64,000 nt of DNA from Balneolaceae bacterium (GTDB lineage: Bacteria; Bacteroidota; Rhodothermia; Balneolales; Balneolaceae), in the NCBI GenBank assembly GCA_017640605.1, contig JAEPQH010000004.1, positions 62,001 to 126,000 of the forward strand, given 5' to 3'. The translations under genes were made by a program, and so were the position numbers. This document shows positions 1 through 64,000 of the stretch, in pieces; the first letter of the stretch is position 1, and the number at the start of each line of letters is the position of its first letter. The notes below the pieces were generated by a model. The model did not search any database. It was not told where the DNA came from and saw only the letters and a program-made list of their open reading frames with translations.

Positions 1-2
1 CC

Positions 3-1031
3 TACGAAGTGCTCGTCGAACCGGAAAACTTCCCAATTAATAACAGTCCTTGGTATGCGTTTAAGATTTGGGCAGATGTACCAAAAGCCATTAACCTGAG
101 ACTGGCGTACAATGAAGGCCGGCATCGCTACTTACCCAAGGTGTACCGAAGCATGGGCTCATTATCGGCACAGCATATAATCACCGATGCCGAATTCGAT
201 TCAACCAATGGAACCGCCACTTTTGGGCTATTTCTGGAAAGAGAACCTCAAACTATTTCTGCGCATTTTTTAGAGAATAGCCGGTATTCCGAGTTAATAC
301 TGAAATCTCGCTCATTCCCTCAATCCTATATCACCGTTGATACTGTCGGGTACTCTAATCAAAATCGAGCAATTTTAGCATTTACGGTTGATGAATCCGA
401 TGTAGACCAAGCCGGAGTTTTGGTGCTAATTAGTAGGCAGCATCCCCCTGAATTTCCCGGTTATCATGCCTATCGCAGCTTTTTTGATACAATGATTGGA
501 GATTCAGAGTTAGCCATGGAATTTCGGAAGCATTTTGTGATCAAAGCTTTTCCGATGCTTAACCCCGATGGTGTGGTGAACGGACATTGGCGCCACAACG
601 CAATGGGAGTAGATTTAAATCGTGATTGGCAAAATTTCAATCAACCGGAAACCAGAGCCGTTCGGGATGCACTTTCTCCACTCGTCGATGATCCAACAAA
701 AAAAGTGTACTACGGTATCGATTTTCATTCCACCAACGAGAATATCTTTTATCCGATTAACGAAGAAATTGTGACTACACCTGATAATCTAACACAGCGT
801 TGGTATGACGTAATTACCGAAGAATTGCCTGAAATGAATTTTGTTGCCGAGGAATTTGACACCTCATCCCCAATTGCGAAAAACTGGATTTATCGCACTT
901 TTGGTTCAGATGCGCTCACCTACGAAGTAAGTGATGAATTACCCATTGACCAAATCCAAAAACTTGGTGTACATTCAGCAGAATCTCTGATGCGACTGAT
1001 GCTCGAAGAGTGGAAATCGCAAAACAACTAA
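3..1031 (+). CDS. M14 family zinc carboxypeptidase-like protein, 5'-truncated by window edge
   Basis: The frame is open from base 3 with no stop, and the only start seen (GTG at 9) sits in the middle of a sequence that looks internal, so the true start lies outside the window. The M14 signature is clear: a first zinc-ligand pair HxxE (RQHPPE, about residue 145), a substrate-binding stretch NPDGVVNGHWRHN followed by GVDLNRDW, a third zinc-ligand His in GIDFHST, and a candidate catalytic Glu in LTYEVSDE near the C-terminus. M14 enzymes remove C-terminal residues from peptides or trim peptidoglycan peptides. Location cannot be judged because the N-terminus, and any signal peptide, is missing. 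A small membrane protein follows after 15 bp and may be cotranscribed. Confidence 0.9.
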   Translation, partial: YEVLVEPENFPINNSPWYAFKIWADVPKAINLRLAYNEGRHRYLPKVYRSMGSLSAQHIITDAEFDSTNGTATFGLFLEREPQTISAHFLENSRYSELILKSRSFPQSYITVDTVGYSNQNRAILAFTVDESDVDQAGVLVLISRQHPPEFPGYHAYRSFFDTMIGDSELAMEFRKHFVIKAFPMLNPDGVVNGHWRHNAMGVDLNRDWQNFNQPETRAVRDALSPLVDDPTKKVYYGIDFHSTNENIFYPINEEIVTTPDNLTQRWYDVITEELPEMNFVAEEFDTSSPIAKNWIYRTFGSDALTYEVSDELPIDQIQKLGVHSAESLMRLMLEEWKSQNN

Positions 1032-1046
1032 TACAAGCAGCTAACT

Positions 1047-1496
1047 TTGATTTTAACCAAAGCTCTTAATAACTGGAAATTACGACTCATACTAAGTGCT
1101 CTGTTATGCATAATGGGGCTTGCAGCGATGATAAGCATGGTTCTTGGTTTGTTTGTAGAGCTTTCTGTGTACGATAAATCATTGGTTGCAATTGCAATTT
1201 TTATGGTGGGTATTCCTGCCTATTTGATTATCAGCGGACTGGCAAAAATTGATGAGCTCACCATTGCAGAGTTTCTAAACCAGCAAGTGGATGAGTTAAA
1301 GAATCGCGCTGAATTACTGGCACAAAGTGAAGAAATTTTGAATGACAATGAGAGAGAAATCAAGCAAGAGTTACTGCAATTCATAAACGAACACCCCATC
1401 GAAACGCTACTTCCAGACAAACCGGTTAAACAAGCCTACTTGCTAATGTTAGGTTCGATAATAGTGAGTTTCGGTATTTGGTTTTTTGGGGCTTGA
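1047..1496 (+). CDS. Small membrane protein of unknown function, three membrane segments
   Basis: A 149-residue protein with a TTG start 15 bp after the peptidase stop. Two hydrophobic helices near residues 12-37 and 44-65 are followed by a charged, probably helical stretch rich in E, Q and N (about 68-118) and a last membrane helix near 129-148. I do not recognise a family. The close spacing suggests cotranscription with the upstream M14 peptidase, but no functional link can be read from the sequence. The TTG start is uncertain; the next start-like codons fall inside the first helix, so an initiation site near 1047 is the most reasonable choice. Confidence 0.6.
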   Translation: MILTKALNNWKLRLILSALLCIMGLAAMISMVLGLFVELSVYDKSLVAIAIFMVGIPAYLIISGLAKIDELTIAEFLNQQVDELKNRAELLAQSEEILNDNEREIKQELLQFINEHPIETLLPDKPVKQAYLLMLGSIIVSFGIWFFGA

Positions 1497-1604
1497 ACGA
1501 ATATCTGACCCTATCTCAGTACTGATACTTCGCAAGAATTAACGGCTATTAAAAAGCAAGTTTCGTACTTTTTATGTACAAAATTATTCATCAATAATAC
1601 TTCA

Positions 1605-2177
1605 ATGAGAATATTCATTGCACTTACATTATTACTAGGAGCAGCCTGCCAGCGAACCCAAGTAATCGACGATTTGAATGATGCCTCTTTCGAATTAGTC
1701 AATCAAGATAGTGTCTCGGTTACCTTCCCCGACGACTTTAAAGGAAAATATGTGGTGATGGGATTTGTGTATACCAACTGCCCGGATATTTGTCCGCTAA
1801 TTACACAAAATATGATCAAAATTAAAGAAGAATTGGGCTCGCCGGATGATGTACACTTTCTAGGCTTTACTTTTGATCCCGAACGAGATACTCCTGCAAA
1901 ATTAAGTGAATACAAATCGGCCTTCCGACTTGATGAGAACTTCGATTTCATCACCGGTGACACCACCACGGTTTCTGCTTTAATGGATAGTTTGCGTGTG
2001 CGCACTCAAGTCTCTTTCACAACTACCACCGAAGCAGGGGATGAACTCTATTTTTTAAATCATTCTGATAAAATTATGGTAATGGACCCTAAATCTAGGG
2101 TAATCATCGAATATGGAGGGAGCCAACCGATGGTTCCGAACTTAATTGTTGAGGATTTTCAAAAAATTAGGCGATGA
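1605..2177 (+). CDS. SCO1/SenC family copper-binding lipoprotein
   Basis: A 190-residue thioredoxin-fold copper chaperone for maturation of the CuA site of cytochrome c oxidase. The N-terminus is a short lipoprotein signal with the lipobox Cys near residue 15 (LLGAAC). The copper-binding CxxxC is in YTNCPDICPL and the third ligand, the conserved His, is in FLNHSDK. The DPERDTP stretch is also typical of the family. It overlaps the next gene by four bases (ATGA), and that gene is a PCu(A)C-type copper chaperone, so the two are almost certainly translated together. A DUF411 protein converges from downstream, completing a local copper-handling group. Confidence 0.93.
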   Translation: MRIFIALTLLLGAACQRTQVIDDLNDASFELVNQDSVSVTFPDDFKGKYVVMGFVYTNCPDICPLITQNMIKIKEELGSPDDVHFLGFTFDPERDTPAKLSEYKSAFRLDENFDFITGDTTTVSALMDSLRVRTQVSFTTTTEAGDELYFLNHSDKIMVMDPKSRVIIEYGGSQPMVPNLIVEDFQKIRR

Positions 2178-2641
2178 AATACTCTTTAAACCAATACCTA
2201 TTTTTAGCTCTGATAACAGCATTAGCTTGTTCACCTGACAAACAAAATAGCGAGAGAAATACGGTAAATATTGGAAATGCTTCCATCGAAATATCAGATG
2301 CTTGGGCACGACCTGCCAACGCCGGAATGATGACCGCAGCATATTTCAGTATCACAAACAACGAATCGTATGCAGATACACTGTTATCGGTTCGATACAC
2401 CAATGCTGCTGACACTCAGATTCATGAAAGCTTTGAAGCTGAGGATGGGATGATGGGCATGCGACCGGTAAAAAGTGTTGCTATTCCAAGTGGTGAGCGC
2501 GTAAAACTTAAACCGGGTGGAATCCACATAATGATTATTCGACCCGAGATGAACTTGTCAGAAGGCGATACTATTGATTTAGAATTAGCATTTTCGTCTG
2601 AAGAAGTGCGTTTGATTCGTGTACCAGTTCGTTCGAATTAA
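2174..2641 (+). CDS. PCu(A)C-type copper chaperone lipoprotein
   Basis: A 155-residue periplasmic copper(I) chaperone of the DUF461/PCu(A)C family that supplies copper to SCO and cytochrome oxidase. The lipobox Cys follows ALITALA near residue 16. The core begins at ISDAWARPA, a standard family opening, and the Met/His copper site is visible as IHESFEAEDGMMGM followed by GGIHIM and RPEM. The start overlaps the SCO stop codon by four bases, so translational coupling is likely. A bidirectional terminator hairpin lies 40 bp downstream. Function is taken from the family; the ligands are directly visible. Confidence 0.92.
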   Translation: MKYSLNQYLFLALITALACSPDKQNSERNTVNIGNASIEISDAWARPANAGMMTAAYFSITNNESYADTLLSVRYTNAADTQIHESFEAEDGMMGMRPVKSVAIPSGERVKLKPGGIHIMIIRPEMNLSEGDTIDLELAFSSEEVRLIRVPVRSN

Positions 2642-2682
2642 TAGTATGGCATCGAATCTTTGATATAGTCTTTCACAAACAG

Positions 2683-2709
2683 AAAAGGCTCCATTTACGG
2701 AGCCTTTTT
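2683..2709. terminator. Bidirectional intrinsic terminator between copper genes
   Basis: A 10-bp stem, AAAAGGCTCC (2683-2692) with GGAGCCTTTT (2699-2708), closes a 6-base loop and carries T-runs in both directions. It lies between the converging PCu(A)C and DUF411 genes and can serve both. Confidence 0.9.
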
Positions 2710-2733
2710 ACTTTCAATACATCAATTTCTTAG

Positions 2734-3234
2734 CTAGTGCGATGCCCAGACGCTGGTGGTGCCATCGTTGTGGATGAGCAGTACGTCGTATTTATCAGCA
2801 GGGCGACCTTCTACTTCCATCCCCGGAGAACCAATAGGCATTCCCGGAACGGTAATACCGATTGCATCCGGTTTTTCATCCAACAATCTGCGAACATCTT
2901 CCAGTGGAACATGGCCTTCTACTATATATCCACCCACTTTTGCTGTATGGCAACTCGCCAATTCTTGAGGAACTCCTGCTTCATCTTTTACCGCAAATAA
3001 ATCTTCCGGCACAACTTGTTCTACCTTGAACTCAGCTGTTTCCATGTGATCTGCCCATTTTGCGCAACACATACAGGTTTCGCGTTTATACATTACTACT
3101 TCAATTTTTTCATCACCTACATCGGCCAGTGTGGTAGATGGTTGAGTAGTATCTTCGTTTTGTGGCCAAAATAAAAAAGCGGCGAATGCAAGAGTAAAAA
3201 TGCCGCCAAAAGCTAAAATCTTACCGTTTGTCAT
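2734..3234 (-). CDS. DUF411 family metal-binding protein, membrane-anchored
   Basis: A 166-residue protein with an N-terminal membrane anchor or uncleaved signal (about residues 5-24) and a DUF411 domain. The hallmark is YKRETCMCCAKWADHM, a Cys-rich motif followed by His, with further conserved PQELASCHTAKVGGYIVEGHVP and GIAVPGMP-like elements (here GITVPGMPIGSPGME). Family members are linked to copper resistance or delivery and often sit by copper genes. Here it converges on the SCO/PCu(A)C operon, which supports a copper role. It has its own promoter region in the 129-bp gap shared with the divergent DUF6263-like gene. Confidence 0.88.
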   Translation of the reverse strand: MTNGKILAFGGIFTLAFAAFLFWPQNEDTTQPSTTLADVGDEKIEVVMYKRETCMCCAKWADHMETAEFKVEQVVPEDLFAVKDEAGVPQELASCHTAKVGGYIVEGHVPLEDVRRLLDEKPDAIGITVPGMPIGSPGMEVEGRPADKYDVLLIHNDGTTSVWASH

Positions 3235-3304
3235 AATATCGTTTATTTAAAAATGTGAGCTTAAGTTAACGAACCTTTTCCTACTAATCACACAACCAAA
3301 TAAA

Positions 3305-3338
3305 AGCTAGAATCATTTAGTTTTCTTACTTTCTAGCT
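3305..3338. repeat. 8-bp inverted repeat in divergent intergenic region
   Basis: AGCTAGAA (3305-3312) and TTCTAGCT (3331-3338) form a perfect inverted repeat with an 18-base spacer, 26 bp upstream of the gene at 3364. No U-tract follows, so an operator is more likely than a terminator. This is weak evidence from a single site. Confidence 0.3.
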
Positions 3339-3363
3339 CATTAATAATTTTCAAAATTAAGCT

Positions 3364-4215
3364 ATGCAAAAGCTATTCTCACTATTTACCATTATCGCAT
3401 TATGCAGCATCACGTTAACGGCCCAAGTGCGCACTTTCACCCTTGAAACCGGATCTACTTTTACTGTGAATGTGGATCAAAGTCAGGAAATATCCCAAAT
3501 CATCATGGGTAACCCGAGCACCATCACAACTTCAAATCAAACAGCTGAACAAATTGATGTTCTTAGTAAAGCAGATGGAATTTATACTCTCAAAGTAACT
3601 ACCCTTTCTCAAAAAACTGAAGTTCAATCACCGATGATGAACATGACCATGGATTCGGAAGATCCCGAATCAGATAACGGATTATATGCAGCGATTAAGG
3701 GCACATCGTACACCTTTACCATGTCGGAGAGTGGCGAGATTATCGAAGTAATGGGCCTAGACGACCTCATTGAAATGGTAAGCTCGAAAGTTGAAAGCAA
3801 TCCACAAATGCAGGCTCAAATTAATGGAACATTCAACGAAGAGGTAATTCGCACAGGCTTACGTCAGCGCTTTAGTTTTTATTCCGGTGATGACGCTAGT
3901 GAGTGGACCCGCAACGAAGATTCTAACATGAACAACATGCCGGTAGAAATCACCACAACCTACAGTTATGCCGACGATACTACCATCGAGGCAAACAGCG
4001 ACATTAACATAGAAGCAACTACCGTTCAAATGGGAACAAATGTAGATTTAAAACTTGAAGGAACGCAAAAAGCGACCTACAATTTGGATGCGACTACCGG
4101 ATTGCCCACTTCTTTCGAAAGCGTTAACGACATTTCTGGGAATGCTAGCGCGCAAGGTATGCAAATCCCTATGACGATCCGCACCACTACCAATACTACC
4201 TTTACAACCAACTAA
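3364..4215 (+). CDS. Secreted DUF6263-like protein
   Basis: A 283-residue protein with a clear signal peptide ending around residue 20 (LTLTAQ). The body is rich in Thr, Ser and acidic residues and lacks catalytic motifs. Features such as YAAIKGTSYTFTMSESGEI and the C-terminal LKLEGTQKATYNLDATTGLPTS resemble DUF6263 proteins common in Bacteroidota, which are secreted or periplasmic and uncharacterised. It diverges from the DUF411 gene and is followed after 5 bp by a DUF423 gene on the same strand. The family name rests on recognition of the pattern, not a search. Confidence 0.65.
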   Translation: MQKLFSLFTIIALCSITLTAQVRTFTLETGSTFTVNVDQSQEISQIIMGNPSTITTSNQTAEQIDVLSKADGIYTLKVTTLSQKTEVQSPMMNMTMDSEDPESDNGLYAAIKGTSYTFTMSESGEIIEVMGLDDLIEMVSSKVESNPQMQAQINGTFNEEVIRTGLRQRFSFYSGDDASEWTRNEDSNMNNMPVEITTTYSYADDTTIEANSDINIEATTVQMGTNVDLKLEGTQKATYNLDATTGLPTSFESVNDISGNASAQGMQIPMTIRTTTNTTFTTN

Positions 4216-4220
4216 GATTC

Positions 4221-4607
4221 GTGAATACCCCGGTTTTACTTCGAATATCTGCATTGTTATTAGCTTCCGCTGTTGCACTTGGAGCATTCGGAGCTCATGC
4301 TTTAGAAGAAGTCCTCACTGCGGAACGTATGAAAACCTGGGAAACTGCTGTTTTTTATCACACCTGGAATACGCTGGGTGTAATGCTAATTGCAATTGTA
4401 CAACAGCAGTTTAATAAAGTATTTAAAACCGCCACAACGCTTTTACTTTTTGGCGTGTTAATTTTCTCAGGATCACTGTATACCCTCTGTTTATCCGGCA
4501 TCGGCATTTTTGGAGCAATTACTCCCATCGGCGGAGTTCTGCTAATTTCAGGCTGGATTGTTTTTGGTGTACAAGTAGTTAGCAGTAAACAATCATCAAC
4601 AAATTAA
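4221..4607 (+). CDS. DUF423 family membrane protein
   Basis: A 128-residue integral membrane protein of the DUF423 (YgdD-like) family. Four hydrophobic helices are visible, and the conserved N-terminal pattern LGAFGAHAL followed by a WETAVFYHTWNTLG stretch and the glycine-rich ITPIGGVLLISGW segment are typical. The function of the family is unknown. The start is GTG, 5 bp after the preceding stop. The DUF427 gene follows by 8 bp, so the run 3364-4897 may be a single transcript ending at the hairpin at 4921. Confidence 0.88.
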   Translation: MNTPVLLRISALLLASAVALGAFGAHALEEVLTAERMKTWETAVFYHTWNTLGVMLIAIVQQQFNKVFKTATTLLLFGVLIFSGSLYTLCLSGIGIFGAITPIGGVLLISGWIVFGVQVVSSKQSSTN

Positions 4608-4615
4608 TCACCGTT

Positions 4616-4897
4616 ATGAAAGCAGTTTGGAACGGCAAAGTATTAGCCGAAAGTGATCAAACCATTATTATTGAGAACAATCACTATTTCCCCCCGGATT
4701 CGATCAACGAGGAGTTCTTCAATAAAACTTCACATCAAACGGTGTGCCCGTGGAAGGGAACGGCAAGCTATTATTCATTGGAAGTGGATGGCAAGGAAAA
4801 TCAAAATGCGGCTTGGTATTACCCAAATCCAAAAGATGCCGCCTCCGAGATTAAAGATCACGTTGCGTTTTGGAAAGGGGTTGAAGTGAGTGAGTGA
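4616..4897 (+). CDS. DUF427 domain protein
   Basis: A 93-residue cytosolic protein covering a complete DUF427 domain: MKAVWNGKVLAES, then NHYFPPDSI, the conserved TVCPWKGTASYYS core and a C-terminal AAWYYPNPKDAASEIKDHVAFW. The family is small and widely distributed with no firmly established activity. A decayed second copy of its 3' two-thirds lies at 6341-6530 on the other side of the ATPase gene, so this locus was once duplicated. A strong terminator follows 24 bp downstream. Confidence 0.92.
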   Translation: MKAVWNGKVLAESDQTIIIENNHYFPPDSINEEFFNKTSHQTVCPWKGTASYYSLEVDGKENQNAAWYYPNPKDAASEIKDHVAFWKGVEVSE

Positions 4898-4920
4898 TCT
4901 TAAACTTTCACATTTTCGAT

Positions 4921-4955
4921 AGCCCACTATTTCGAAAGAGGTAGTGGGCTTTTTA
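4921..4955 (+). terminator. Intrinsic terminator after DUF427 gene
   Basis: AGCCCACTA (4921-4929) pairs with TAGTGGGCT (4942-4950), loop of 12 bases, followed by a T-run. It ends the 3364-4897 gene run. Confidence 0.88.
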
Positions 4956-5035
4956 TTTGTAAACTGTTGTTATTGATTTGCAGTAATTCTGAAAAGGTAA
5001 TTTCATCTTGCTTTGCAGTAGTGCTTTTGGCTTAT

Positions 5036-5099
5036 AATTGTTTTGAAATCAAAACAATTTAATGCATATTTTGTTTTTGTTTCAAAACAATTTTATGCA
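5036..5099. repeat. Palindrome plus direct repeat at the ATPase start
   Basis: AATTGTTTTGA (5036-5046) and TCAAAACAATT (5049-5059) form a perfect 11-bp palindrome with a 2-base centre. The right arm recurs as TCAAAACAATT at 5082-5092, and both copies continue to ATGCA after two bases. The elements straddle the two candidate start codons of the ATPase (5062 and 5095), so they could be a binding site for autoregulation or a translation-controlling hairpin. Confidence 0.5.
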
Positions 5100-6291
5100 A
5101 GAACTGTTCTCATATCAAAACAAAATTCTGCAATCGGTTAGTAATAGTTGGCAGCGCAGTGCTTTTTCTACTACCGATTGGTCACAACGGTTATTTGGGA
5201 TAAAAGGGTTACGTGGCGTTGGTAAAACCACGATGATGCTACAATATTTGAAATACCAGTACCCGAATAAGAAAAAAGCCCTATATGTAACCGCAGATCA
5301 TCCCTGGTTTTATTCACATTCGTTGTATGAACTGATTACCGAATTTGGAAAACAGGGGGGCGAATTACTACTCATTGATGAGATTCATAAATACCCCAAA
5401 TGGTCGTCGGAACTAAAAACAGGCTACGATGCACATCCTGAAATGCAGTTTATTTTTTCGGCTTCCTCTGCCTTCGATATTTTTAAAGCGGAAGCCGATT
5501 TAAGTCGTAGAGCAACCGTTACCTTATTGCCGGGAATGTCGTTTAGAGAATTTATCATGTTTAGGCATGGCATCGATTTCCCTCCCGTGAAATTAAACGA
5601 TCTTTTATCCGATTCAGAAGCTGTAAGCAACGCTTTTTTAAAATTGGCAAAACCCCTCCCATTATTTAAAGAATACTTGGAGCGTGGATATTTTCCATTT
5701 CTTACCAATGAATCAGCTGAAAGTACCCGGCAAAAGCTTATCGCGATTATCCATACAGTATTAGAAAATGACCTGGCTTATGTACAGGATTATAGTCCGT
5801 CAAACATCCAAAAAATAAAAAAACTGCTTGGTGTTATTGCTGGTACTGCACCCTTTTCTCCAAATATTTCGAGTATAGCGGGTAAACTGAATGTTGGACG
5901 AAATACCATCTATAATTATCTAAAACATTTAGAAGAGGCACATATTCTAAATCTCACTCACAAAACAGGCCGCGGAGTTTCAATGCTACAAAAGCCGGAT
6001 AAAATCTATTTCGAAAATACCATTCTGGCGCTAGCCCTCAATCCCCAAGCTGAAATTGGCGCATTGAGAGAAACTTTTTTCGTGAATCAAATTCGAAATG
6101 CCGGACATGAACTACATTTGGCTGAGAAAGGAGATTTTATTGTAGATAACACCATCACAGTTGAAGTTGGTGGTAAAAATAAAAGCAACAAACAAGTTTC
6201 AGGAATTCCCAATGCGTTTTTAGTTAAGGATGGACTTGAAACCGGGTTTCTGAATACTATCCCACTCTGGCAATTTGGGATGTTATACTAA
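5095..6291 (+). CDS. AAA+ ATPase with C-terminal DUF4143-like domain
   Basis: A 398-residue ATP-binding protein of the AAA_14/DUF4143 class. Walker A is GLRGVGKTTM near residue 39, Walker B is LLLIDEIHKYPKW near 99, and SASSAFDIF matches sensor 1. A helix-turn-helix-like segment follows (SSIAGKLNVGRNTIYNYLKHLEEAHIL), and the C-terminus has the nuclease-like ITVEVGGKNKS stretch seen in DUF4143. The role of the family is unknown; members are abundant, mobile and patchily distributed. I prefer ATG 5095 over ATG 5062 because the family N-terminus usually begins close to this point and the extra 11 residues are encoded by repeat DNA. The gene lies between an intact and a decayed DUF427 copy, which suggests it was inserted into a duplicated locus. 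Confidence 0.85.
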   Translation: MQELFSYQNKILQSVSNSWQRSAFSTTDWSQRLFGIKGLRGVGKTTMMLQYLKYQYPNKKKALYVTADHPWFYSHSLYELITEFGKQGGELLLIDEIHKYPKWSSELKTGYDAHPEMQFIFSASSAFDIFKAEADLSRRATVTLLPGMSFREFIMFRHGIDFPPVKLNDLLSDSEAVSNAFLKLAKPLPLFKEYLERGYFPFLTNESAESTRQKLIAIIHTVLENDLAYVQDYSPSNIQKIKKLLGVIAGTAPFSPNISSIAGKLNVGRNTIYNYLKHLEEAHILNLTHKTGRGVSMLQKPDKIYFENTILALALNPQAEIGALRETFFVNQIRNAGHELHLAEKGDFIVDNTITVEVGGKNKSNKQVSGIPNAFLVKDGLETGFLNTIPLWQFGMLY

Positions 6292-6340
6292 ATAACATCA
6301 TAGGAATAATAATCCATCTAATTTGGTTTAAAGCCTAGTA

Positions 6341-6530
6341 GATTCGAATGTTGAATTTCTTCAAAAAAACTTCACATCAAACGGTGTGCCCGTGGAAAGG
6401 AACAGCAAGCTATTATTCACTGGAATTGGATGGCGAATAATACCAAAAATGTAGCTTAGTATTACCCTAACTGAAAAGATGTCGCCCCCAAATTAAAGAT
6501 CACGTTGCGTTTTGGAGAGGGGGATTACAT
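6341..6530 (+). pseudogene. Decayed partial copy of the DUF427 gene
   Basis: This matches 4697-4885 of the intact DUF427 gene at a constant offset of about 1642 bp in its first part, beginning at a shared GATTCGA. One frame still reads FFKKTSHQTVCPWKGTASYY before an in-frame TAA; further substitutions and indels break the rest, although the 3' part (ATTAAAGATCACGTTGCGTT) is nearly unchanged. There is no start codon or ribosome binding site. It is most simply a partial duplication now separated from its parent by the ATPase gene. With the flanking elements described separately it fills the only gene-free gap above 300 bp (6292-6687). Confidence 0.85.
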
Positions 6531-6548
6531 TTCAAGACTAGACGCCTC

Positions 6549-6638
6549 TTCACATAATCTTCACATTCAACCCGCTAAATAATGCTTCTAGCGGGTTTTT
6601 TTATGCCGTCTTCACAAAATCTTCACATTTCTCCCGTT
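6549..6638 (+). promoter_or_regulatory. Two Pho-box-like sites upstream of TonB receptor
   Basis: Two copies of a motif with 11-bp period, CTTCACA-N4-CTTCACA-N4-xCCCGyT, with TTCACA units at 6549 and 6560 followed by CCCGCT at 6571, and TTCACA units at 6611 and 6622 followed by CCCGTT at 6633. Seven conserved bases plus four AT-rich bases is the architecture of PhoB-family binding sites. A TAAATAA element begins 16 bp after the second copy. A third related site precedes the porin gene at 22733. The third unit of the first copy overlaps the terminator stem at 6569, so that copy is the weaker candidate. Confidence 0.5.
6569..6603 (+). terminator. Intrinsic terminator upstream of TonB receptor
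   Basis: AACCCGCTA (6569-6577) pairs with TAGCGGGTT (6589-6597), 11-base loop, followed by seven T. It would end transcription arriving from the ATPase/DUF427 remnant and insulate the TonB receptor promoter. Confidence 0.85.
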
Positions 6639-6687
6639 TCTTTTGATTGATTCTAAATAATCATTCATCAACATCATCATCACAACT

Positions 6688-8994
6688 TTGAGACTTTTAA
6701 AACACTCCATGTTCTGGAGTATTTTTTTTGCTATTCAAACGGGATTGTTTGCTCAACAATTTTCCGTAGAAGGAGTTGTGTCTACCTCACAAGGCGCTCC
6801 GATTTCTGAAGCTACAGTTTACGTTTCACAGTCTATTTGGGCAATATCCGACGCCGAAGGTGTATTTGAGCTCGACAATTTAGAAACAGGCGAGTATCAA
6901 GTGGTAGTATCACGGGTAGGTTATCAACCCAAGGAACTTAGTTTACAAATTCCGCTAAATAACTCCACTGAGCTCCAAATTATTTTGGAAGAGAAAGTAT
7001 ATGACAACAACCCGGTGGTGGTAACTGCAAATAGAACCAGTAAATTATTGCAAGATGTAAGTGTACCGGTTTCGGTGGTGAATCAAAATGAAATTGAAGC
7101 CTCCGGCAGTTTACGCCTGAGCGACATTCTGGACGAACAAATTGGATTAAACATTGTTTCCGATCACGGAACCGGTATTCAGGTTCAGGGTTTTGATCCT
7201 GAGTACACACTCATTCTTATCGACAATCAACCAGTAATTGGACGAACAGCCGGAACACTAGACCTTACCCGACTTTCGGTAGGTAACATCGAGCAAATTG
7301 AAATAGTGAAAGGCCCTTCTTCAGCACTTTGGGGAAGTAATGCATTAGCAGGAGTAATTAATATCATCACCGAAAAAGGAAGTAAACCGCTTACTCTGGA
7401 TGTAAATGGCCGATATGGAACACATTCTACTTACGATGCGGGTTTAAATGGCACTTTTAAGCATGATCGGCTACGAGGGCGCTTTTTTGGTAATTATAAT
7501 GGCTCAAACGGGTACGATTTAAATGCTCAAACAGTAGCCCCAACTATTCCAGAATATGAAAATATTACGCTGTCTGGTGGCGCAAACTATCGCATCAACT
7601 CCAACATCGATGTGGGACTTTCTGCTCGATATTATTCCGAAGATCAATTTTATAACGATGAAGTTTCGGATGGCGCCAATACCAATCCGGTTATTGGTGA
7701 AGATTTCCAATCCGATTTGAGTATCACTCCAGAAATAAACCTCTATTTCGGAAACCGTTTTTTACTTGAAGCCAATGCGTTTCTTTCAACTTTCGAAAGC
7801 ACGTCAGAAAGCATATTTACAGAATCAGGTGATATTTATTTTTCGGATTCCTTTTCACAAACGTTGAATAAATACGAAACCAAAGGCTCTGCATTCTGGA
7901 ATAACGAGCATTCTACCATTGCCGGTTTTGGAATGAATAGAGAAGATTTAACAGCAGAAATTTATGCTGATGTTCCGGGCTTTAACTCATACTTCGCATT
8001 TGGGCAACATGAGTGGCAGGCTTCTGAGGAACTATCGCTGACCGGAGGTTTCAGGTTTGATGCGCACATTGAATACCGTTCGCAGTTGAGCCCTAAATTC
8101 TCGGCACTTTACAAGGCCAGCGAATTAATTCAGTTCAGAGCATCGTTTGGCGGAGGTTTTAAAGCTCCTGATTTTCGGCAGTTATTCCTGAATTTCACCA
8201 ACCCTATTGCCGGTTATAGTGTGTACGGCACCAGCACGGTAGTACAGGGCATCGATCGATTATCTGAAGATGGACAAATCGAAGAGTTGTACTTCAATCC
8301 TAATGAGATTACCGATATACGCGCTGAAGAATCGTTTGCCTTCAATGCGGGATTTGATCTGTTCGTGCATGATGATCTTCAAATCAATCTGAATGCGTTC
8401 CGAAACAACATTAATGATCTTATCGAAACGCAGCGAATCGCGCTAAAAACTAATGGTCAGTCCGTTTTTTCTTACTTCAACTTAAACAAAGTTTACACGC
8501 AGGGTTTAGAAACGGAATTTAAATACCAACCGTCTCAAGTTGAAGGTTTGTCACTTTCTTTGGGTTATCAATTTCTTGATGCTCGGCGGCAAATCACCCG
8601 TACATTTGACCGAGTTGAAAACGGAGTAGTAGTTACAAAATCGATGAAAGAGTTTATTCCGCTGTACAACCGTTCGAAGCACACCTTTAATGCAAAAGTG
8701 TATCAGTATTTTGATGATTTAGGGCTGGAAACCGGCCTTCGCGTAATGCTTCGCGGTAAATACTGGTTTTTCGATTTTAACGACAATGGCATTGACGAAG
8801 AAAGCGAATATGTACTGAACGATAAAAATCCGTTCAAAAATGCCATTGTTAACTACTCCATTTCTAAAACATTTGCCGAGCGATATAAACTACAACTTGG
8901 CATCAATAATCTATTCGATTTCCAAGACGAAATCGTGCTCCCATCAAACCCTGGGCGAACATTTTACACTCAAATAAACATAAATCTATTCTAA
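6688..8994 (+). CDS. TonB-dependent outer-membrane receptor
   Basis: A 768-residue receptor: signal peptide ending near LFAQ (about 23), a carboxypeptidase-regulatory-like domain (about 24-110, with GAPISEATVYVSQSIWAISDAEGVFEL), a plug domain (about 118-232, with SVPVSVVNQNEIEASGS, LIDNQPVIGR and EIVKGPSSALWGSNALAGVINI), then a 22-strand-type barrel ending in an aromatic residue, NINLF. It probably imports iron chelates or haem, because the next gene, 17 bp downstream, encodes an HmuY-like lipoprotein. The start is TTG at 6688; ATG at 6709 is possible but would shorten the charged n-region of the signal. Two Pho-box-like sites lie 50-140 bp upstream, so phosphate-linked control is an alternative to iron control. 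Confidence 0.92.
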   Translation: MRLLKHSMFWSIFFAIQTGLFAQQFSVEGVVSTSQGAPISEATVYVSQSIWAISDAEGVFELDNLETGEYQVVVSRVGYQPKELSLQIPLNNSTELQIILEEKVYDNNPVVVTANRTSKLLQDVSVPVSVVNQNEIEASGSLRLSDILDEQIGLNIVSDHGTGIQVQGFDPEYTLILIDNQPVIGRTAGTLDLTRLSVGNIEQIEIVKGPSSALWGSNALAGVINIITEKGSKPLTLDVNGRYGTHSTYDAGLNGTFKHDRLRGRFFGNYNGSNGYDLNAQTVAPTIPEYENITLSGGANYRINSNIDVGLSARYYSEDQFYNDEVSDGANTNPVIGEDFQSDLSITPEINLYFGNRFLLEANAFLSTFESTSESIFTESGDIYFSDSFSQTLNKYETKGSAFWNNEHSTIAGFGMNREDLTAEIYADVPGFNSYFAFGQHEWQASEELSLTGGFRFDAHIEYRSQLSPKFSALYKASELIQFRASFGGGFKAPDFRQLFLNFTNPIAGYSVYGTSTVVQGIDRLSEDGQIEELYFNPNEITDIRAEESFAFNAGFDLFVHDDLQINLNAFRNNINDLIETQRIALKTNGQSVFSYFNLNKVYTQGLETEFKYQPSQVEGLSLSLGYQFLDARRQITRTFDRVENGVVVTKSMKEFIPLYNRSKHTFNAKVYQYFDDLGLETGLRVMLRGKYWFFDFNDNGIDEESEYVLNDKNPFKNAIVNYSISKTFAERYKLQLGINNLFDFQDEIVLPSNPGRTFYTQININLF

Positions 8995-9011
8995 AGACTA
9001 ATTCATCCAAC

Positions 9012-10094
9012 ATGAAAAAAATAATCAATAGAGCATTTTTCTTACTACTTGGTTCTACTTTGATCTTCACCGCTTGTGAAGACTCAGGTACTAGTGGTCC
9101 GGCTGCAGTTGATGCAGAGATAGCCACTGATATTCCAGCTAACGTAAACACCATCTTTTCTCCGGCTATCCCTGAGTCGGATGTAGAAGGAAATACCGAA
9201 GCAAATCCCGGCTACACCTTTTACGATCTTGACAACGGACGTACCGTAGAGGATTCTCTTTCAGCTGAATGGGACATTGCTTATGGCGGAACAACCCTGT
9301 TGGCCAACTCAGGAAATGGTGGTGGTATTCAAGTGCTGGATGCTGAATACTCAACCGTGATGGAAGCTCCTACTAGCGGTTATAATGCAGAAGTGGGTGG
9401 CTCTGGAAGCTGGTATACATATACAGGTGAAGCGCCGAATGGTCCAAAACATGCCGTTATTGCCGACACTAATAAAACGGTTGTTGTTTTAACTTCTGAT
9501 GGACGCTACGCTAAAATCCAGATCTTAAGTTACTACCAAGGTAATCCGGATACTTCAACTCCACAGTTCGCGGACTTTAGAACCCGTCCGGCCGATAAGT
9601 ATTTCACCTTCAATTACACCGTTCAAGGTGCCGAAACCACACAACTGTTCCACGAAGATCGATTTACATTCTTCGATTTTGAAACTGGTGCCGTTGTGCA
9701 AGATTCTGCGTCTTCTCAATGGGATATCGGAGTAAACGCAACAACCATCATTGCAAACTTCGGAAATGGTGGCGGTATTCAGGCCCTCAACATCCCTTTT
9801 GATGAAGTAACCGAAGCACCAACCGGCGGATACACCGAAAGCAACGCTACCTGGTATACTTACACCGGCGAAGCACCGAGTGGACCAAAGCATGCAGTTC
9901 TCCCGAAAGACGGTGTAACCTTAGTGGTAAAAACTGCGGATGAAAAGTATGCTAAATTCCGCGTGTTGAACTATTACAAAGGAAATCCTGATTTATCATC
10001 CGATGCCTTTGCTAATTTCTTCACCCGACCTGAAGATCGCCATTACACGGTAGAATTCGCCGTACAAACCGATGGGTCTCGATTCTTTGAATAA
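9012..10094 (+). CDS. HmuY-family lipoprotein with two tandem domains
   Basis: A 360-residue lipoprotein (lipobox LIFTAC, Cys about 21). HmuY proteins are outer-membrane-anchored haem-binding partners of TonB receptors. Two homologous units are visible, about residues 68-200 and 218-355. Each contains a FYDLDNGR/FFDFETGA opening, a WDI strand, a GNGGGIQ loop, a WYTYTGEAPxGPKHAV core, YAK(F/I)xxLxYYxGNPD and a final FxxRPxDxxxTxxxxVQ strand. Most family members have one such unit, so the internal duplication is unusual. It sits 17 bp after the TonB receptor and is followed by a strong terminator, so the two form one operon. The ligand (haem or another iron complex) cannot be fixed from sequence. 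Confidence 0.85.
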   Translation: MKKIINRAFFLLLGSTLIFTACEDSGTSGPAAVDAEIATDIPANVNTIFSPAIPESDVEGNTEANPGYTFYDLDNGRTVEDSLSAEWDIAYGGTTLLANSGNGGGIQVLDAEYSTVMEAPTSGYNAEVGGSGSWYTYTGEAPNGPKHAVIADTNKTVVVLTSDGRYAKIQILSYYQGNPDTSTPQFADFRTRPADKYFTFNYTVQGAETTQLFHEDRFTFFDFETGAVVQDSASSQWDIGVNATTIIANFGNGGGIQALNIPFDEVTEAPTGGYTESNATWYTYTGEAPSGPKHAVLPKDGVTLVVKTADEKYAKFRVLNYYKGNPDLSSDAFANFFTRPEDRHYTVEFAVQTDGSRFFE

Positions 10095-10157
10095 GTACTG
10101 AGAAATCCGTCTTAAATTTTTAATGACTGAGTTACTACTTCAGTCAATCAGATACGC

Positions 10158-10187
10158 AAAAGCCTGCTAATTATAGCAGGCTTTTTC
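10158..10187 (+). terminator. Intrinsic terminator after HmuY-like gene
   Basis: AAAAGCCTGCTA (10158-10169) pairs with TAGCAGGCTTTT (10174-10185) around a 4-base loop and runs into T-rich sequence. Confidence 0.9.
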
Positions 10188-10259
10188 TGTTTTAAGCGAC
10201 AGAGACTATTGCTCAAGGAATTATTTTTGGCGTAATTGATTAAAATTAATGCTCACATT

Positions 10260-10760
10260 ATGAAGAGTTTATTCTCCTTTTTGGCGCTGTTCTTAATTTT
10301 AAGTTCAGCAAATATATTTGCCCAAAACGAAGTACTTCGTGAACTAAATTCACTTTCAGGCATTTCCAGTTTTGGTGTGGTAGTTAATATCGAAAAACCT
10401 GCCTCCATCGATGATAATGAACTTAATAGTCGCGACATCCGAAAAAAAATAGCCGAGCAACTAGGTGAGCTTCCAATCGAAATCATTTCAGACGCAATAC
10501 TTCGGCAATCCGATCAATACCCCATACTCCATATTCACATCAACGTGATGAAAGCTCCAAACTTGACCTATCCTTATTCCATCGAATTAAATTTCTACCA
10601 ACCTGTTAAACTGGTCCTTAAAAATGACCTACAAAGTATGGCTTCAACGTGGAATAAAGGGCAAATTGGTGTAGTATCTGAAGATCTTCTCCCTTTAATT
10701 GTGGAACAAGCCGTATATACCGCTAATCTCTTCAAGGATGAATTTATGGAGGTAAATTAG
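10260..10760 (+). CDS. Secreted protein of unknown function
   Basis: A 166-residue exported protein. The start at ATG 10260 is chosen because it gives a clean signal peptide (MKSLFSFLALFLILSSANIFAQ) with cleavage near residue 22; an upstream TTG at 10236 would add a poorly charged extension. The mature part is mixed alpha/beta in character, with LNSLSGISSFGVVVNIE, a charged helix DIRKKIAEQLGELPIEII and YPILHIHINVMK; no catalytic motif or family is recognised. It stands alone between a terminator and the next secreted protein gene. Confidence 0.7.
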   Translation: MKSLFSFLALFLILSSANIFAQNEVLRELNSLSGISSFGVVVNIEKPASIDDNELNSRDIRKKIAEQLGELPIEIISDAILRQSDQYPILHIHINVMKAPNLTYPYSIELNFYQPVKLVLKNDLQSMASTWNKGQIGVVSEDLLPLIVEQAVYTANLFKDEFMEVN

Positions 10761-10906
10761 TACTAATAAAACCTATTACTCGTTTACTCTTCTTAGCATT
10801 TTTATATGCAACATTCTGTTTATGTTTACGCAGAGGAATTTCCTGATTGTATTCCATCAATCAGATGAATTATTCTATTCATTAAATGATAACCCAACTA
10901 TTAAAC

Positions 10907-13282
10907 ATGAAGCACATTTATAACTTAATAAGCACACTTGTTTTGGCGATGTTGACGCTCGGAGTCAACGCTCAGTCAACTCCGGATGGGAATTCGACTC
11001 AAATGCAGGGCTTCGGTCAGGCCGTGGATATTTCTAACGGCAACGTATTTATCGGCGAACCCTCGAATGTTCACTTACCCGGTGTAGTGTATATTTTCAC
11101 TAAAGAGGATGGGGAATGGACACAAAAGTTTATGATTAAAGCAGAAGACGGCGTAATTGGCGACGGATTTGGACAAGCCATTTCTGCAAACGATAACATG
11201 CTGATGGTAGGCGCACCAGATAAAAATGATGACGAAGGTGGCGCGTACATTTTTATGCAAAGCGAAGACGGACTTTGGTCGCAAGTTGCAGCATTAACCG
11301 TTCAGGCCGACTCATCAGTAATTGCTGCCGGTTCAAGTGTAGCACTCAGTAATGACTACGCCTTTGTTGGAGTTCCTGAGCTTGGCGACGGGGCTGTTGC
11401 AGTGTTCAAAGCTGATGGCGGAAACTGGATGCAGGATTACCTGATTATGAACACCGACACAGCTGAAACTGGTTTTGGTTCAGAATTAGCATTTGATGGC
11501 ACTAATTTACTTGTTGGGGCTACAAGCCGCGATGGCGGAGCAGCTTATGTATATGGAATGGATGATTCCGGCGAGTGGACTCTTAATGGTACTCTAAAGA
11601 GTGCAAGCCTTACCGAACGTTCCGGTTTTGCTAATTCTGTAGCTATAAATGGCGATATTGCACTGATTGGTGCCTCCAGACAGGATGGTATTGGAACAGT
11701 ATTTGTATATAGAAACTCAGAAAATGGATGGTCTGCCGATGGCCGACTAGCAGCTTTTGATGGAAAACCACGTCTTTCGTTCGGTTATGCTCTTGGTTTT
11801 GCAGATAACGAGATTTGGGTTACCGCTTTAAATGCAAATTCGTCGGCAGGTGAGTTATATCGCTTTATGCTGAACGAAGACGGTTCAATCGAATCATCCA
11901 CAAAATTGGGTGATGTAGGCCAAAATCCAGGTGACTATTTTGGTTATTCACTGGCTGTTAAGGGTGATATTGCTGTTTCAGGAATGTTTGGTGTAGATCA
12001 ACGTTCGGGTGCTGCAGCTATTCTTGAAAAAGATAATATGGGAAACTGGACAGCATCGAACATCGTAATTAGCGAGCCAACAAATTTGTTAGCTCCTGTT
12101 ACCGATGGAAGAGTTGATTGCGACGCCGGTGCCGCTAACTTATTCGGTTGCGAAAATGTGAACTTGATTTCTTTCTTACCAAATCGTGATATCGGTGGAA
12201 AACGCGGTATCAATTTGAATGATATTTGGGGATGGGAAGATCCTGAAACCAGAAAAGAATACGCCTTAGTAGGTAGAACCGACGGTACATCTTTTGTTGA
12301 TGTAAGCAATCCATCTAATCCGGTGTATGTTGCAGATCTTCCAATGACAGAAGGCGCTAGAATCAACGCATGGCGCGACATCAAAGTGTATAAAAATCAT
12401 GCTTACATTGTTGCGGATGGTGCCGGCCCGCATGGCATGCAGGTAGTTGATCTTACTCGTTTACGCGAATTCGATGGCGAACCAATGCTCTTAGATACCG
12501 ATGCTCATTACGATCTCGTAAACAGTGCGCATAACGTGGTTATTAACGAAGAAACCGGTTTTGCCTACATCGTTGGTGCAAGTGGTGGCGGAACTACTTG
12601 CGGTGGAGGTTTGCACATGGTAAATATTCAGGATCCAAAAAATCCTGAGTTTGTTGGTTGTTTTGCTGATCCATCAACCGGAAGAAGCGGAACCGGATAT
12701 TCTCACGATGCTCAGTGTGTGATTTACGATGGACCGGATACAGAGCACAAAGGAAAAGAGATTTGTGTGGGCGCAAACGAAACTGCCATTAGTATTGCAG
12801 ATGTAACCGATAAAGATAACCCGATTGCACTATCTACCGGTTCTTATCCTGATTACGGTTATGTTCACCAGGGTTGGTTTACTGAAGATCAGCGCTATTT
12901 CTTCCAGAACGATGAGCTTGATGAGCTTGTAGGCACTGTGGAAGAAACCAGAACTATTGTTTGGGATCTTACTGATCTGGATGATCCTCAGGTATTAACT
13001 CAGTATTTCAACGACAATAAATCGTCTGATCATAACCTGTATATCAAAGATAACATCATGTATGCCTCAAACTACGTAAGTGGTTTACAAGTAATCGATG
13101 TATCTGACCCTGCTAACCCAGAGCGTGTAGGCTTCTTCGATACTTTCCCGTTTATGCCTGATGAAGCTGGCTTTAGCGGTACATGGAGTAATTACCCATA
13201 TTTCAAAAGTGGTATTATTATCATGACCAGCGGCACCGAAGGCTTGTTTGTACTTGAAACAAGTCCTGTTATTAACAAATAA
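10907..13282 (+). CDS. FG-GAP propeller fused to choice-of-anchor B (LVIVD) domain, secreted
   Basis: A 791-residue exported protein. ATG 10907 is preferred over the upstream ATG at 10886 because it begins the signal peptide MKHIYNLISTLVLAMLTLGVNAQ. Residues about 30-380 contain FG-GAP/integrin-like repeats (GQAVDISNGNVFIGEP, GQAISANDNMLMVGAP, SVALSNDYAFVGVP, SVAINGDIALIGAS, SLAVKGDIAVSGMF). Residues about 410-785 form a choice-of-anchor B domain with LVIVD-type repeats (LNDIWGWEDPETRKEYALVG, TSFVDVSNPSNPVYVADLP, SAHNVVINEETGFAYIVGA, HDAQCVIYDGPD, HQGWFTEDQRYFFQNDELDE). The second half is paralogous to the lipoprotein at 49623. Likely extracellular or surface-exposed; no activity is known. 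A terminator follows at 13297. Confidence 0.85.
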   Translation: MKHIYNLISTLVLAMLTLGVNAQSTPDGNSTQMQGFGQAVDISNGNVFIGEPSNVHLPGVVYIFTKEDGEWTQKFMIKAEDGVIGDGFGQAISANDNMLMVGAPDKNDDEGGAYIFMQSEDGLWSQVAALTVQADSSVIAAGSSVALSNDYAFVGVPELGDGAVAVFKADGGNWMQDYLIMNTDTAETGFGSELAFDGTNLLVGATSRDGGAAYVYGMDDSGEWTLNGTLKSASLTERSGFANSVAINGDIALIGASRQDGIGTVFVYRNSENGWSADGRLAAFDGKPRLSFGYALGFADNEIWVTALNANSSAGELYRFMLNEDGSIESSTKLGDVGQNPGDYFGYSLAVKGDIAVSGMFGVDQRSGAAAILEKDNMGNWTASNIVISEPTNLLAPVTDGRVDCDAGAANLFGCENVNLISFLPNRDIGGKRGINLNDIWGWEDPETRKEYALVGRTDGTSFVDVSNPSNPVYVADLPMTEGARINAWRDIKVYKNHAYIVADGAGPHGMQVVDLTRLREFDGEPMLLDTDAHYDLVNSAHNVVINEETGFAYIVGASGGGTTCGGGLHMVNIQDPKNPEFVGCFADPSTGRSGTGYSHDAQCVIYDGPDTEHKGKEICVGANETAISIADVTDKDNPIALSTGSYPDYGYVHQGWFTEDQRYFFQNDELDELVGTVEETRTIVWDLTDLDDPQVLTQYFNDNKSSDHNLYIKDNIMYASNYVSGLQVIDVSDPANPERVGFFDTFPFMPDEAGFSGTWSNYPYFKSGIIIMTSGTEGLFVLETSPVINK

Positions 13283-13296
13283 CAGATCAATTTTAC

Positions 13297-13333
13297 AGGA
13301 TCTCCGGTCATTTCCGGAGGTCCTACTTTTTTT
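13297..13333 (+). terminator. Intrinsic terminator
   Basis: AGGATCTCCGG (13297-13307) pairs with CCGGAGGTCCT (13314-13324), including one T-G pair, with a 6-base loop and then seven T. It separates the choice-of-anchor B gene from the next propeller gene. Confidence 0.88.
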
Positions 13334-13360
13334 ACCCAACACTATTTATCTGATCGCGCT

Positions 13361-14449
13361 ATGAGAGATTCATCATTCAACTTTGTAGCCTCTTTTGTAG
13401 GATGCATTCTACTCTTTATTTCGATTTCCATATCTGCACAAGCACAAAGTACCAATGGAAAGGTGTATGTTTGCAATCAGAATTCGGCTTCTGTAACCGT
13501 AATTAATGGTTCTACTTTCGAAATTGAACACACCGTAGATTTAACACAGTTTGGATTTTCTGAAAATGCTAAACCTCATCACACCGTAGTTGAGCCCGAT
13601 GGATCGCATTGGTATGTAAGCCTAATTGGCGAAAATACCGTACTTAAATTCAATGCCAACAACGAACTTGTTGCCAGAGCCTCATTAGAAGTACCGGGTT
13701 TATTAGCACTACATCCTAAAGAAAATGTGCTTTTTGTAGGACGCTCTATGAGCGCTGTGAATCCTCCACAAAGCTTTGCCGTTTTAAACCGGGCAAACAT
13801 GGAAGTCATGGACGAAATCGACCTGTTTTTTACTCGTCCGCATGCTATCGCGAGTTTACCGACACAACAACACATTTTTGTTGCGAGCTTATCGTCCAAT
13901 CAGATATTAACAACGAATATCGAATCGGGTGAAAGTGAGTTAATTACGATGGATGGTATGAATCACATGTTCGTGAACTTTGCAGTTTCTCCTGACAATC
14001 AAACCTTGGTTGGTACTACTCAAATGACGGGAAAATTACTGGTTTTTGACATTGCCGATCCATTATCACCAACATTAACAAAAACGTTGGATGTAGACGC
14101 GCAACCATGGCATCCTGTTTATTCCGATGACGGTAAACGCATTTATTTTGGTAACAAAGAAGGAAATTCCATCACCGTTGTAGATGCCGAAACTATGACT
14201 GTTAAAAAAGTGATTACCGGCGAAGGCTTAGCTCAACCGCATGGTGCCGTGCTATCAGCGGATAATAAATTTTTGTTTGTATCCAATAATCACATGAAAA
14301 TGAATATGATGGGGGGGGGCAATCACTCCGATCACAGTAATCACGCGATGCCGAAAAATGGAACGGTTACCGTTGTGGATACAGAGAAATTGGAAATCGT
14401 AAAAGTTATCGAGGTTGGAATTAATCCAACCGGAATTGGAACCAAATAG
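13361..14449 (+). CDS. Secreted YncE-like beta-propeller with His/Met-rich loop
   Basis: A 362-residue exported propeller protein (signal peptide ending near SISAQAQ, about 29). Blades of the YncE/lactonase-like kind are visible: KVYVCNQNSASVTVING, HHTVVEPDGSHWYVSLIGENTVLKF, LALHPKENVLFVGRS, HAIASLPTQQHIFVASLSSNQI, PWHPVYSDDGKRIYFGNKEGNSITVVDAETM and PHGAVLSADNKFLFVSNNH. Between the last two blades is a short insertion rich in Met and His (HMKMNMMGGGNHSDHSNHAMP, about residues 310-330) that could bind copper or another soft metal. That loop is encoded across a run of nine G, a slippage-prone tract. It is followed after 5 bp by the VCBS lipoprotein gene, so the two are probably cotranscribed. 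Confidence 0.82.
   Translation: MRDSSFNFVASFVGCILLFISISISAQAQSTNGKVYVCNQNSASVTVINGSTFEIEHTVDLTQFGFSENAKPHHTVVEPDGSHWYVSLIGENTVLKFNANNELVARASLEVPGLLALHPKENVLFVGRSMSAVNPPQSFAVLNRANMEVMDEIDLFFTRPHAIASLPTQQHIFVASLSSNQILTTNIESGESELITMDGMNHMFVNFAVSPDNQTLVGTTQMTGKLLVFDIADPLSPTLTKTLDVDAQPWHPVYSDDGKRIYFGNKEGNSITVVDAETMTVKKVITGEGLAQPHGAVLSADNKFLFVSNNHMKMNMMGGGNHSDHSNHAMPKNGTVTVVDTEKLEIVKVIEVGINPTGIGTK
14311..14319 (+). repeat. G9 homopolymer inside propeller gene
   Basis: Nine consecutive G encode the end of MMGGGN in the secreted propeller. Poly-G tracts of this length mutate by slippage; a gain or loss of one G would truncate or alter the last blade. Confidence 0.85.
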
Positions 14450-14454
14450 GAAGT

Positions 14455-16284
14455 ATGAAAAGAGGCGAGTTTCCAGTTATTCGTTTTGTACCAATTGTTG
14501 TTCTGCTTGCTATTTTAACAGCATCCTGCACATCTACTACAAAACTCTCTAAATCCGGAAGCGAATCGAATACCTACTCCAGAGATGTTGCCGGGCTCAA
14601 AGTTTCTGATCAACAAGGTAACCAATTAGACCACCCGTTTTTAGGCGGTTTAAACACTCCTCGCCCCCAATTTGTCGACATTGATAACGATGGCGATCCT
14701 GATTTATTCGTGCAGGAACACACCGATGAACTTATGTTTTTTGAGAATGTTGATCCCGGTTCAGAGTCTCCACTCGTCTTCAGGGCAGAACAATACGCCG
14801 GTATCGATATCGGCGAATGGTTTCGTTTCGTGGATATGGATCAGGATGGAGATTTTGATCTGTTAACCGAACAGCCGTTTAGTTATATCAGCTATTATAA
14901 AAATATTGGTAGTGCAAGCCGTCCCAATTTTGTGTTAGCCGCAGATTCGTTAAAAGATGCCACGGGAACTCCCATTTTTTCTGATCGCCAAAATATTCCC
15001 AATGTAACCGATATCGATTGCGACGGACTCCCAGATTTGTTTATTGGAAGCTTAGACGGCACGGTTTCTCGTTATGAAGCCGTTGGAATCGATGCCAACG
15101 ACATTCCTCAGTTTAGCTTACTAACCAATCGCTTTGAGGACATTGAGATTGTTAAACAGTTTGGAACATTGCATGGCGCCAATACCATGACTTTCATGGA
15201 TATTGATGGAGATGGAGATGAGGATATTTTTTGGGGCGATTTTTTTGAACCAAGCATCCTGCTTCTTGAAAATCAAGGAACTTGTATAAACCCGGTTTTT
15301 CAGGGCGAACCTCAACCCTTTCCACCCGGTAATCCTGTGCAAAGTAGTGGCTATAATGCACCTGCTTTAGTGGATTGGAATATGGATGGCGATGCGGATT
15401 TACTCCTTGGCGTTCTGGGAGGTGCGTATAATGCCAACCGAACTACCGCCGAAAATTTTTACTATTACGAGCAAAACCCGAACGGATTTTCACTTCAAAC
15501 CCAACAATTTCTGTCACAGATCGATGTGGGCGACGAAAGCATTCCTGCCGTTGGCGATATTGATGGCGATGGAGATATGGATATGCTATTAGCAAACAAA
15601 ATTGATCCATCAGATTTGAAATCTTCCTTCGTGTACATTTTTGAGAATATTGGATCAAAAGAACAGCCCGACTTTCAAGTACAAGGCACGCTCACTTTGC
15701 CCAACGGCTATCATTATGCGCCGGAACTAGCCGATCTCAACGACGATGGGTTCGATGATCTGCTGCTGGGAAATTGGAAAGGTGATATCGCTTATTACCT
15801 CAACAAGAATGGAGCATTTAACCTCGAAACAGAAAAAATTGTAGAATTGCCGCGCGGCAGTAACGCCGTACCTCGCACTATCGACTTAGATAATGATGGC
15901 GATTTAGATATCATATCGGGTTCGTCGGGTGGAGATATTCACTTTTTTAGAAATATCGGCAATACCAAGCAACCAAGTTTTGAGTATGTGGATGGTTTTT
16001 TCGATGGTATTGAATCTAAACACCGTAGTACACCCACTTTTTTTGATGCCGATGGAGATGGTGACTATGATTTATTGACCGGGAGTAAAATTGAAGGGTT
16101 GTTGTATTTCGAGAATGTTGGATTACCAGACAATCCTGCTTTCCAAAAAGCTGAAGTTCCTTTTAAAACGGCTACTGCTCCATTAAGCGCTCCACTTTTT
16201 AAGGACATTGATAGTGATGAGATTCCCGAATTATTAATTGGAACCAGAAGTGGAGGTTTGCTACTCTACCGCATCAATGATTAA
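14455..16284 (+). CDS. VCBS/FG-GAP repeat lipoprotein
   Basis: A 609-residue lipoprotein (hydrophobic segment then lipobox TASC, Cys about 25). Ten calcium-binding-type DxDxDGxxD repeats can be counted, including DIDNDGDPDLF, DMDQDGDFDLL, DIDCDGLPDLF, DIDGDGDEDIF, DWNMDGDADLL, DIDGDGDMDML, DLNDDGFDDLL, DLDNDGDLDII, DADGDGDYDLL and a degenerate DIDSDEIPELL. Many are followed by phrases such as FFENV or YYKNIGS, the usual VCBS/FG-GAP arrangement. These build calcium-stabilised seven-blade propellers; the role is probably surface binding. It follows the YncE-like gene by 5 bp and precedes the MmcQ/YjbR gene by 20 bp. Confidence 0.85.
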   Translation: MKRGEFPVIRFVPIVVLLAILTASCTSTTKLSKSGSESNTYSRDVAGLKVSDQQGNQLDHPFLGGLNTPRPQFVDIDNDGDPDLFVQEHTDELMFFENVDPGSESPLVFRAEQYAGIDIGEWFRFVDMDQDGDFDLLTEQPFSYISYYKNIGSASRPNFVLAADSLKDATGTPIFSDRQNIPNVTDIDCDGLPDLFIGSLDGTVSRYEAVGIDANDIPQFSLLTNRFEDIEIVKQFGTLHGANTMTFMDIDGDGDEDIFWGDFFEPSILLLENQGTCINPVFQGEPQPFPPGNPVQSSGYNAPALVDWNMDGDADLLLGVLGGAYNANRTTAENFYYYEQNPNGFSLQTQQFLSQIDVGDESIPAVGDIDGDGDMDMLLANKIDPSDLKSSFVYIFENIGSKEQPDFQVQGTLTLPNGYHYAPELADLNDDGFDDLLLGNWKGDIAYYLNKNGAFNLETEKIVELPRGSNAVPRTIDLDNDGDLDIISGSSGGDIHFFRNIGNTKQPSFEYVDGFFDGIESKHRSTPTFFDADGDGDYDLLTGSKIEGLLYFENVGLPDNPAFQKAEVPFKTATAPLSAPLFKDIDSDEIPELLIGTRSGGLLLYRIND

Positions 16285-16304
16285 TTGCCGTTTACCACAG
16301 AAGT

Positions 16305-16664
16305 ATGAACATCGAAGAGTATCGAGATTATTGCTTAGCCTTTCCTGAAGTTACCGAAAGCTTCCCGTTTGATGACAAAGTGTTGGTGTTTAAAGTGGCC
16401 AACAAAATGTTTGCTCTTGCTGATGTGGATGAATTCCAAAGCATCAATCTAAAATGCGATCCTGAACGGGCCGTTCAGTTACGTGAGGAGTATCACGAGA
16501 TCATCGCCGGTTACCATATGAACAAAAAGCATTGGAATACGGTAGATATGAACGGTTCACTTTCTGACGAATTCATTCGCGAGCTGATCGACCATTCGTA
16601 CGATCTGATTGTATCCGGTTTACCTAAAAAGGTACAAGCGTTGATTAATGATCAGCGGTCGTAG
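16305..16664 (+). CDS. MmcQ/YjbR family protein
   Basis: A 119-residue CyaY-like-fold protein of the MmcQ/YjbR family. The standard order is present: N-terminal EYRDYCLAFPEVTESFPFDDKVLVFKVANKMFAL, then NLKCDPERAVQLREEY, PGYHMNKKHWNTV-like (here AGYHMNKKHWNTVDMN) and a C-terminal helix LIDHSYDLIVSGLPKKVQ. Proposed to bind DNA, but the biological role is not settled. Its 3' end overlaps the converging membrane-protein gene by 20 bp. Confidence 0.92.
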   Translation: MNIEEYRDYCLAFPEVTESFPFDDKVLVFKVANKMFALADVDEFQSINLKCDPERAVQLREEYHEIIAGYHMNKKHWNTVDMNGSLSDEFIRELIDHSYDLIVSGLPKKVQALINDQRS

Positions 16665-16965
16665 AACTGTTAGGTTTAGATCGTTTAAATCTTGATAAGG
16701 ATTTTTTTGCAAACCAAAAAAAGAATTCACGTTGCCCAAATACCACTCCCCAAAACAGCAATAGGGCATAATAAGTAGGTAAAATTGCTACCAGCCAAAT
16801 CCCCAAGCGAAAATACCACGCCCACTCTGGATCAACGCCAATCAACAAATAGATTAACTTTTTGGCATAAAGTACCGAAAACCCGGTTACAGCAAACACA
16901 ATAAACACGATAACAATCTGTGTGTTGCTTTGGATATTCCAGCGCTGTTTCAGTTTTTCAAGCAT
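16645..16965 (-). CDS. Small DUF6787-like membrane protein
   Basis: A 106-residue protein with a basic N-terminus (MLEKLKQRWNI) and two or three membrane helices (about 18-40, 54-74), then a basic tail. The pattern resembles the short DUF6787 proteins of Bacteroidota, but this is recognition by eye only. It overlaps the converging YjbR-like gene by 20 bp at their 3' ends. No function can be assigned. Confidence 0.65.
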   Translation of the reverse strand: MLEKLKQRWNIQSNTQIVIVFIVFAVTGFSVLYAKKLIYLLIGVDPEWAWYFRLGIWLVAILPTYYALLLFWGVVFGQREFFFWFAKKSLSRFKRSKPNSSTTADH

Positions 16966-17074
16966 AGAATGAGAGAGATATTAAATAATGAAAATCCGAT
17001 TTTTGTAGCTCGAATGAACACAAAAGCTTAGAATCCACAATATACCAACATTTACACTGATTGTTTGATGATGT

Positions 17075-17099
17075 TTGCAATTACTATCGGTTGCAATTA
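17075..17099. repeat. Direct repeat TTGCAATTA upstream of aquaporin
   Basis: TTGCAATTA occurs at 17075-17083 and 17091-17099, a 16-bp period, with a further partial TGCAAT near 17106. The copies lie 46-70 bp upstream of the aquaporin start and could be regulator half-sites. There is only one locus to compare, so support is weak. Confidence 0.3.
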
Positions 17100-17144
17100 G
17101 TTTCCTGCAATCTGGAAGGACAGTAGTACATTTAGCGGTTAGGA

Positions 17145-17759
17145 ATGCGTAAATACTTGATAGAAGTAATCGGGACCATGGCGTTGGTGTTGGCTTTTGG
17201 GCTTACTACCGAACCACTTGCATTGGGGATTGCCCTCTCTGCACTAATTTATATGGGCATGTATAGCTCGGGAGCTCATTTCAATCCTGCCGTTTCATTT
17301 GCCTATTTTTTACGTCGATCTATTACATTTCGCATGTTTTTAGGCTATTCTGCCAGTCAATTATTGGGCGCTTTTGCCGCAGCGGGAATTATACTTATGG
17401 TCACTCACTCGGTGTTTTTTGTTGAACCTCCAACCACAACCAATCTCTATCAGCAGGTTAGTGTAGAGGCTTTTTTAACCTTTCTCTTTGTTTCGGCTTA
17501 CTTAAATCTGATCAATAATCAACATGAAGAAACCTTCCGAATTAATGCACTTGGTGTGGGCTTAACACTTACTGCTTGCATTATGATTGGAGCAACCATA
17601 TCGGGTGGTTACATGAATCCGGCTATGTCGATTAGTACTTCCATTATCGATTTTATGGCCGAGCGCGGTAAGTCGTTCGAAAGCATTCCTCTGTTTACCG
17701 TAGCACCAATAACCGGGGCATCCCTAGCAGCGCTTTTGCATTGGTATACCAGCGACTAA
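17145..17759 (+). CDS. Aquaporin/MIP family channel with altered selectivity filter
   Basis: A 204-residue six-helix channel. Both half-helix motifs are present: AHFNPAVSFA (NPA 47-49) and GGYMNPAMSI (NPA 158-160). The residue after the second NPA, normally the Arg of the aromatic/arginine filter, is Met161. Family members move water, glycerol or small uncharged solutes; loss of this Arg usually goes with a wider or different specificity, so the substrate is open. The protein is shorter than typical aquaporins (about 230-280), mainly through short loops. An AGGA-containing stretch precedes the ATG. It overlaps the end of the converging histidine kinase gene by four bases. Confidence 0.85.
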   Translation: MRKYLIEVIGTMALVLAFGLTTEPLALGIALSALIYMGMYSSGAHFNPAVSFAYFLRRSITFRMFLGYSASQLLGAFAAAGIILMVTHSVFFVEPPTTTNLYQQVSVEAFLTFLFVSAYLNLINNQHEETFRINALGVGLTLTACIMIGATISGGYMNPAMSISTSIIDFMAERGKSFESIPLFTVAPITGASLAALLHWYTSD

Positions 17760-19159
17760 GCTTCGTGAATGGGTAATGAGAAATAGAAAGTAGAACCAAC
17801 ATCCGGAGTGCTTTCAACATAAATCTCCGCTTGATGTGCGTTCAAAATCCCTTTCACAACTGCTAGTCCTAGTCCGGTTCCTCCTTTATCGCGGCTACGT
17901 GCTTTATCCGTGCGATAAAAGCGATCAAATAGTCGGTCTAGGTGTTCCTCACCAATTCCAATTCCGGCATCAATCACCGAAACTTTTACTTCATCACCAA
18001 CTTTGGTGCATTCAACCCTTATCTCCCCTTCGTGCGTATATTTGATGGCATTTGAAACTAGATTATCCAATACTTGCTCCATTTTTTCGTAATCCGCAAA
18101 CACAGTATGCTCCCCTTTTTTCACAAACCGGAGTGCATTGTTTTTTTCGTTGGCGATGGGTTTGTAGGTCTTTATCACTTCCTCAATTAAATCTTCCATT
18201 ACAAAGGTAGATTTATGGATGTAACTCTCGTCCATATCAAAACGCTGAAGCGATTTAATATCCTGAAAAAGTCGAACCACCCGATCTACCTGTTTTTGGG
18301 CTGTATGCAAGTATTGCGCTTTCTTTTCCTTGCTTAATCCTTCCAATTGCAACATTTCCATTGCGCCGGAAATAGTATGCAGTGGGTTGCGTACTTCATG
18401 GGCAATGTCTGCGAAAAATTCGTTCTGCTTTACATTCAGATTCTTCAGCTTTTCGTAGTCATCTTTTAGCTTGGCTGCCATGTTATTGAGCGATTTCGCC
18501 AACGATCCAAACTCATCCTGACGTTCAAGATCTATTTCCCGATCCAGATTGCCGTTCGCGATTTCAAGTGCAGCCTCTTCCAATTGTTTGATGGGTTTCC
18601 CCAAATAACGAGCAAAGTAAATACTCACTAAAATCACCACTAAAATGGAGCCAATCATGGCGCCGTAAATCAAATGTCGAATGGAAGCTGCCGCCGCATA
18701 CAACTCTTTTTTATTTTTGGAGATGCGTAAAAAGTGAACTTCAGTAATATCACGGTTAATGGAATGAAACGAGATTACCTGATCTAAATCTTCATCATTT
18801 AGAATTACCTGATTGGAAGTAGCTAATTGAGCCAAAATCTCATCGTTCATAAAGGCGCGTGAATCTTCGAATTCAGGCACATCCACTGGCGCGTTTACAA
18901 GTACCGTACCCGAAGAATCGAACAGCGCAATTTGGTAACCCGTGAGGTCGGCCGTAAACGTTGTTTTGATAAATAGATCGGTAAAATCGTCTTCCAATTC
19001 TAACGACTCTGCAAAAGTTCGGGCATCCTCTTCGAATTGAGAAATGGCTTCATCCAATAAAAAAGAGCGGATACTCAAAATGGCGTATGCACTAATCGCC
19101 ACTACACCTATAGAAAGTAAAGTGATGTAAGTGACGGCAAGTTTTTGCTGGATATTCAC
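17756..19159 (-). CDS. Membrane sensor histidine kinase (PhoR/BaeS-like)
   Basis: A 467-residue transmembrane kinase. TM1 covers about 9-30, the periplasmic sensor about 31-163, TM2 about 164-183 and HAMP about 184-236 (ARYLGKPIKQLEEAALEIANGNL). The HisKA box is FFADIAHEVRNPLHT with phospho-acceptor His254, and the ATPase domain shows N-box DNLVSNAIKYT, G1 DAGIGIG and G2 GGTGLGL. Its start overlaps the stop of the response regulator gene by four bases, so the regulator is translated first and the kinase is coupled. The sensor has no recognised domain. Given Pho-box-like sites at 6549-6638 and 22640, a PhoR-like role is possible but not shown. Confidence 0.93.
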   Translation of the reverse strand: MNIQQKLAVTYITLLSIGVVAISAYAILSIRSFLLDEAISQFEEDARTFAESLELEDDFTDLFIKTTFTADLTGYQIALFDSSGTVLVNAPVDVPEFEDSRAFMNDEILAQLATSNQVILNDEDLDQVISFHSINRDITEVHFLRISKNKKELYAAAASIRHLIYGAMIGSILVVILVSIYFARYLGKPIKQLEEAALEIANGNLDREIDLERQDEFGSLAKSLNNMAAKLKDDYEKLKNLNVKQNEFFADIAHEVRNPLHTISGAMEMLQLEGLSKEKKAQYLHTAQKQVDRVVRLFQDIKSLQRFDMDESYIHKSTFVMEDLIEEVIKTYKPIANEKNNALRFVKKGEHTVFADYEKMEQVLDNLVSNAIKYTHEGEIRVECTKVGDEVKVSVIDAGIGIGEEHLDRLFDRFYRTDKARSRDKGGTGLGLAVVKGILNAHQAEIYVESTPDVGSTFYFSLPIHEA

Positions 19160-19857
19160 GAATTAATGAACTCCCGATTGAATCCATACCCAACACCACG
19201 ATAGGTTTTGATCAGTTTCCCGGCATCTTTCATCTTAATGCGTAAATTTTTGATGTGAACATCTACGGTTCGGTCAAAAATGTATTTTTCTTCGTCGGTT
19301 ATATGCTCCAAAATCTCTTGCCGGCTATACACCAATTTCGGATGCTTAAACATTAACTCAGCAATTACATACTCGGTATGGGTGAGATCGATTTGTTGAT
19401 CGTTGATGTACATCTCGTTGGTATCGGTATCGAGATATACATTGCCATACCGTAACCATTGCGACTTCTCCGGATTTCTGCGCCGAAGCAACGTTTCGAT
19501 ATGGGCTTTTATCAAGTTTAAGCTTGCCGGTTTTTTGATGTAATCATCGCCACCAAGTTGTAAACCTTCGATCTCATCTTTTTCCTCATCGCGCGCAGTT
19601 AGGAACAATACCGGGATTTCATTAATCACCGGATGTTTTCGAATGTGTTTACAAATCTCTTTACCGTCCATGTGCGGCACCATTATATCGAGTACAGCCA
19701 GCTCAAGGTCGTTAGCATTGTTTTCTATAATATTGAGTGCTTCCTTTCCATCCTTAGCCCAATGCACATTAAAATTGTTGATTTCCAGAAAGTTAGCTAG
19801 CATTTCGCCAGATTCGATTTCGTCTTCGACGAGTAAAATAGTATGGTTGGTGTTCAC
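19156..19857 (-). CDS. OmpR/PhoB-family response regulator
   Basis: A 233-residue DNA-binding response regulator. The receiver (1-120) carries acidic residues ED at 11-12, phospho-acceptor Asp57 (AVLDIMVPHMDG), Thr in FLTAR and Lys in DDYIKKP. The winged-helix output (about 135-230) is of the OmpR/PhoB type, with LTHTEYVIAELM, YSRQEIL, RTVDVHIKNLRIKM and YRGVGYGFN. It is the first gene of a two-gene operon with the histidine kinase at 17756. PhoB-type regulators bind direct repeats with an 11-bp period, which is the pattern seen upstream of the TonB receptor and the porin. The start shares a 39-bp gap with the divergent SDR gene. Confidence 0.94.
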   Translation of the reverse strand: MNTNHTILLVEDEIESGEMLANFLEINNFNVHWAKDGKEALNIIENNANDLELAVLDIMVPHMDGKEICKHIRKHPVINEIPVLFLTARDEEKDEIEGLQLGGDDYIKKPASLNLIKAHIETLLRRRNPEKSQWLRYGNVYLDTDTNEMYINDQQIDLTHTEYVIAELMFKHPKLVYSRQEILEHITDEEKYIFDRTVDVHIKNLRIKMKDAGKLIKTYRGVGYGFNREFINS

Positions 19858-19896
19858 GTGAGTAAAAATGATTAAGTTCAGCGAAAAGTTATCAGA

Positions 19897-20694
19897 ATGA
19901 ACTATAAAAATAAAACTATTTGGATAACAGGTGCATCATCGGGAATTGGTGAAGCATTTGCTCGTTTTTTCTATCGCGATGGCGCAAAATTGATTCTATC
20001 CTCACGGCGACAGGAAGAGCTCGAACGCGTTAAATCTGAATTAGGTGGCGATGATACCCGAATTAAAATCCTTACGCTTGACTTGGCGCAATCCGAAACG
20101 TTAGAATCGAAAAGTGAAGAAGCACTTCAGTTATTTGGGGGCGTCGATGTTTTAGTTAATAACGGAGGTGTGAGTCAACGATCACTGTTTGCCGAAACCG
20201 ATATGGACACCATTCGCCGATTGATGGAAATTAATTTCTTCGGATCGGTCGCTTTAACTCGGTATGTATTGCCGCACATGATGGAGAAAAAAGCCGGACA
20301 AATTATTGTTACCAGCAGTGTAGCAGGAAAATTCGGTACGAAATATCGCTCGGGATATGCGGCTAGCAAGCATGCCCTCCAAGGAATTTTTGATTGTATT
20401 CGACAAGAGATGTACGAGTTTAATGTTTCAGTTACGATGGTTTGCCCGGGACCAATCAAAACCAATATTACACAAAACTCTTTAACGGCGGATGGCAGCT
20501 CATTTGGGAAGAAGGGAAACTTACACAGCAATGCCATGGATGCCGACGAAATGGTGAACAGAATTTGGAGCGACATCAAAAAAGAAAAAGAAGAAATCTA
20601 CATATCCAGCCCAAAAGAACGGCTTGGGTTAATTATGAAACGAATCTCGCCCTGGCTACTAAACCGGATTCTCAAACGCAGTAAAGTGATATGA
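19897..20694 (+). CDS. Short-chain dehydrogenase/reductase
   Basis: A 265-residue classical SDR. The cofactor motif TGASSGIGEAFA starts near residue 10, followed by SSRRQEEL (consistent with NADPH use), the NNGGVSQ stretch, catalytic Ser in VTSSVAGKFG and the YAASKHAL motif with Tyr and Lys. The sequence resembles the DHRS7-like group of lipid or steroid-type reductases. The substrate is unknown. The stop overlaps the start of the SGNH hydrolase gene by four bases (ATGA), so both are made from one transcript. Confidence 0.92.
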   Translation: MNYKNKTIWITGASSGIGEAFARFFYRDGAKLILSSRRQEELERVKSELGGDDTRIKILTLDLAQSETLESKSEEALQLFGGVDVLVNNGGVSQRSLFAETDMDTIRRLMEINFFGSVALTRYVLPHMMEKKAGQIIVTSSVAGKFGTKYRSGYAASKHALQGIFDCIRQEMYEFNVSVTMVCPGPIKTNITQNSLTADGSSFGKKGNLHSNAMDADEMVNRIWSDIKKEKEEIYISSPKERLGLIMKRISPWLLNRILKRSKVI

Positions 20695-21632
20695 AAAATA
20701 TAGCTTTGGTGATTGGCGCCACTTTTTTTTGGCTGATGATTGCCGAAGTTGCTCTTCGTTTGGTGTATAACCCGGCGCATATCTCGGTAAGCAATGCCAT
20801 TATGGGCGAACCGATGTTTACCTATGATGCAGAACTGGGTTGGTCGATTATTCCCAATTCATCAGGAACATACACCGCTAGCCGGGCCATCGATTATGCT
20901 CATAATTCGATGGGAATGAGAGAAAGCGAAATTGTAGATGATGCTCGAAAACGATTACTCTTTTTAGGCGATTCATTCACTTGGGGATTCGATGTGCAGC
21001 AAGAAGAGCGCTTTACTGAACGTCTAAAAGCGCATTTCCCTGATTATCAAATCATCAATGCAGGAATAAATGGGTACGGTACCGATCAACAGTGGCTTTG
21101 GTATAATCAGATTGAACAAACTATTAAACCTGATGCCGTTGTCTTGCTTTATTTTGGAGAAAACGACCATGTAGATAACTCTACCAACATGCGACATGGC
21201 GGATTCTATAAACCCTATTTTGAGCGCACTGCAACTGAACTGCAGCTAAAAGGAACTCCTGTTCCAAAAGGCGAACGTTATTTTTATGCGGAATTTCCAC
21301 GACTCTCTAAACTGTGGCTCGTTCGCTTAAGCGTTTCGGCATGGTATAAAAACCGGGCTGAAGCAAAAATCTATATCGATGATCCCACCTTAGATCTCAT
21401 CACCAAATTTGATAGTGATCTGCGCAACAAAAACATCCCCTTCATTCTTTTAGGGCAAAGTCCAAAACCATCCATTGCATCATTAGTCGATCAACTCGAC
21501 CTCCCATTTCTCGATGTGAGTAACTCTTTTCGTTATGAAACTTTTGGAGGGCATTGGACGCCGGAAGGTCACCAATTTGTAGCAGATAGCCTTATGCCAT
21601 TTCTGCGTATCGAGTTAGATAAATTAAACTAA
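20691..21632 (+). CDS. SGNH/GDSL-like hydrolase, membrane-anchored
   Basis: A 313-residue protein with an N-terminal hydrophobic segment (about 4-20) that may act as signal anchor. The SGNH block I is LFLGDSFTWGFDVQQEERF, block II is the GINGYGTDQQWLWY stretch, block III is YFGENDH and the C-terminal catalytic His is in GGHWTPEGHQFVAD. The family contains esterases and O-acetyl-modifying enzymes; periplasmic alginate- or peptidoglycan-type roles are possible but the substrate is unknown. It is translationally coupled to the upstream SDR, which hints at joint lipid or polysaccharide metabolism. Confidence 0.88.
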   Translation: MKNIALVIGATFFWLMIAEVALRLVYNPAHISVSNAIMGEPMFTYDAELGWSIIPNSSGTYTASRAIDYAHNSMGMRESEIVDDARKRLLFLGDSFTWGFDVQQEERFTERLKAHFPDYQIINAGINGYGTDQQWLWYNQIEQTIKPDAVVLLYFGENDHVDNSTNMRHGGFYKPYFERTATELQLKGTPVPKGERYFYAEFPRLSKLWLVRLSVSAWYKNRAEAKIYIDDPTLDLITKFDSDLRNKNIPFILLGQSPKPSIASLVDQLDLPFLDVSNSFRYETFGGHWTPEGHQFVADSLMPFLRIELDKLN

Positions 21633-21639
21633 CTTTAAA

Positions 21640-22560
21640 TTAATTAAGTCGGCGACGTTTATTTAAATATGCGAGAAGTGAAGTATCAAACTGCCCCTCG
21701 GTATCGATTTGCTCAAAGTCGATTTCAAACTCACTGCAGGCCATTTGGAAATCATGCGTGTATTCCTCGATTTTAGCTTTGTAGTCGCTGCGTACCTGAG
21801 AAGGAATCACCTCGATTTCACCACCGGCTTCCAAATCTTCGAATACAATTCTATCATTTGTAAAAGCCAAATCGCGCTCACTTCGATGTTCCAACACATT
21901 AAACAATAACACTTCGTGCTTACGATGCCGCAAGTGTTTTAGCGCCGAAACCAAGGCATCTTTTTCATCAACATTTTCAAAAAGATCAGTGATTATCACC
22001 ACCAAACTCCGATGGTTGAGCCGCTTCGCAACTTCGTGAATAGCTTGTGCTGAGGCCGTTTTTCGTTGCTCTTTGTCTGCTTTCTCTTCGAGAATTAGCT
22101 CTCGTTCTAACTGCGTATAAATTTGACGTAAATGAGCGTAGGTACTTTTTGCAGGTATAAAGGTTTCCAACCCATCGTTGAAGGGAATCAGACCGCAAGC
22201 GTCTCGTTGGCGATGCATTAAATACATCAACGAAGCCGCAAAATGAATACCATACCGAAGTTTGCTCCACACTCCAAAATGTTTGTATAACATCGAGGAA
22301 GAAGTATCGAGCATTACATAACAGCGAAGATTGGTTTCTTCCTCGTACTGCTTCACATAAAACCGCTCTTTTTTCCCGTATGCTTTCCAGTCGATGTGCT
22401 TAAAATCATCTCCGGCATTATAGGGTCGATGCTCTGCAAACTCTACCGAAAAACCGTGGTACGGACTTCGATGCAATCCAGAGATAAATCCCTCGACTAT
22501 TTTTTTTGCCCGCAGCTCTATGGATGCAAGTTTTGATAATATTTCCGGATCGATAATCAT
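21640..22560 (-). CDS. DUF58 domain protein
   Basis: A 306-residue protein starting at ATG 22560 (MIIDPEILSKLASIELRAKKIVEGF), the position at which family members normally begin; upstream in-frame ATG codons at 22644 would run through the promoter region of the divergent porin. The DUF58 signature HRSPYHGFSVEFAEHRPYNAGDDFKHIDWKAYGK is present, followed by a von Willebrand A-like fold with LDTSSSM. Such proteins are usually partnered with a MoxR AAA ATPase and VWA/BatA proteins; none of these is adjacent here, which is somewhat unusual. Likely cytosolic, function uncertain. Confidence 0.92.
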   Translation of the reverse strand: MIIDPEILSKLASIELRAKKIVEGFISGLHRSPYHGFSVEFAEHRPYNAGDDFKHIDWKAYGKKERFYVKQYEEETNLRCYVMLDTSSSMLYKHFGVWSKLRYGIHFAASLMYLMHRQRDACGLIPFNDGLETFIPAKSTYAHLRQIYTQLERELILEEKADKEQRKTASAQAIHEVAKRLNHRSLVVIITDLFENVDEKDALVSALKHLRHRKHEVLLFNVLEHRSERDLAFTNDRIVFEDLEAGGEIEVIPSQVRSDYKAKIEEYTHDFQMACSEFEIDFEQIDTEGQFDTSLLAYLNKRRRLN

Positions 22561-22639
22561 AACAAATAGTACTACAAATTTAGGTGGATAAGAATTTCTT
22601 TTTGATGGAAGCGCTTCTTTTCTATCACCTTGAAAAACC

Positions 22640-22667
22640 TTCACATAATATTCTTATTACGCCCGTA
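22640..22667 (+). promoter_or_regulatory. Pho-box-like site upstream of OprO/P-like porin
   Basis: TTCACA (22640), TTCTTA (22651) and CCCGTA (22662) are spaced by exactly 11 bp, matching the three-unit pattern of the sites at 6549-6638. A TAATAA element begins 16 bp after the last unit, the same distance as at the TonB receptor. The porin start is 66 bp downstream. The middle unit is the least conserved. Confidence 0.45.
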
Positions 22668-22732
22668 ATCTTGAGCTGAAAGTAATAAACGAAGCTATTT
22701 ATCGATTTTAAAAATAACAGAGGTAAAAGATT

Positions 22733-23917
22733 ATGAAATGGCTGATGCGAGGATGTTTTATACTCGCACTTTGTTTTCACACAGTTCTGATTGCACACGC
22801 CCAACCAAGAGAGCCACAACCTAGTGTATTTAATGTTAGCCCAGAAAAAGGAGTACATTTTAATAGTTCCGATGGATTCATGGAATTCCGAATGGGTTTT
22901 CGTTTACAACAGCAACTTGCTATCACTCAAATTGTAAGCGAACAAGACAATCTACAAGTTGAATACTTAATTCGGAGAGAACGTGCGTTATTTCGAGGGT
23001 TTTTATTCCACAACAAACTCGATTATCTAGTTCAAATAGGCATGGATGGAGGAAGTGTAGAGCTGTTAAATGCAGAGTACACCTGGAAGCCTGATAAAAA
23101 TACACGAATTACCTTCGGGCAGTTTTTCCCGCCCACATTTCGGCAATTCCAAACCACATCTAAAAATCTACAAATGGTAGATAGATCGAATGTGAGTCGA
23201 TTTTTCTTTACAGATTACGACTTAGGCATTCGTGTTCGCAGAACTTTTAATCTCAGCCCAACTTTTCAGCTTAAAACTTCTGGAGCCCTTACCCATGGCG
23301 AGGGCAAAAATCTAAAAACTGCCTCTGGTGGCTGGGCGTATATGTCGCGTTTGGAAGTATTGCCTTTGGGCGGCTTCACTAAAGGTGGAGATTATGTAGA
23401 AAGTGATCTCCAGCGCGAAATTACACCAAAACTTAGCGTCGGTGCAGGCTTCTACTTTAACCAAGATGCTTATACGAAACTTGGCAATATTGTATGGGAT
23501 GGTTTAGAAGATGATATTTTCGATAGATATGTCGATGTTGTTTTCAAATACAACGGTTTTTCGTTTCAGGCAGAATACATTAAACGATCGGTAGATAATG
23601 AGGTTCTGATTTCAGATGGACAAACTTTCTATGCTGACAAAACCAGTGGAGAAGGGTTTTATACGCAAGCTGGATATTTTGTAGACGAAAAAATCGAACT
23701 CACTACTCGATTTAGCACCTTAAAACCGGATGTCCTGCATCATAATGAGTTGGGAAAATTCACACAACAACATAAAGTTTCTATGGGTCTCAATTACTTC
23801 TTTTTAGGTCACTCACTTAAATTACAGTCTCAACTCGGATATGTTAGCGAAGAATTTGCCGCGATAAAAAACTGCAACTATTTCGAATTTCTCACTCAAT
23901 TCACCATTAGTTTTTAA
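22733..23917 (+). CDS. OprO/OprP-like outer-membrane porin
   Basis: A 394-residue barrel protein with a signal peptide ending around residue 23 (IAHAQ). The sequence GMDGGSVELLNAEYTWKPDKNTRITFGQFFPPTFRQF and FFTDYDLGIRVRR resembles the phosphate-selective porin O/P family, and the protein ends in an aromatic residue (TISF) as barrels do. It is followed after 18 bp by an SLC13 anion transporter, so the pair could bring an anion such as phosphate, sulfate or a dicarboxylate across both membranes. A Pho-box-like site lies upstream. Selectivity in this family cannot be read from sequence alone. Confidence 0.82.
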   Translation: MKWLMRGCFILALCFHTVLIAHAQPREPQPSVFNVSPEKGVHFNSSDGFMEFRMGFRLQQQLAITQIVSEQDNLQVEYLIRRERALFRGFLFHNKLDYLVQIGMDGGSVELLNAEYTWKPDKNTRITFGQFFPPTFRQFQTTSKNLQMVDRSNVSRFFFTDYDLGIRVRRTFNLSPTFQLKTSGALTHGEGKNLKTASGGWAYMSRLEVLPLGGFTKGGDYVESDLQREITPKLSVGAGFYFNQDAYTKLGNIVWDGLEDDIFDRYVDVVFKYNGFSFQAEYIKRSVDNEVLISDGQTFYADKTSGEGFYTQAGYFVDEKIELTTRFSTLKPDVLHHNELGKFTQQHKVSMGLNYFFLGHSLKLQSQLGYVSEEFAAIKNCNYFEFLTQFTISF

Positions 23918-23935
23918 CACTCACTCATCAAAGTA

Positions 23936-25336
23936 ATGAAGCTCAACAAAAAACAACTAATTGGTATAGCAATCGGCCTCATTGGCCTGATTATCCCCTT
24001 TTTCTTTCATCTGGAAGGATTGTCGGATGCCGGCCATGTTGCATTGGGGATTTTCTTTCTGGCTGCAGCGTATTGGATGCTCGAACCCTTCCCAATCTAT
24101 GCTACATCAGTATTGGTTATTTTCTTACAAGTAATTTTACTCAGCCAACAAGGCTTTCTATTTCCTGAAAGTACGGCAGAGTATTCGCCGAACAACTACA
24201 CAGAATTTATTGGTACACTGGCTAGTCCTATTATCATTTTATTTTTGGGCGGATTTGTATTAGCTGATGCTGCCGTTAAATACGATCTCGATCGTAATCT
24301 TACTCGAATTTTGTTATCTCCATTTGGTAAAAAACCAGGCTCTATTTTGCTTGGCTTGATGGTGGTTACTGCACTGCTATCTGCCTTTATGAGCAACACA
24401 GCTACTACTGCTATGATGATGACGGTAATTCTTCCCATAATGGCTCGCATCAGTAAAACAGATCCATTGCGCATTGGCTTAGCGCTTAGCATTCCGTTTG
24501 CGGCAAATATCGGTGGCATTACAACGCCCATCGGCACCCCGCCCAATGCCGTAGTTATTGGGGCGCTTTCTCAGCAGGGTATAAACATTCCTTTTGGCGA
24601 ATGGATGATATTAGCTACTCCTTTAGTGGTTATTGCGTTGCTATTTGCCTGGTTTTTACTACTTAAAATGTTTAAACCCGAAGCCGCGTCGGTAGAAATT
24701 GATATGTCGGGGAAGTTCAATACTTCTACCAATGCAATTTTGCTTTATCTAGCCTTTGGGGCTACCGTTTTATTTTGGGTAACCGAAAGTTTCCATGGCG
24801 TTAAAAGTGCTATCATCGCGTTAATTCCGGTTGTATTTTTGTCGCTAAGTGGAGTTATCACCAAAGAAGATATCCGAAAGCTACCGTGGGAAGTTCTGTG
24901 GTTGGTAGCAGGTGGTATTTCATTAGGAATTTCGATGAAGAGTACCGGATTGGCTGAATGGATTGTTGGAAGCATCGAGTGGAGCGCATTTGGAACCATT
25001 GCCCTTCTCGTAGTATTTGCTTCGGTTTCTGTGTTGATGAGTAACTTCTTGTCGAATACTGTTACAGCAACCTTACTTATTCCTTTGGCTGTAAGTTTGG
25101 CAACTTCAGGAATTGCCGGCGATGGATTCAATCTTATTATCGTTAGTCTTGTAATTGGTGTTAGTGCAAGTATGGCAATGATGTTACCTATATCAACTCC
25201 CCCTAACGCTATTGCGATGAGTACAGGAACCATTCAAACTTCGAACATGGCAAAAGCAGGTATTTCTGTAGGAATATTCGGAATTATCCTGGTGGTAATT
25301 TACGCCTTGTTCTACTGGCCTTTCATTCTAAATTAA
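23936..25336 (+). CDS. SLC13/DASS family sodium:anion symporter
   Basis: A 466-residue inner-membrane carrier. The two inverted SNT motifs are both present (MSNTATTAM near 150 and LSNTVTATL near 365), each followed later by a PIGTPPNA or PISTPPNA loop; these are the sodium- and anion-binding signatures. Family substrates include di- and tricarboxylates, sulfate and phosphate. It lies 18 bp behind an OprO/P-like porin, which favours an inorganic anion. The next gene, a receiver protein, starts 6 bp after the stop, so the transporter may share a transcript with the two-component pair at 25343-27261. Confidence 0.9.
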   Translation: MKLNKKQLIGIAIGLIGLIIPFFFHLEGLSDAGHVALGIFFLAAAYWMLEPFPIYATSVLVIFLQVILLSQQGFLFPESTAEYSPNNYTEFIGTLASPIIILFLGGFVLADAAVKYDLDRNLTRILLSPFGKKPGSILLGLMVVTALLSAFMSNTATTAMMMTVILPIMARISKTDPLRIGLALSIPFAANIGGITTPIGTPPNAVVIGALSQQGINIPFGEWMILATPLVVIALLFAWFLLLKMFKPEAASVEIDMSGKFNTSTNAILLYLAFGATVLFWVTESFHGVKSAIIALIPVVFLSLSGVITKEDIRKLPWEVLWLVAGGISLGISMKSTGLAEWIVGSIEWSAFGTIALLVVFASVSVLMSNFLSNTVTATLLIPLAVSLATSGIAGDGFNLIIVSLVIGVSASMAMMLPISTPPNAIAMSTGTIQTSNMAKAGISVGIFGIILVVIYALFYWPFILN

Positions 25337-25342
25337 TCAGTC

Positions 25343-25840
25343 ATGGATCGACAAATATATATTCTCGTAGTTGAAGACGAACTGGAAGTGATGGAAGCTC
25401 TGGTAAATGATCTGGAGCAATTCGAGGAATTCTTTCCCATTGAATCTGCAAACTCATCCGAAGAAGCTAAACAAGTAGTGAAAGATGTTTACGCCGCCGG
25501 AAATGAGATCGGCCTGGTGTTATGCGATCATGTAATGCCCGGACAAAATGGAGTAGATTTTTTGATCGAACTTCAAGCCAATAATGCTCAGCACGAAGCT
25601 AAAAAAGTATTAGTAACCGGTCAGGCTGGTTTAGAAGATACTATTCAGGCCATAAATAACGCTAAACTAGATTATTACATCGCAAAACCGTGGACAAAAG
25701 AACAATTGGAAGAAGTTGTAACTACACAGCTAACGAATTATATCATGGAGCGGAAGTATAATCCTATGCAATACATGATGATTTTGGACAGCGTACGCCT
25801 TTCTGAATACATGAGAACGCATAAAATAACGGATCACTAA
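25343..25840 (+). CDS. Single-domain response regulator
   Basis: A 165-residue receiver without a DNA-binding domain. Acidic pocket VVEDE, phospho-acceptor Asp62 (VLCDHVMPGQNG), the switch Thr in LVTGQAG and Lys in YYIAKPW are all in place. The C-terminal 40 residues (MERKYNPMQYMMILDSVRLS) are a short extension with no family. The receiver is clearly paralogous to the receiver of the fusion protein at 37607 (both have a VDFL helix, KxVLxT and LDYYxxKPW). It overlaps the kinase gene start by one base (TAATG), so the two are coupled. Confidence 0.92.
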   Translation: MDRQIYILVVEDELEVMEALVNDLEQFEEFFPIESANSSEEAKQVVKDVYAAGNEIGLVLCDHVMPGQNGVDFLIELQANNAQHEAKKVLVTGQAGLEDTIQAINNAKLDYYIAKPWTKEQLEEVVTTQLTNYIMERKYNPMQYMMILDSVRLSEYMRTHKITDH

Positions 25841-27261
25841 TGCCTTCTAAAGCTTTTTCAGATCGGCGAGAATTACTTCGGTTTATTCGGCAGGCCATCA
25901 CCGAGTCGCCGGAGTTACAAAAATTACTTCGAACTTTTTCAAAAGGTGAAGTTCTTTTTCAACAAGGTGATCCTATTCCCCACCTTTATTTACTACTAGA
26001 AGGTGAAGTTACACTCAATCATAAACGAGAAGACGGTACCGAGTTAGATCTAATTACTCTTGCTCCCGGTCATTTTGTGGGATTGGTAGCTTTCACAACT
26101 GGTAACGATTCACTTACTACATGCATATGCCGGCAAAATACCATTGCCTTGTGTATTCGGCAGGATGAGTATGAATCGGTTATGACCGATCATCCAAAGC
26201 TTAGTAGTCCTGTTCAAAAACTGATGCTAAGCAATATGGCTACCCGTTTCCAGAAAAATGTTCAGCTCGAATCAAAAATGAATGCTCTGAACAAGCAATT
26301 GGAAGATGAAGGTGAGCAACTTAAACTTGCGTATGAACAACTGGAAAGTTCGCATCAAAAACTGGTGCATCAAGAGAAAATGGCCACTTTGGGTGAACTG
26401 GTAGCTGGTTTTGCGCACGAAGTAAATAACCCTGCCGCGGCCCTTTTACGCTCCTCTGAAATGTTGAAATCCAATTTTGGGGATATGCAGACTAACAGTG
26501 CGGTTTCTTCGATTTTTAAACTCGGATTAGATTCCAAACCGGTAAATAGCACCGATGTGCGAAAACGCATGCTTACTATTCAAAAGCAGTTCCCTTGGGT
26601 AAAAGAGCGTTCTCAAGTTCGTAAGCTTGCACAAATGCCGGATGAAGCGCTCCAACTAATCTTAGATTACAAAAAAGATGTGGGACTGGAAGAATTAGTA
26701 CGACAATTTGAATCGGGTAAGTTCATCCACAACATTCAGGTGGCAAGCGAACGGATTGCAAATCTAGTAAAGAGCCTTAAAAGTTATAGTAGGCAAGACA
26801 ATAACGAATGGGAAGAAATTGATATTCGTGATGGCATAAACGATACTATTCTAATTCTCTCACATCGTTTGAAGTACCTGAATGTAGAGTTAGATTTGAA
26901 AGATATTCCAAAAACCTGTGGTAAAATGGGTGAGTTAAATCAGGTTTGGACAAATATATTGGTGAATGCCTGTGATGCTTTACCCGACGGTGGCAACATT
27001 TCGATTAAAACAAAATCGGAAGGTGATTTTAAGATTGTCGTCTTGATTTCAGATAACGGTCCCGGTATTTCAGAAGAAATCATCGATCGTATTTTTGAAC
27101 CGAATTTTACTACAAAAAACCAAGGTGCAGAATTTGGTCTCGGACTTGGGTTAGCTATCTCCAACGAAATTATTCGTCAACACGGTGGATTTATCACGGT
27201 TTCTAATCGCGAACAAGGTGGCGCCCAGTTTAAAATAATTCTACCTGTGCGTGCGTGTTAG
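25840..27261 (+). CDS. Soluble histidine kinase with cyclic-nucleotide-binding-like domain
   Basis: A 473-residue kinase with no membrane segment. An N-terminal cNMP-binding/CRP-like domain (about 30-125; FSKGEVLFQQGDPIPHLYLLLEGEVTL) is followed by a coiled coil (about 140-180), a HisKA-like helix with His193 (GFAHEVNNPAAALL), an atypical middle segment and an HATPase domain with N-box NQVWTNILVNACDAL, DNGPGI and GLGLGLA. The cNMP domain lacks an obvious phosphate-binding RTAxxxA cassette, so it may sense something else. It is coupled to the receiver at 25343 and paralogous to the kinase at 36128. Confidence 0.92.
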   Translation: MPSKAFSDRRELLRFIRQAITESPELQKLLRTFSKGEVLFQQGDPIPHLYLLLEGEVTLNHKREDGTELDLITLAPGHFVGLVAFTTGNDSLTTCICRQNTIALCIRQDEYESVMTDHPKLSSPVQKLMLSNMATRFQKNVQLESKMNALNKQLEDEGEQLKLAYEQLESSHQKLVHQEKMATLGELVAGFAHEVNNPAAALLRSSEMLKSNFGDMQTNSAVSSIFKLGLDSKPVNSTDVRKRMLTIQKQFPWVKERSQVRKLAQMPDEALQLILDYKKDVGLEELVRQFESGKFIHNIQVASERIANLVKSLKSYSRQDNNEWEEIDIRDGINDTILILSHRLKYLNVELDLKDIPKTCGKMGELNQVWTNILVNACDALPDGGNISIKTKSEGDFKIVVLISDNGPGISEEIIDRIFEPNFTTKNQGAEFGLGLGLAISNEIIRQHGGFITVSNREQGGAQFKIILPVRAC

Positions 27262-27263
27262 TA

Positions 27264-28394
27264 TCATTTAAGGGCTTGAGCCAAATCTTCGGCTAAATCC
27301 TTTACATGCTCTAAACCAACACTAAATCGAATAAGATTCTCAGGAGTTGTGGAATGTTCTCCCTCGCTTGAGCGGCGGTGTTCCCACAAACTTTCTATTC
27401 CACCTAAGCTTGTGGCTCGACGAATAATTTTTGTTCTACCGACTATTTCTAAGGCACGGTTACCATCTCCATCTATCAATAGAGAAACCATACCTCCAAA
27501 TCCTTTCATTTGTGCTGCGGCTATTTCGTGGTCTTTATGTGATGGAAGTCCCGGATAGAATACTTTCTCTACTGAATCTTGAGTGATTAAAAACTGTGCA
27601 ATTTCCCATGCATTTTGATTGTGCATGCGCATGCGATGAGGAAACGAACGTATGCTACGCGCTAATAACCAGCAATCAAATGGAGAAGGGACAGAGCCCT
27701 GTTTACGTTGAATAATTCGAATAGCATCAAATTGGGCATCGGTTTTAGCAGTGATAATTGCCCCACCAATAATGTCGGAATGTCCTCCTAAAAACTTACT
27801 GGTTGAATGCATCACAAAATCTGCACCATATACAATTGGATTCGTATTGAATGGCGTTGAAAATGTATTATCCACACACACCGAAACTCCTTTTTGATGA
27901 GCAACATGAATCGTCTTTTCCAAATCTGTGATTAGCAGCAATGGGTTGGAAGGACTTTCAAGCAAGGCTAGTTTTGTCTCCGGCTGAATGGCTTCGACAA
28001 ATGCTTCAAGGTTTGTGGTGTCTACACTTGAGTAGGAAATTCCCCATTGATTCGCGAATGTCTCAAGCAAAGATCGAGAACCGTGATACATATCTTCCGG
28101 AATCAGAACATGTGCTCCTTTTGGAACACTCATAAACATAGCTGTTAGGGCTGCAACTCCAGATGAAAAAGAGGCACAAGCTTCACCTTGTTCTAGTGAA
28201 CATAACAGCTGTTCTAATTGTAGCCTGTTTGGGTTTTCGTATCGCGAGTAAATAAAATCACCCTCCTGATACCCGGTAATATCATGTTCGTACGTAGTTG
28301 CCGGTTCCATTGGTGATGCGATTCCACGGCTGCCCGACCAATGCTTACTGCCACTATGAATGGCAATGGTTTCGATGTTTTTAGTAGATTTCAT
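27264..28394 (-). CDS. PLP-dependent trans-sulfuration enzyme (cystathionine gamma-synthase/lyase type)
   Basis: A 376-residue fold-type I PLP enzyme of the Cys/Met metabolism family. Family marks include ETIAIHSG at the N-terminus, SRYENPNRLQLE, the GVAALTA cofactor loop, VDNTFSTPF and the Schiff-base Lys in HSTSKFLGGHSD, then SLGGIESL near the C-terminus. It could act as cystathionine gamma-synthase, cystathionine gamma-lyase or methionine gamma-lyase; sequence by eye does not separate these. Its start overlaps the end of the broken PIN-domain gene by 14 bp on the same strand. Confidence 0.92.
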   Translation of the reverse strand: MKSTKNIETIAIHSGSKHWSGSRGIASPMEPATTYEHDITGYQEGDFIYSRYENPNRLQLEQLLCSLEQGEACASFSSGVAALTAMFMSVPKGAHVLIPEDMYHGSRSLLETFANQWGISYSSVDTTNLEAFVEAIQPETKLALLESPSNPLLLITDLEKTIHVAHQKGVSVCVDNTFSTPFNTNPIVYGADFVMHSTSKFLGGHSDIIGGAIITAKTDAQFDAIRIIQRKQGSVPSPFDCWLLARSIRSFPHRMRMHNQNAWEIAQFLITQDSVEKVFYPGLPSHKDHEIAAAQMKGFGGMVSLLIDGDGNRALEIVGRTKIIRRATSLGGIESLWEHRRSSEGEHSTTPENLIRFSVGLEHVKDLAEDLAQALK

Positions 28395-28744
28395 ATTTCA
28401 TGTATTCGAAATCTTTAATTCTATCAAAATCTGCATCAGTACAGATAAACAAAAGGTCATATACTTTTGCAGTTGCCGCAATTATAGCATCCAATAATCT
28501 TTCCGTATTCTGTCTTCGAATTTTTATTGCTTCAGTTTTTACCCGATCATTAATCGATAAGCGAATCAACTGATCAAAATAGCTTTTAAATAGCATTTCG
28601 TCATTTTTTTAGATTTGGATAGGAGAATATTTCCATCTCTGTAATATCAGAAACAAAAATAGTGTTACCGTCTAATATCTGTTCGAGGTTTGAATCACCA
28701 TTAGTGTGATAAATGATAATATTCGTATCAACCAGAATATTCAC
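28381..28744 (-). pseudogene. PIN-domain toxin gene interrupted by a frameshift in an A7 run
   Basis: Two adjacent reading frames together make one PIN domain. The upstream part begins at GTG 28744 (VNILVDTNIIIYH, with the first catalytic Asp) and includes DITEMEIFSYPNLKK before a TGA. The downstream part continues in another frame with YFDQLIRL, LLDAIIAATA (third acidic site) and FICTDADFDRI to a TAA at 28381. Removing one base from the seven-base A run (plus-strand T run 28604-28610) joins them as NLKNDEMLFKSYF and gives a full-length domain of about 120 residues. It overlaps the antitoxin-like gene upstream by 17 bp and the PLP enzyme downstream by 14 bp. Recent inactivation, phase variation, programmed slippage or a sequencing error are all possible. 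Confidence 0.8.
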
Positions 28745-28907
28745 TTCTATCTTCTCTGACTTCTTTTTGATAATCAACGGGATCAATTTCCCAGTTTATG
28801 GTGCCTGTAAATTTTTTGGCATCGAAAGTCTTTCTCGACCCTTCAAGCTTTTTCAAAGATTCTACTAGATTAGATGATGATTTTTTCTTTTTCGCAGTCT
28901 TTCCCAT
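28728..28907 (-). CDS. Putative antitoxin partner of the PIN protein
   Basis: A 59-residue basic protein (MGKTAKKKKSSSNLVESLKKLEGSRKTFD...). ATG 28907 is chosen because an AGGAG lies 8 bases upstream; a GTG codon precedes it immediately. No DNA-binding family is evident, but the C-terminal acidic stretch NWEIDPVDYQKEVREDRSEY is the type of tail that binds PIN toxins, and the stop lies 17 bp inside the PIN gene. Assignment as a VapB-type antitoxin rests on this position and size. It follows the Ste24-type protease gene by 33 bp. Confidence 0.6.
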   Translation of the reverse strand: MGKTAKKKKSSSNLVESLKKLEGSRKTFDAKKFTGTINWEIDPVDYQKEVREDRSEYSG

Positions 28908-28939
28908 CACTTTTTCTCCTAATTAACAAAAATCGCAGA

Positions 28940-30184
28940 TCAATTACTCGTTTCTAATTCTCTGATCGCCTTAATTCTCTGCAGCACAGGTGGGTGCGAA
29001 TAGTTCAGAAACACGTACCATGGATGCGGGGTAAGATTCGACAAATTATCTTTCGATAGCTTTTTCAAGGTAGAAATCATGTCTTCTTTGTTTCCGGTTG
29101 TCTCTACCGCATAAGCATCTGCTTCGTATTCGTGTTTTCTTGAAGACAGCTGCATGAAAATCGATAACAGCATTTCGATTGGAGCATAAAGCATTCCAAA
29201 GAATACCAGACCTGCATACACCGACATTTCCTCCATATAAAAGGCATCGAACAAGCCACGTTCTTCCAGAAATATGGATAACAGAAAGAAGAGCACTGCG
29301 GTATGCACCACGCTGATTACCATCCCTTTTACGATGTGTTTCTTCTTGTAATGCCCGATTTCGTGTGCAAGCACAGCTACTAGTTCCTGAGTGGTATGGT
29401 TCTCGATCAAAGTGTCATACAAAGCCACACGCTTATTCTTTCCGAAACCCGTAAAAAAAGCATTTGATTTACTTGATCTTTTAGAACCATCAATCACAAA
29501 CAAACCACTAAGGTTGAAATCTACTTTTTCGGTGTAGCGCTCAATTTCTGATCGGAGTTCGCCTTCTTCGAGCGGGGTAAATTTATTGAACAGTGGCATA
29601 ATCCAAGTTGGGGCCACGTATTGCATCGCCAAAGAGAAAAGCGTTACTGCAATCCATGCATACAACCAAGCCCAATCGCCGGCATACATAAAAAATGCAA
29701 GAATGCCCGCCAATAATGGAATACCGATGAGAGCCCCAAGCAACAATCCTTTCAATAGATCAACGATAAAAGTTTTGGGCGTTGTTTTGTTGAACCCAAA
29801 TTGTTCTTCGATTACAAAGGTCGAATAAATACTAAACGGTAACGAAATGATAGATTTTGCGATGAGTAAAATCCCAATAAAAAGTAACCCATTTACCAGA
29901 TCGCTAAACGGAAAACCTCGCAACCATTGATCCAGCACATTAAAGCCTCCGTAAAACCAAAAAACGAGTAACAAAAACAGATCAAAGGTGCCGGTAATTA
30001 ACCCAAATTGCGTTCTAACCCGTGTGTATTGCTGCGACTTTGCATAGGTTTCGGCATCATATACTCCTTCGAATTCGGCCGGCAATTCCGGTGAAAGGGA
30101 TTTCAGATTTTTGATATTCGTGATCAATCCAATCAGATAGTCGATGATCAGCGCTGAAAGAATTACAATAGCGTAAATGTTCAT
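28940..30184 (-). CDS. Ste24/CAAX-type M48 membrane metallopeptidase
   Basis: A 414-residue membrane protease. ATG 30184 is chosen because it opens directly on the first membrane helix (MNIYAIVILSALIIDYLIG); a longer version from 30262 would add an unlikely soluble leader. Several membrane helices surround the zinc site HEIGHYKKKH, with a third ligand Glu in SSRKHEYEADAYAV. The ALYDTLIENHTTQELVAVLAHE stretch is characteristic of the Ste24-type M48A group. Such proteases act in membrane protein quality control. A long perfect inverted repeat lies between it and the divergent dioxygenase gene. Confidence 0.92.
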   Translation of the reverse strand: MNIYAIVILSALIIDYLIGLITNIKNLKSLSPELPAEFEGVYDAETYAKSQQYTRVRTQFGLITGTFDLFLLLVFWFYGGFNVLDQWLRGFPFSDLVNGLLFIGILLIAKSIISLPFSIYSTFVIEEQFGFNKTTPKTFIVDLLKGLLLGALIGIPLLAGILAFFMYAGDWAWLYAWIAVTLFSLAMQYVAPTWIMPLFNKFTPLEEGELRSEIERYTEKVDFNLSGLFVIDGSKRSSKSNAFFTGFGKNKRVALYDTLIENHTTQELVAVLAHEIGHYKKKHIVKGMVISVVHTAVLFFLLSIFLEERGLFDAFYMEEMSVYAGLVFFGMLYAPIEMLLSIFMQLSSRKHEYEADAYAVETTGNKEDMISTLKKLSKDNLSNLTPHPWYVFLNYSHPPVLQRIKAIRELETSN

Positions 30185-30274
30185 GAAGAAGTGTTTGTTG
30201 TTTTGATTAGAAAATAGGGAATAGCCATCATTTCTTTGCACAACTTCCATCAACAAATGCAATAGAGCAGATAG

Positions 30275-30314
30275 AATTTACCAAATAGTTTAATGTTAAA
30301 CTATTTGGTAAATT
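30275..30314. promoter_or_regulatory. 19-bp perfect inverted repeat, likely operator of the dioxygenase operon
   Basis: AATTTACCAAATAGTTTAA (30275-30293) and TTAAACTATTTGGTAAATT (30296-30314) are exact reverse complements with a 2-base centre. The 3' edge is 28 bp before the dioxygenase start. Symmetry and position fit a dimeric MarR- or HxlR-like repressor that controls quinone-detoxification genes, but no such regulator lies nearby. Confidence 0.7.
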
Positions 30315-30342
30315 TCGCCCGGAAATTAATTAAGGAGACATT

Positions 30343-31269
30343 ATGAAACACAATAAAGGATTACATCACATCACCGTGTTAGCAGGTTCACCGAAAGAAA
30401 ATGTAGATTTTTATGTACGTGGATTAGGAATGCGCATGGTAAAAAAATCGGTAAATCAGGATGACCCGGGCACATATCATTTGTTTTATGGAAACGAAGC
30501 CGCACAACCTGGTTCTAGTTTAACATTTTTCCCATGGCCAAGAGCACATAAAGGAAATACCGGAACGGGTGAAGCCGTGAATGTTGCTCTAAAGGTGCCT
30601 GATGGAACTCAAGATTTCTGGCTAGAACGTTTAAATTATCTGGATATTCAGCATTCCGATTTCTTCGAGATTTTTGGCAAACAAGCGATCCGCTTTAACG
30701 ATCCCGATGGTTTGGAATTGGATTTAGTATTCGATGGAGGAGCCAAAGAACAAGAAAGCACTTATGAGAGTACTGTGCCTATCGAATCGGCAATACAAGG
30801 ATTTGAATCTACGCGATTAAAATTGAGTGAAGCCGATGGTACTGTTGATATTCTAACCGATGTGCTTGGCTTTAGAGAATCCTCTTCGAATGGAAACCTA
30901 ACTTTGTTCGAAACCGATGCAAAAATCGGTAGCTCACTCATCATAGAAACCGGTGATAAAGAACCTGGCAAAGGAGGACGTGGCATTGTGCATCACGTTG
31001 CCTTCCGTGCAAAAAATGAAGACGAATTAAATGAACTACGCGAAAAAGTAATGAGCAAAGGATTACGCCCAACCGGTATCATAGATCGTCATTGGTTTAA
31101 GAGCGTGTATTATCACGAGCCAGGCGGTGTGCTTTTTGAAATGGCAACCGATGACCCCGGTTACACTGTTGATGAGGATTTCGAAAAACTTGGAGAAAAA
31201 CTCATCCTAACCCCGTGGCTAGAACCTCGTCGTGAGCTTATCGAGCGTACATTACCTAGCTTGGACTAA
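30343..31269 (+). CDS. Ring-cleaving dioxygenase of the VOC superfamily (MhqO-like)
   Basis: A 308-residue protein with two glyoxalase-fold halves. It opens with GLHHITVLAGSPKENVDFYVRGLGMRMVKKSVNQDDPGTYHLFYG, the standard start of MhqO-type ring-cleavage dioxygenases, with metal His in GLHHIT, and the second half carries GIVHHVAFR and a terminal metal Glu in GGVLFEMATD. AAGGAG lies 5 bases before the ATG. It is the first gene of a three-gene operon with an MFS exporter and an MhqD-like hydrolase; in Bacillus related genes protect against quinones and electrophiles. The large inverted repeat upstream is the probable operator. Confidence 0.9.
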   Translation: MKHNKGLHHITVLAGSPKENVDFYVRGLGMRMVKKSVNQDDPGTYHLFYGNEAAQPGSSLTFFPWPRAHKGNTGTGEAVNVALKVPDGTQDFWLERLNYLDIQHSDFFEIFGKQAIRFNDPDGLELDLVFDGGAKEQESTYESTVPIESAIQGFESTRLKLSEADGTVDILTDVLGFRESSSNGNLTLFETDAKIGSSLIIETGDKEPGKGGRGIVHHVAFRAKNEDELNELREKVMSKGLRPTGIIDRHWFKSVYYHEPGGVLFEMATDDPGYTVDEDFEKLGEKLILTPWLEPRRELIERTLPSLD

Positions 31270-31272
31270 TAC

Positions 31273-32475
31273 ATGAGCCAATCAAAAAACTCAAAACTAA
31301 CGCTATTTACGCTGCTATTAACCAGCACGTTAACGGTAATGGCCGGAGCAACCATAGCTCCGGCTTTACCGGCTATGCAAGAACAATTCAACTCGGTTGA
31401 AAACGCAGAGTTTTGGGTTCGTTTGGTACTTACCATTCCCGGACTATTTATTGTTTTGGGGGCATTTGCAGCGGGTGCACTCATCGATCGGTACTCTAAA
31501 AAGAAATTCCTAATCAGCTGTATGATTGTATATGCGCTAGCAGGAAGCAGTGGGTTATTTTTGGATTCCCTCTTCGCTATACTTGCCGGAAGAGCCATCA
31601 TGGGGTTAGGAGTAGCCGGTATTATGACTACCGTTATTACTTTATTCTCGGATTATTACTCGGGCAATGAACGTGCAAGAGCATTGGGTATGCAATCTTC
31701 GTTTATGGCTTTGGGGGGCGTAATTTTTTTGACTACCGGAGGATTTCTGGCCGATTTAAGCTGGAGATTCCCTTTTGCCATTTACCTTTCGGCATTATTG
31801 TTTGTGCCTTTAGCAATTCGGTTTTTATACGAACCTGAACGTAGCACAAACGAACCCACAACCGATGACTCGGCTTCCATAATTTCAGCTAGCGACCTAC
31901 TAAAATTACTCGTCTTGGTATATGGGCTTATTCTCTCCGCTCAAATAATTTTCTACACCATCCCCATTCATCTACCCTTCTTTTTGATGGACACATTTAA
32001 CGCTTCTGCCACTTCAAGCGGATTAGCTATTGGTTTGGTAACCCTTTTTGCAGGAATAACTTCTTTGTGTTACGGATGGATCAAGCACAGAATTGGTTAT
32101 GTGTACATACTTGTTTCAGCTTTTTTGTTATTAAGTATCGGATATATCAGTATCAGTTTTGCCGATAACCTTTGGTTTTTAGTTTTCGGCTTAATCATAA
32201 TCGGCGTCGGATTTGGACTATTCATGCCGAATGTAAATACTTGGCTTGCGGAAGTTGCACCTGAAAAATTCCGTGGCCGAGTTATGGGCGGCATCACTAC
32301 TTTTGTGTTTTTAGGGCAATTTCTATCACCAATTGCTACACAACCCATTCAAGTTTCTTTAGATATTCCGGGATTATACCTCAGTAGTGGTGGTTTTCTC
32401 GCTATAACTGCATTGCTACTCCTTTTCTTTAGAAACCCATTAATCGCGCTTTGTCGCAGAATTTCAACCTCATAA
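31273..32475 (+). CDS. MFS transporter
   Basis: A 400-residue, roughly 12-helix major facilitator protein. The loop 2-3 signature is seen as GALIDRYSKKKFLIS, and PALPAMQEQF and the LSWRFPFAIY segment after helix 5 fit drug exporters of the DHA1 type. It starts 3 bp after the dioxygenase stop and is followed by a carboxylesterase-type hydrolase 10 bp later. The operon context suggests export of aromatic, quinone-like or electrophilic compounds; the substrate is inferred, not visible. Confidence 0.9.
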   Translation: MSQSKNSKLTLFTLLLTSTLTVMAGATIAPALPAMQEQFNSVENAEFWVRLVLTIPGLFIVLGAFAAGALIDRYSKKKFLISCMIVYALAGSSGLFLDSLFAILAGRAIMGLGVAGIMTTVITLFSDYYSGNERARALGMQSSFMALGGVIFLTTGGFLADLSWRFPFAIYLSALLFVPLAIRFLYEPERSTNEPTTDDSASIISASDLLKLLVLVYGLILSAQIIFYTIPIHLPFFLMDTFNASATSSGLAIGLVTLFAGITSLCYGWIKHRIGYVYILVSAFLLLSIGYISISFADNLWFLVFGLIIIGVGFGLFMPNVNTWLAEVAPEKFRGRVMGGITTFVFLGQFLSPIATQPIQVSLDIPGLYLSSGGFLAITALLLLFFRNPLIALCRRISTS

Positions 32476-32485
32476 ATATATTATT

Positions 32486-33157
32486 ATGTCGTTTTTTATC
32501 GCAACCTCCGACCAACCATTTAGTGGTCCACATCAAAACCAGCAATTACTACGAGCCGGGGCCGACCCTGCATCTGCAAAAGCTGCAATGATTATGATTC
32601 ACGGTCGTGGTGCCAGCGCTGAAAGTATTCTTGGACTAGCTAATGAATTGGACCATCAAAACTCTATCACTTTTTATGCCCCACAGGCCAGCGGACATAC
32701 TTGGTATCCGTATTCCTTTTTAGCCCCTACTGATCAAAACCAGCCGGGATTAAACTCAGGATTGCAAGCAGTTTTCGACGCCGTACAGCAAGCAGAAAAC
32801 GATGGCTTTTCAAAAGATCAGATTTTCTTACTCGGATTTTCTCAAGGTGCCTGTTTAGCTTCAGAGTTTGTGGCTCGTCATCCACAAAAATATGCGGGAC
32901 TAATTGTATTAAGTGGTGGTTTAATTGGCGATACACTTCCAAAAGATCAATATACCGGCGACTTAGATCAAACTCCTGTTTTTATGGGCTGCAGCGATGT
33001 GGATGCTCATATCCCCGAGCAACGAGTTCACGAGTCCGCTGATATTTTATCTGGATTAAATGCGGATGTAACCAAGAAAATCTATCCGGGCATGGGTCAT
33101 ACCATTAATCAGGATGAGATTGATCATATTAATCGAATGATTCTTGCAAGTATCTAG
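32486..33157 (+). CDS. Alpha/beta hydrolase (carboxylesterase, MhqD-like)
   Basis: A 223-residue cytosolic hydrolase of the phospholipase/carboxylesterase family. The oxyanion region is MIMIHGRGASAES, the nucleophile elbow is LLGFSQGACLA, the acid is Asp in CSDVDAHIP and the His is in GMGHTINQDEI. Members encoded beside ring-cleaving dioxygenases are induced by quinones in Firmicutes, and the same trio arrangement occurs here. No terminator is evident before the toxin-antitoxin genes 200 bp downstream. Confidence 0.9.
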   Translation: MSFFIATSDQPFSGPHQNQQLLRAGADPASAKAAMIMIHGRGASAESILGLANELDHQNSITFYAPQASGHTWYPYSFLAPTDQNQPGLNSGLQAVFDAVQQAENDGFSKDQIFLLGFSQGACLASEFVARHPQKYAGLIVLSGGLIGDTLPKDQYTGDLDQTPVFMGCSDVDAHIPEQRVHESADILSGLNADVTKKIYPGMGHTINQDEIDHINRMILASI

Positions 33158-33271
33158 AGTGTTGTGAAAAGTCAGGATTAACCTATGACGAACTAAATCT
33201 TTAGTAAAAAATCCTCCTCTCCCATCGATGGTATAGATATTGATGAATTACTGAGTAGATCATCTTCTCTT

Positions 33272-33331
33272 TCATACAAGTTCTAATTCGTTCTAAAAAA
33301 CCGAAATTGTATCTTTGTCGTACTTGTATGA
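33272..33331 (+). promoter_or_regulatory. Promoter and operator of RHH/RelE toxin-antitoxin pair
   Basis: TCATACAAGT (33272-33281) and ACTTGTATGA (33322-33331) are a perfect 10-bp inverted repeat 40 bases apart. Between them is TATCTTTG (33310-33317), an exact match to the Bacteroidota -7 element TAnnTTTG, so the right arm covers the predicted transcription start. This fits autorepression by the ribbon-helix-helix antitoxin. Confidence 0.6.
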
Positions 33332-33354
33332 CACGTAAACCAATTTCTTGAATA

Positions 33355-33570
33355 ATGCCAATAACAGTACGATTAGGAGAATCTGTTGAAAAGCGTTTGG
33401 ATCAACTGGCTAAACTAACCGGTAGAACCAAAACTTACTACATTCGCCAAGCGTTAGTAGAAAAATTGGACGAGCTCGAAGATTTGTATATAGCAGAGCA
33501 GCGCCTAGAACAACCTGACAAACGCTGGACTCTGGATCAGTTAGAGCGTGGCGATGATCTGGACAATTGA
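33355..33570 (+). CDS. Ribbon-helix-helix antitoxin
   Basis: A 71-residue protein. MPITVRLGESVEKRLDQLAKLTGRTKTYYIRQALVEKL is a typical ribbon-helix-helix fold: a short beta-strand with alternating residues, then two helices. The C-terminal acidic part (DELEDLYIAEQRLEQPDKRW...) is the probable toxin-binding tail. The stop lies inside the RelE-type gene (17-bp overlap with the preferred ATG), so translation is coupled. It likely represses its own promoter through the inverted repeat at 33272-33331. Confidence 0.92.
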   Translation: MPITVRLGESVEKRLDQLAKLTGRTKTYYIRQALVEKLDELEDLYIAEQRLEQPDKRWTLDQLERGDDLDN

Positions 33571-33826
33571 ATTTGATAACCGAGCAAGAAAGGAACTCAG
33601 AAAGCTCGACAAACAAACTCAAAAGCGCATCCTTAAGTGGTTAAGAAAAAACCTCGCAACAAACGAAGATCCTAGAAAAACAGGAAAATCTCTGAAGGGA
33701 CACATGAAAGGGTTATGGAGATATCGGGTGGGTGATTATCGAATCATTAGCCAAATTCAAGACGAAAACATATTAATATTGGTTATCCGACTTGGTCATC
33801 GAAGAGATATTTACGAAGATAAATAG
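33554..33826 (+). CDS. RelE/ParE-family toxin
   Basis: A 90-residue basic protein of the RelE superfamily: MIWTIEFDNRARKELRKLDKQTQKRILKWLRKNL, GKSLKGHMKGLWRYRVGDYRIISQIQDENILILVIRLGHRRDIYE. ATG 33554 is preferred; a GTG two codons upstream is possible. The basic residues and the terminal HRRDIYE tail used for mRNA cleavage by RelE-type toxins are intact, so it is probably functional. It would be an mRNA interferase acting at the ribosome, or a ParE-like gyrase poison; the intact tail favours RelE. Confidence 0.92.
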   Translation: MIWTIEFDNRARKELRKLDKQTQKRILKWLRKNLATNEDPRKTGKSLKGHMKGLWRYRVGDYRIISQIQDENILILVIRLGHRRDIYEDK

Positions 33827-33954
33827 TAATAAGAATCCACACGCTCGAACATCTTCAACAATCAACTAAATCAATCTTCTCTATTTGGAAGTTGAGAATT
33901 TGAGGATTATATACTCGGTATTATAAATCTCACTCACTTTTTAAGGTACATTTC

Positions 33955-35517
33955 ATGGAAATCCTTTGGCTGGTGCTGGCATACGTTTTAGGCATGGGAA
34001 TGCAGGCACTTCGATTACCACCTTTGATCGGATATCTTGCCGCCGGTATCATTTTATCATTAAGCGGACTGCACATCGAAACGGAAGTAATTCACGAGCT
34101 GGGTCATCTTGGTGTATTATTGCTCTTATTTACCGTGGGTTTACATCTTCGGCTTAAAAACATCATCCAGCCGGAAGTATTCGGCGCTGGTGGGATTCAT
34201 CTTTTGGTATCCGCCATCATCTTTGCCGGAATAGCATTTGCTTTCGGCTACGATCCGGTTGCTTCCATCATTATTGGTGTATTACTCGGCTTTTCGAGTA
34301 CCGTACTCGCTGCAAAAGCTTTGGAAGCTCGTGGTGAACTTGGAGCTTACCACGCCCGTGTTGCAATCGGAATTCTCATTCTTCAGGATTTAGTGGCCAT
34401 CGTAATTTTAGCTCTTAGTGGAGGTGGTTTGCCTTCATATTGGAGTTTAGGATTATTACTAATTCCGCTTGCCCGACCTCTAATTCTTAAACTATTTGTA
34501 GCTAGTGGACATGAAGAACTACAGCTTCTGTTTGGGCTAATCCTTGCTGTGGGAACGGGAACCTTATTCGAAGTCCTCGGACTTTCTTCTGAGCTCGGAG
34601 CCTTAGCTGCAGGTGCTCTCCTATCCGGACATCCTCAAGCAGATGAATTAGCGGAAAAACTTTGGGGACTAAAAGAAGCATTTTTGGTAGGCTTCTTCCT
34701 CGAAATTGGGTTAGCCGGATTACCCGACATGAGCACCATGATTTTTGCACTCGTTGTTTTAGCTGTGCTTCCTGTAAAATCGGTGATGTATTTCTTTCTG
34801 TTGATCGCCTTCAAACTTCGATCAAGAAATGCATTTATGGTTACCACTACCCTAACCTCTTACAGCGAGTTTACTCTGATTGCAGGTGCAGTTGCTGCAA
34901 GCGCCGGATTTATTCCACAATCAGCACTTATTGCAATGGCAGTAATTACAGCAATCAGTTATGCAATAAATGCTCCAATCGCATCAGGGGCCAATAAACT
35001 TTGGTCGAAGTACGAGTTTTCGCTTATTCCATTCGAGCGTGATACCAAACATCCGGGCGATCAAGTAGTAAACCTTGGTGGCGCTCATTATTTAGTGGTA
35101 GGCATGGGTCAGGCCGGTGCAGCTGCTTACGATTACTTAAAAGAACGGTCCCATCGGGTTACCGGAATGGACAGTGATCCCGCCCGCATCGAAAAAAACC
35201 TGAAAGACCGTCGCCGTGTAGTTTATGGCGATGCTTTTGATCCAGAGCTATGGCAAAATATCGACCTAAAAGGGGTGAAAGCTGTTATTCTGGCGATGAC
35301 CAATCCCGATACAAAACTTCAGGCTACTAAAATGTTGCGAGAGAATAATTATGATCACGATGTTTACGCATTAACCATGCGCGATGAGGAACATGCCGGG
35401 TTAGCCGAGGCTGGTGCAAACGCGGTGTGTTTACCCATGAAACAAGCCGGAAGGAAACTAGCTGAGCTTAGCATTAGTGATGAAATTGATGGCTCTATGT
35501 CGTTGGAGCTTGCATAA
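33955..35517 (+). CDS. CPA2 cation:proton antiporter with C-terminal RCK (TrkA-N) domain
   Basis: A 520-residue KefB/YbaL-like antiporter. The first 370 residues form the multi-helix exchanger (LPPLIGYLAAGIIL, LLLFTVGLHLRLK, GFSSTVLAAKALE, LQDLVAIVIL). The C-terminal 120 residues are a Rossmann RCK domain with LVVGMGQAGAAAYDYL and the downstream acidic MDSDPARIE, which binds NAD(H) or a nucleotide and gates the channel. These proteins export potassium or sodium in exchange for protons, and Kef relatives respond to thiol stress. The next gene, a DsbA-like thioredoxin-fold protein, starts one base after the stop, which supports a thiol/redox link. Confidence 0.92.
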   Translation: MEILWLVLAYVLGMGMQALRLPPLIGYLAAGIILSLSGLHIETEVIHELGHLGVLLLLFTVGLHLRLKNIIQPEVFGAGGIHLLVSAIIFAGIAFAFGYDPVASIIIGVLLGFSSTVLAAKALEARGELGAYHARVAIGILILQDLVAIVILALSGGGLPSYWSLGLLLIPLARPLILKLFVASGHEELQLLFGLILAVGTGTLFEVLGLSSELGALAAGALLSGHPQADELAEKLWGLKEAFLVGFFLEIGLAGLPDMSTMIFALVVLAVLPVKSVMYFFLLIAFKLRSRNAFMVTTTLTSYSEFTLIAGAVAASAGFIPQSALIAMAVITAISYAINAPIASGANKLWSKYEFSLIPFERDTKHPGDQVVNLGGAHYLVVGMGQAGAAAYDYLKERSHRVTGMDSDPARIEKNLKDRRRVVYGDAFDPELWQNIDLKGVKAVILAMTNPDTKLQATKMLRENNYDHDVYALTMRDEEHAGLAEAGANAVCLPMKQAGRKLAELSISDEIDGSMSLELA

Positions 35518-35518
35518 C

Positions 35519-36049
35519 ATGCCGGATTATTCACTAAATATTCATGAGGATGAAGCCATAAAAGGTAATCCGAAGGCGAAACACACTTTGATCGAGTTTG
35601 GTGATTATGAATGTCCTTATAGCAGAATGGGATATCGTTTTGTACAACGAATTTTAAAAGATCATGAAGAAAAGCTCAGATTTGTGTTCCGCCATTTTCC
35701 AATCTCGAAAAAACATCCACATGCCGAGATCTGTGCTGAAGCTGCTTTATTTGCAGGTCAAGAAGGCGTTTTCTGGGAAATGCATGATCTGTTATTCGAT
35801 CATAACCTATCTCTGAATCGAGAAAAGCTGGATGAATTTGCTGATCAAATTGGTCTGGACATTTATCAATTTCGAATGGCGCTGGAAAACCGGACCTTCA
35901 AAAGCAGAGTTCAGCAAGATTACCGCAGTGGTGTGAAGCACGGTGTAAATGACACACCTACTTTCTTTATGAATCAGATGAAATATGAAGGTAAACTTGA
36001 AATGAATACACTACGTGCATTTATTGAACAACAACTTTCGGAGAGATGA
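35519..36049 (+). CDS. DsbA-family thioredoxin-fold protein with CPYS motif
   Basis: A 176-residue cytosolic protein; ATG 35519, one base after the antiporter stop, is chosen because the longer version would start inside the antiporter gene. The DsbA-like pattern HTLIEFGDYECPYSRMGYRFVQRIL gives a CxxS (Cys32, Ser35) instead of CxxC, and the helical insert and HGVNDTPTFFMNQ cis-Pro loop are intact. Relatives include the thioredoxin domains found fused to NhaA antiporters. With one active-site Cys it could not act as a simple dithiol oxidase; a mixed-disulfide, glutathionylation-related or structural role is more plausible. No signal peptide. Confidence 0.88.
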   Translation: MPDYSLNIHEDEAIKGNPKAKHTLIEFGDYECPYSRMGYRFVQRILKDHEEKLRFVFRHFPISKKHPHAEICAEAALFAGQEGVFWEMHDLLFDHNLSLNREKLDEFADQIGLDIYQFRMALENRTFKSRVQQDYRSGVKHGVNDTPTFFMNQMKYEGKLEMNTLRAFIEQQLSER

Positions 36050-36127
36050 TAGAATGCACACTCACCAAATTATTGGTTCTATGGAATTCCCAAAATCATG
36101 GCACTATTACCTTAAAATGCTGTCATC

Positions 36128-37525
36128 ATGAATAAATACAACGAATATGTAGTTCAGGTTTTGCAATCGCTGGATGCCTTTGCAAATGTTCCTGCTGAAC
36201 ATTTAACCTGGTTGGTTGATAACTCCAAAGTGTGTACCTACCAACCCGATGAGCACCTAGCCAAACCCGGCGATGAAATCGATAAAATGCTCATTTTTCT
36301 CGACGGACAAATAAAAATTGAACTCAAAAGAGGGAATCAATTCTATTTGCTCGGGCATTTTGCTAAAGGTGATGTATCAGGCCGACTTCCTTTTTCGCGG
36401 ATGCAATCATCTACGGGATATCTAACCGTGATGGAAGAAACTACGGTACTGGAAACGCATCAATCGTTATTTCCTGAAATTGCTAAACGCTATCCGTTAA
36501 TCGAAGCATTTGTACATCAACTGTCGGATCGGATTCGGAATTTCACTACCCGACAAGAACAAAACGAAAAGCTGGTGGCACTCGGAAAACTTTCGGCCGG
36601 ACTTGCCCACGAATTGAATAATCCGGCTTCGGCGATGGTTCGCTCCGCTACGGCATTACGTGATAATCTGCGTGCCAAACCCGATAAATTTAAAGCTGTA
36701 ATGCACATTCGTTTAACGGATGAACAAGTGGATGCAGTGAATGAGTTGGTATTCCGAAAAGCCGGAAAAGGATCTACCAATAATCAATCGCTGATGGAGC
36801 GAACGGCACTGGAAGATGAACTCACCGACTGGCTGGACGATCACAATATTGAACTCGGCTTCGAATATGCTCCCACTTTTGCCGAATTCTGTTTTGATGT
36901 TGATGATCTCGAATTTATAAAATCGCATCTCACCGAAGAAGCACTCGAACCGGTTCTGGGTTGGGTCGAAGACGTGCTAACCACCGAAAAAATGGTAGAA
37001 GAAATTGAAGATGCCTCGCGCCGGATTTCGGAACTGGTTTCATCTGTAAAAACCTATTCGCACATGGATCGGGGCTCGGATAAGGAAGCGGTAGACATCA
37101 AAAAAATGATCAAAAGCACCCTTACGATGCTCAATCATAAAACCAAGCAGAAAAATATTTCGGTGGATGTACAAGTGCCGAAAGATTTACCTGAATTTTG
37201 TGGATATGTGAGCGAATTGAATCAGGTTTGGACCAATTTAATAGATAACGCCATAGACGCGGTGGAAGAATCGGGCAACATTCAAATTTCGGCTCGCAGC
37301 GAAAACGGTAATTTGGCCATGAGCTTTGTTGATGATGGTGCCGGAGTGCCGGATGAAATCCGATCTCAAATTTTCGATCCGTTTTTTACCACAAAAGATG
37401 TAGGCAAAGGCACTGGGCTCGGGCTGGATGTAGTGCGCAAAATCGTCGAAAAACACGAAGGCCGCATCGAGTTAAACTCAAAACCCGGAAACACCGAATT
37501 CAAACTGATTTTCCCTCTAAATTAA
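36128..37525 (+). CDS. Soluble histidine kinase with cyclic-nucleotide-binding-like domain, partner of redox-fold regulator
   Basis: A 465-residue kinase without membrane helices. An N-terminal cNMP/CRP-like sensor (about 15-130; CTYQPDEHLAKPGDEIDKMLIFLDGQIKIEL) leads into a HisKA-like helix with His161 (GLAHELNNPASAMV), a family-specific helical middle region (about 180-320) and an HATPase with N-box NQVWTNLIDNAIDAV, DDGAGVP and GKGTGLGLDVV. It is a paralogue of the kinase at 25840, sharing the whole domain order. The next gene, 81 bp downstream across an AT-rich hairpin, encodes a receiver fused to redox folds, so the two are very likely a cognate pair. Confidence 0.93.
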   Translation: MNKYNEYVVQVLQSLDAFANVPAEHLTWLVDNSKVCTYQPDEHLAKPGDEIDKMLIFLDGQIKIELKRGNQFYLLGHFAKGDVSGRLPFSRMQSSTGYLTVMEETTVLETHQSLFPEIAKRYPLIEAFVHQLSDRIRNFTTRQEQNEKLVALGKLSAGLAHELNNPASAMVRSATALRDNLRAKPDKFKAVMHIRLTDEQVDAVNELVFRKAGKGSTNNQSLMERTALEDELTDWLDDHNIELGFEYAPTFAEFCFDVDDLEFIKSHLTEEALEPVLGWVEDVLTTEKMVEEIEDASRRISELVSSVKTYSHMDRGSDKEAVDIKKMIKSTLTMLNHKTKQKNISVDVQVPKDLPEFCGYVSELNQVWTNLIDNAIDAVEESGNIQISARSENGNLAMSFVDDGAGVPDEIRSQIFDPFFTTKDVGKGTGLGLDVVRKIVEKHEGRIELNSKPGNTEFKLIFPLN

Positions 37526-37539
37526 ATTCAAAATGAAAG

Positions 37540-37582
37540 ATGAAAAATTTAAAATTTGGAGCCCTAATCTTAAATTTTTCAT
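37540..37582. repeat. 13-bp inverted repeat between kinase and regulator genes
   Basis: ATGAAAAATTTAA (37540-37552) pairs with TTAAATTTTTCAT (37570-37582) around a 17-base loop. It lies wholly in the 81-bp spacer between the kinase and the fused regulator, so it could act as an mRNA hairpin that adjusts their ratio, or be a small repetitive element. Confidence 0.6.
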
Positions 37583-37606
37583 TTTAAATCTTTAATTCCC
37601 TCCGGG

Positions 37607-39274
37607 ATGAAAAAACCCATTCTTTTTGCTATTGATGACGACCCGCAGGTGCTTCGGGCAGTTACGCGCGATTTGCGCCAACGCTATCGGTCTGCCTATC
37701 GCATATTAAGTACCGACTCGCCCAAAGAAGCCTTGGAATCTTTATCCGAGCTTAAATCGAAAGGCGAAACGATTGCCTTATTCCTGACCGATCAACGCAT
37801 GCCTGAAATTATCGGAGTGGATTTTCTTGAACAGGCAAAAAAGCACTTTCCGGAAGCCAAACGTGTACTATTAACTGCTTATTCCGATACCGATGCTGCC
37901 ATCAAAGCGATTAACGAAGTGCAGCTCGATTACTATTTATTAAAGCCGTGGGATCCACCCGAAGAGAAACTCTACCCGGTGCTGGATGATTTACTCGACG
38001 ACTGGCAGGCAAATTTCAAACCCGATTTTCAGGGAATCAAACTAGTAGGATATCAATACTCACCAAAATCGCACGCGATAAAAGATTTTTTGTCCGGAAA
38101 TTTGATTCCCTATCAATGGTTGGATATTGAAGATTCTGATAAAGCCACAGAATTATTGGAAAACAATGGAGTAGAGGCCTCAGAATTACCCACCATATTT
38201 TTTGAAGATGGAACACACATCAATGAGCCAACGCCCTTAGAAATTGCCGAAAAACTGGGGCGGAATCCCAATCCAGATGCCGAAATTTACGATGTAGTTA
38301 TTATTGGTGCAGGTCCGGCCGGATTAGCTGCCGCAGTTTATGGTGGATCGGAAGGCTTGAAAACGCTACTGATCGAAAAAAGGGCGCCGGGCGGACAAGC
38401 AGGCACCAGTTCTCGCATCGAAAATTATTTAGGCTTTCCCAATGGACTTTCCGGCTCTGATTTGGCCCGAAGAGCCATCACCCAGGCTACCCGTTTTGGA
38501 GTAGAATTTCTCTCACCGCAAGAAGTGGTGGGCATTGAGTCGCAAGATCAATACAAGGTGATTCATCTTTCGGATGGAAGCTCTGTAAATGCCAAAGCGG
38601 TAGTTATCACCACTGGAGTAAATTATCGAAAGCTGGAAAGTAAAGGATTGAGCGACTTTACGGGTGCCGGTGTGTATTACGGCGCAGCCATGACGGAAGC
38701 CCACGCATTTAAAGGCAAGCAGGTATACATTGTGGGCGGCGGAAATTCTGCCGGACAAGCTGCCATGTACTTATCCACTTTTGCTGAAAAGGTTCACATT
38801 ATGATTCGAAGAGAATCGTTGGTGAGCAGCATGAGCTCGTACCTGATCGATCAGATCAATAAAACCGAAAACATTGAACTGCTGCCCTATACCGAAGTAG
38901 TAGAAGCGTGTGGTGATGGGAATTTACAACGCCTTGTATTACAGAATACGCAGAACGAATCGACCGAAGATGTTAACGCTGACGGTTTATTTATTTTTAT
39001 CGGCGCCCGGCCTTATACCGATTGGGTTCAAAATCAGATTATCAAAAATGAGAAAGGCTTCATTGAAACCGGAAAAGAACTGAACAAATACGGGCAGTTT
39101 GCAAAAGTGTGGAAACTGGAACGAACGCCATACTTACTGGAAACCTGTTCGCCCGGAATTTTTGCAGCGGGTGATGTACGCGCCGGAGCGATGAATCGTG
39201 TGGCCTCAGCCGTGGGCGAAGGCGCCATGAGCATCAAATACGTGCATGAGTATCTGGCGGATTCGGGAGTGTGA
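37607..39274 (+). CDS. Receiver-glutaredoxin-like-thioredoxin-reductase-like fusion response regulator
   Basis: A 555-residue three-part protein. Residues 1-135 are a receiver with DDD at 10-12, phospho-acceptor Asp62 and Lys113 (LLKPW). Residues about 143-220 look like a glutaredoxin fold (GYQYSPKSHAIKDFLSGN, WLDIED, LPTIFFEDG) in which the CPYC site is SPKS (152-155), without Cys. Residues about 228-550 are a TrxR-like flavoprotein: FAD GAGPAG (234-239), NADPH GGGNSA (377-382), ATG-like motif CSPGIFAAGDVRAG, but the CATC active site is YGAAMTEA (358-365), again without Cys. Phosphorylation by the kinase at 36128 presumably alters a flavin/NAD(P)H activity or the reverse. Annotated relatives carry a cNMP domain on the same chain. 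Confidence 0.9.
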   Translation: MKKPILFAIDDDPQVLRAVTRDLRQRYRSAYRILSTDSPKEALESLSELKSKGETIALFLTDQRMPEIIGVDFLEQAKKHFPEAKRVLLTAYSDTDAAIKAINEVQLDYYLLKPWDPPEEKLYPVLDDLLDDWQANFKPDFQGIKLVGYQYSPKSHAIKDFLSGNLIPYQWLDIEDSDKATELLENNGVEASELPTIFFEDGTHINEPTPLEIAEKLGRNPNPDAEIYDVVIIGAGPAGLAAAVYGGSEGLKTLLIEKRAPGGQAGTSSRIENYLGFPNGLSGSDLARRAITQATRFGVEFLSPQEVVGIESQDQYKVIHLSDGSSVNAKAVVITTGVNYRKLESKGLSDFTGAGVYYGAAMTEAHAFKGKQVYIVGGGNSAGQAAMYLSTFAEKVHIMIRRESLVSSMSSYLIDQINKTENIELLPYTEVVEACGDGNLQRLVLQNTQNESTEDVNADGLFIFIGARPYTDWVQNQIIKNEKGFIETGKELNKYGQFAKVWKLERTPYLLETCSPGIFAAGDVRAGAMNRVASAVGEGAMSIKYVHEYLADSGV

Positions 39275-39336
39275 TTTACCAACCTGTAAGGTCAATTTAT
39301 GAATTTACACTATGCTTGTTTCAGTTGGCAAGAATA

Positions 39337-39402
39337 AGGAAGCTGAAGCCTCTCCCGATTCATCGGGACATTACAAACGAGGACGTTTGGAACAAGTGAA
39401 AA
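39337..39402 (+). repeat. 66-bp interspersed repeat, copy A
   Basis: About 60 of 66 bases match copy B at 40838-40903. The element contains two small hairpins: TCCCGAT/ATCGGGA and an imperfect AAACG/CGTTT pair. It lies between the fusion regulator gene and the secreted protein gene at 39430. Confidence 0.85.
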
Positions 39403-39429
39403 CATCAAGAACTTTTTACCCTTAGACTT

Positions 39430-40821
39430 ATGAAATCGAAATTTTTATTAGGATTAATTCTTTCGCTCTTAGTTTCAATTTCCGGTTATGGTCAGACCAT
39501 AGAAGATATTGAGCAACAAGTAAAGTCAGAACTGGAATCAAAATACGGGATTTCTTTTTTGGTAGATGTGGATGCCTTTGATGGTGGAGATACATATACC
39601 TATCAAGACCCTTATAATACTTTGTCAGGAACCTATTTAGTTATGGCTTCCGGATTGTCGTTTGACAAAGATTTAATTGGTGTCTATAAAGATGGGGCTC
39701 TTTTATGGAATACTGAACCAATTCTTACTAGTTCTACTTTTCGTCGCTTTTTGGGTTCTCGGGAATTAAATAGTGATGGTAAAGTTGAACTAATTTTTGG
39801 ATGGAAATTAGGGGTAAATCCAAGCGGTTCATTTTTATTGATTGTTTCCTGGGATGGTAGCAGCGGGCAAATTATCAATAAAGTGGATGAAAATGGTGAA
39901 TCTGAATTCTATGCCGGAGGGGACGTTATCTTCTTTCCTGATTTTGAAGGAGATGGTATTTATGAGATAATGACTTATGATTTTTATGATGGCGATGAAG
40001 ACGATTCCAATGATCTTTACAATCTGTTGAGATGGGGTGGTTATCAATACTTGTTAAATCAAAAACTTCAAAAAAAGGATCTAGTATTATCTCAGTTTGA
40101 TAGGACAGGATTTTCAGCAGAAGTAAATACTAAAGTCAAAAAAGTACTTGGAAATATCATTTTCCAATATGGAATATATAATGAAATCAATAGCTTAAAA
40201 AAAATTGAGAATTTCTATTTAGAATCCAATATTAACAGCTTTAAAAGCATTTCGATCCCTATTGGAAGAGATTTATTTGAATCACGATATGGATTTATAA
40301 CTCTTTTTGCGGAAGGACTTGATAAAGAAAAAACTTCTTTAAGTTTAGGCGAAAGTCAATCCTTTTCATTTTCCACAAAATCTTTAATTAAAATCACTAA
40401 CTATTATTTACAGTCGTTCAACGACTTTCCCCCCTCTGCAAGTCTAAATGCAACAGATGAAGAACGTATAGCTGATATTATAACTAATTCTGTTTCCGGC
40501 TATACCCTTGGCCCATGGCTCCCCGATTCCACGATGAGCCTCGATTCCTTCACCGACACTCTCGAAACTTTCCGTTACCGATCGTGCGAAGAACTTGAGT
40601 GGGCAACCAAAGCCTCAGTATGTGCGCAATTAGAAGACGATCTTACTCTGGTTAAAAGCTCATTAGTTGCCCAGGATTCGATTGCAGCAGTGAATGCCCT
40701 GTCTGATTTTATTGAGTTGGTAGAACAAGAGAAAGACGCGAGTTTAACAAGTGAAGGCTATGCGCTGTTGTATTGTAATGCCGAGTATTTACGCGCTAGA
40801 TTGGCGGGCAAGAATGAGTAA
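39430..40821 (+). CDS. Secreted protein of unknown function with C-terminal FIMAH-like module
   Basis: A 463-residue exported protein (signal peptide ending near SGYGQ, about 22). The middle contains EF-hand- or VCBS-like acidic stretches (RELNSDGKVELIFG, FFPDFEGDGIYEIMTYD) typical of integrin-like repeats. The C-terminal 102 residues (40498-40803) are a helical module with LGPWLPDSTMSLDSF, two Cys and DFIELVEQEKDASLTSEGYALLY, resembling FIMAH-type modules. A second copy of the module sits in the protein at 42799 (81 of 102 residues identical). The gene lies between two copies of a 66-bp repeat. Function unknown; probably surface or secreted. Confidence 0.7.
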   Translation: MKSKFLLGLILSLLVSISGYGQTIEDIEQQVKSELESKYGISFLVDVDAFDGGDTYTYQDPYNTLSGTYLVMASGLSFDKDLIGVYKDGALLWNTEPILTSSTFRRFLGSRELNSDGKVELIFGWKLGVNPSGSFLLIVSWDGSSGQIINKVDENGESEFYAGGDVIFFPDFEGDGIYEIMTYDFYDGDEDDSNDLYNLLRWGGYQYLLNQKLQKKDLVLSQFDRTGFSAEVNTKVKKVLGNIIFQYGIYNEINSLKKIENFYLESNINSFKSISIPIGRDLFESRYGFITLFAEGLDKEKTSLSLGESQSFSFSTKSLIKITNYYLQSFNDFPPSASLNATDEERIADIITNSVSGYTLGPWLPDSTMSLDSFTDTLETFRYRSCEELEWATKASVCAQLEDDLTLVKSSLVAQDSIAAVNALSDFIELVEQEKDASLTSEGYALLYCNAEYLRARLAGKNE

Positions 40822-40837
40822 GCGAAACATTAATAAA

Positions 40838-40903
40838 AGGAAGCTGGTGCTTCTCCCGATTCATCGGGACATTCCAAACGAAGACGTTTGGAACGAGTGA
40901 AAA
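40838..40903 (+). repeat. 66-bp interspersed repeat, copy B
   Basis: Second copy of the element at 39337-39402. Here both hairpins are perfect, TCCCGAT/ATCGGGA and TCCAAACG/CGTTTGGA. Its last base is the A of the ATG that starts the next gene. Confidence 0.85.
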
Positions 40904-42786
40904 TGTTTAATAACCGTCCCTCAATCGACACAACCTTTTCGCCGCCAATATTTGCAACCCCAAATGATTTAGTATTAACAAGCCAGGGGGATACTTTACC
41001 TTTATATTCCACGGATATTTCTGCATTGACCGAAGCGCTGAGTACTACTTATTTTGGGTTAGAACTTAATTCATTTAATCAACACTTTTTTGCAAGTAGT
41101 GAATTTGCCTCACTGCAAAATACACTAAATGGTGGAGCAGTAACGCCACCCTCGTTAAATCTTGAACTGATTAACCCCTCGAATGGTAGCAACTTCAAAT
41201 CCTCTATTAGCATAGGATATGTTGAAGCCGGTGATACTTTAGAGCTAAACTTTGGATCATTTAATGACGGCCTTTTTCCAAATTTTGAAAGGCTTGGGGA
41301 TACTTTAGCAGTTGAAGAATTTTTGTCATTTACTCAACGTGGTGATTGTGCAAGTAGTTTAGTAGTTACTGCTCCAGTTTTAGTTGAGGATACCACGAGT
41401 CGCTATTTCGATTTTGTACTGAATACGCCCACAACTATTCCCATTGACACACTAGCCGGCTTTTATCAGACTACGGTAGAGCCCGAATTGGCTTACCAAA
41501 ATGGTGATACTACTTTACCGGATATTTTTGCGAGCTATACCATGGAATTATATGATGTACCCGAAGTAGATGGCTTTCCTATTGCCATTTTTAGCGAGCA
41601 AGATGATGATGGACCCGCTAGCGGCTCATTCACAGATCTTGTTTTTCTGGATGATTTTACCCGCAATGCTCAACTTTTAGCTCGTACCGACAGCCTTACT
41701 CAAGACAGCACCTTTAAAGTGCGTGTATATGGCTATATGGTAAAAGGCTTAATGGCCGGTAAAATGGCCAGCGCTAGATTTTCCAATGCAGCGGATGAAC
41801 TCTTTAACCTGCCAACCGGCTATTCGGTAAATGATGATATTAATGACCCAAATTGTGGCCTACCCATCGATGCCGTTGAGGATAACATCTTTGTGAATTG
41901 CTTTGAGTTTAGGATTGGAGATGAACAACCAGAAATAGAATTAGAATTTGAAAATGGGACAAGTGTTTGGCCTACTCTACGGAATAATGGTATCGACGGA
42001 GGAAACCCAAATAATAGAAATATTAAAAACATAACTGTTACACTAACCTCAGGTGGAGAACCAGTTTCAAATGAAGAAATAGATCTACAAGTAAGCTTTT
42101 TATTGAACTCGGGAGGGCATGATCACTTAATTTTACCGGATAGTAGTTTACTTGGAAACATAACGAATTTGCAAACCAATACAGTTTTCAGAAATGGGAA
42201 TGCTAGAGGCATAACAAATATTGATGGCCAAATTCTATTTGAGTATTCTGCCAGTCAGATTAGCGGAGAATTCCTATTTACGGCAACTAAGTCCTCTAAT
42301 CAAGCTATTGAAATAGTTGACACAGTATCAATTCGAGTGCCTAATCTAGAGTTTCTTGGGTCTAGTCCATACTTCGAATTAGTGGGTGCTCCCCAATACA
42401 ATACTACAACCAATGATCCATGTAGAACAGAGGCTTCATTAACCTCAGAACATGCCTTTGGTCACTTTGGAACCTCTTCTATAAATAGTGAAATCCATGA
42501 AATAGCTGAGTCATTTTACTTAGCCAACGATAGCACAAAACTTAGAATAAATGATATGAGTTTAGAATACGGAGGGTTATTTGACTTTGAGAATAATTGG
42601 GCTACACCGCATAGATCTCATCGTATAGGTATAAACGCAGATATAGGATTTTCAGGAATAGATAATTCTGGCTCATGTGTTGAAAGATTAAATCTAAGAG
42701 ATTTAGAAAAAACGATCGAAGATCAAACTCAATTTCGACCATTTGTGGAAGGCAATCATTTTCACATTTATGTAAATCAAGAATAA
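40903..42786 (+). CDS. Large protein with Ig-like segment and C-terminal LAS-type peptidase signature, no signal peptide
   Basis: A 627-residue protein; the start is ATG 40903 at the edge of a 66-bp repeat, with in-frame TTG 40888 and GTG 40897 inside the repeat as alternatives. No signal peptide follows any of them, although the composition is that of an exported Bacteroidota protein and its neighbours are exported. An Ig/Big-1-like region is around 370-480 (NITVTLTSGGEPVSNEEIDL, NIDGQILFEYSASQISGEF). The C-terminus has SLEYGGLFDFEN, then SHRIGINADIGF (His573, Asp580) and HFH (619-621), the H-D-HxH zinc pattern of LAS peptidases such as MepA (SHxxGxxxDI). The 5' end may have been lost when the repeat inserted. 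Confidence 0.65.
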   Translation: MFNNRPSIDTTFSPPIFATPNDLVLTSQGDTLPLYSTDISALTEALSTTYFGLELNSFNQHFFASSEFASLQNTLNGGAVTPPSLNLELINPSNGSNFKSSISIGYVEAGDTLELNFGSFNDGLFPNFERLGDTLAVEEFLSFTQRGDCASSLVVTAPVLVEDTTSRYFDFVLNTPTTIPIDTLAGFYQTTVEPELAYQNGDTTLPDIFASYTMELYDVPEVDGFPIAIFSEQDDDGPASGSFTDLVFLDDFTRNAQLLARTDSLTQDSTFKVRVYGYMVKGLMAGKMASARFSNAADELFNLPTGYSVNDDINDPNCGLPIDAVEDNIFVNCFEFRIGDEQPEIELEFENGTSVWPTLRNNGIDGGNPNNRNIKNITVTLTSGGEPVSNEEIDLQVSFLLNSGGHDHLILPDSSLLGNITNLQTNTVFRNGNARGITNIDGQILFEYSASQISGEFLFTATKSSNQAIEIVDTVSIRVPNLEFLGSSPYFELVGAPQYNTTTNDPCRTEASLTSEHAFGHFGTSSINSEIHEIAESFYLANDSTKLRINDMSLEYGGLFDFENNWATPHRSHRIGINADIGFSGIDNSGSCVERLNLRDLEKTIEDQTQFRPFVEGNHFHIYVNQE

Positions 42787-42798
42787 TAATTTTAAGGC

Positions 42799-44493
42799 AT
42801 GAAAAAATTCGTCTATCCTTTTATTTTGACAATATTAATTTTCCATAATATTCAGAGTCAAGAACTAGATTCTTTAACTTTATATCCAAACTCATCACTA
42901 ATAATAGAAAAAGTACATGCAAATGTTAATTATGCTGGACAGTTTTTAGATTTCGAATATACGATTGAAAATTCCTTGCAAAGTGAGCAGAATATTTATT
43001 CCTTTTTGGTAGAAATATCAACCGATTTTGAGTTAGTAAAATCACCAAATATGTGGCGAGGAAATTTATCTTCTGCCCGTAAAAGAGTAATATCGTGGGG
43101 TTCTAGAGATTCTTCTTTCGACGTTAAGGCTTCAGAATTACTTTCAGGTTTTGTACTTAGGGTACATGCACTCCCGAATTTTACCAATTATTTTGCTCGA
43201 GGATATGTCGAAATCACTCCTGTTCAATATGGAAAAGCACCGGAATTGGCGCAAACTGAAGGAGCAGATATTTTTCAAAATAGTAAAAAAGGTCTCACTC
43301 TCGGCCCATGGCTCCCCGATCCCACAATGAGTCTTGACTCCTTCACCGACACCCTCGAAACTTTCCGCCTCCGATCGTGCGAAGAATTAGGGTGGGCAAC
43401 CAACGCCTTAGTCTGCGGGCAATTAGAAGAAGATATATCACAAGTTAAAAGCGCATTACTTGCCCGGGATTCCGTGGCTGCTGCCAATACTCTTTCAAAT
43501 TTTATAGAGTTGGTGGAACAAGAGAAAGACGCGAGTTTAACCAGCGAAGGTTACGCTTTGCTTTATTTTAACGCCGAGTATTTGGCCGAGCGCTTGCCTA
43601 TGCCGGTAGATGAACCGGAAGGATCAGGCATTACCTGTGAGTGTGCCAATCTGGTCACACAAACCTCCGGGCAGATACGTTTTACCGGTGGAGAAACGCG
43701 ATGTTTGGCAGGAGAATTTTCGGGATCGGTCTTTTTTCAGCAATCGGGGAAGCTGGAAGTATGTGGCAACGCTACCTTCCAAAATATCAGCGGCAACAAT
43801 ACCGGAACAGTTGCGGTAAGTGAAACGGGCGTAGTTTCCATCCAAAACTGGAATAACAATAACACCGCCGACAGCCTCATCAACTGGGGAAGCATGGAGT
43901 TTCGGAATCAGGTAAATGTAAATCAAGGACAGCTGATCAATCATGGACAGCTTACAGTGAAAGGTGGGCTAAATCAAAACAATGGTTCCCTTTCTAATTC
44001 AGGCACACTTACCGTGAACCGAGCCATGAACCTGAATCAACCCGGTAACCTGAACACCGGAATCCTTTCGGTAGGGCAACGCCTCACCTTAAACTCTAAT
44101 GCTTCATTGATCAACGAATGTAAAGTTTCCGTTAATGGTCCGATACAATTAAATGGCACGATCTCAGCAGAAACCGGAAGTTTCTTGCAAAGTGATGGAA
44201 GGGTTACCATTAATAGCCAAGGTGTGCTAAATCTAAACGGTGAAAACACGATGGTTTGGTTAGATGCGCTCCGCCTCAACGGCGCCATCGAAAGTAATGG
44301 GGATAATCAATTGCTCTACAGCGAATCAAACATACAAACCAATAACAACGCTCAGATTAATTCACAGGGTGAACTTCTTCAGGTTTCAGCGCCTAACCTT
44401 TCAGGACTTATCGCGAATTATCCGATTGCTGATGGCACGAATGCGGTGATTCCTACGTCATCCTGCAATCCGATCGGCTTTAACAATGAATAA
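42799..44493 (+). CDS. Secreted N/G-rich repeat protein with FIMAH-like module
   Basis: A 564-residue exported protein (signal peptide ending near IQSQ, about 21). Residues about 165-266 (43291-43596) repeat the helical module of the protein at 39430. A Cys-containing linker (ITCECANLV) then leads into about 280 residues of short N/G/S-rich repeats (INWGSMEFRNQVNVNQGQL, LINHGQLTVKGGL, LSNSGTLTVNRAM, LNTGILSVGQRL) that look like a parallel beta-helix. Such proteins are surface adhesin-like, but no function can be assigned. It lies 12 bp after the LAS-like gene and 10 bp before the type IX-sorted protein, so these form one unit. Confidence 0.72.
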   Translation: MKKFVYPFILTILIFHNIQSQELDSLTLYPNSSLIIEKVHANVNYAGQFLDFEYTIENSLQSEQNIYSFLVEISTDFELVKSPNMWRGNLSSARKRVISWGSRDSSFDVKASELLSGFVLRVHALPNFTNYFARGYVEITPVQYGKAPELAQTEGADIFQNSKKGLTLGPWLPDPTMSLDSFTDTLETFRLRSCEELGWATNALVCGQLEEDISQVKSALLARDSVAAANTLSNFIELVEQEKDASLTSEGYALLYFNAEYLAERLPMPVDEPEGSGITCECANLVTQTSGQIRFTGGETRCLAGEFSGSVFFQQSGKLEVCGNATFQNISGNNTGTVAVSETGVVSIQNWNNNNTADSLINWGSMEFRNQVNVNQGQLINHGQLTVKGGLNQNNGSLSNSGTLTVNRAMNLNQPGNLNTGILSVGQRLTLNSNASLINECKVSVNGPIQLNGTISAETGSFLQSDGRVTINSQGVLNLNGENTMVWLDALRLNGAIESNGDNQLLYSESNIQTNNNAQINSQGELLQVSAPNLSGLIANYPIADGTNAVIPTSSCNPIGFNNE

Positions 44494-44503
44494 GGTTATT
44501 CCA

Positions 44504-45148
44504 ATGAAGCGTTTTTTAGTTCTTCCCGGTATTATAAGTCTGCTTTTAATCACACCCATTCTGGGCCAAGTTTATTCCGTTCCTTTTGGCAGTGAAGGAA
44601 ACCGAATAGAACTCGACGTTGTAAATGTTGGCGATTCCCAGAGTAAGAATATCGTAGTGAAGGCAGTATCGTATCCAAGTTGGGTTAATATAAAGGAGCC
44701 GAATCAATACCTTAACCCGCTTCAAATTAATGATCAATCGGTTGCCGAGTTTAGCTTTTCCATCAGCAAACAAGCACCCGTTGGTACCGTTGGTGTACTT
44801 ACATTTGAGTTTAGAGAAGGCGAAACGCTGCTACGCACCAAAGAAATCCGCATAGAAAGCGAGGCTCCCAAGCTGTTTACTCTTTTTCAGAACTATCCAA
44901 ACCCCTTCAACCCTTCTACAACATTATCGTGGCAATTGCCTCAAAAAATGAATGTAGAACTTTCCATATTTAACACTCTTGGCCAACGAGTGTTCACCAA
45001 AACGTTCGATCAGCAAGTGGCTGGTTTACACTCCTACCGCTGGCAAGCCGGTAATTTGGCAAGTGGCGTGTATTTTTATGAGCTTTTGGGTAACTCAACC
45101 TCATCAAATACATACCGCGCAACTGGAAAAATGTTATTGGTCAAGTAA
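44504..45148 (+). CDS. Type IX secretion sorting-domain protein
   Basis: A 214-residue exported protein. ATG 44504 is chosen because it opens a signal peptide (MKRFLVLPGIISLLLITPILGQ); an ATG at 44486 would overlap the preceding gene. The N-terminal part is a small beta-sandwich. The last 85 residues are a type A T9SS sorting domain: LFQNYPNPFNPSTTLSWQLP, ELSIFNTLGQRVFT, GLHSYRWQAGNLASGVYFYEL and KMLLVK. It should be exported through the outer membrane by a type IX system and is the clearest taxonomic marker here. The T9SS machinery itself is not in the window. Confidence 0.9.
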   Translation: MKRFLVLPGIISLLLITPILGQVYSVPFGSEGNRIELDVVNVGDSQSKNIVVKAVSYPSWVNIKEPNQYLNPLQINDQSVAEFSFSISKQAPVGTVGVLTFEFREGETLLRTKEIRIESEAPKLFTLFQNYPNPFNPSTTLSWQLPQKMNVELSIFNTLGQRVFTKTFDQQVAGLHSYRWQAGNLASGVYFYELLGNSTSSNTYRATGKMLLVK

Positions 45149-45250
45149 TCTGAAATTCTTGTAAGATTCCGAGTTATTTATCCGTTTAAAGTTGTCACTA
45201 AAAAGACTGTTACTAAAGTCGGATTCAGGGGTGTGAATTTTATCAAATCG

Positions 45251-45278
45251 TCATGCTATTCTTTTACCGCTAGCATGA
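45251..45278. repeat. 8-bp inverted repeat in intergenic region
   Basis: TCATGCTA (45251-45258) and TAGCATGA (45271-45278) with a 12-base spacer, 74 bp before the lipoprotein gene at 45352. There is no T-run, so this is not a convincing terminator. Confidence 0.4.
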
Positions 45279-45351
45279 TTATGTTATGAACCTAAGGTGC
45301 AAAACCTCGTACCCTTCACGCAAACATTTTAAACCTAATCGGAGTACATCC

Positions 45352-45687
45352 ATGAAATCACGTTTACTAATTTTATCTGCGATATTTGTGTTCGCATCTT
45401 GCGCCGAAGTGAATTATATCGGACAGAGTTATGAGCCAACAACAGAAGTTGAAATTTTTTATGATGAGAAAGCTATCGAATACGAATATACCATTATTGG
45501 GCAGGCCATTGGTTCTTCATCTTGGTTTAATTCCATCGAAGACATCCAAAAGGAAATGGTGAAGACCGCTAAACGCAAAGGCGCAGATGGCATCATCATT
45601 ACCGGCATAGACACCGAACGATACAACGATGGCGATTCGAGCAACAAAGAAACTCAGGTTAAAGCCGTATTCTTCAAATACGATTAA
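45352..45687 (+). CDS. Small lipoprotein of unknown function
   Basis: A 111-residue lipoprotein. ATG 45352 is chosen because it opens the signal MKSRLLILSAIFVFASC with lipobox Cys at residue 17; the upstream in-frame region has no signal character. The mature part contains VEIFYDEKAIEYEYTIIGQAIG and VKTAKRKGADGIIITGID, a pattern seen in small YbjQ/DUF4156-like envelope proteins, but I do not assign a family. A strong terminator follows after 23 bp, so it is probably a single-gene unit. Confidence 0.75.
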   Translation: MKSRLLILSAIFVFASCAEVNYIGQSYEPTTEVEIFYDEKAIEYEYTIIGQAIGSSSWFNSIEDIQKEMVKTAKRKGADGIIITGIDTERYNDGDSSNKETQVKAVFFKYD

Positions 45688-45710
45688 TCGTAGTTTTAGC
45701 TTTACAATTT

Positions 45711-45734
45711 AAAGGGACATTCGTCCCTTTTTTT
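45711..45734 (+). terminator. Intrinsic terminator after small lipoprotein gene
   Basis: AAAGGGAC (45711-45718) pairs with GTCCCTTT (45723-45730) around the tetraloop ATTC and runs into T. Confidence 0.9.
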
Positions 45735-45829
45735 ATTTCTAAAACATTGTTTCATTATCAATTAGTAAAATTATTCTGATAGCCTTACCATTAGCTTTCG
45801 AGTCATATATAGTTTAATTCATAGTTCGC

Positions 45830-47026
45830 ATGCAATCTTTTCGGTGTCCTCTCGCTTTGGTTATACTCTTTATTTTTTCAGTATCAGCTTTCGCCCAAAT
45901 TGAATTCGAAGAAGCTTATTACATCACCCAAGATGGAGTAAAAAAGCAAGGCCTGATTAAGAATTTGGGTTGGAAAAAAAATCCAAGCTCTTTTCAGTAT
46001 AAATCATCGGAAAATGATGTCCCAAAAGTAGTTGATATTACTGAAGCATCTTTATTTGAAATTATTGGGCAGTTAAAATATGTGCGCGCTGAAGTACCGG
46101 TTGATCAATCGACGGATTCCCGAACTCAGCTTGGAGTTTCTATGGTTCCCGAATTTGAAACCGATACCGTTTTTTTAAAAGTAGTATTAGAAGGAGTTGC
46201 CTCTCTTTTTGAACTTGAAACTGAGGTAAATAAGAGATTTTATTTTCAGATCAATAACGGAGAAATCGTACCACTTGAGTACAAGAAGTTTTTCATTTCA
46301 TCCACTGAAATCAGAACCAACAAAACTTATCAGCAGCAACTTGCAAACCAGCTGCTCTGTGCTAACACAGAGGCAATTGATTTTGAAAAAATCGAATACA
46401 AAAAGAGAGCGTTAATAGCGGTATTTAAATCCTATCATACTTGTATGAATAGCGACTATATCGAGTATAAAGGCAAAAAAACCAAGCGCTTAAATATCTC
46501 AATTGGACCGCGGGTATATATCTCTACACTTGAAGTTACCGGTAGCAGAGAAAGAGATTTTGCAGATTTTGGTTCCGTAACTCATTTTACTTTCGATATC
46601 GAAGTCGAAGCTTTTTTACCCTTCAACAACAATCAATGGAGCATTCTATTTGGAGTTACTCCTCAAAGATTTTCTAATACCATTACGAATGAATTCGGAA
46701 CCGTATCTTTTGACCATTCTTCTATCAATGTTCCGGTTGGATTAAGATTCAACAAATATTTGAACCCACAGTCGCGCTGGTATCTGCAATCGGGCCTAAT
46801 TCTCACAATGTTCGGTGAAACCGATATTCAATACGATTACAGAAACGGTGCAAACGACACCGTTTCCAAACCCGGTTTTTCTTTTGCCACTGGTTACATT
46901 TTTAAAGATATGATTAATGTTCAACTTGAGATTGAACCACGCAGACAGCTTTTTGCTCTTGCCACTACCTTCGAAACCATGTATCGAACCGCATCTTTAA
47001 GCGTGAGTTATCAGTTACCTTTTTAA
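45830..47026 (+). CDS. Outer-membrane beta-barrel protein of unknown function
   Basis: A 398-residue exported protein (signal peptide ending near SAFAQ, about 23). The N-terminal 200 residues begin with EEAYYITQDGVKKQGLIKN, a soluble domain often found in front of Bacteroidota outer-membrane barrels. From about residue 225 the sequence turns into alternating amphipathic strands (LNISIGPRVYIST, SILFGVTPQRF, INVPVGLRFNKYL, WYLQSGLILTMF, SFATGYIF, ASLSVSYQLPF), ending in Phe as barrels do. It resembles the PorT/OMP_b-brl_2 group. It converges with the TIGR03545 gene 22 bp away. Function unknown. Confidence 0.72.
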   Translation: MQSFRCPLALVILFIFSVSAFAQIEFEEAYYITQDGVKKQGLIKNLGWKKNPSSFQYKSSENDVPKVVDITEASLFEIIGQLKYVRAEVPVDQSTDSRTQLGVSMVPEFETDTVFLKVVLEGVASLFELETEVNKRFYFQINNGEIVPLEYKKFFISSTEIRTNKTYQQQLANQLLCANTEAIDFEKIEYKKRALIAVFKSYHTCMNSDYIEYKGKKTKRLNISIGPRVYISTLEVTGSRERDFADFGSVTHFTFDIEVEAFLPFNNNQWSILFGVTPQRFSNTITNEFGTVSFDHSSINVPVGLRFNKYLNPQSRWYLQSGLILTMFGETDIQYDYRNGANDTVSKPGFSFATGYIFKDMINVQLEIEPRRQLFALATTFETMYRTASLSVSYQLPF

Positions 47027-47047
47027 AGTAGCTGGTCTGAATTTTTT

Positions 47048-48910
47048 CTAGAATCCAATCTTCTTTTTAACGGCATCCAAAGCTTTGTTTTTTAGCTCTT
47101 CTTCCAGTTCTTTCTTTTTCTCTTCGAGCTCTTCTTTCTTCTTTTCAACAATGGCTAATTGCTCATTCACTTTGGTTTCAAGCTCGGCGTATTTATTTCG
47201 TAGGATTTGCTCTTGCTCTTCCACCAGAGTTTGCACTTCCTTCTTTTTTGCCGTTACGCGTGTGTTTACTTCATTCTCTATGCGACGTTTTGCATTATCC
47301 ACTTCTGCTTGCACCGTTCGCTTTAGCGCATTTAAAAATAAATCATCTACATTCGATCGAACCCGAGTTCTTAGCGGGCCTTCGGTGTTGTCGATTAATG
47401 CTGTGGCTGTAATTCGATTGGTTCCCGAAATTGCATCCCGAATCAAACGCTCTACGGTTCCTTTCGGCCTACCGGCACTTTCGAAATCGAAGGCAATATT
47501 GTCCGCCACGTAATCAACCCGACTTTCAATTCTGCGATTTTTTATCGTCAAATCTACATTGATATCGCCGTTACCCGAGCGTAAATCGTAGGGTAATAAC
47601 TCCGAGGGAGAAATCTTAGAATTTACCAGCGAAAAGCCTGAGTAATTAATCGAAAGACTTTCAGATTTCTCCTCCCCCAAGTAATTCAAAGCACCATCTA
47701 CTGTTAATGTAGCCACACCTTCCTCAGCGCCGGACAATTGAAAAGTGATGGGCGAACCGGTTTTATTCTGATTATTTGTTACGTTGAGTACTTGTCCCAT
47801 CAACTCGATATTATTTTTAGTTACACCGGAGAGCTCAATATTCTTAATCCAGAGCTTAGGCAAATCGTATTTATCGGTGAACTCGTAGTTAACGCCTTCG
47901 TAGCGTTCCGGCTTTGCATCCTTCTCGTCGGATCCAATAAACTTTTGTCCGTATTCTCTACCCATAGCAAAGTATTCCAGGTAGGTATTCAAATCGGCTA
48001 GTAAATTTTGCCCAAATAAGGCAGTACCGATGCTCTGTGCATTAATCTCAGGCAGTTTCGCCACATTCTTTACACGGTCTACATCCTCACTGATCCACTC
48101 GTCAATTTGACCAATGCTATTCCGTGAGTTTTGAATGTCTGCCCGAAAATCTGTTTGTAATGTGTTAATCTCATTCTTCAGCGAATCGGCTTCTTTCACC
48201 ACTCTTTGAACGGTTTCGATCGCTTTGAGTGCTGCCGGCACATCTTTGATCTCGTCCAGTTTAATGGATTTCACCAAGTTCTCAATTTCACGAGCATTCT
48301 TTTCAATACTGTTATTCGTAATGGTAGAATCCCATTTTGAGTAGTTCGATTCCAAACCGTTTTTGAGTCCTTCCATCTTATCAATCGATTGCAGATTGAT
48401 GGTGGCAAGCAAGCTATCTACGTTTATATCATCCTTCACGTCCGTAAATTCCATGCGTGCATTCTCAGCAATCGTAGAAGTCACTTGATTGGTAATGTTA
48501 TAGAAAAACCCGGCATCTTCGGGCACACCGGTTTCCGGATCGTAGCCCTCAGGAATTTCAAAAGCGCCATCGGTTTCGCGTTCTGTTTCCAATGCAAAAC
48601 CGGTCATTCGCACATCTTCTATAATCACTTGCTCCCATAATACCGGCCAGAATTCAAAATCCAGTTCTACCTCGCCGGTCTCAAATAAATTCATCATCGT
48701 ATTATCGGGATCGGTAACCTGAAGGCGACTCCAACTCAGTTCTAAATCAACTAAACTAAGTTTAAAATCCTCGAACTCTACCTTAGCAGTGTTTGCGATA
48801 CTTAATCGTGTTTCGATCTTTTCTTCGACATATCCATCGGGAACAAGAAAGGGAATCCCGAAAAATAATCCGGCAACAATCAATACAAACAGTAATCCTT
48901 TAATTCTCAT
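47048..48910 (-). CDS. TIGR03545 family protein, AsmA-like envelope protein
   Basis: A 620-residue protein with one N-terminal membrane anchor (about 5-23), a conserved segment LSIANTAKVEFEDFKLSLVDLELSWSRLQVTDPDNT, a helical middle, and beta-rich AsmA-like stretches (ITFQLSGAEEGVATLTVDGALNYLG, NGDINVDLTIKNRRIESRVDYV). The last 110 residues are a charged coiled coil (EVQTLVEEQEQILRNKYAELETK, then ELEEKKKELEEELKNK). Recognised as the uncharacterised TIGR03545 family, which is always paired with TIGR03546. Its start overlaps the stop of that partner by one base, so the two are coupled. A role in envelope or lipid traffic is a guess from the AsmA-like parts. Confidence 0.82.
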   Translation of the reverse strand: MRIKGLLFVLIVAGLFFGIPFLVPDGYVEEKIETRLSIANTAKVEFEDFKLSLVDLELSWSRLQVTDPDNTMMNLFETGEVELDFEFWPVLWEQVIIEDVRMTGFALETERETDGAFEIPEGYDPETGVPEDAGFFYNITNQVTSTIAENARMEFTDVKDDINVDSLLATINLQSIDKMEGLKNGLESNYSKWDSTITNNSIEKNAREIENLVKSIKLDEIKDVPAALKAIETVQRVVKEADSLKNEINTLQTDFRADIQNSRNSIGQIDEWISEDVDRVKNVAKLPEINAQSIGTALFGQNLLADLNTYLEYFAMGREYGQKFIGSDEKDAKPERYEGVNYEFTDKYDLPKLWIKNIELSGVTKNNIELMGQVLNVTNNQNKTGSPITFQLSGAEEGVATLTVDGALNYLGEEKSESLSINYSGFSLVNSKISPSELLPYDLRSGNGDINVDLTIKNRRIESRVDYVADNIAFDFESAGRPKGTVERLIRDAISGTNRITATALIDNTEGPLRTRVRSNVDDLFLNALKRTVQAEVDNAKRRIENEVNTRVTAKKKEVQTLVEEQEQILRNKYAELETKVNEQLAIVEKKKEELEEKKKELEEELKNKALDAVKKKIGF

Positions 48911-49437
48911 TATTTGCCCCTCACTCTGTTAACGCCCTGATAAATAGAATAAAATTTCGAGCCTTTTAATACTTGTACGATTTTTAACTTTTGTACACGC
49001 TCATGGATGTGTTTTCGATATTGTTTCACAAATAAGATTACACTCGGGAATACCGGAATCGTTAAAAATACCGCTACAAAAAAACTACCGATCACTACGG
49101 TATTGTAGAAGCGAGTCATCGCCCACCACTCGTTGTCGTACAAACTAATCCACAGAGATTGGTACGACTCATGCTCTAATAACCAGGTTCCAAAATTGTG
49201 AAAGGCCGGATCTGCGATGTATGCAACTCCACTGAATATCAAAAAAGCAAGAATAGCCATCCCGATATTTACTTTTAGAACGATGAGTAAAGCCACTATA
49301 ATCAAGTTGTGAAACGAGAAAAACGGGGTTAACCCGATTATCATCCCCAACACAAAACCGCCGGCAAGTTGTGGCGACGAGGCTTCTGAGGATAACGCCT
49401 TCAATAATTTGGCGATGTATTTTAATATGATGAGCAT
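48910..49437 (-). CDS. TIGR03546 family membrane protein
   Basis: A 175-residue membrane protein with helices around 24-45, 47-65 and 109-130. ATG 49437 (MLIILKYIAKLLKALSSEASSPQLAGGF) is chosen because the family begins there; a longer reading from 49527 would include a Cys-rich unlikely leader. The pattern AGGFVLGMIIGLTPFFSFHNLIIV is close to DUF2062-type membrane proteins and marks TIGR03546. It is the first gene of the two-gene unit with the TIGR03545 protein. Function unknown. Confidence 0.85.
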   Translation of the reverse strand: MLIILKYIAKLLKALSSEASSPQLAGGFVLGMIIGLTPFFSFHNLIIVALLIVLKVNIGMAILAFLIFSGVAYIADPAFHNFGTWLLEHESYQSLWISLYDNEWWAMTRFYNTVVIGSFFVAVFLTIPVFPSVILFVKQYRKHIHERVQKLKIVQVLKGSKFYSIYQGVNRVRGK

Positions 49438-49622
49438 TGCTGCTTCCCTGTTTGATTGATAACCCTGATTACGGTTAATTAATATGCACTTAGTTTGGCA
49501 AAAAAGGAATTTATGATTGTTGTGCAATCGTTAAACTTTATTGAGATTTTGAATCGCTTACCAACTACTTTGTACTAATTGTAGATTGTGTATGTTGTAC
49601 TCGTTAAACTGATTTTTGAGCC

Positions 49623-50975
49623 ATGCGTGTAAGATATGTTATCCTAATTATTGCTTCATGTTCCATATTTTCTATGGCTTGCGATAAGAATAAAACGCTT
49701 TTTGACGAACCCTTCCCCTGTGAAGACGGCATGGCCGACGGGAAATATCCCTGTGAAAACGTTGGAATGTATGCACATATCCCACTTACTGAATTTGATA
49801 CAGAACGATTAAATGATATCTGGGGATGGACTGATCGCCAAACCGGAAAAGAATACGCTTTGGTTGGCCTTTACAACGGTGTTTCATTTGTGGATGTAAG
49901 CAACCCTAAAACTCCGGTTATCGTCGGTTCACTACCTGAAACCAGTTTTTCAGCAAAACGATTAAATTTAGAAACAGCAGATTTTGAAATCTGTGAGTTT
50001 GGAATCGGAAGCACTCCCGAAGCCAAATCACTAACTGAAGGATCGGTTTGGCGCGACTTAAAAGTTTATGATGATCACCTTTTTATAGTCAGTGATGCAC
50101 AATCTCACGGAATGCAGGTATTTGATCTTAGTGCACTTCGTGAATTTGAAGGGACTCCGCTTACTTTTTCTGAAGATGCCATTTACACCAAAATTTCGAA
50201 CGCGCATAATATTGTGATCAATGAGGAAAGTGGATTTGCGTATGCCGTGGGTGCTACAAACAGCGTTAACGAAGAGTTTGTTAACGATTGCAACGAGGGC
50301 GGTTTACACATGATCGATATTTCAAACCCAAAAGCGCCTGTTTTTGCAGGTTGCTATCGAAATACCGACGCTCCTCGTCGCCGTGCTGGTTCAGCTTATA
50401 TTCACGATGCTCAGTGTGTACAGTATGCCGGTCCTGATGCCGATTATCAGGGCTCAGAAATCTGTTTTAATGCTGCCGAGCGCTCCGTTGATATCGCAGA
50501 TGTTTCTGATAAATCCAATCCTGTACACCTTGGGTTTGCAGCAAATCCCAATGTGCAGTACTCACACCAAGGATGGCTTACGGAAGATCAAGCCTATTTT
50601 ATTATGAACGACGAGCTGGATGAATTAAATCTTGGAAGAAATACCAAAACCCATGTATTTGATGTACGTGATTTAGACAACCCCGAGTTTGTTGGCTCTT
50701 TTGATCACATCACACGGACCATTGATCACAATTTGTATGTGAAAAATGGCCACACTTTTTTAACGAATTACACTTCCGGGCTTCGAATACTTGAAAATCG
50801 AGATTTATCTGATGCCGAATTTACACAGGTAGGTTACTTCGATACTACGCCACAAAATAACGTGGTTGATTTTCAAGGCACTTGGAGTAGTTATCCATAT
50901 TTCGAAAGTGGTATTATAATAGTAAGTGATATTTTTGGTGGCTTATTTATACTGAACCCACATCTGGATGAATAA
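49623..50975 (+). CDS. Choice-of-anchor B family lipoprotein (LVIVD repeats)
   Basis: A 450-residue lipoprotein (lipobox SMAC, Cys at 20). LVIVD-type propeller repeats fill the body: LNDIWGWTDRQTGKEYALVGLYNGVSFVDVSNPKTPVIVG, WRDLKVYDDHLFIVSDAQSHGMQVFDLSALREF, AHNIVINEESGFAYAVGA, HDAQCVQYAGPDADYQGSEICF, VDIADVSDKSNPVHLGFA, HQGWLTEDQAYFIMNDELDE and YVKNGHTFLTNYTSGLRIL. It is paralogous, block by block, to the second half of the secreted protein at 10907, but is lipid-anchored rather than released. Function unknown; likely surface. Confidence 0.88.
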   Translation: MRVRYVILIIASCSIFSMACDKNKTLFDEPFPCEDGMADGKYPCENVGMYAHIPLTEFDTERLNDIWGWTDRQTGKEYALVGLYNGVSFVDVSNPKTPVIVGSLPETSFSAKRLNLETADFEICEFGIGSTPEAKSLTEGSVWRDLKVYDDHLFIVSDAQSHGMQVFDLSALREFEGTPLTFSEDAIYTKISNAHNIVINEESGFAYAVGATNSVNEEFVNDCNEGGLHMIDISNPKAPVFAGCYRNTDAPRRRAGSAYIHDAQCVQYAGPDADYQGSEICFNAAERSVDIADVSDKSNPVHLGFAANPNVQYSHQGWLTEDQAYFIMNDELDELNLGRNTKTHVFDVRDLDNPEFVGSFDHITRTIDHNLYVKNGHTFLTNYTSGLRILENRDLSDAEFTQVGYFDTTPQNNVVDFQGTWSSYPYFESGIIIVSDIFGGLFILNPHLDE

Positions 50976-51213
50976 ATTAAGCTACTGAATTGCTCAAATC
51001 TGTCCGGTATTTTCATTCAAAATTATTCACTTTTACCTTGTGTTTTCAATATCGAACAATCAAATAATTGGTACTTAATAATTTAAGTAAATTTCTTACC
51101 TGCTTATTTACTCTAGATTAAAAAACTGCTCAATTTTTAAGTTAAAGGCACTTTTACGTAACTTTAGCACTTTCAAATTCAGCAATCAATAAACGACACC
51201 CCAATCTCTTTTC

Positions 51214-52440
51214 ATGGATTTATTTGACAAGCTAGAAGGACGCCCGAGTCCATTAGGACCTTTCACCTCTGCCGGATATGGCTACTACACTTTTCCAAAA
51301 CTTGAAGGTCCGCTTGGTCCTGAAATGAAGTTTAATGGCAAAGATATGATCGTTTGGAGTATCAACGATTATCTGGGCCTAGGTAGCAACGAAGAAATCA
51401 AAAAGGTTGACACAGAAGCAACGGCTAAATATTCGTTGAGCTCGCCGATGGGTGCCCGTTTAATGACCGGTAACACCACCGAGCACGAAGAATTAGAAAA
51501 AGAACTTGCAGAATGGGTACACAAACCTGCTGCTCAACTTCTTAATTTCGGCTATCAAGGAATTATGAGTGTGATTCACGCTCTCGTTGACCGCAATGAT
51601 TTCCTAATCTACGACGAGCTGAGCCACGCTTGTATCGTTGATGGTAAACAACTTGCCATGGCTGAGAAGTCTGTATTCAAGCATAACGATATCGAGAGCT
51701 TTAAAAAGCAATTATATCGTGCTGCTTCAAAAAAGAAAGACAACTCTTCGATTCTTGTAGTTACCGAAGGTGTTTTTGGTATGACCGGCGATTTGGGAAT
51801 TCTCCCTGAAATTATCGAACTGAAAAAAGAAGTTCCGTTTCGTCTTTTGGTTGATGATGCCCACGGTTTAGGAACACTTGGCCATGACGGTTCAGGAACA
51901 GGTACCCAACTTGAGTGCCAGGATGGTATCGATATTTATTTCGGTACGTTTGCTAAGGCTGTTGCACTTATTGGAGCATTTGTAGCATCAGAACCACGCG
52001 TAATCGAATTTTTGAAAGCAAACGTACGCAGTCAGATTTTCGCAAAATCATTGCCTAACCCGATTGTGGTAACTGCCCGTGAACGCGTTAAAATGATTCG
52101 TAATAATCCGCAGTGGAGAGAAAAATTGTGGGATAACACGCTCAAACTGCGTGAAGGTTTACAAAAAATCGGCTACAATGTATTGCCTTCAGAAAGCCCT
52201 GTAACCCCTGTTTTAACACAAGGAAGTACTGAGCTTTGCCAGGATATTATGCGCAAATTACGCGAAGAACATGGCGTTTTTGTTAGCGGCGTGGCCTATC
52301 CGGTTGTCCCAAGAGGAATTGTTCTTATCCGACTAATTCCAACCGCAGCACATAATGATGAACAAATTGAAAAAACACTTGACGCTTTCGCAGCAATTAA
52401 GGATTTTGTGATGGACGCTACGAATAAGTTATCAGCGTAG
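51214..52440 (+). CDS. Alpha-oxoamine synthase family PLP enzyme (Kbl/BioF/SPT-like)
   Basis: A 408-residue fold-type I PLP enzyme. Conserved positions include NDYLGLGSN, the glycine-rich SSPMGARLMTGNTTEHEELE, FGYQGIMSV, YDELSHACIVDG, the PLP Asp in LLVDDAHGLGTLGHDGSGT and the Schiff-base Lys in YFGTFAKAVALIGAFVA. The family joins an acyl-CoA to an amino acid: glycine C-acetyltransferase, 8-amino-7-oxononanoate synthase, 5-aminolevulinate synthase or serine palmitoyltransferase. Serine palmitoyltransferase-like function (sphingolipid synthesis) is plausible for this phylum but not decidable here. A strong terminator follows. Confidence 0.9.
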   Translation: MDLFDKLEGRPSPLGPFTSAGYGYYTFPKLEGPLGPEMKFNGKDMIVWSINDYLGLGSNEEIKKVDTEATAKYSLSSPMGARLMTGNTTEHEELEKELAEWVHKPAAQLLNFGYQGIMSVIHALVDRNDFLIYDELSHACIVDGKQLAMAEKSVFKHNDIESFKKQLYRAASKKKDNSSILVVTEGVFGMTGDLGILPEIIELKKEVPFRLLVDDAHGLGTLGHDGSGTGTQLECQDGIDIYFGTFAKAVALIGAFVASEPRVIEFLKANVRSQIFAKSLPNPIVVTARERVKMIRNNPQWREKLWDNTLKLREGLQKIGYNVLPSESPVTPVLTQGSTELCQDIMRKLREEHGVFVSGVAYPVVPRGIVLIRLIPTAAHNDEQIEKTLDAFAAIKDFVMDATNKLSA

Positions 52441-52466
52441 CAGAAGATTTTGTGGTCATCTATGAG

Positions 52467-52502
52467 AAAAGCCTTTCCGGAAAACCGGGAAGGCTTTTTT
52501 CT
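52467..52502 (+). terminator. Intrinsic terminator after alpha-oxoamine synthase gene
   Basis: AAAAGCCTTTCCGG (52467-52480) pairs with CCGGGAAGGCTTTT (52485-52498), allowing one mismatch-type pair, with loop AAAA and a T-run. The A-rich left side lets it also act on the converging gene at 52537. Confidence 0.9.
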
Positions 52503-52536
52503 TTTTCCCCAACCAGTTCTCCCACCGAGAATCAAT

Positions 52537-53418
52537 TCATTTAAATTTCTTGAAGTTCCAGGCCATTCCTGTAGTAACAAAAAAGCCATCAAATGGGCGC
52601 GAGCCAATATCCAATCGAAATATGGAGTTCGCGAAAAATCCGATTTTTCGGTTGTAGTTTTCTGCTTTGGTGAATGGCTTCCCAACTACAACTACTCCTG
52701 CACGCCAACCTATTGTTTCCTCTATAGTTTTGGCGGCTACTCCATTTAATTCAAGATCTACTGTAGTTGGTAATATCAAAACATCAGCATACGGTCGAAT
52801 AACCCGTCCTGCTGCAAACTCGTACCCATCGCTTGCTTGTGCTTGAAGGTAGCTCGTCATGTTATAACCAACACCAGCGTACACACCGGCATGAGTTAGT
52901 GAAGTGACATCGTAATAAGTAAAACCTTCTTCATACTCTAAAGCACTGTTTCGCACATACAATCCGCCACGTGCAACCAGCTCATATTTCATCTTCGCCG
53001 GTAACTTTACCGCTTCCCAAGTTTGTGTTTCAGTGTTGTTGAAGTAATCTTTTTCCCAAGCGAAGCTCAGTAAAACCGGTATTTCTTTGTCTTTTGTTTT
53101 AGAAGATATTCCGTACTCCGCTCCAGCACTGAACAAGAAAGCCGGGCCATCTTTTTGTAGTGAAAGCAAAGAATATAATGCCAGCGCTTCAACTCTTAAT
53201 TTTTCGTTTATAGGATATAATCCATCAACTCCAACGCTCCAAATTGACGCGCCTGATGTATTACTGAACCCAGCATCCACCGTAAAATAATTTAGCCCAA
53301 GATATCCGGGATACGCTATCTCAGGATCAGACATGGTGGTTCGATAGGTTTCTTGTGCATGAACCGATACCGAAAGTAAAACCAGCCCGATGCAAACTAA
53401 TAGCAGATTCTTCATCAT
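52537..53418 (-). CDS. Outer-membrane beta-barrel protein of unknown function
   Basis: A 293-residue exported protein (signal peptide ending near SVHAQ, about 22; two adjacent ATG codons are possible starts). The mature sequence alternates strands and turns (GLNYFTVDAGFSNTSGASIWSVGVDGLYPI, FLFSAGAEYGI, IPVLLSFAWEKDYF, AGVYAGVGYNMTSYLQAQ, GWRAGVVVVG, DGFFVTTGMAWNF) as in small outer-membrane barrels, and ends FKKFK with the last strand just before. No recognised ligand or partner. It converges with the alpha-oxoamine synthase gene. Confidence 0.72.
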   Translation of the reverse strand: MMKNLLLVCIGLVLLSVSVHAQETYRTTMSDPEIAYPGYLGLNYFTVDAGFSNTSGASIWSVGVDGLYPINEKLRVEALALYSLLSLQKDGPAFLFSAGAEYGISSKTKDKEIPVLLSFAWEKDYFNNTETQTWEAVKLPAKMKYELVARGGLYVRNSALEYEEGFTYYDVTSLTHAGVYAGVGYNMTSYLQAQASDGYEFAAGRVIRPYADVLILPTTVDLELNGVAAKTIEETIGWRAGVVVVGKPFTKAENYNRKIGFFANSIFRLDIGSRPFDGFFVTTGMAWNFKKFK

Positions 53419-53529
53419 AGATAGGTTTGTTTAAATGTTATTTAAACTTATTTGATTTACTGCTTCTGCTCGATCACCCAAACGGAGTATTTTTATGAAT
53501 GATGCTTATTCATTTCGAGTTATTTGCGC

Positions 53530-54108
53530 ATGATTAAAACAGATAATTTCGAAAAGGTAGAAATCAGTTCGGTAGAGGAGTTACGAACTTGGCTTGAACT
53601 TCATCACCAGCAAAAAGAAAGCATTTGGGTTGTTACTTTTAAAAAGCACATCAATCATAAATATGTGAGTCGCGGAGAAGTACTAGACGAAATTCTATGT
53701 TTCGGATGGATTGATGGGATTCGGAGAAAATTGGATGAAGACAGAACCATGCAATTATTATCACCCAGAAAAGCTCAACATTGGGCAAAATCTTATAAAG
53801 ACAGAGCAAAAAAACTTATTGCCGAGGGTAAAATGCATGCGTCGGGAATGCAAAGTATTGAAGAAGCGAAAAAATCAGGGCTGTGGAATTTTATGGATGA
53901 TGTTGATGCACTAATCAAGCCTCAAGATTTAATCATGGCTTTTAAAAATCATCCCGGTTCGGAAGCTTTTTTTGATTCCACACCTGATTCCTCGAAAAGG
54001 TGGACCTTACGCTGGATAAAACTGGCAAAAACGGAAAAAACACGCCAGAAAAGAATCCACCAAACTGCACTACTTGCTGCAAGAGGAGAGAAAGTTCCAC
54101 AAAGTTGA
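53530..54108 (+). CDS. YdeI/OmpD-associated family protein
   Basis: A 192-residue cytosolic protein. ATG 53530 is chosen over an in-frame TTG two codons upstream. The YdeI signature is complete: RTWLELHHQQKESIWVVTFKKH, SRGEVLDEILCFGWIDGIRRKLDEDRTMQLLSPRKAQHWAKSYKDRAKKLIAEGKM, EEAKKSGLWNFMDD and RRWTLRWIKLAKTEKTRQKRI. The DUF1905-like and bacteriocin-protection relatives of this family have no settled biochemical role. Single-gene unit between two genes of opposite direction. Confidence 0.9.
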   Translation: MIKTDNFEKVEISSVEELRTWLELHHQQKESIWVVTFKKHINHKYVSRGEVLDEILCFGWIDGIRRKLDEDRTMQLLSPRKAQHWAKSYKDRAKKLIAEGKMHASGMQSIEEAKKSGLWNFMDDVDALIKPQDLIMAFKNHPGSEAFFDSTPDSSKRWTLRWIKLAKTEKTRQKRIHQTALLAARGEKVPQS

Positions 54109-54133
54109 GTAATGACCGAAGTACACAACCCGT

Positions 54134-54970
54134 TTAATTTATAGAGAAGTGAACCAGAATCGGTAAATGATCGGACGGGAAAAATCCTTCATCGAAAGCA
54201 TGAATCGCTTCGTAGGAAGTCACCTCAATTCCATCACTCACAAAAATGTAATCGATACGTCGGTCGAGTGAATGTTCTGGATCAAAACCATGGAATGTGC
54301 CTACCGGACCTTTTGGTGCCCCTTCAGCTGCTAAAAATGCATCGCTCATCACCCAATTGATGTATTGTATGGGCTCTGATTCCGGTTCTGCGTTGAAATC
54401 TCCCATCACAATTATCGGAAGTGTTTTGCTGAAATTATCCTCAATAAACTGCCGAATCAGTTTCATGGAATTTAGACGAGCCTGCTCACCGATATGGTCA
54501 AAATGAGCATTCAAAACTAAGTATTCTTTTTCAGAAGCCTTGTCTTTGACATGAGCCCACGTAGCAATGCGCTCCATCGAAGCATCCCAACCTACCGAAA
54601 CGGTATCTGGAGTTTCAGACAACCAAAATGTGTCGCTCTTCAAAATTTCGAGCTTATTAGCTTGGTAGAAAATGGCCGTGTATTCCCCTCCTGTTTTACC
54701 GTCATCTCTACCAACTCCAACAAAATTATATTCCGATAGTGCACTGTCGATATAGGTCACCTGATGATGTAATCCCTCTTGAATGCCAAACACATCCGGT
54801 GAGGTTTCATTGAGCTGATCTAGCACCCACGCTTTTCGGTTTTCCCAGCTGTTAATACCGTCTCGTTCCGTGGCATAACGAATATTGTAGGTCATTACTG
54901 AGTGTTGAGCCGGCTTCTCACAGCCAACAAAGAGTAGAACAGGGAAAAACAGATAAAGCAGTTTTTTCAT
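54134..54970 (-). CDS. Endonuclease/exonuclease/phosphatase-family lipoprotein
   Basis: A 278-residue lipoprotein; ATG 54970 is chosen because it opens the signal MKKLLYLFFPVLLFVGC with lipobox Cys at 17. The EEP fold is complete: MTYNIRYATERDGINSWENRK with the metal Asn, DVFGIQEGLHHQ with the metal Glu, VLNAHFDH with the catalytic His, IVMGDFNAEPESEP with Asp/Asn, RIDYIFVSDG and the final catalytic His in FPSDHLPILVHF. The family cleaves phosphodiester bonds in nucleic acids, lipids or sugars; envelope location points to a phospholipase- or nucleotidase-type use. Confidence 0.92.
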   Translation of the reverse strand: MKKLLYLFFPVLLFVGCEKPAQHSVMTYNIRYATERDGINSWENRKAWVLDQLNETSPDVFGIQEGLHHQVTYIDSALSEYNFVGVGRDDGKTGGEYTAIFYQANKLEILKSDTFWLSETPDTVSVGWDASMERIATWAHVKDKASEKEYLVLNAHFDHIGEQARLNSMKLIRQFIEDNFSKTLPIIVMGDFNAEPESEPIQYINWVMSDAFLAAEGAPKGPVGTFHGFDPEHSLDRRIDYIFVSDGIEVTSYEAIHAFDEGFFPSDHLPILVHFSIN

Positions 54971-55027
54971 GTAATAAATATTTTTGATGCTCAAATCTAC
55001 ATGTATCCCATCAAAATGTCGTGCATA

Positions 55028-55060
55028 AAAAACCCCACTCGAAACTCGAGCAGGGTTTAA
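55028..55060 (-). terminator. Intrinsic terminator after the anti-sigma-like lipoprotein gene
   Basis: Read on the minus strand, AAACCC...CTCGA and TCGAG...GGGTTT form a stem with a small internal mismatch, followed by a T-run. It ends the unit at 55079. Confidence 0.75.
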
Positions 55061-55078
55061 ATGTAAAGTCTTCATAAA

Positions 55079-55978
55079 TTAGTTAATTTGCACTGTTCCA
55101 CTCGCAAATGAACTTGAATTGTTATCCATTGAATACACCGTTCTATCGGTAGCGTTTGTTGGAATCATTCCCACTAATGGTTTTAGAGCGAACGGAGCAG
55201 GGCTGTCATCCGGATAAGGTTCGATAGAAATTACTGCTACTCCACCCGCAAGGTCGATCGGAAAGTTAAGCCCGTTAGGTGCGTTCATCAAAAAGTCTTC
55301 GCCGGGAAAAGGAGGTCCGCTTTGAGTTCCACTGAAAGAATTAAACGCGTCGACCTCATTTACAGCTACAAATGTTCCGGTAGTTATTGGCACGCCATTA
55401 TATACGGCCCAACCTTCGTATCTCCAGCCATTTGGTAGTGTGGGTAAATTCAATCCTGCCATTGCCGCACCGCTGCTTGGATCTAAAAACCAGATACCAC
55501 TATTCTCATTATCATTTACTCCATCTGTTGGAGTTGCAAGAATATAATTCCCGGAAGAACTACTGAAACTATTACCTAAAGAAGCTGAATGTTCGAAATT
55601 TAGGGTTGCAGTATTATTGGTTATAGTTCCCGCCAAATGATGAGTTTCTGCTGGGATTTCGTCTACGTCACCGGCAGGCTCGATGGTTAACACAAATGCG
55701 GATGCGCTGCTAACGTCCAACGGTACATTAAAAACTCCGTTTGAAATACTACTTCCGTTTAGATCTACCAAGTTGCCATTTGCATCAACATTAAATTTAC
55801 CGGTAGTTACCGGTCCGTCATCTAAAATAAGCCAGCCTTCGTAGTGAAAGCCATTTTGAAGTGTTTCCAAGCCCGAGAATTCTAAAGCAAGTTCTGAATC
55901 GGTATTCTCAGATTCGGTACCGCAGGCAAGAAAGGTTACTGCGGTTAAGAGTGTGATAGTTAATAGTCTAATGTTCAT
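55079..55978 (-). CDS. Lipoprotein with two anti-sigma-K (RskA)-like C-terminal domains
   Basis: A 299-residue lipoprotein (lipobox TFLAC, Cys about 19). Two homologous units are visible: LETLQNGFHYEGWLILDDGPVTTGKF with FVLTIEPAGD in the first (about 37-135), and LPTLPNGWRYEGWAVYNGVPITTGTF with VISIEPYPDD in the second (about 177-290). The YEGWxxxxGxPxxTGxF plus xxxIEP pattern is that of the periplasmic domain of RskA-type anti-sigma factors. No sigma-binding or membrane domain is attached and no sigma factor gene is adjacent, so this is a free-standing sensor or storage lipoprotein of unknown role. Confidence 0.72.
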   Translation of the reverse strand: MNIRLLTITLLTAVTFLACGTESENTDSELALEFSGLETLQNGFHYEGWLILDDGPVTTGKFNVDANGNLVDLNGSSISNGVFNVPLDVSSASAFVLTIEPAGDVDEIPAETHHLAGTITNNTATLNFEHSASLGNSFSSSSGNYILATPTDGVNDNENSGIWFLDPSSGAAMAGLNLPTLPNGWRYEGWAVYNGVPITTGTFVAVNEVDAFNSFSGTQSGPPFPGEDFLMNAPNGLNFPIDLAGGVAVISIEPYPDDSPAPFALKPLVGMIPTNATDRTVYSMDNNSSSFASGTVQIN

Positions 55979-56082
55979 GATTTTATCTGTTTGTTTTAAG
56001 ATTATAAATCATGATATCGCTCGATAAACTTTCAGATATCACACAAGTATCAAAAGAGTGTAACAAGCTTAGCGACTTCCAA

Positions 56083-56120
56083 AAAAAACAAAAGCTCCGA
56101 TACAATACGTGCCGGAGCTT
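56083..56120 (-). terminator. Intrinsic terminator after helicase-like gene
   Basis: Minus-strand AAGCTCCG (from 56120) pairs with CGGAGCTT (to 56092) around a 13-base loop, followed by a T-rich tract. It lies 34 bp downstream of the stop at 56154. Confidence 0.85.
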
Positions 56121-56153
56121 CCAACTTTGTGATTAATCGTTGTTGTAAGTCAA

Positions 56154-57977
56154 CTAGTTAAACAGTTTTTTTACCCAACCGAATACACCACCTTTTTCTT
56201 TCGATTCAGACGTTTCGCCGTTTCTACCACCGGAAAGTCCGTCGTAGGTTGGGCGAGGTAAACTTGGTCCTTTTCCTTGTTTTTTCGGTGCGGGTTTCTT
56301 TCTGCGATCTTTTGATTGCTGCCGATTATTGTTACCGGAACGTCCGCCGGATCTCCGATTATTATTTTTAGTAGACTTGTTATTCGGCTTATTCTTTTTA
56401 GGTGATTTTTTCTTCTCCACCAATTCTTCGGGTAGCGGAATTTCCTCCGGTGGATATCCCGCTTCTTTAGAAATACGGGCAATATCTTCGCGATCCATTT
56501 TGGATACTAACGAGATAATTTGTGCCGCTTTTCCATTTCCTACCAATTCTGCGCGATATCGATATTCGTCCATTTCGCTGGGTACGTCGTAATTAATTAC
56601 TTCGCCCACTTCGTTCATATCAATTTTTGTGGCTGATAATCCACCTACTAATAAAACACGCATGTTGTATTTATGGAATCGCTCGAAACGCTCGTTGTAG
56701 GTTGCCTCGTCTAGATCATCACCTAAACTTACCACTCCCCAACTTTTCTTGCGGATAATGCGGAACAGACGATCTGTGGTGCGGCTCGAAGCTGCAAATA
56801 CAACCACGCGCTTCGCTTTCGATTCTTCTAGATGAGCCATCAAGGTCGAAATCTTCATGCGCGGTGGCACGTTTATATAGGCCTGCTCTAAATGCTTTGG
56901 AATGGGAGCAGGTTCTTCGGTTGCATTCTCATCAGCAGTTTTAGCGGTTGTTTCGGTCTCAGAATCCTCATCAAGATCTTTCTTGAGTACTACCGATACT
57001 TCCGCTTCTTCGAGTTTTTCTTCTACTTTTTCGAGGTCGACAACTTCTTCGGTTTCGGAGACTGTTTCGGAAGCATCTTCTTCCTGATCATCTTCTAAAT
57101 CACTTTTCAAAACAACAGAAACATCAGCTTCTTCTAGCTTTTCTTCTACGCCGTTTAAGTCAATTTCAGATTCTTGGGCGTTCTCCGGTTGGCTCTCACT
57201 CTCACTGTCGCTATCTGCTTCTTGGTCTACGATATCTTTCTTCAGCACCACTTTTATCGAAGCCTTTTCCAGCTTTTCTTCTACTTCTTCAATATCGATA
57301 TCTGCAACTTCAGCTTCATCATTTGATGACGATTCACTCTTGCTTTCAGGTATAGTCTCTCCATCAAATCCAATGAGTTCAGGATTCTTTAGGGCAAGTT
57401 TTACTAGTTGTTTTGTGGCAGAATTTTGCTCTTGCGAAAGCATCACTATTTGTGGTTCGCAATCAACAAAGCGCAGAATATCCTTAACGCGATTCACCAG
57501 ATTAAACTGCTGCATCTCGTGGGCTTCATCAATCACAATCAGCTTGAGATTGTTGAGCCTGAAGTTATTCTTATCCAGTATTTCAATAAATCGACCGGGA
57601 TTAGCTACTATAACAGGTGCTCCTTCGTTCAGAGCTTTTTCCTGTGCTGCTTTATCTCCCTTCATTGCCATCAAGGCACTGCTTATTTGTGCGTGATAAC
57701 CGAGCGCCCAAACTTGTTCGTCTATTTTTTCAGCGCGTTCAATGGATGGTGTTAAGATTAAAACTTGTGTGCCATTTTCCTCTCCGTGTTCCGTAATTTT
57801 CTGCAATGCCGGTATTAAAAACGCAAGGTCATCGTTCGAGTGCGTTTCTACCAATGCGTGCTTTCCATCTAAAACTATTGGAAGCATTTTTTCCTGGAGA
57901 GGTGTTGGCTTTTCAATTCGTACATCGGCCAGCCCGCTCAATATTTCGGGGCTCAGGCCATATTTTTCAAAAGACAA
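56154..57977 (-). CDS. DEAD-box helicase-like protein with eroded ATPase motifs and an acidic triple-repeat insert
   Basis: A 607-residue protein with both RecA-like folds of a DEAD-box RNA helicase. The Q motif region (PTPLQEKMLP) is kept, but motif I is ETHSNDD (44-50) instead of AxTGxGKT, Ia is TPSIERA for PTRELA, Ib is NPGR, II is DEAH (150-153), III is LSQEQN for SAT, V is GGLSATKID for TDVAARGID and VI is YRYRAELVGNG for HRIGRxGR. Between the two folds an acidic insert (about 211-360) holds three copies of VEEKLEExxVxVVLKxDL (near 231, 276 and 317). The C-terminus (about 505-590) is strongly basic and N/G/R-rich. It is probably an RNA-binding scaffold without helicase activity. Confidence 0.9.
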   Translation of the reverse strand: MSFEKYGLSPEILSGLADVRIEKPTPLQEKMLPIVLDGKHALVETHSNDDLAFLIPALQKITEHGEENGTQVLILTPSIERAEKIDEQVWALGYHAQISSALMAMKGDKAAQEKALNEGAPVIVANPGRFIEILDKNNFRLNNLKLIVIDEAHEMQQFNLVNRVKDILRFVDCEPQIVMLSQEQNSATKQLVKLALKNPELIGFDGETIPESKSESSSNDEAEVADIDIEEVEEKLEKASIKVVLKKDIVDQEADSDSESESQPENAQESEIDLNGVEEKLEEADVSVVLKSDLEDDQEEDASETVSETEEVVDLEKVEEKLEEAEVSVVLKKDLDEDSETETTAKTADENATEEPAPIPKHLEQAYINVPPRMKISTLMAHLEESKAKRVVVFAASSRTTDRLFRIIRKKSWGVVSLGDDLDEATYNERFERFHKYNMRVLLVGGLSATKIDMNEVGEVINYDVPSEMDEYRYRAELVGNGKAAQIISLVSKMDREDIARISKEAGYPPEEIPLPEELVEKKKSPKKNKPNNKSTKNNNRRSGGRSGNNNRQQSKDRRKKPAPKKQGKGPSLPRPTYDGLSGGRNGETSESKEKGGVFGWVKKLFN

Positions 57978-58070
57978 TGTTACACCTCTTTCGTTTGGCT
58001 TATGTGTTCAATTTTCAAAGATCAATGTTCCACTCGGGAACGCCCTAATATACGAAAGATTGAAACAAGC

Positions 58071-59000
58071 TCAGGGATTTTCTTGGCTACGGCCCTCGTT
58101 TTGGAGATAAGAATTTGTAAAAACCGGAGCCATTTCCAGATTTCCCTTCTTTTTTCTGATCCAAATCACACATAAATAAGCAACCAGAATAATTGCCAGC
58201 GTACCAATTATGCCACCTTCCGGACCAAATGCTCCACCTGTCCACGTTGGATTGCCAGCTTGCTGAATCTGTATTAATGATCCGCGAATAGGCAGTCCAC
58301 TCACTCGAAACCCAAAGATGCCGCCTTGGGCAAAATTCCATGCAAAGTGAATGCCAACCGATAATGCTAAACGACCGGTTAACAAATATGGAATGGCGAG
58401 CATCACTCCGGCCAAAGCAATATTCACCAACGCTAATAGCGTGAGGTTGGGATTAAAACCATGAGCAACACTAAAAAATATTGAACTGAAAATTACCGCT
58501 CCGATGGTAGCCATAGTTGGAGATATTTTTCCCATGGTAAAACCTTCTTTAAAATTTGGGATTAGATACGACCGACTCATTACCTCTTCATAAAATCCCA
58601 CGTTCAGCATTTGAAAAAAGAAGATCAAGAAAGGGAATAACCAACTGTTTGATGCTGCATTTTGCCAACTAAATCCCATAAAAATGAGATCACCACTTGC
58701 GAGCTCCACCAGAAAAATAAAAAGCATGGCAAGTACAGCTATCACACACCCAACTCCAAATTCTTTCCACCAAAGGGGAGAAAGCTGTAACCCTGCTAGG
58801 CTGATATCGCTTCTATTATCTACAAAACGGAAGCTGATCCAGAAATACCCGAAAACCAGTGCGGAAGTAATCAGATATTGCACCCCATTTAGCGGTAATG
58901 AGTTTCCAATTGTGATGATGAGAAAGGAAAAAACCATAAATACCGGAATTCTAATTCCGGCTCGCATTCGCATCTCAGCTTTATTAATCAATGGATTCAT
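58071..59000 (-). CDS. CPBP-family intramembrane glutamic endopeptidase
   Basis: A 309-residue polytopic membrane protein of the CPBP/Abi type. Motif 1 is NVGFYEEVMSRSYL (paired Glu and Arg), motif 2 is FFSVAHGFNP (His) and motif 3 is GIHFAWNFAQGG (His and Asn), all in membrane helices of the second half. Family members cleave prenylated or membrane proteins and include Rce1 and bacteriocin-immunity proteins. It diverges from the SRAP-like gene. The substrate is unknown. Confidence 0.9.
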   Translation of the reverse strand: MNPLINKAEMRMRAGIRIPVFMVFSFLIITIGNSLPLNGVQYLITSALVFGYFWISFRFVDNRSDISLAGLQLSPLWWKEFGVGCVIAVLAMLFIFLVELASGDLIFMGFSWQNAASNSWLFPFLIFFFQMLNVGFYEEVMSRSYLIPNFKEGFTMGKISPTMATIGAVIFSSIFFSVAHGFNPNLTLLALVNIALAGVMLAIPYLLTGRLALSVGIHFAWNFAQGGIFGFRVSGLPIRGSLIQIQQAGNPTWTGGAFGPEGGIIGTLAIILVAYLCVIWIRKKKGNLEMAPVFTNSYLQNEGRSQENP

Positions 59001-59065
59001 ACTAAAGTCGATTCTAGGCTTGTTATAGCTTTTTATTATACCATTAAATTATTTCTCAATTCGCC

Positions 59066-59695
59066 ATGCAGCGATATGTTTTACAATCTACCCTTGATCA
59101 ACTACTCGACGAATTTGGCGCAATTTCTAGTCCTCATCAAACACTGAAATCAAATTTTAATGCAGCTCCCGGGCATCTCATGCCAATCGTTTACAAATCA
59201 AATGATCAACTCATGATGGATTTTGCCGTTTGGGATGCAACACAGCCTACGATTTCTATTGATGATGCATCACAAAAAACGCACATGCACTTTACCGAAG
59301 ACCCCTGCATTGTGCCCATCTCCGGTTTTTATATTTGGAAGGAAACCGTTAATGATCCGCTCCCATTTTTCGTCAGAATCCATTCACAACCGATACTGGC
59401 TATCGCCGCGTTTTTGACAAAAAAAGGGGAATTTCGAAATAGTTTTGCTGTTCTCACCCAAAGTGCAAATGTATTAATCCAACCGGTCGAACAGCAAATG
59501 CCGGCAATTCTTGCACCAAATCAACATAACGGATGGTTAATTGATGAAACCAACAACCTTATTCAGAGTGGATTTACACACAATACTATGATCCCCGACA
59601 TGACGGTATTTCGAGTTCCTGATTTAGTGAACGACCTCTCAAATAACGGCCCGGAACTTCTGCAACCTATCCCAAAGCTACGAGACGAAGACTAA
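59066..59695 (+). CDS. SRAP (YedK/HMCES-type) family protein lacking its catalytic residues
   Basis: A 209-residue protein with the SRAP fold order: MQRYVLQSTLDQLLDEFG, NFNAAPGHLMPIV, PCIVPISGFYIWKE, PFFVRIHSQPILAIAAFL and FAVLTQSANVLIQPVEQQMPAILAP. In active members the N-terminus is MCGR, so that Cys2 crosslinks to abasic DNA; here it is MQR and there is no Cys. The Glu in GFYEW is Ile90, and the His in HDRMP is Glu142. The Asn of NxAP is kept (Asn32). It could bind single-stranded or abasic DNA without crosslinking, or have a new function. The start codon is well placed after AT-rich promoter sequence. Confidence 0.85.
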   Translation: MQRYVLQSTLDQLLDEFGAISSPHQTLKSNFNAAPGHLMPIVYKSNDQLMMDFAVWDATQPTISIDDASQKTHMHFTEDPCIVPISGFYIWKETVNDPLPFFVRIHSQPILAIAAFLTKKGEFRNSFAVLTQSANVLIQPVEQQMPAILAPNQHNGWLIDETNNLIQSGFTHNTMIPDMTVFRVPDLVNDLSNNGPELLQPIPKLRDED

Positions 59696-59715
59696 GGCAC
59701 TGTGTAGATGTATCC

Positions 59716-60651
59716 TTACTGATCTTTCGGTTTTGTACCCGGTTTACCCTCAACAGGATTTTCGTAGTAGCGAATGGTGGGATAAGCGAAGTCAATATCG
59801 TCGTGTTTTGCAAATTCATCCAAAACTTGCTCCCAAATAATCTGAGATGTTCCTCTTCTTTTACGAGGATTGGTGAGATATCGAACCGTTAAGTTAATCC
59901 CGCTATTTTTGACATCTGTATATACGATAGGGGTGAGATATTTAAACTCAATTAAATACGATTTCGATGCCTTTGCAATTTGGCGCTCCGCACTTTGTAT
60001 AAACTCCTGCGAAACTTCATCAATAATCTCAAAAAGAATGGTTTTTGCTTTTTTCCAATCGCTTTCGAAGGTTACCAACACCTGAATCTCGTTCCAGATG
60101 AACTCAAAATCGCTGGTGTAGTTTGCAAGATGATGCAAAAACACTTTATGATTAGGCACATGGATGACCCGCCCGGTACTTTGGTCGGCACCCACCCAGT
60201 TTCCGATCTCAAGAATGGTGAATTTAAAAGGGCGAATATCAATTACGTCACCTTTATAGGTGTCCAACTCTATTCTATCACCCACATCAAATGGTCGCCT
60301 CCAAATGATGAATAACCATGCGGCTAAATCGGTTACCGGATCTTTAAGTGCAATGGCAATACCGGCGCTAAGCAATCCTAAAAATGTAGCCAGCGACTGT
60401 ATTCCCGAGTACCAAATTTGAACAACTACCAGAAACCCTATAAAAAAACTACCATAGGATAGGTTTTTACGCCATTTATATTGGGTACGTTTGTTCTCGG
60501 TTTGATTATTTACAATTCGCAGAATAATGAGTCGCAACAACCATAGGAGCACAAATACACCAATAGTCTCGATGATTTTTGCGGTGAGATCAGGAGAGTT
60601 CAGGAAGTAGTCGCCCAATGCCTGTCGTATATTTTCAACTCGTTCGCCCAT
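59716..60651 (-). CDS. MscS-family mechanosensitive channel
   Basis: A 311-residue channel protein. Two or three N-terminal helices (about 25-45, 67-83, 85-100) end in the pore-lining LGLLSAGIAIALKDPVTDLAAW, followed by the conserved beta domain WRRPFDVGDRIELDTYKGDVIDI, VHVPNHKVF-like (here VIHVPNHKVFLHHLANYT) and an alpha/beta tail ending near residue 295. Such channels release solutes on osmotic downshock. The family is broad and this member is not close to canonical MscS. It diverges from secG with the shared promoter region described. Confidence 0.9.
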   Translation of the reverse strand: MGERVENIRQALGDYFLNSPDLTAKIIETIGVFVLLWLLRLIILRIVNNQTENKRTQYKWRKNLSYGSFFIGFLVVVQIWYSGIQSLATFLGLLSAGIAIALKDPVTDLAAWLFIIWRRPFDVGDRIELDTYKGDVIDIRPFKFTILEIGNWVGADQSTGRVIHVPNHKVFLHHLANYTSDFEFIWNEIQVLVTFESDWKKAKTILFEIIDEVSQEFIQSAERQIAKASKSYLIEFKYLTPIVYTDVKNSGINLTVRYLTNPRKRRGTSQIIWEQVLDEFAKHDDIDFAYPTIRYYENPVEGKPGTKPKDQ

Positions 60652-60675
60652 TTTATTTTCAGGAATTGCTTTTGC

Positions 60676-60707
60676 TTGGTTTCATATTCAAAATTTGGGT
60701 ATATTTG
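60676..60707 (+). promoter_or_regulatory. Bacteroidota-type promoter of secG
   Basis: TTG at 60676-60678 and TATATTTG at 60700-60707 are 24 bp apart start to start, matching the -33 TTG and -7 TAnnTTTG pattern. The secG start codon is 30 bp downstream. Confidence 0.6.
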
Positions 60708-60737
60708 TAATCTTTTGAAAGTTTAGTTGATTACAAA

Positions 60738-61121
60738 ATGCTTTACAACATAATTATTGCTGTTATCACAATTATTTGCGCGCTATTAACTCTGGTAGTG
60801 TTGCTACAAAACGGACAGGGACAAGGTCTTTCCGGAATTGGCGGGGGCGGTGGATTAGACGCCGGTGCAGGTGGCTTAGGCGCCCGCAGAACTGCTGATT
60901 TACTATCTCGAGCAACTTCTATTTTAGGTGGCGCTTTTTTGGTTCTTTGTGTTCTTGCAAACTTTGCGATTGATCGCCAGCAAACCGGAAACTCGGTATT
61001 ACAACAAGGCGCGCCGCTAAACGATATTAGCGCTCCTTCGCAAACACAATCTGCAGTACCGATGCAAACACCTCCTCCTCCAGCAACGAACGAGGACAAC
61101 GGCAACGACGACAATAACTAA
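60738..61121 (+). CDS. secG: Preprotein translocase subunit SecG
   Basis: A 127-residue protein with two membrane helices (about 4-22 and 52-75), a cytoplasmic GQGLSGIGGGGG stretch between them and the conserved ARRTADLLSRATSILGGAFL segment before the second helix. These are the marks of SecG, the accessory subunit that increases the efficiency of SecYEG translocation. The C-terminus (about 85-127) is a long, Q/P/N/D-rich extension, longer than in most SecG. It ends at a strong terminator. Confidence 0.95.
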   Translation: MLYNIIIAVITIICALLTLVVLLQNGQGQGLSGIGGGGGLDAGAGGLGARRTADLLSRATSILGGAFLVLCVLANFAIDRQQTGNSVLQQGAPLNDISAPSQTQSAVPMQTPPPPATNEDNGNDDNN

Positions 61122-61138
61122 GTCGCACCGAAATTTTT

Positions 61139-61169
61139 AAACCCCTTTGTTTCGCAAAGGGGTTTTTTT
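61139..61169 (+). terminator. Intrinsic terminator after secG
   Basis: AAACCCCTTTG (61139-61149) pairs with CAAAGGGGTTT (61155-61165) around a 5-base loop and continues into T. Confidence 0.92.
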
Positions 61170-61297
61170 ATGCTACAACTTTTTTGGAGTACCTCCGTAG
61201 TTCTATAGTTGATAATTAGCAAGTAAGTACATTACTTTGCTTATTCTAAGTAGCGTGAAATCTTGCTATTAATAATCCAATCACCTAACACAACGTC

Positions 61298-64000
61298 ATG
61301 AAAAAACTATTGCTCACCCTTTTGTTGGGAAGCTTCTTTATGAGCGCCGGAGTTGCTCAAACCAAATTGGTTGAAGAAGTTACAAGAGAAGGCGACGAAA
61401 TCGTTATTCCTTATAAAAAATATGTACTCGATAACGGTTTAACACTAATCATCCATGAAGACAAATCAGATCCTTTAGTTCATGTTGATGTTACCTACCA
61501 TGTAGGTTCGGCCCGAGAAGAATTGTATAAATCAGGATTTGCTCACTTTTTTGAGCATATGATGTTTCAGGGTTCTGAAAACGTAGCCGATGAAGAACAT
61601 TTTAAAATTATTAGTGATGCGGGTGGAACACTTAATGGAACTACTAACCGCGATAGAACCAACTATTTCGAGACTGTTCCCAGCAATCAACTAGAAGTAA
61701 TGTTATGGCTTGAAGCCGATCGTATGGGTTTCTTTCTGGATGCGGTAACTCAGAGAAAATTCGAAGTACAGCGAGAAACTGTTAAAAACGAAAAAGGTCA
61801 AAACTACGATAACCGCGCTTACGGCCGATGGAGTGAAGTAACTGCCGAAGCGTTGTACCCATTCGGACATCCTTATTCTTGGTTAACCATTGGAAAACTT
61901 GAAGATTTAGACCGTGTTGATGTTGATGATCTGAAAAAATTCTTCTTACGATGGTACGGACCAAATAATGCTACCCTAACTGTTGGTGGAGATGTAAATC
62001 CTGATGAAGTAGTTCGATTAGTAGAAAAATATTTCGGGGTAATTCCTGCCGGCCCGGAAGTTGAAGATTTGGAATTAGATCCGGTTACCATCGACTCCGA
62101 TCGATATGTTTCTTACGTAGATAATAACATTCGTTTCCCTGCGCTCCTGTTTACTTATCCAACAGTCCCTCAATATCACGAAGATGAAGCTCCACTTGAT
62201 TTCTTAGCTCAAATTCTTGGTACCGGTCGTTCTAGTTATTTCTACAAAAAATTTGTACTCACGCAGAAAGCCATACAGGCTTCTACCTTTCACCCAACTA
62301 GTGAACTCGCGGGAGAATTAACAATGTTTGTCCTTCCATTTCCCGGGCAAACTTTAGCAGACTTTGAAACCGAAATGAGATCAATTTTGGATGAATTTGC
62401 TACCGAAGGAGTAGATGAGCAAGACTTACAGAAAATTAAAGCAACCTATGAACGTAATTTCATTAACGGATTAACCAGCGTTGCCGGAAAAGTTTCCCGA
62501 TTAGCTGCCTACCAGACATTTACCGGTGATCCTAACTACATCAAAAGAGATATTGAGCGCTATAATGCGGTTACCAGCGATGATATCATCCGTGTGTTCA
62601 ACAAATACATTAAAGATAAGCCAGCGGTTATTACCAGCGTTATCCCGAATGATGGCGCTACAGAACCTGCTAAACCGGATAACTTTACTCCGGTAACCGA
62701 AGGCGAAAATCCATTCCCTACCACCGATTATTCCGGATTAACCTATACCCGCCCAACCGGTGACACTTTTGATCGCAGTATTAAACCAACTCCGGGCCCG
62801 GCTCCTTTAGTTACTATCCCTGATTTCTGGAAAACTGAATTTGACAACGGAATTCGATTTATTGGAACAGAATCAAATGAAGTGCCAACAGTAAATATCC
62901 AGTTAAGCATTAAAGGTGGACACAAAATGGATGCCTATCACCCAGAAAAAGCCGGACTTGCTTCACTCACCGCCGGGATGATGAATGAGTCGACCGAAAA
63001 CTTTACAGCTGAGGAAATTGCAGAAGAACTTCGATTAATCGCCAGTTCAATTAGCGTTTCAAGCAGTGATAACAGCACCACTATGAGCATTGCTACTCTA
63101 AAGAAAAACGTGGACCGAACGCTTGAGTTGGCTGAAGAGATTCTTTACCGACCTGCCTTTACCGAAGCAGATTTCAATCGAATTAAGCAACAACAAATCG
63201 AAGGCATTAAAAGTACGTACGAAAACCCGGCTTCCATTGCTGGCTTAGTGTACGATCGCCTTCTTTATGGTGATGAGCACATCTTATCGGTTCCCGGAAC
63301 CGGTATTGAAGAAACCGTGGAGCGTATCACTGTGGAAGATGTGCGCGCTTTTTACGAGCAGTACTACACTCCAGAGTTAGCCGAAGTGGTAGTGGTTGGC
63401 GATGTTGAGGAAAGTGAGATCATCGGAAAACTCGACTTTTTGAAAACCTGGGAACAGACCGGAGCAGAAATGCCGGATTTACCAGAACCAACCCAAAGCG
63501 ATTACACCAAAATTTATTTGGTTGACAAAGCAGGAGCGCCTCAATCAGAAATTCGAGTGGGTTATATGACCGGCTTAGAATTTGATGCTACCGGTGAATA
63601 TTTCAAAACCACGTTAATGAATTACACGTTGGGCGGTGCTTTTAACAGCCGCATCAATCTGAATCTACGTGAAGATAAAGGCTGGACCTATGGTGCACGT
63701 TCGTTCTTCAGCTCAGACAATGTGAATGGAGAATTCACTGCTTCCGCTGGTGTTCGTGCGAATGCTACTGATAGCGCTGTCGTAGAGTTTTTATCGGAGA
63801 TTAAAAACTTCCGTGAGGATGGCATAACTGACGATGAGTTAACTTTTATGAGAAACTCTATTGGTCAGCGTGATGCTAGATCGTATGAAACGCCATTCCA
63901 AAAAGCAGGCTTTCTCAGTACAATCATCCGATACAATTTAGCGGATGACTATGTGGATGACCAGGCTGAAATAATCCGAACTATCACAAAAGAAGAGATC
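61298..64000 (+). CDS. M16-family metallopeptidase, 3'-truncated by window edge
   Basis: The frame opens at ATG 61298 and stays open to the end of the window (901 codons). A signal peptide (MKKLLLTLLLGSFFMSAGVAQ) precedes a first M16 domain with the inverted zinc motif HFFEHMMFQG (HxxEH) and the downstream ligand Glu in ETVKNEKGQNYDNRAYG. A second M16-like half follows from about residue 510 (FDNGIRFIGTESNEVPTVNIQLSIKGG), without the zinc motif, and the conserved NLREDKGWTYGARSFF is visible. It is a periplasmic or outer-membrane zinc peptidase of the pitrilysin/processing-peptidase type, in the usual two-half single-chain form. The stop codon lies beyond the window. Confidence 0.93.
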   Translation, partial: MKKLLLTLLLGSFFMSAGVAQTKLVEEVTREGDEIVIPYKKYVLDNGLTLIIHEDKSDPLVHVDVTYHVGSAREELYKSGFAHFFEHMMFQGSENVADEEHFKIISDAGGTLNGTTNRDRTNYFETVPSNQLEVMLWLEADRMGFFLDAVTQRKFEVQRETVKNEKGQNYDNRAYGRWSEVTAEALYPFGHPYSWLTIGKLEDLDRVDVDDLKKFFLRWYGPNNATLTVGGDVNPDEVVRLVEKYFGVIPAGPEVEDLELDPVTIDSDRYVSYVDNNIRFPALLFTYPTVPQYHEDEAPLDFLAQILGTGRSSYFYKKFVLTQKAIQASTFHPTSELAGELTMFVLPFPGQTLADFETEMRSILDEFATEGVDEQDLQKIKATYERNFINGLTSVAGKVSRLAAYQTFTGDPNYIKRDIERYNAVTSDDIIRVFNKYIKDKPAVITSVIPNDGATEPAKPDNFTPVTEGENPFPTTDYSGLTYTRPTGDTFDRSIKPTPGPAPLVTIPDFWKTEFDNGIRFIGTESNEVPTVNIQLSIKGGHKMDAYHPEKAGLASLTAGMMNESTENFTAEEIAEELRLIASSISVSSSDNSTTMSIATLKKNVDRTLELAEEILYRPAFTEADFNRIKQQQIEGIKSTYENPASIAGLVYDRLLYGDEHILSVPGTGIEETVERITVEDVRAFYEQYYTPELAEVVVVGDVEESEIIGKLDFLKTWEQTGAEMPDLPEPTQSDYTKIYLVDKAGAPQSEIRVGYMTGLEFDATGEYFKTTLMNYTLGGAFNSRINLNLREDKGWTYGARSFFSSDNVNGEFTASAGVRANATDSAVVEFLSEIKNFREDGITDDELTFMRNSIGQRDARSYETPFQKAGFLSTIIRYNLADDYVDDQAEIIRTITKEEI

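Follow-up and report, generated by a model that had tools for sequence, protein, structure and literature searches.

The window analysed here, a stretch of 64,000 nucleotides from a Balneolaceae genome (GenBank assembly GCA_017640605.1, contig JAEPQH010000004.1, positions 62,001 to 126,000), carries a gene for a DEAD-box protein with altered catalytic motifs, referred to below as the pseudohelicase (Table 1). The DEAD-box family assignment covers both RecA domains and is based on Pfam and PDB sequence searches: the Pfam matches were DEAD (3e-21, residues 25–181) and Helicase_C (3.4e-9, residues 375–475), and the two RecA-like domains follow each other in DEAD-box order, as in the DEAD-box (SF2) fold. 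The frame, which is on the minus strand, is open over 607 codons, as had been claimed in an earlier, sequence-only reading of the locus. Both RecA folds were predicted to be intact (AlphaFold with 58 sequences, pLDDT about 89–98) and the linker and the tail to be disordered, with a short helix predicted at residues 599–605. Foldseek and VIA-align with this model gave DEAD-box proteins throughout, the top matches included, and RecA1 alone matched eIF4A-type domains with an rmsd of 1.4–1.6 Å over approximately 200 residues; such likeness of fold by itself demonstrates no function. The TTG start (57975–57977) was kept in 41 of 47 orthologues, with GTG present in four, and a TTG start at the matching place was also apparent in most active RhlE-type paralogues of the order (e.g., L144, L147 and L150).

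Table 1. Features of the pseudohelicase gene and its leader (positions in the window).
Feature	Positions	Strand	Remarks
Conserved promoter-like TATATT, probable -7 box	58047..58052	(-)	Balneolaceae rrn promoters have TATCTTTG
5'UTR hairpin GTTCC-loop-GGAAC	58027..58041	(-)	arms vary among orthologues, pairing kept
Conserved leader block GATCTTTGAAAATTGAAC, tentatively boxA-like	58006..58023	(-)	near-invariant
Shine-Dalgarno AGAGGTG ahead of the TTG start	57983..57989	(-)
Pseudohelicase gene	56154..57977	(-)	607 codons/607 aa, TTG start
RecA1 fold, aa 1–206, catalytically dead	57360..57977	(-)	AlphaFold pLDDT 91–98; synonymous sites unusually conserved
Coding hairpin AGCCC/GGGCT, codons 9–15	57931..57953	(-)	compensated at synonymous positions
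Motif I position ETHSNDD, aa 44–50, without Walker A Lys/Thr	57828..57848	(-)	alignment; active = AQTGTGKT
Motif II DEAH, aa 150–153	57519..57530	(-)	varies across orthologues
Motif III position SQE, aa 181–183	57429..57437	(-)	active = SAT
Acidic disordered linker insert, aa 207–360	56898..57359	(-)	pLDDT mostly <50
Repeat 1 EVEEKLEKASIKVVLKKDI, residues 231–249	57231..57287	(-)
Repeat 2 GVEEKLEEADVSVVLKSDL, residues 276–294	57096..57152	(-)
Repeat 3 KVEEKLEEAEVSVVLKKDL, residues 317–335	56973..57029	(-)
RecA2 fold, aa 361–516, most conserved domain	56430..56897	(-)	14 pseudohelicase-only invariant residues
Motif V position VLLVGGLSATKI, aa 441–452	56622..56657	(-)	alignment
Motif VI position DEYRYRAELVGNG, aa 470–482, arginine fingers lost	56532..56570	(-)	alignment
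Basic low-complexity tail	56262..56429	(-)
Family signature LPRPTYDGLSGGRNG	56217..56261	(-)
C-terminal amphipathic helix GGVFGWVKKLFN	56157..56192	(-)	resembles C-terminal helix of active RhlE-type paralogues

At 58071–61121 and at the orthologous loci, genes for a CPBP-family membrane protease, an SRAP-like protein, an MscS-like channel and a SecG-like protein adjoin the pseudohelicase in most Balneolaceae, the common order being secG - mscS - SRAP - CPBP protease - pseudohelicase. Since CPBP is missing beside the pseudohelicase in several genomes, the gene order was not taken to indicate an operon partner.

The linker between the RecA folds is acidic (57 D/E vs. 13 K/R over 154 aa) and contains the three repeats (63–68% DNA identity) described in the earlier reading. 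Their place at the centre of the protein's design was not borne out: three copies were present only near the source genus, while neighbouring genera had one or two and most of the family had none (counted with one fixed pattern, by which degenerate copies may be missed), and they are located where the gene evolves fastest. The limited number of genera with repeats marks the triple repeat as a late, lineage-specific elaboration.

Catalytic motifs and distribution in the Balneolaceae

Alignment with active relatives confirmed the absence of Lys and Thr at the motif I position, the replacement of motifs III, V and VI and the degradation of motif Ia (TPSIERA vs. SPTRELA in active proteins), all previously read from the single sequence. 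Motif V is GGLSATKID compared to ATDVLARGID in active relatives, motif VI is YRYRAELVGNG compared to YIHRIGRTGRY, and the GG motif is degraded to MKG. As the canonical RNA-contact motifs Ia, GG and V are among those degraded, it is doubtful that the core binds RNA. The Q-motif residues F3 and Q28, motif Ib (NPGR), motif IV and DEAH are still present in the source species; however, the persistence of DEAH noted earlier does not extend to the family, with E found in 21 of the 41 aligned orthologues and the fourth residue being H in 21 and D in nine.

Compared to the bacterial RhlE/CshA-type helicases, its parental group, the pseudohelicase is similar in fold, domain order, Q motif and (in relatives of this order) the C-terminal amphipathic helix, but the ATP-binding motif, SAT, RGxD and HRxGRxxR are missing from every orthologue and conservation is shifted to RecA2. 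P-loop GKT, SAT, RGxD and HRxGRxxR were found in none of the 41 aligned orthologues; among the hallmarks of a DEAD-box enzyme, motif I GxGKT (absent in 41/41), D-E-A-D, SAT, RGxD and HRxGRxxR are all wanting. GKT, SAT and motif VI were intact in nearly all active paralogues from those genomes, the few exceptions being masked or contig-cut copies. The near-invariance of F3, Q28 and D150 among the orthologues would fit a protein that is still an enzyme and binds nucleotide non-canonically by way of the Q motif and the acidic motif II that remains, and the persistence of DEAH and the Q motif here means that some residual nucleotide binding may be retained; yet an enzyme is very unlikely in view of the P-loop Lys/Thr found in 0/41 orthologues, the motif II E in just 21/41 and the lost arginine fingers.

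When relatives were searched, most Balneolaceae genomes proved to have a clear orthologue, among them Balneola, Fodinibius and Aliifodinibius. A full-protein profile built from 19 orthologues and run on a phylum-wide sample of 296 genomes gave 573–708 bits for 36 of 36 Balneolaceae genomes and at most 287 bits for everything else, the active paralogues of the same genomes included. A second profile, restricted to the C-terminal 33 positions, was run on 92 Balneolaceae genomes and on 36 from other families of the order: a full match, one per genome, was obtained in 80 of the former and in none of the latter. Of the remaining 12, three were incomplete genomes (57–81%) and the other nine were all those of g5, the one genus of the family lacking the gene. 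Absence from 9/9 g5 genomes indicates that the pseudohelicase is not indispensable everywhere; the nine genomes searched (G006, G352–G359) are 1.4–2.7 Mb in size. A presumed absence from the small genomes G016 and G022 was rejected, since both proved to hold highly divergent orthologues in which this C-terminus is kept. The orthologues at L137:1498–3330 and L140:221–2098, from small genomes (1.5–1.8 Mb), have approximately 20% identity and keep the C-terminal signature. In G015 (L019; G015:C6:211269–211361) the signature lies out of the frame of the main ORF, which points to an assembly error or a frameshift close to the end of the gene.

A tree was built from 80 proteins, of which 42 were pseudohelicases and 38 active helicases. 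A single branch with an SH-aLRT support of 100 split the pseudohelicases from the active helicases, the former being placed beside the RhlE-type proteins of their own order; this split is firm, while the inner placements are unsure owing to long branches. As judged from the tree, the alignments and the predicted structures, an RhlE-type gene gave rise to the pseudohelicase copy once, in or before the Balneolaceae ancestor, and this copy lost its ATP-binding and arginine-finger residues and kept both RecA folds and the C-terminal helix. By the alignment, the motif loss is ancestral to the pseudohelicase family. The sequence-only reading had named intact homologues, with only this copy altered, as the result that would speak against it; the homologue comparison gave no such case, and the loss was common to 41 of 41 aligned orthologues.

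Selection on the protein

The dN/dS ratios, also proposed earlier as a check, were low across the folds (0.005–0.25): in sister pairs they were 0.05–0.25 for RecA1 and 0.005–0.07 for RecA2, the linker and the tail changing faster than the RecA folds. Mean identity among the pseudohelicases was 0.45 in RecA1 and 0.60 in RecA2, compared to 0.65 and 0.57, respectively, among the active RhlE-type proteins. The pseudohelicases have lost 37 of the invariants seen in active proteins and have gained 14 new ones, 14/14 in RecA2. This inverted conservation, together with the lost and new invariants, indicates a change of function and not decay; by sequence and model, the constraint that the copy came under is new and falls chiefly on RecA2 and the C-terminal signature.

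A decaying helicase copy with a frame open by chance might account for the many motifs gone and for a RecA1 less conserved than in active copies, but the frame is open, as a single copy, in almost every genome of the family, dN/dS is far below 1, new invariants are present and the C-terminus is conserved. The family-wide distribution and the dN/dS values refute decay, whose probability we consider negligible. The earlier view of a selected and repurposed protein is upheld by the shared loss, the one origin, the dN/dS and the 14 invariants. A kept helicase fold, lost catalytic motifs and a protein under selection place the gene in the pseudohelicase class, and we are highly confident that it is ATPase-dead and selected.

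The mRNA leader and the start of the coding region

In the leader, the TATATT box is followed by a hairpin at a fixed place and then by GATCTTTGAAAATTGAAC. The 5'UTR hairpin pairs in 19/19 sequences (95/95 cells, compared to a mean of 74 with the arms swapped between species), the arms having been chosen as the best stem per sequence, a choice that favours pairing. The hairpin within codons 9–15 reads either AGCCC/GGGCT or AGTCC/GGACT and is compensated in 19/19; variation is confined to a single one of the five pairs and is seen in no fewer than two lineages. All 14 sister pairs showed less synonymous change in the RecA1 half (p < 0.01 in 10), with the suppression strongest over the first 70 codons. 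Between the source genome and a congener, the pS of the pseudohelicase was 0.30 in RecA1 and 0.67 in RecA2, and that of the active gene in this genome pair 0.65 and 0.77; in active RhlE-type genes the difference between RecA1 and RecA2 was mostly not significant. An overlapping gene was rejected as the explanation for the conserved synonymous sites by stops in every other frame across the orthologues, and codon bias or general conservation by the nearly flat profile of the active RhlE-type genes beyond the first 25 codons. A search of 56000–58400 against Rfam yielded no match at E values of up to 1. The conserved structured leader and start region suggest that the mRNA would be under tight, possibly autogenous, control.

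The block in the leader is similar to the boxA found in rRNA leaders of Balneolaceae, although the match is imperfect (GATCTTTG vs. GTTCTTTG). The comparison, in which relatives were used (the source assembly contains no 16S), set GATCTTTGAAAA here against GTTCTTTGAGAA in related rRNA leaders; this is not kept in clade 2, most of which is without TTCTTTG, and L172 (GTTATTTG) is altered at a boxA position shown to matter in PMC5725501. A repeated genomic element was rejected, as the 15-mer occurs once in the genome with one mismatch allowed. In Escherichia coli, mRNA boxA sites control genes of the Nus complex (PMC5725501), and the block, like that of the suhB-type boxA-controlled leaders of that work, lies in the 5'UTR close to the ribosome site, but it belongs to another phylum, matches imperfectly and is not family-wide. 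We regard a boxA-type element as a tentative lead.

The RecA1 synonymous suppression in 14/14 pairs, the covarying 5'UTR hairpin with the compensated coding hairpin and the boxA-like block with its E. coli precedent would also fit a 5' half kept largely as regulatory RNA, i.e., an autoregulatory or Nus/boxA-type leader reaching into the coding region, the protein acting in an antitermination or ribosome-assembly circuit. Selection is evident at the protein level too, however, and with the imperfect match, the changed key position of L172 and the TTCTTTG missing from most of clade 2, we regard this alternative as decidedly improbable.

The C-terminal helix and a possible function

The tail is basic (26 K/R vs. 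7 D/E over 90 aa), in agreement with the basic RNA-binding-type tail of the earlier reading, which missed the conserved signature and the short amphipathic helix at its end. This C-terminus (LPRPxYDxLSGGRxG, then GxxGxxKKLF) is the best-kept feature of the pseudohelicases. The active RhlE-type paralogues of Balneolaceae end in KPxKGIWGLIKSFxPKF and the pseudohelicase in GGVFGWVKKLFN, variants such as KRGVWSKIKNIFG being found in the active paralogues from other families of the order. The helices of both proteins are short and amphipathic (moments 0.44–0.56); conserved amphipathic C-termini of active RhlE-type helicases were seen in L144, L147–L148 and L150–L161. In the active helicases this helix possibly serves membrane or degradosome docking. 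From the similar helices a common docking site (membrane or protein) can be proposed, and the chance that the pseudohelicase docks where the active RhlE docks appears to us only slightly below even; the likeness is short and could be convergent.

The similar helices and the coexistence of the active paralogue in the same genomes also suit a regulatory partner of the active RhlE-type helicase, which would compete for, or pair at, the same docking site and tune the helicase with no RNP scaffold of its own. The new RecA2 invariants point beyond simple competition, however, and the docking partner of the helix is postulated; we consider such a regulatory role unlikely.

The overall reading that we favour, as fairly probable, is a fixed, family-wide DEAD-box pseudohelicase working without ATP as an RNP scaffold or a helicase cofactor; that it acts as scaffold or cofactor and not as an enzyme is by itself likely. 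We infer the lack of ATPase, RNA binding, docking and pathway from sequence and predicted structure. On this reading the basic tail would bind RNA loosely and RecA2 would serve as the interface to other proteins. The anchor at the place of the active RhlE-type paralogue (the membrane or a partner) would be the C-terminal amphipathic helix; once docked, the pseudohelicase might recruit or restrain the active helicase, and its own mRNA would be controlled tightly, possibly autogenously, through the structured leader and start region. The "RNA scaffold" of the sequence-only reading is in this respect plausible. Ribosome assembly or mRNA turnover would be the likeliest process, although a role specifically in ribosome assembly is rather doubtful.

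The nearest known case is Utp25/Def of the eukaryotic SSU-processome, an essential inactive DEAD-box protein proposed as a cofactor (PMC9539457). Both are conserved, keep the DEAD-box fold with vestigial motifs and have a disordered repetitive region, and a non-catalytic cofactor or scaffold role has been proposed. In contrast, Utp25 is eukaryotic and its disordered region is N-terminal, that of the Balneolaceae protein lying between the RecA domains, and the latter originates beside bacterial RhlE-type helicases, as judged from the tree of pseudohelicases and active helicases. The Utp25 model was absent from the Pfam matches of the pseudohelicase at E 0.001. The resemblance would be one of analogy in working principle, with kinship no closer than the DEAD-box fold. 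A full bacterial counterpart of Utp25, i.e., a family-specific RNP or ribosome-assembly scaffold docked via the C-terminal helix that it shares with the active helicase and subject to autoregulation through a structured mRNA start with an rRNA-leader-like boxA, seems to us quite unlikely.

Pseudohelicases as a kind are already known from Utp25 and Deinococcus PriA (PMC9539457, PMC4504706). The D. radiodurans PriA is likewise bacterial and helicase-derived and is reported to have no meaningful ATPase while still binding nucleic acids and partners, but it is a DNA helicase of replication restart and not a DEAD-box RNA helicase (PMC4504706). The pseudohelicases proposed by 2022 numbered only two, and no bacterial DEAD-box protein was among them (PMC9539457). 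An open-access literature search, with most subscription journals outside its range, found no inactive bacterial DEAD-box protein. To our knowledge, no bacterial DEAD-box pseudohelicase has been described.

Generic DEAD/Helicase_C models will probably annotate the pseudohelicase as a helicase, which would be wrong for its function. RNA-level selection overlaps a coding region here and makes the gene a candidate for autoregulation. Being present in single copy across the family, with one origin and active sisters in the same cells, the pseudohelicase offers a direct test of what the DEAD-box fold may do without ATP.
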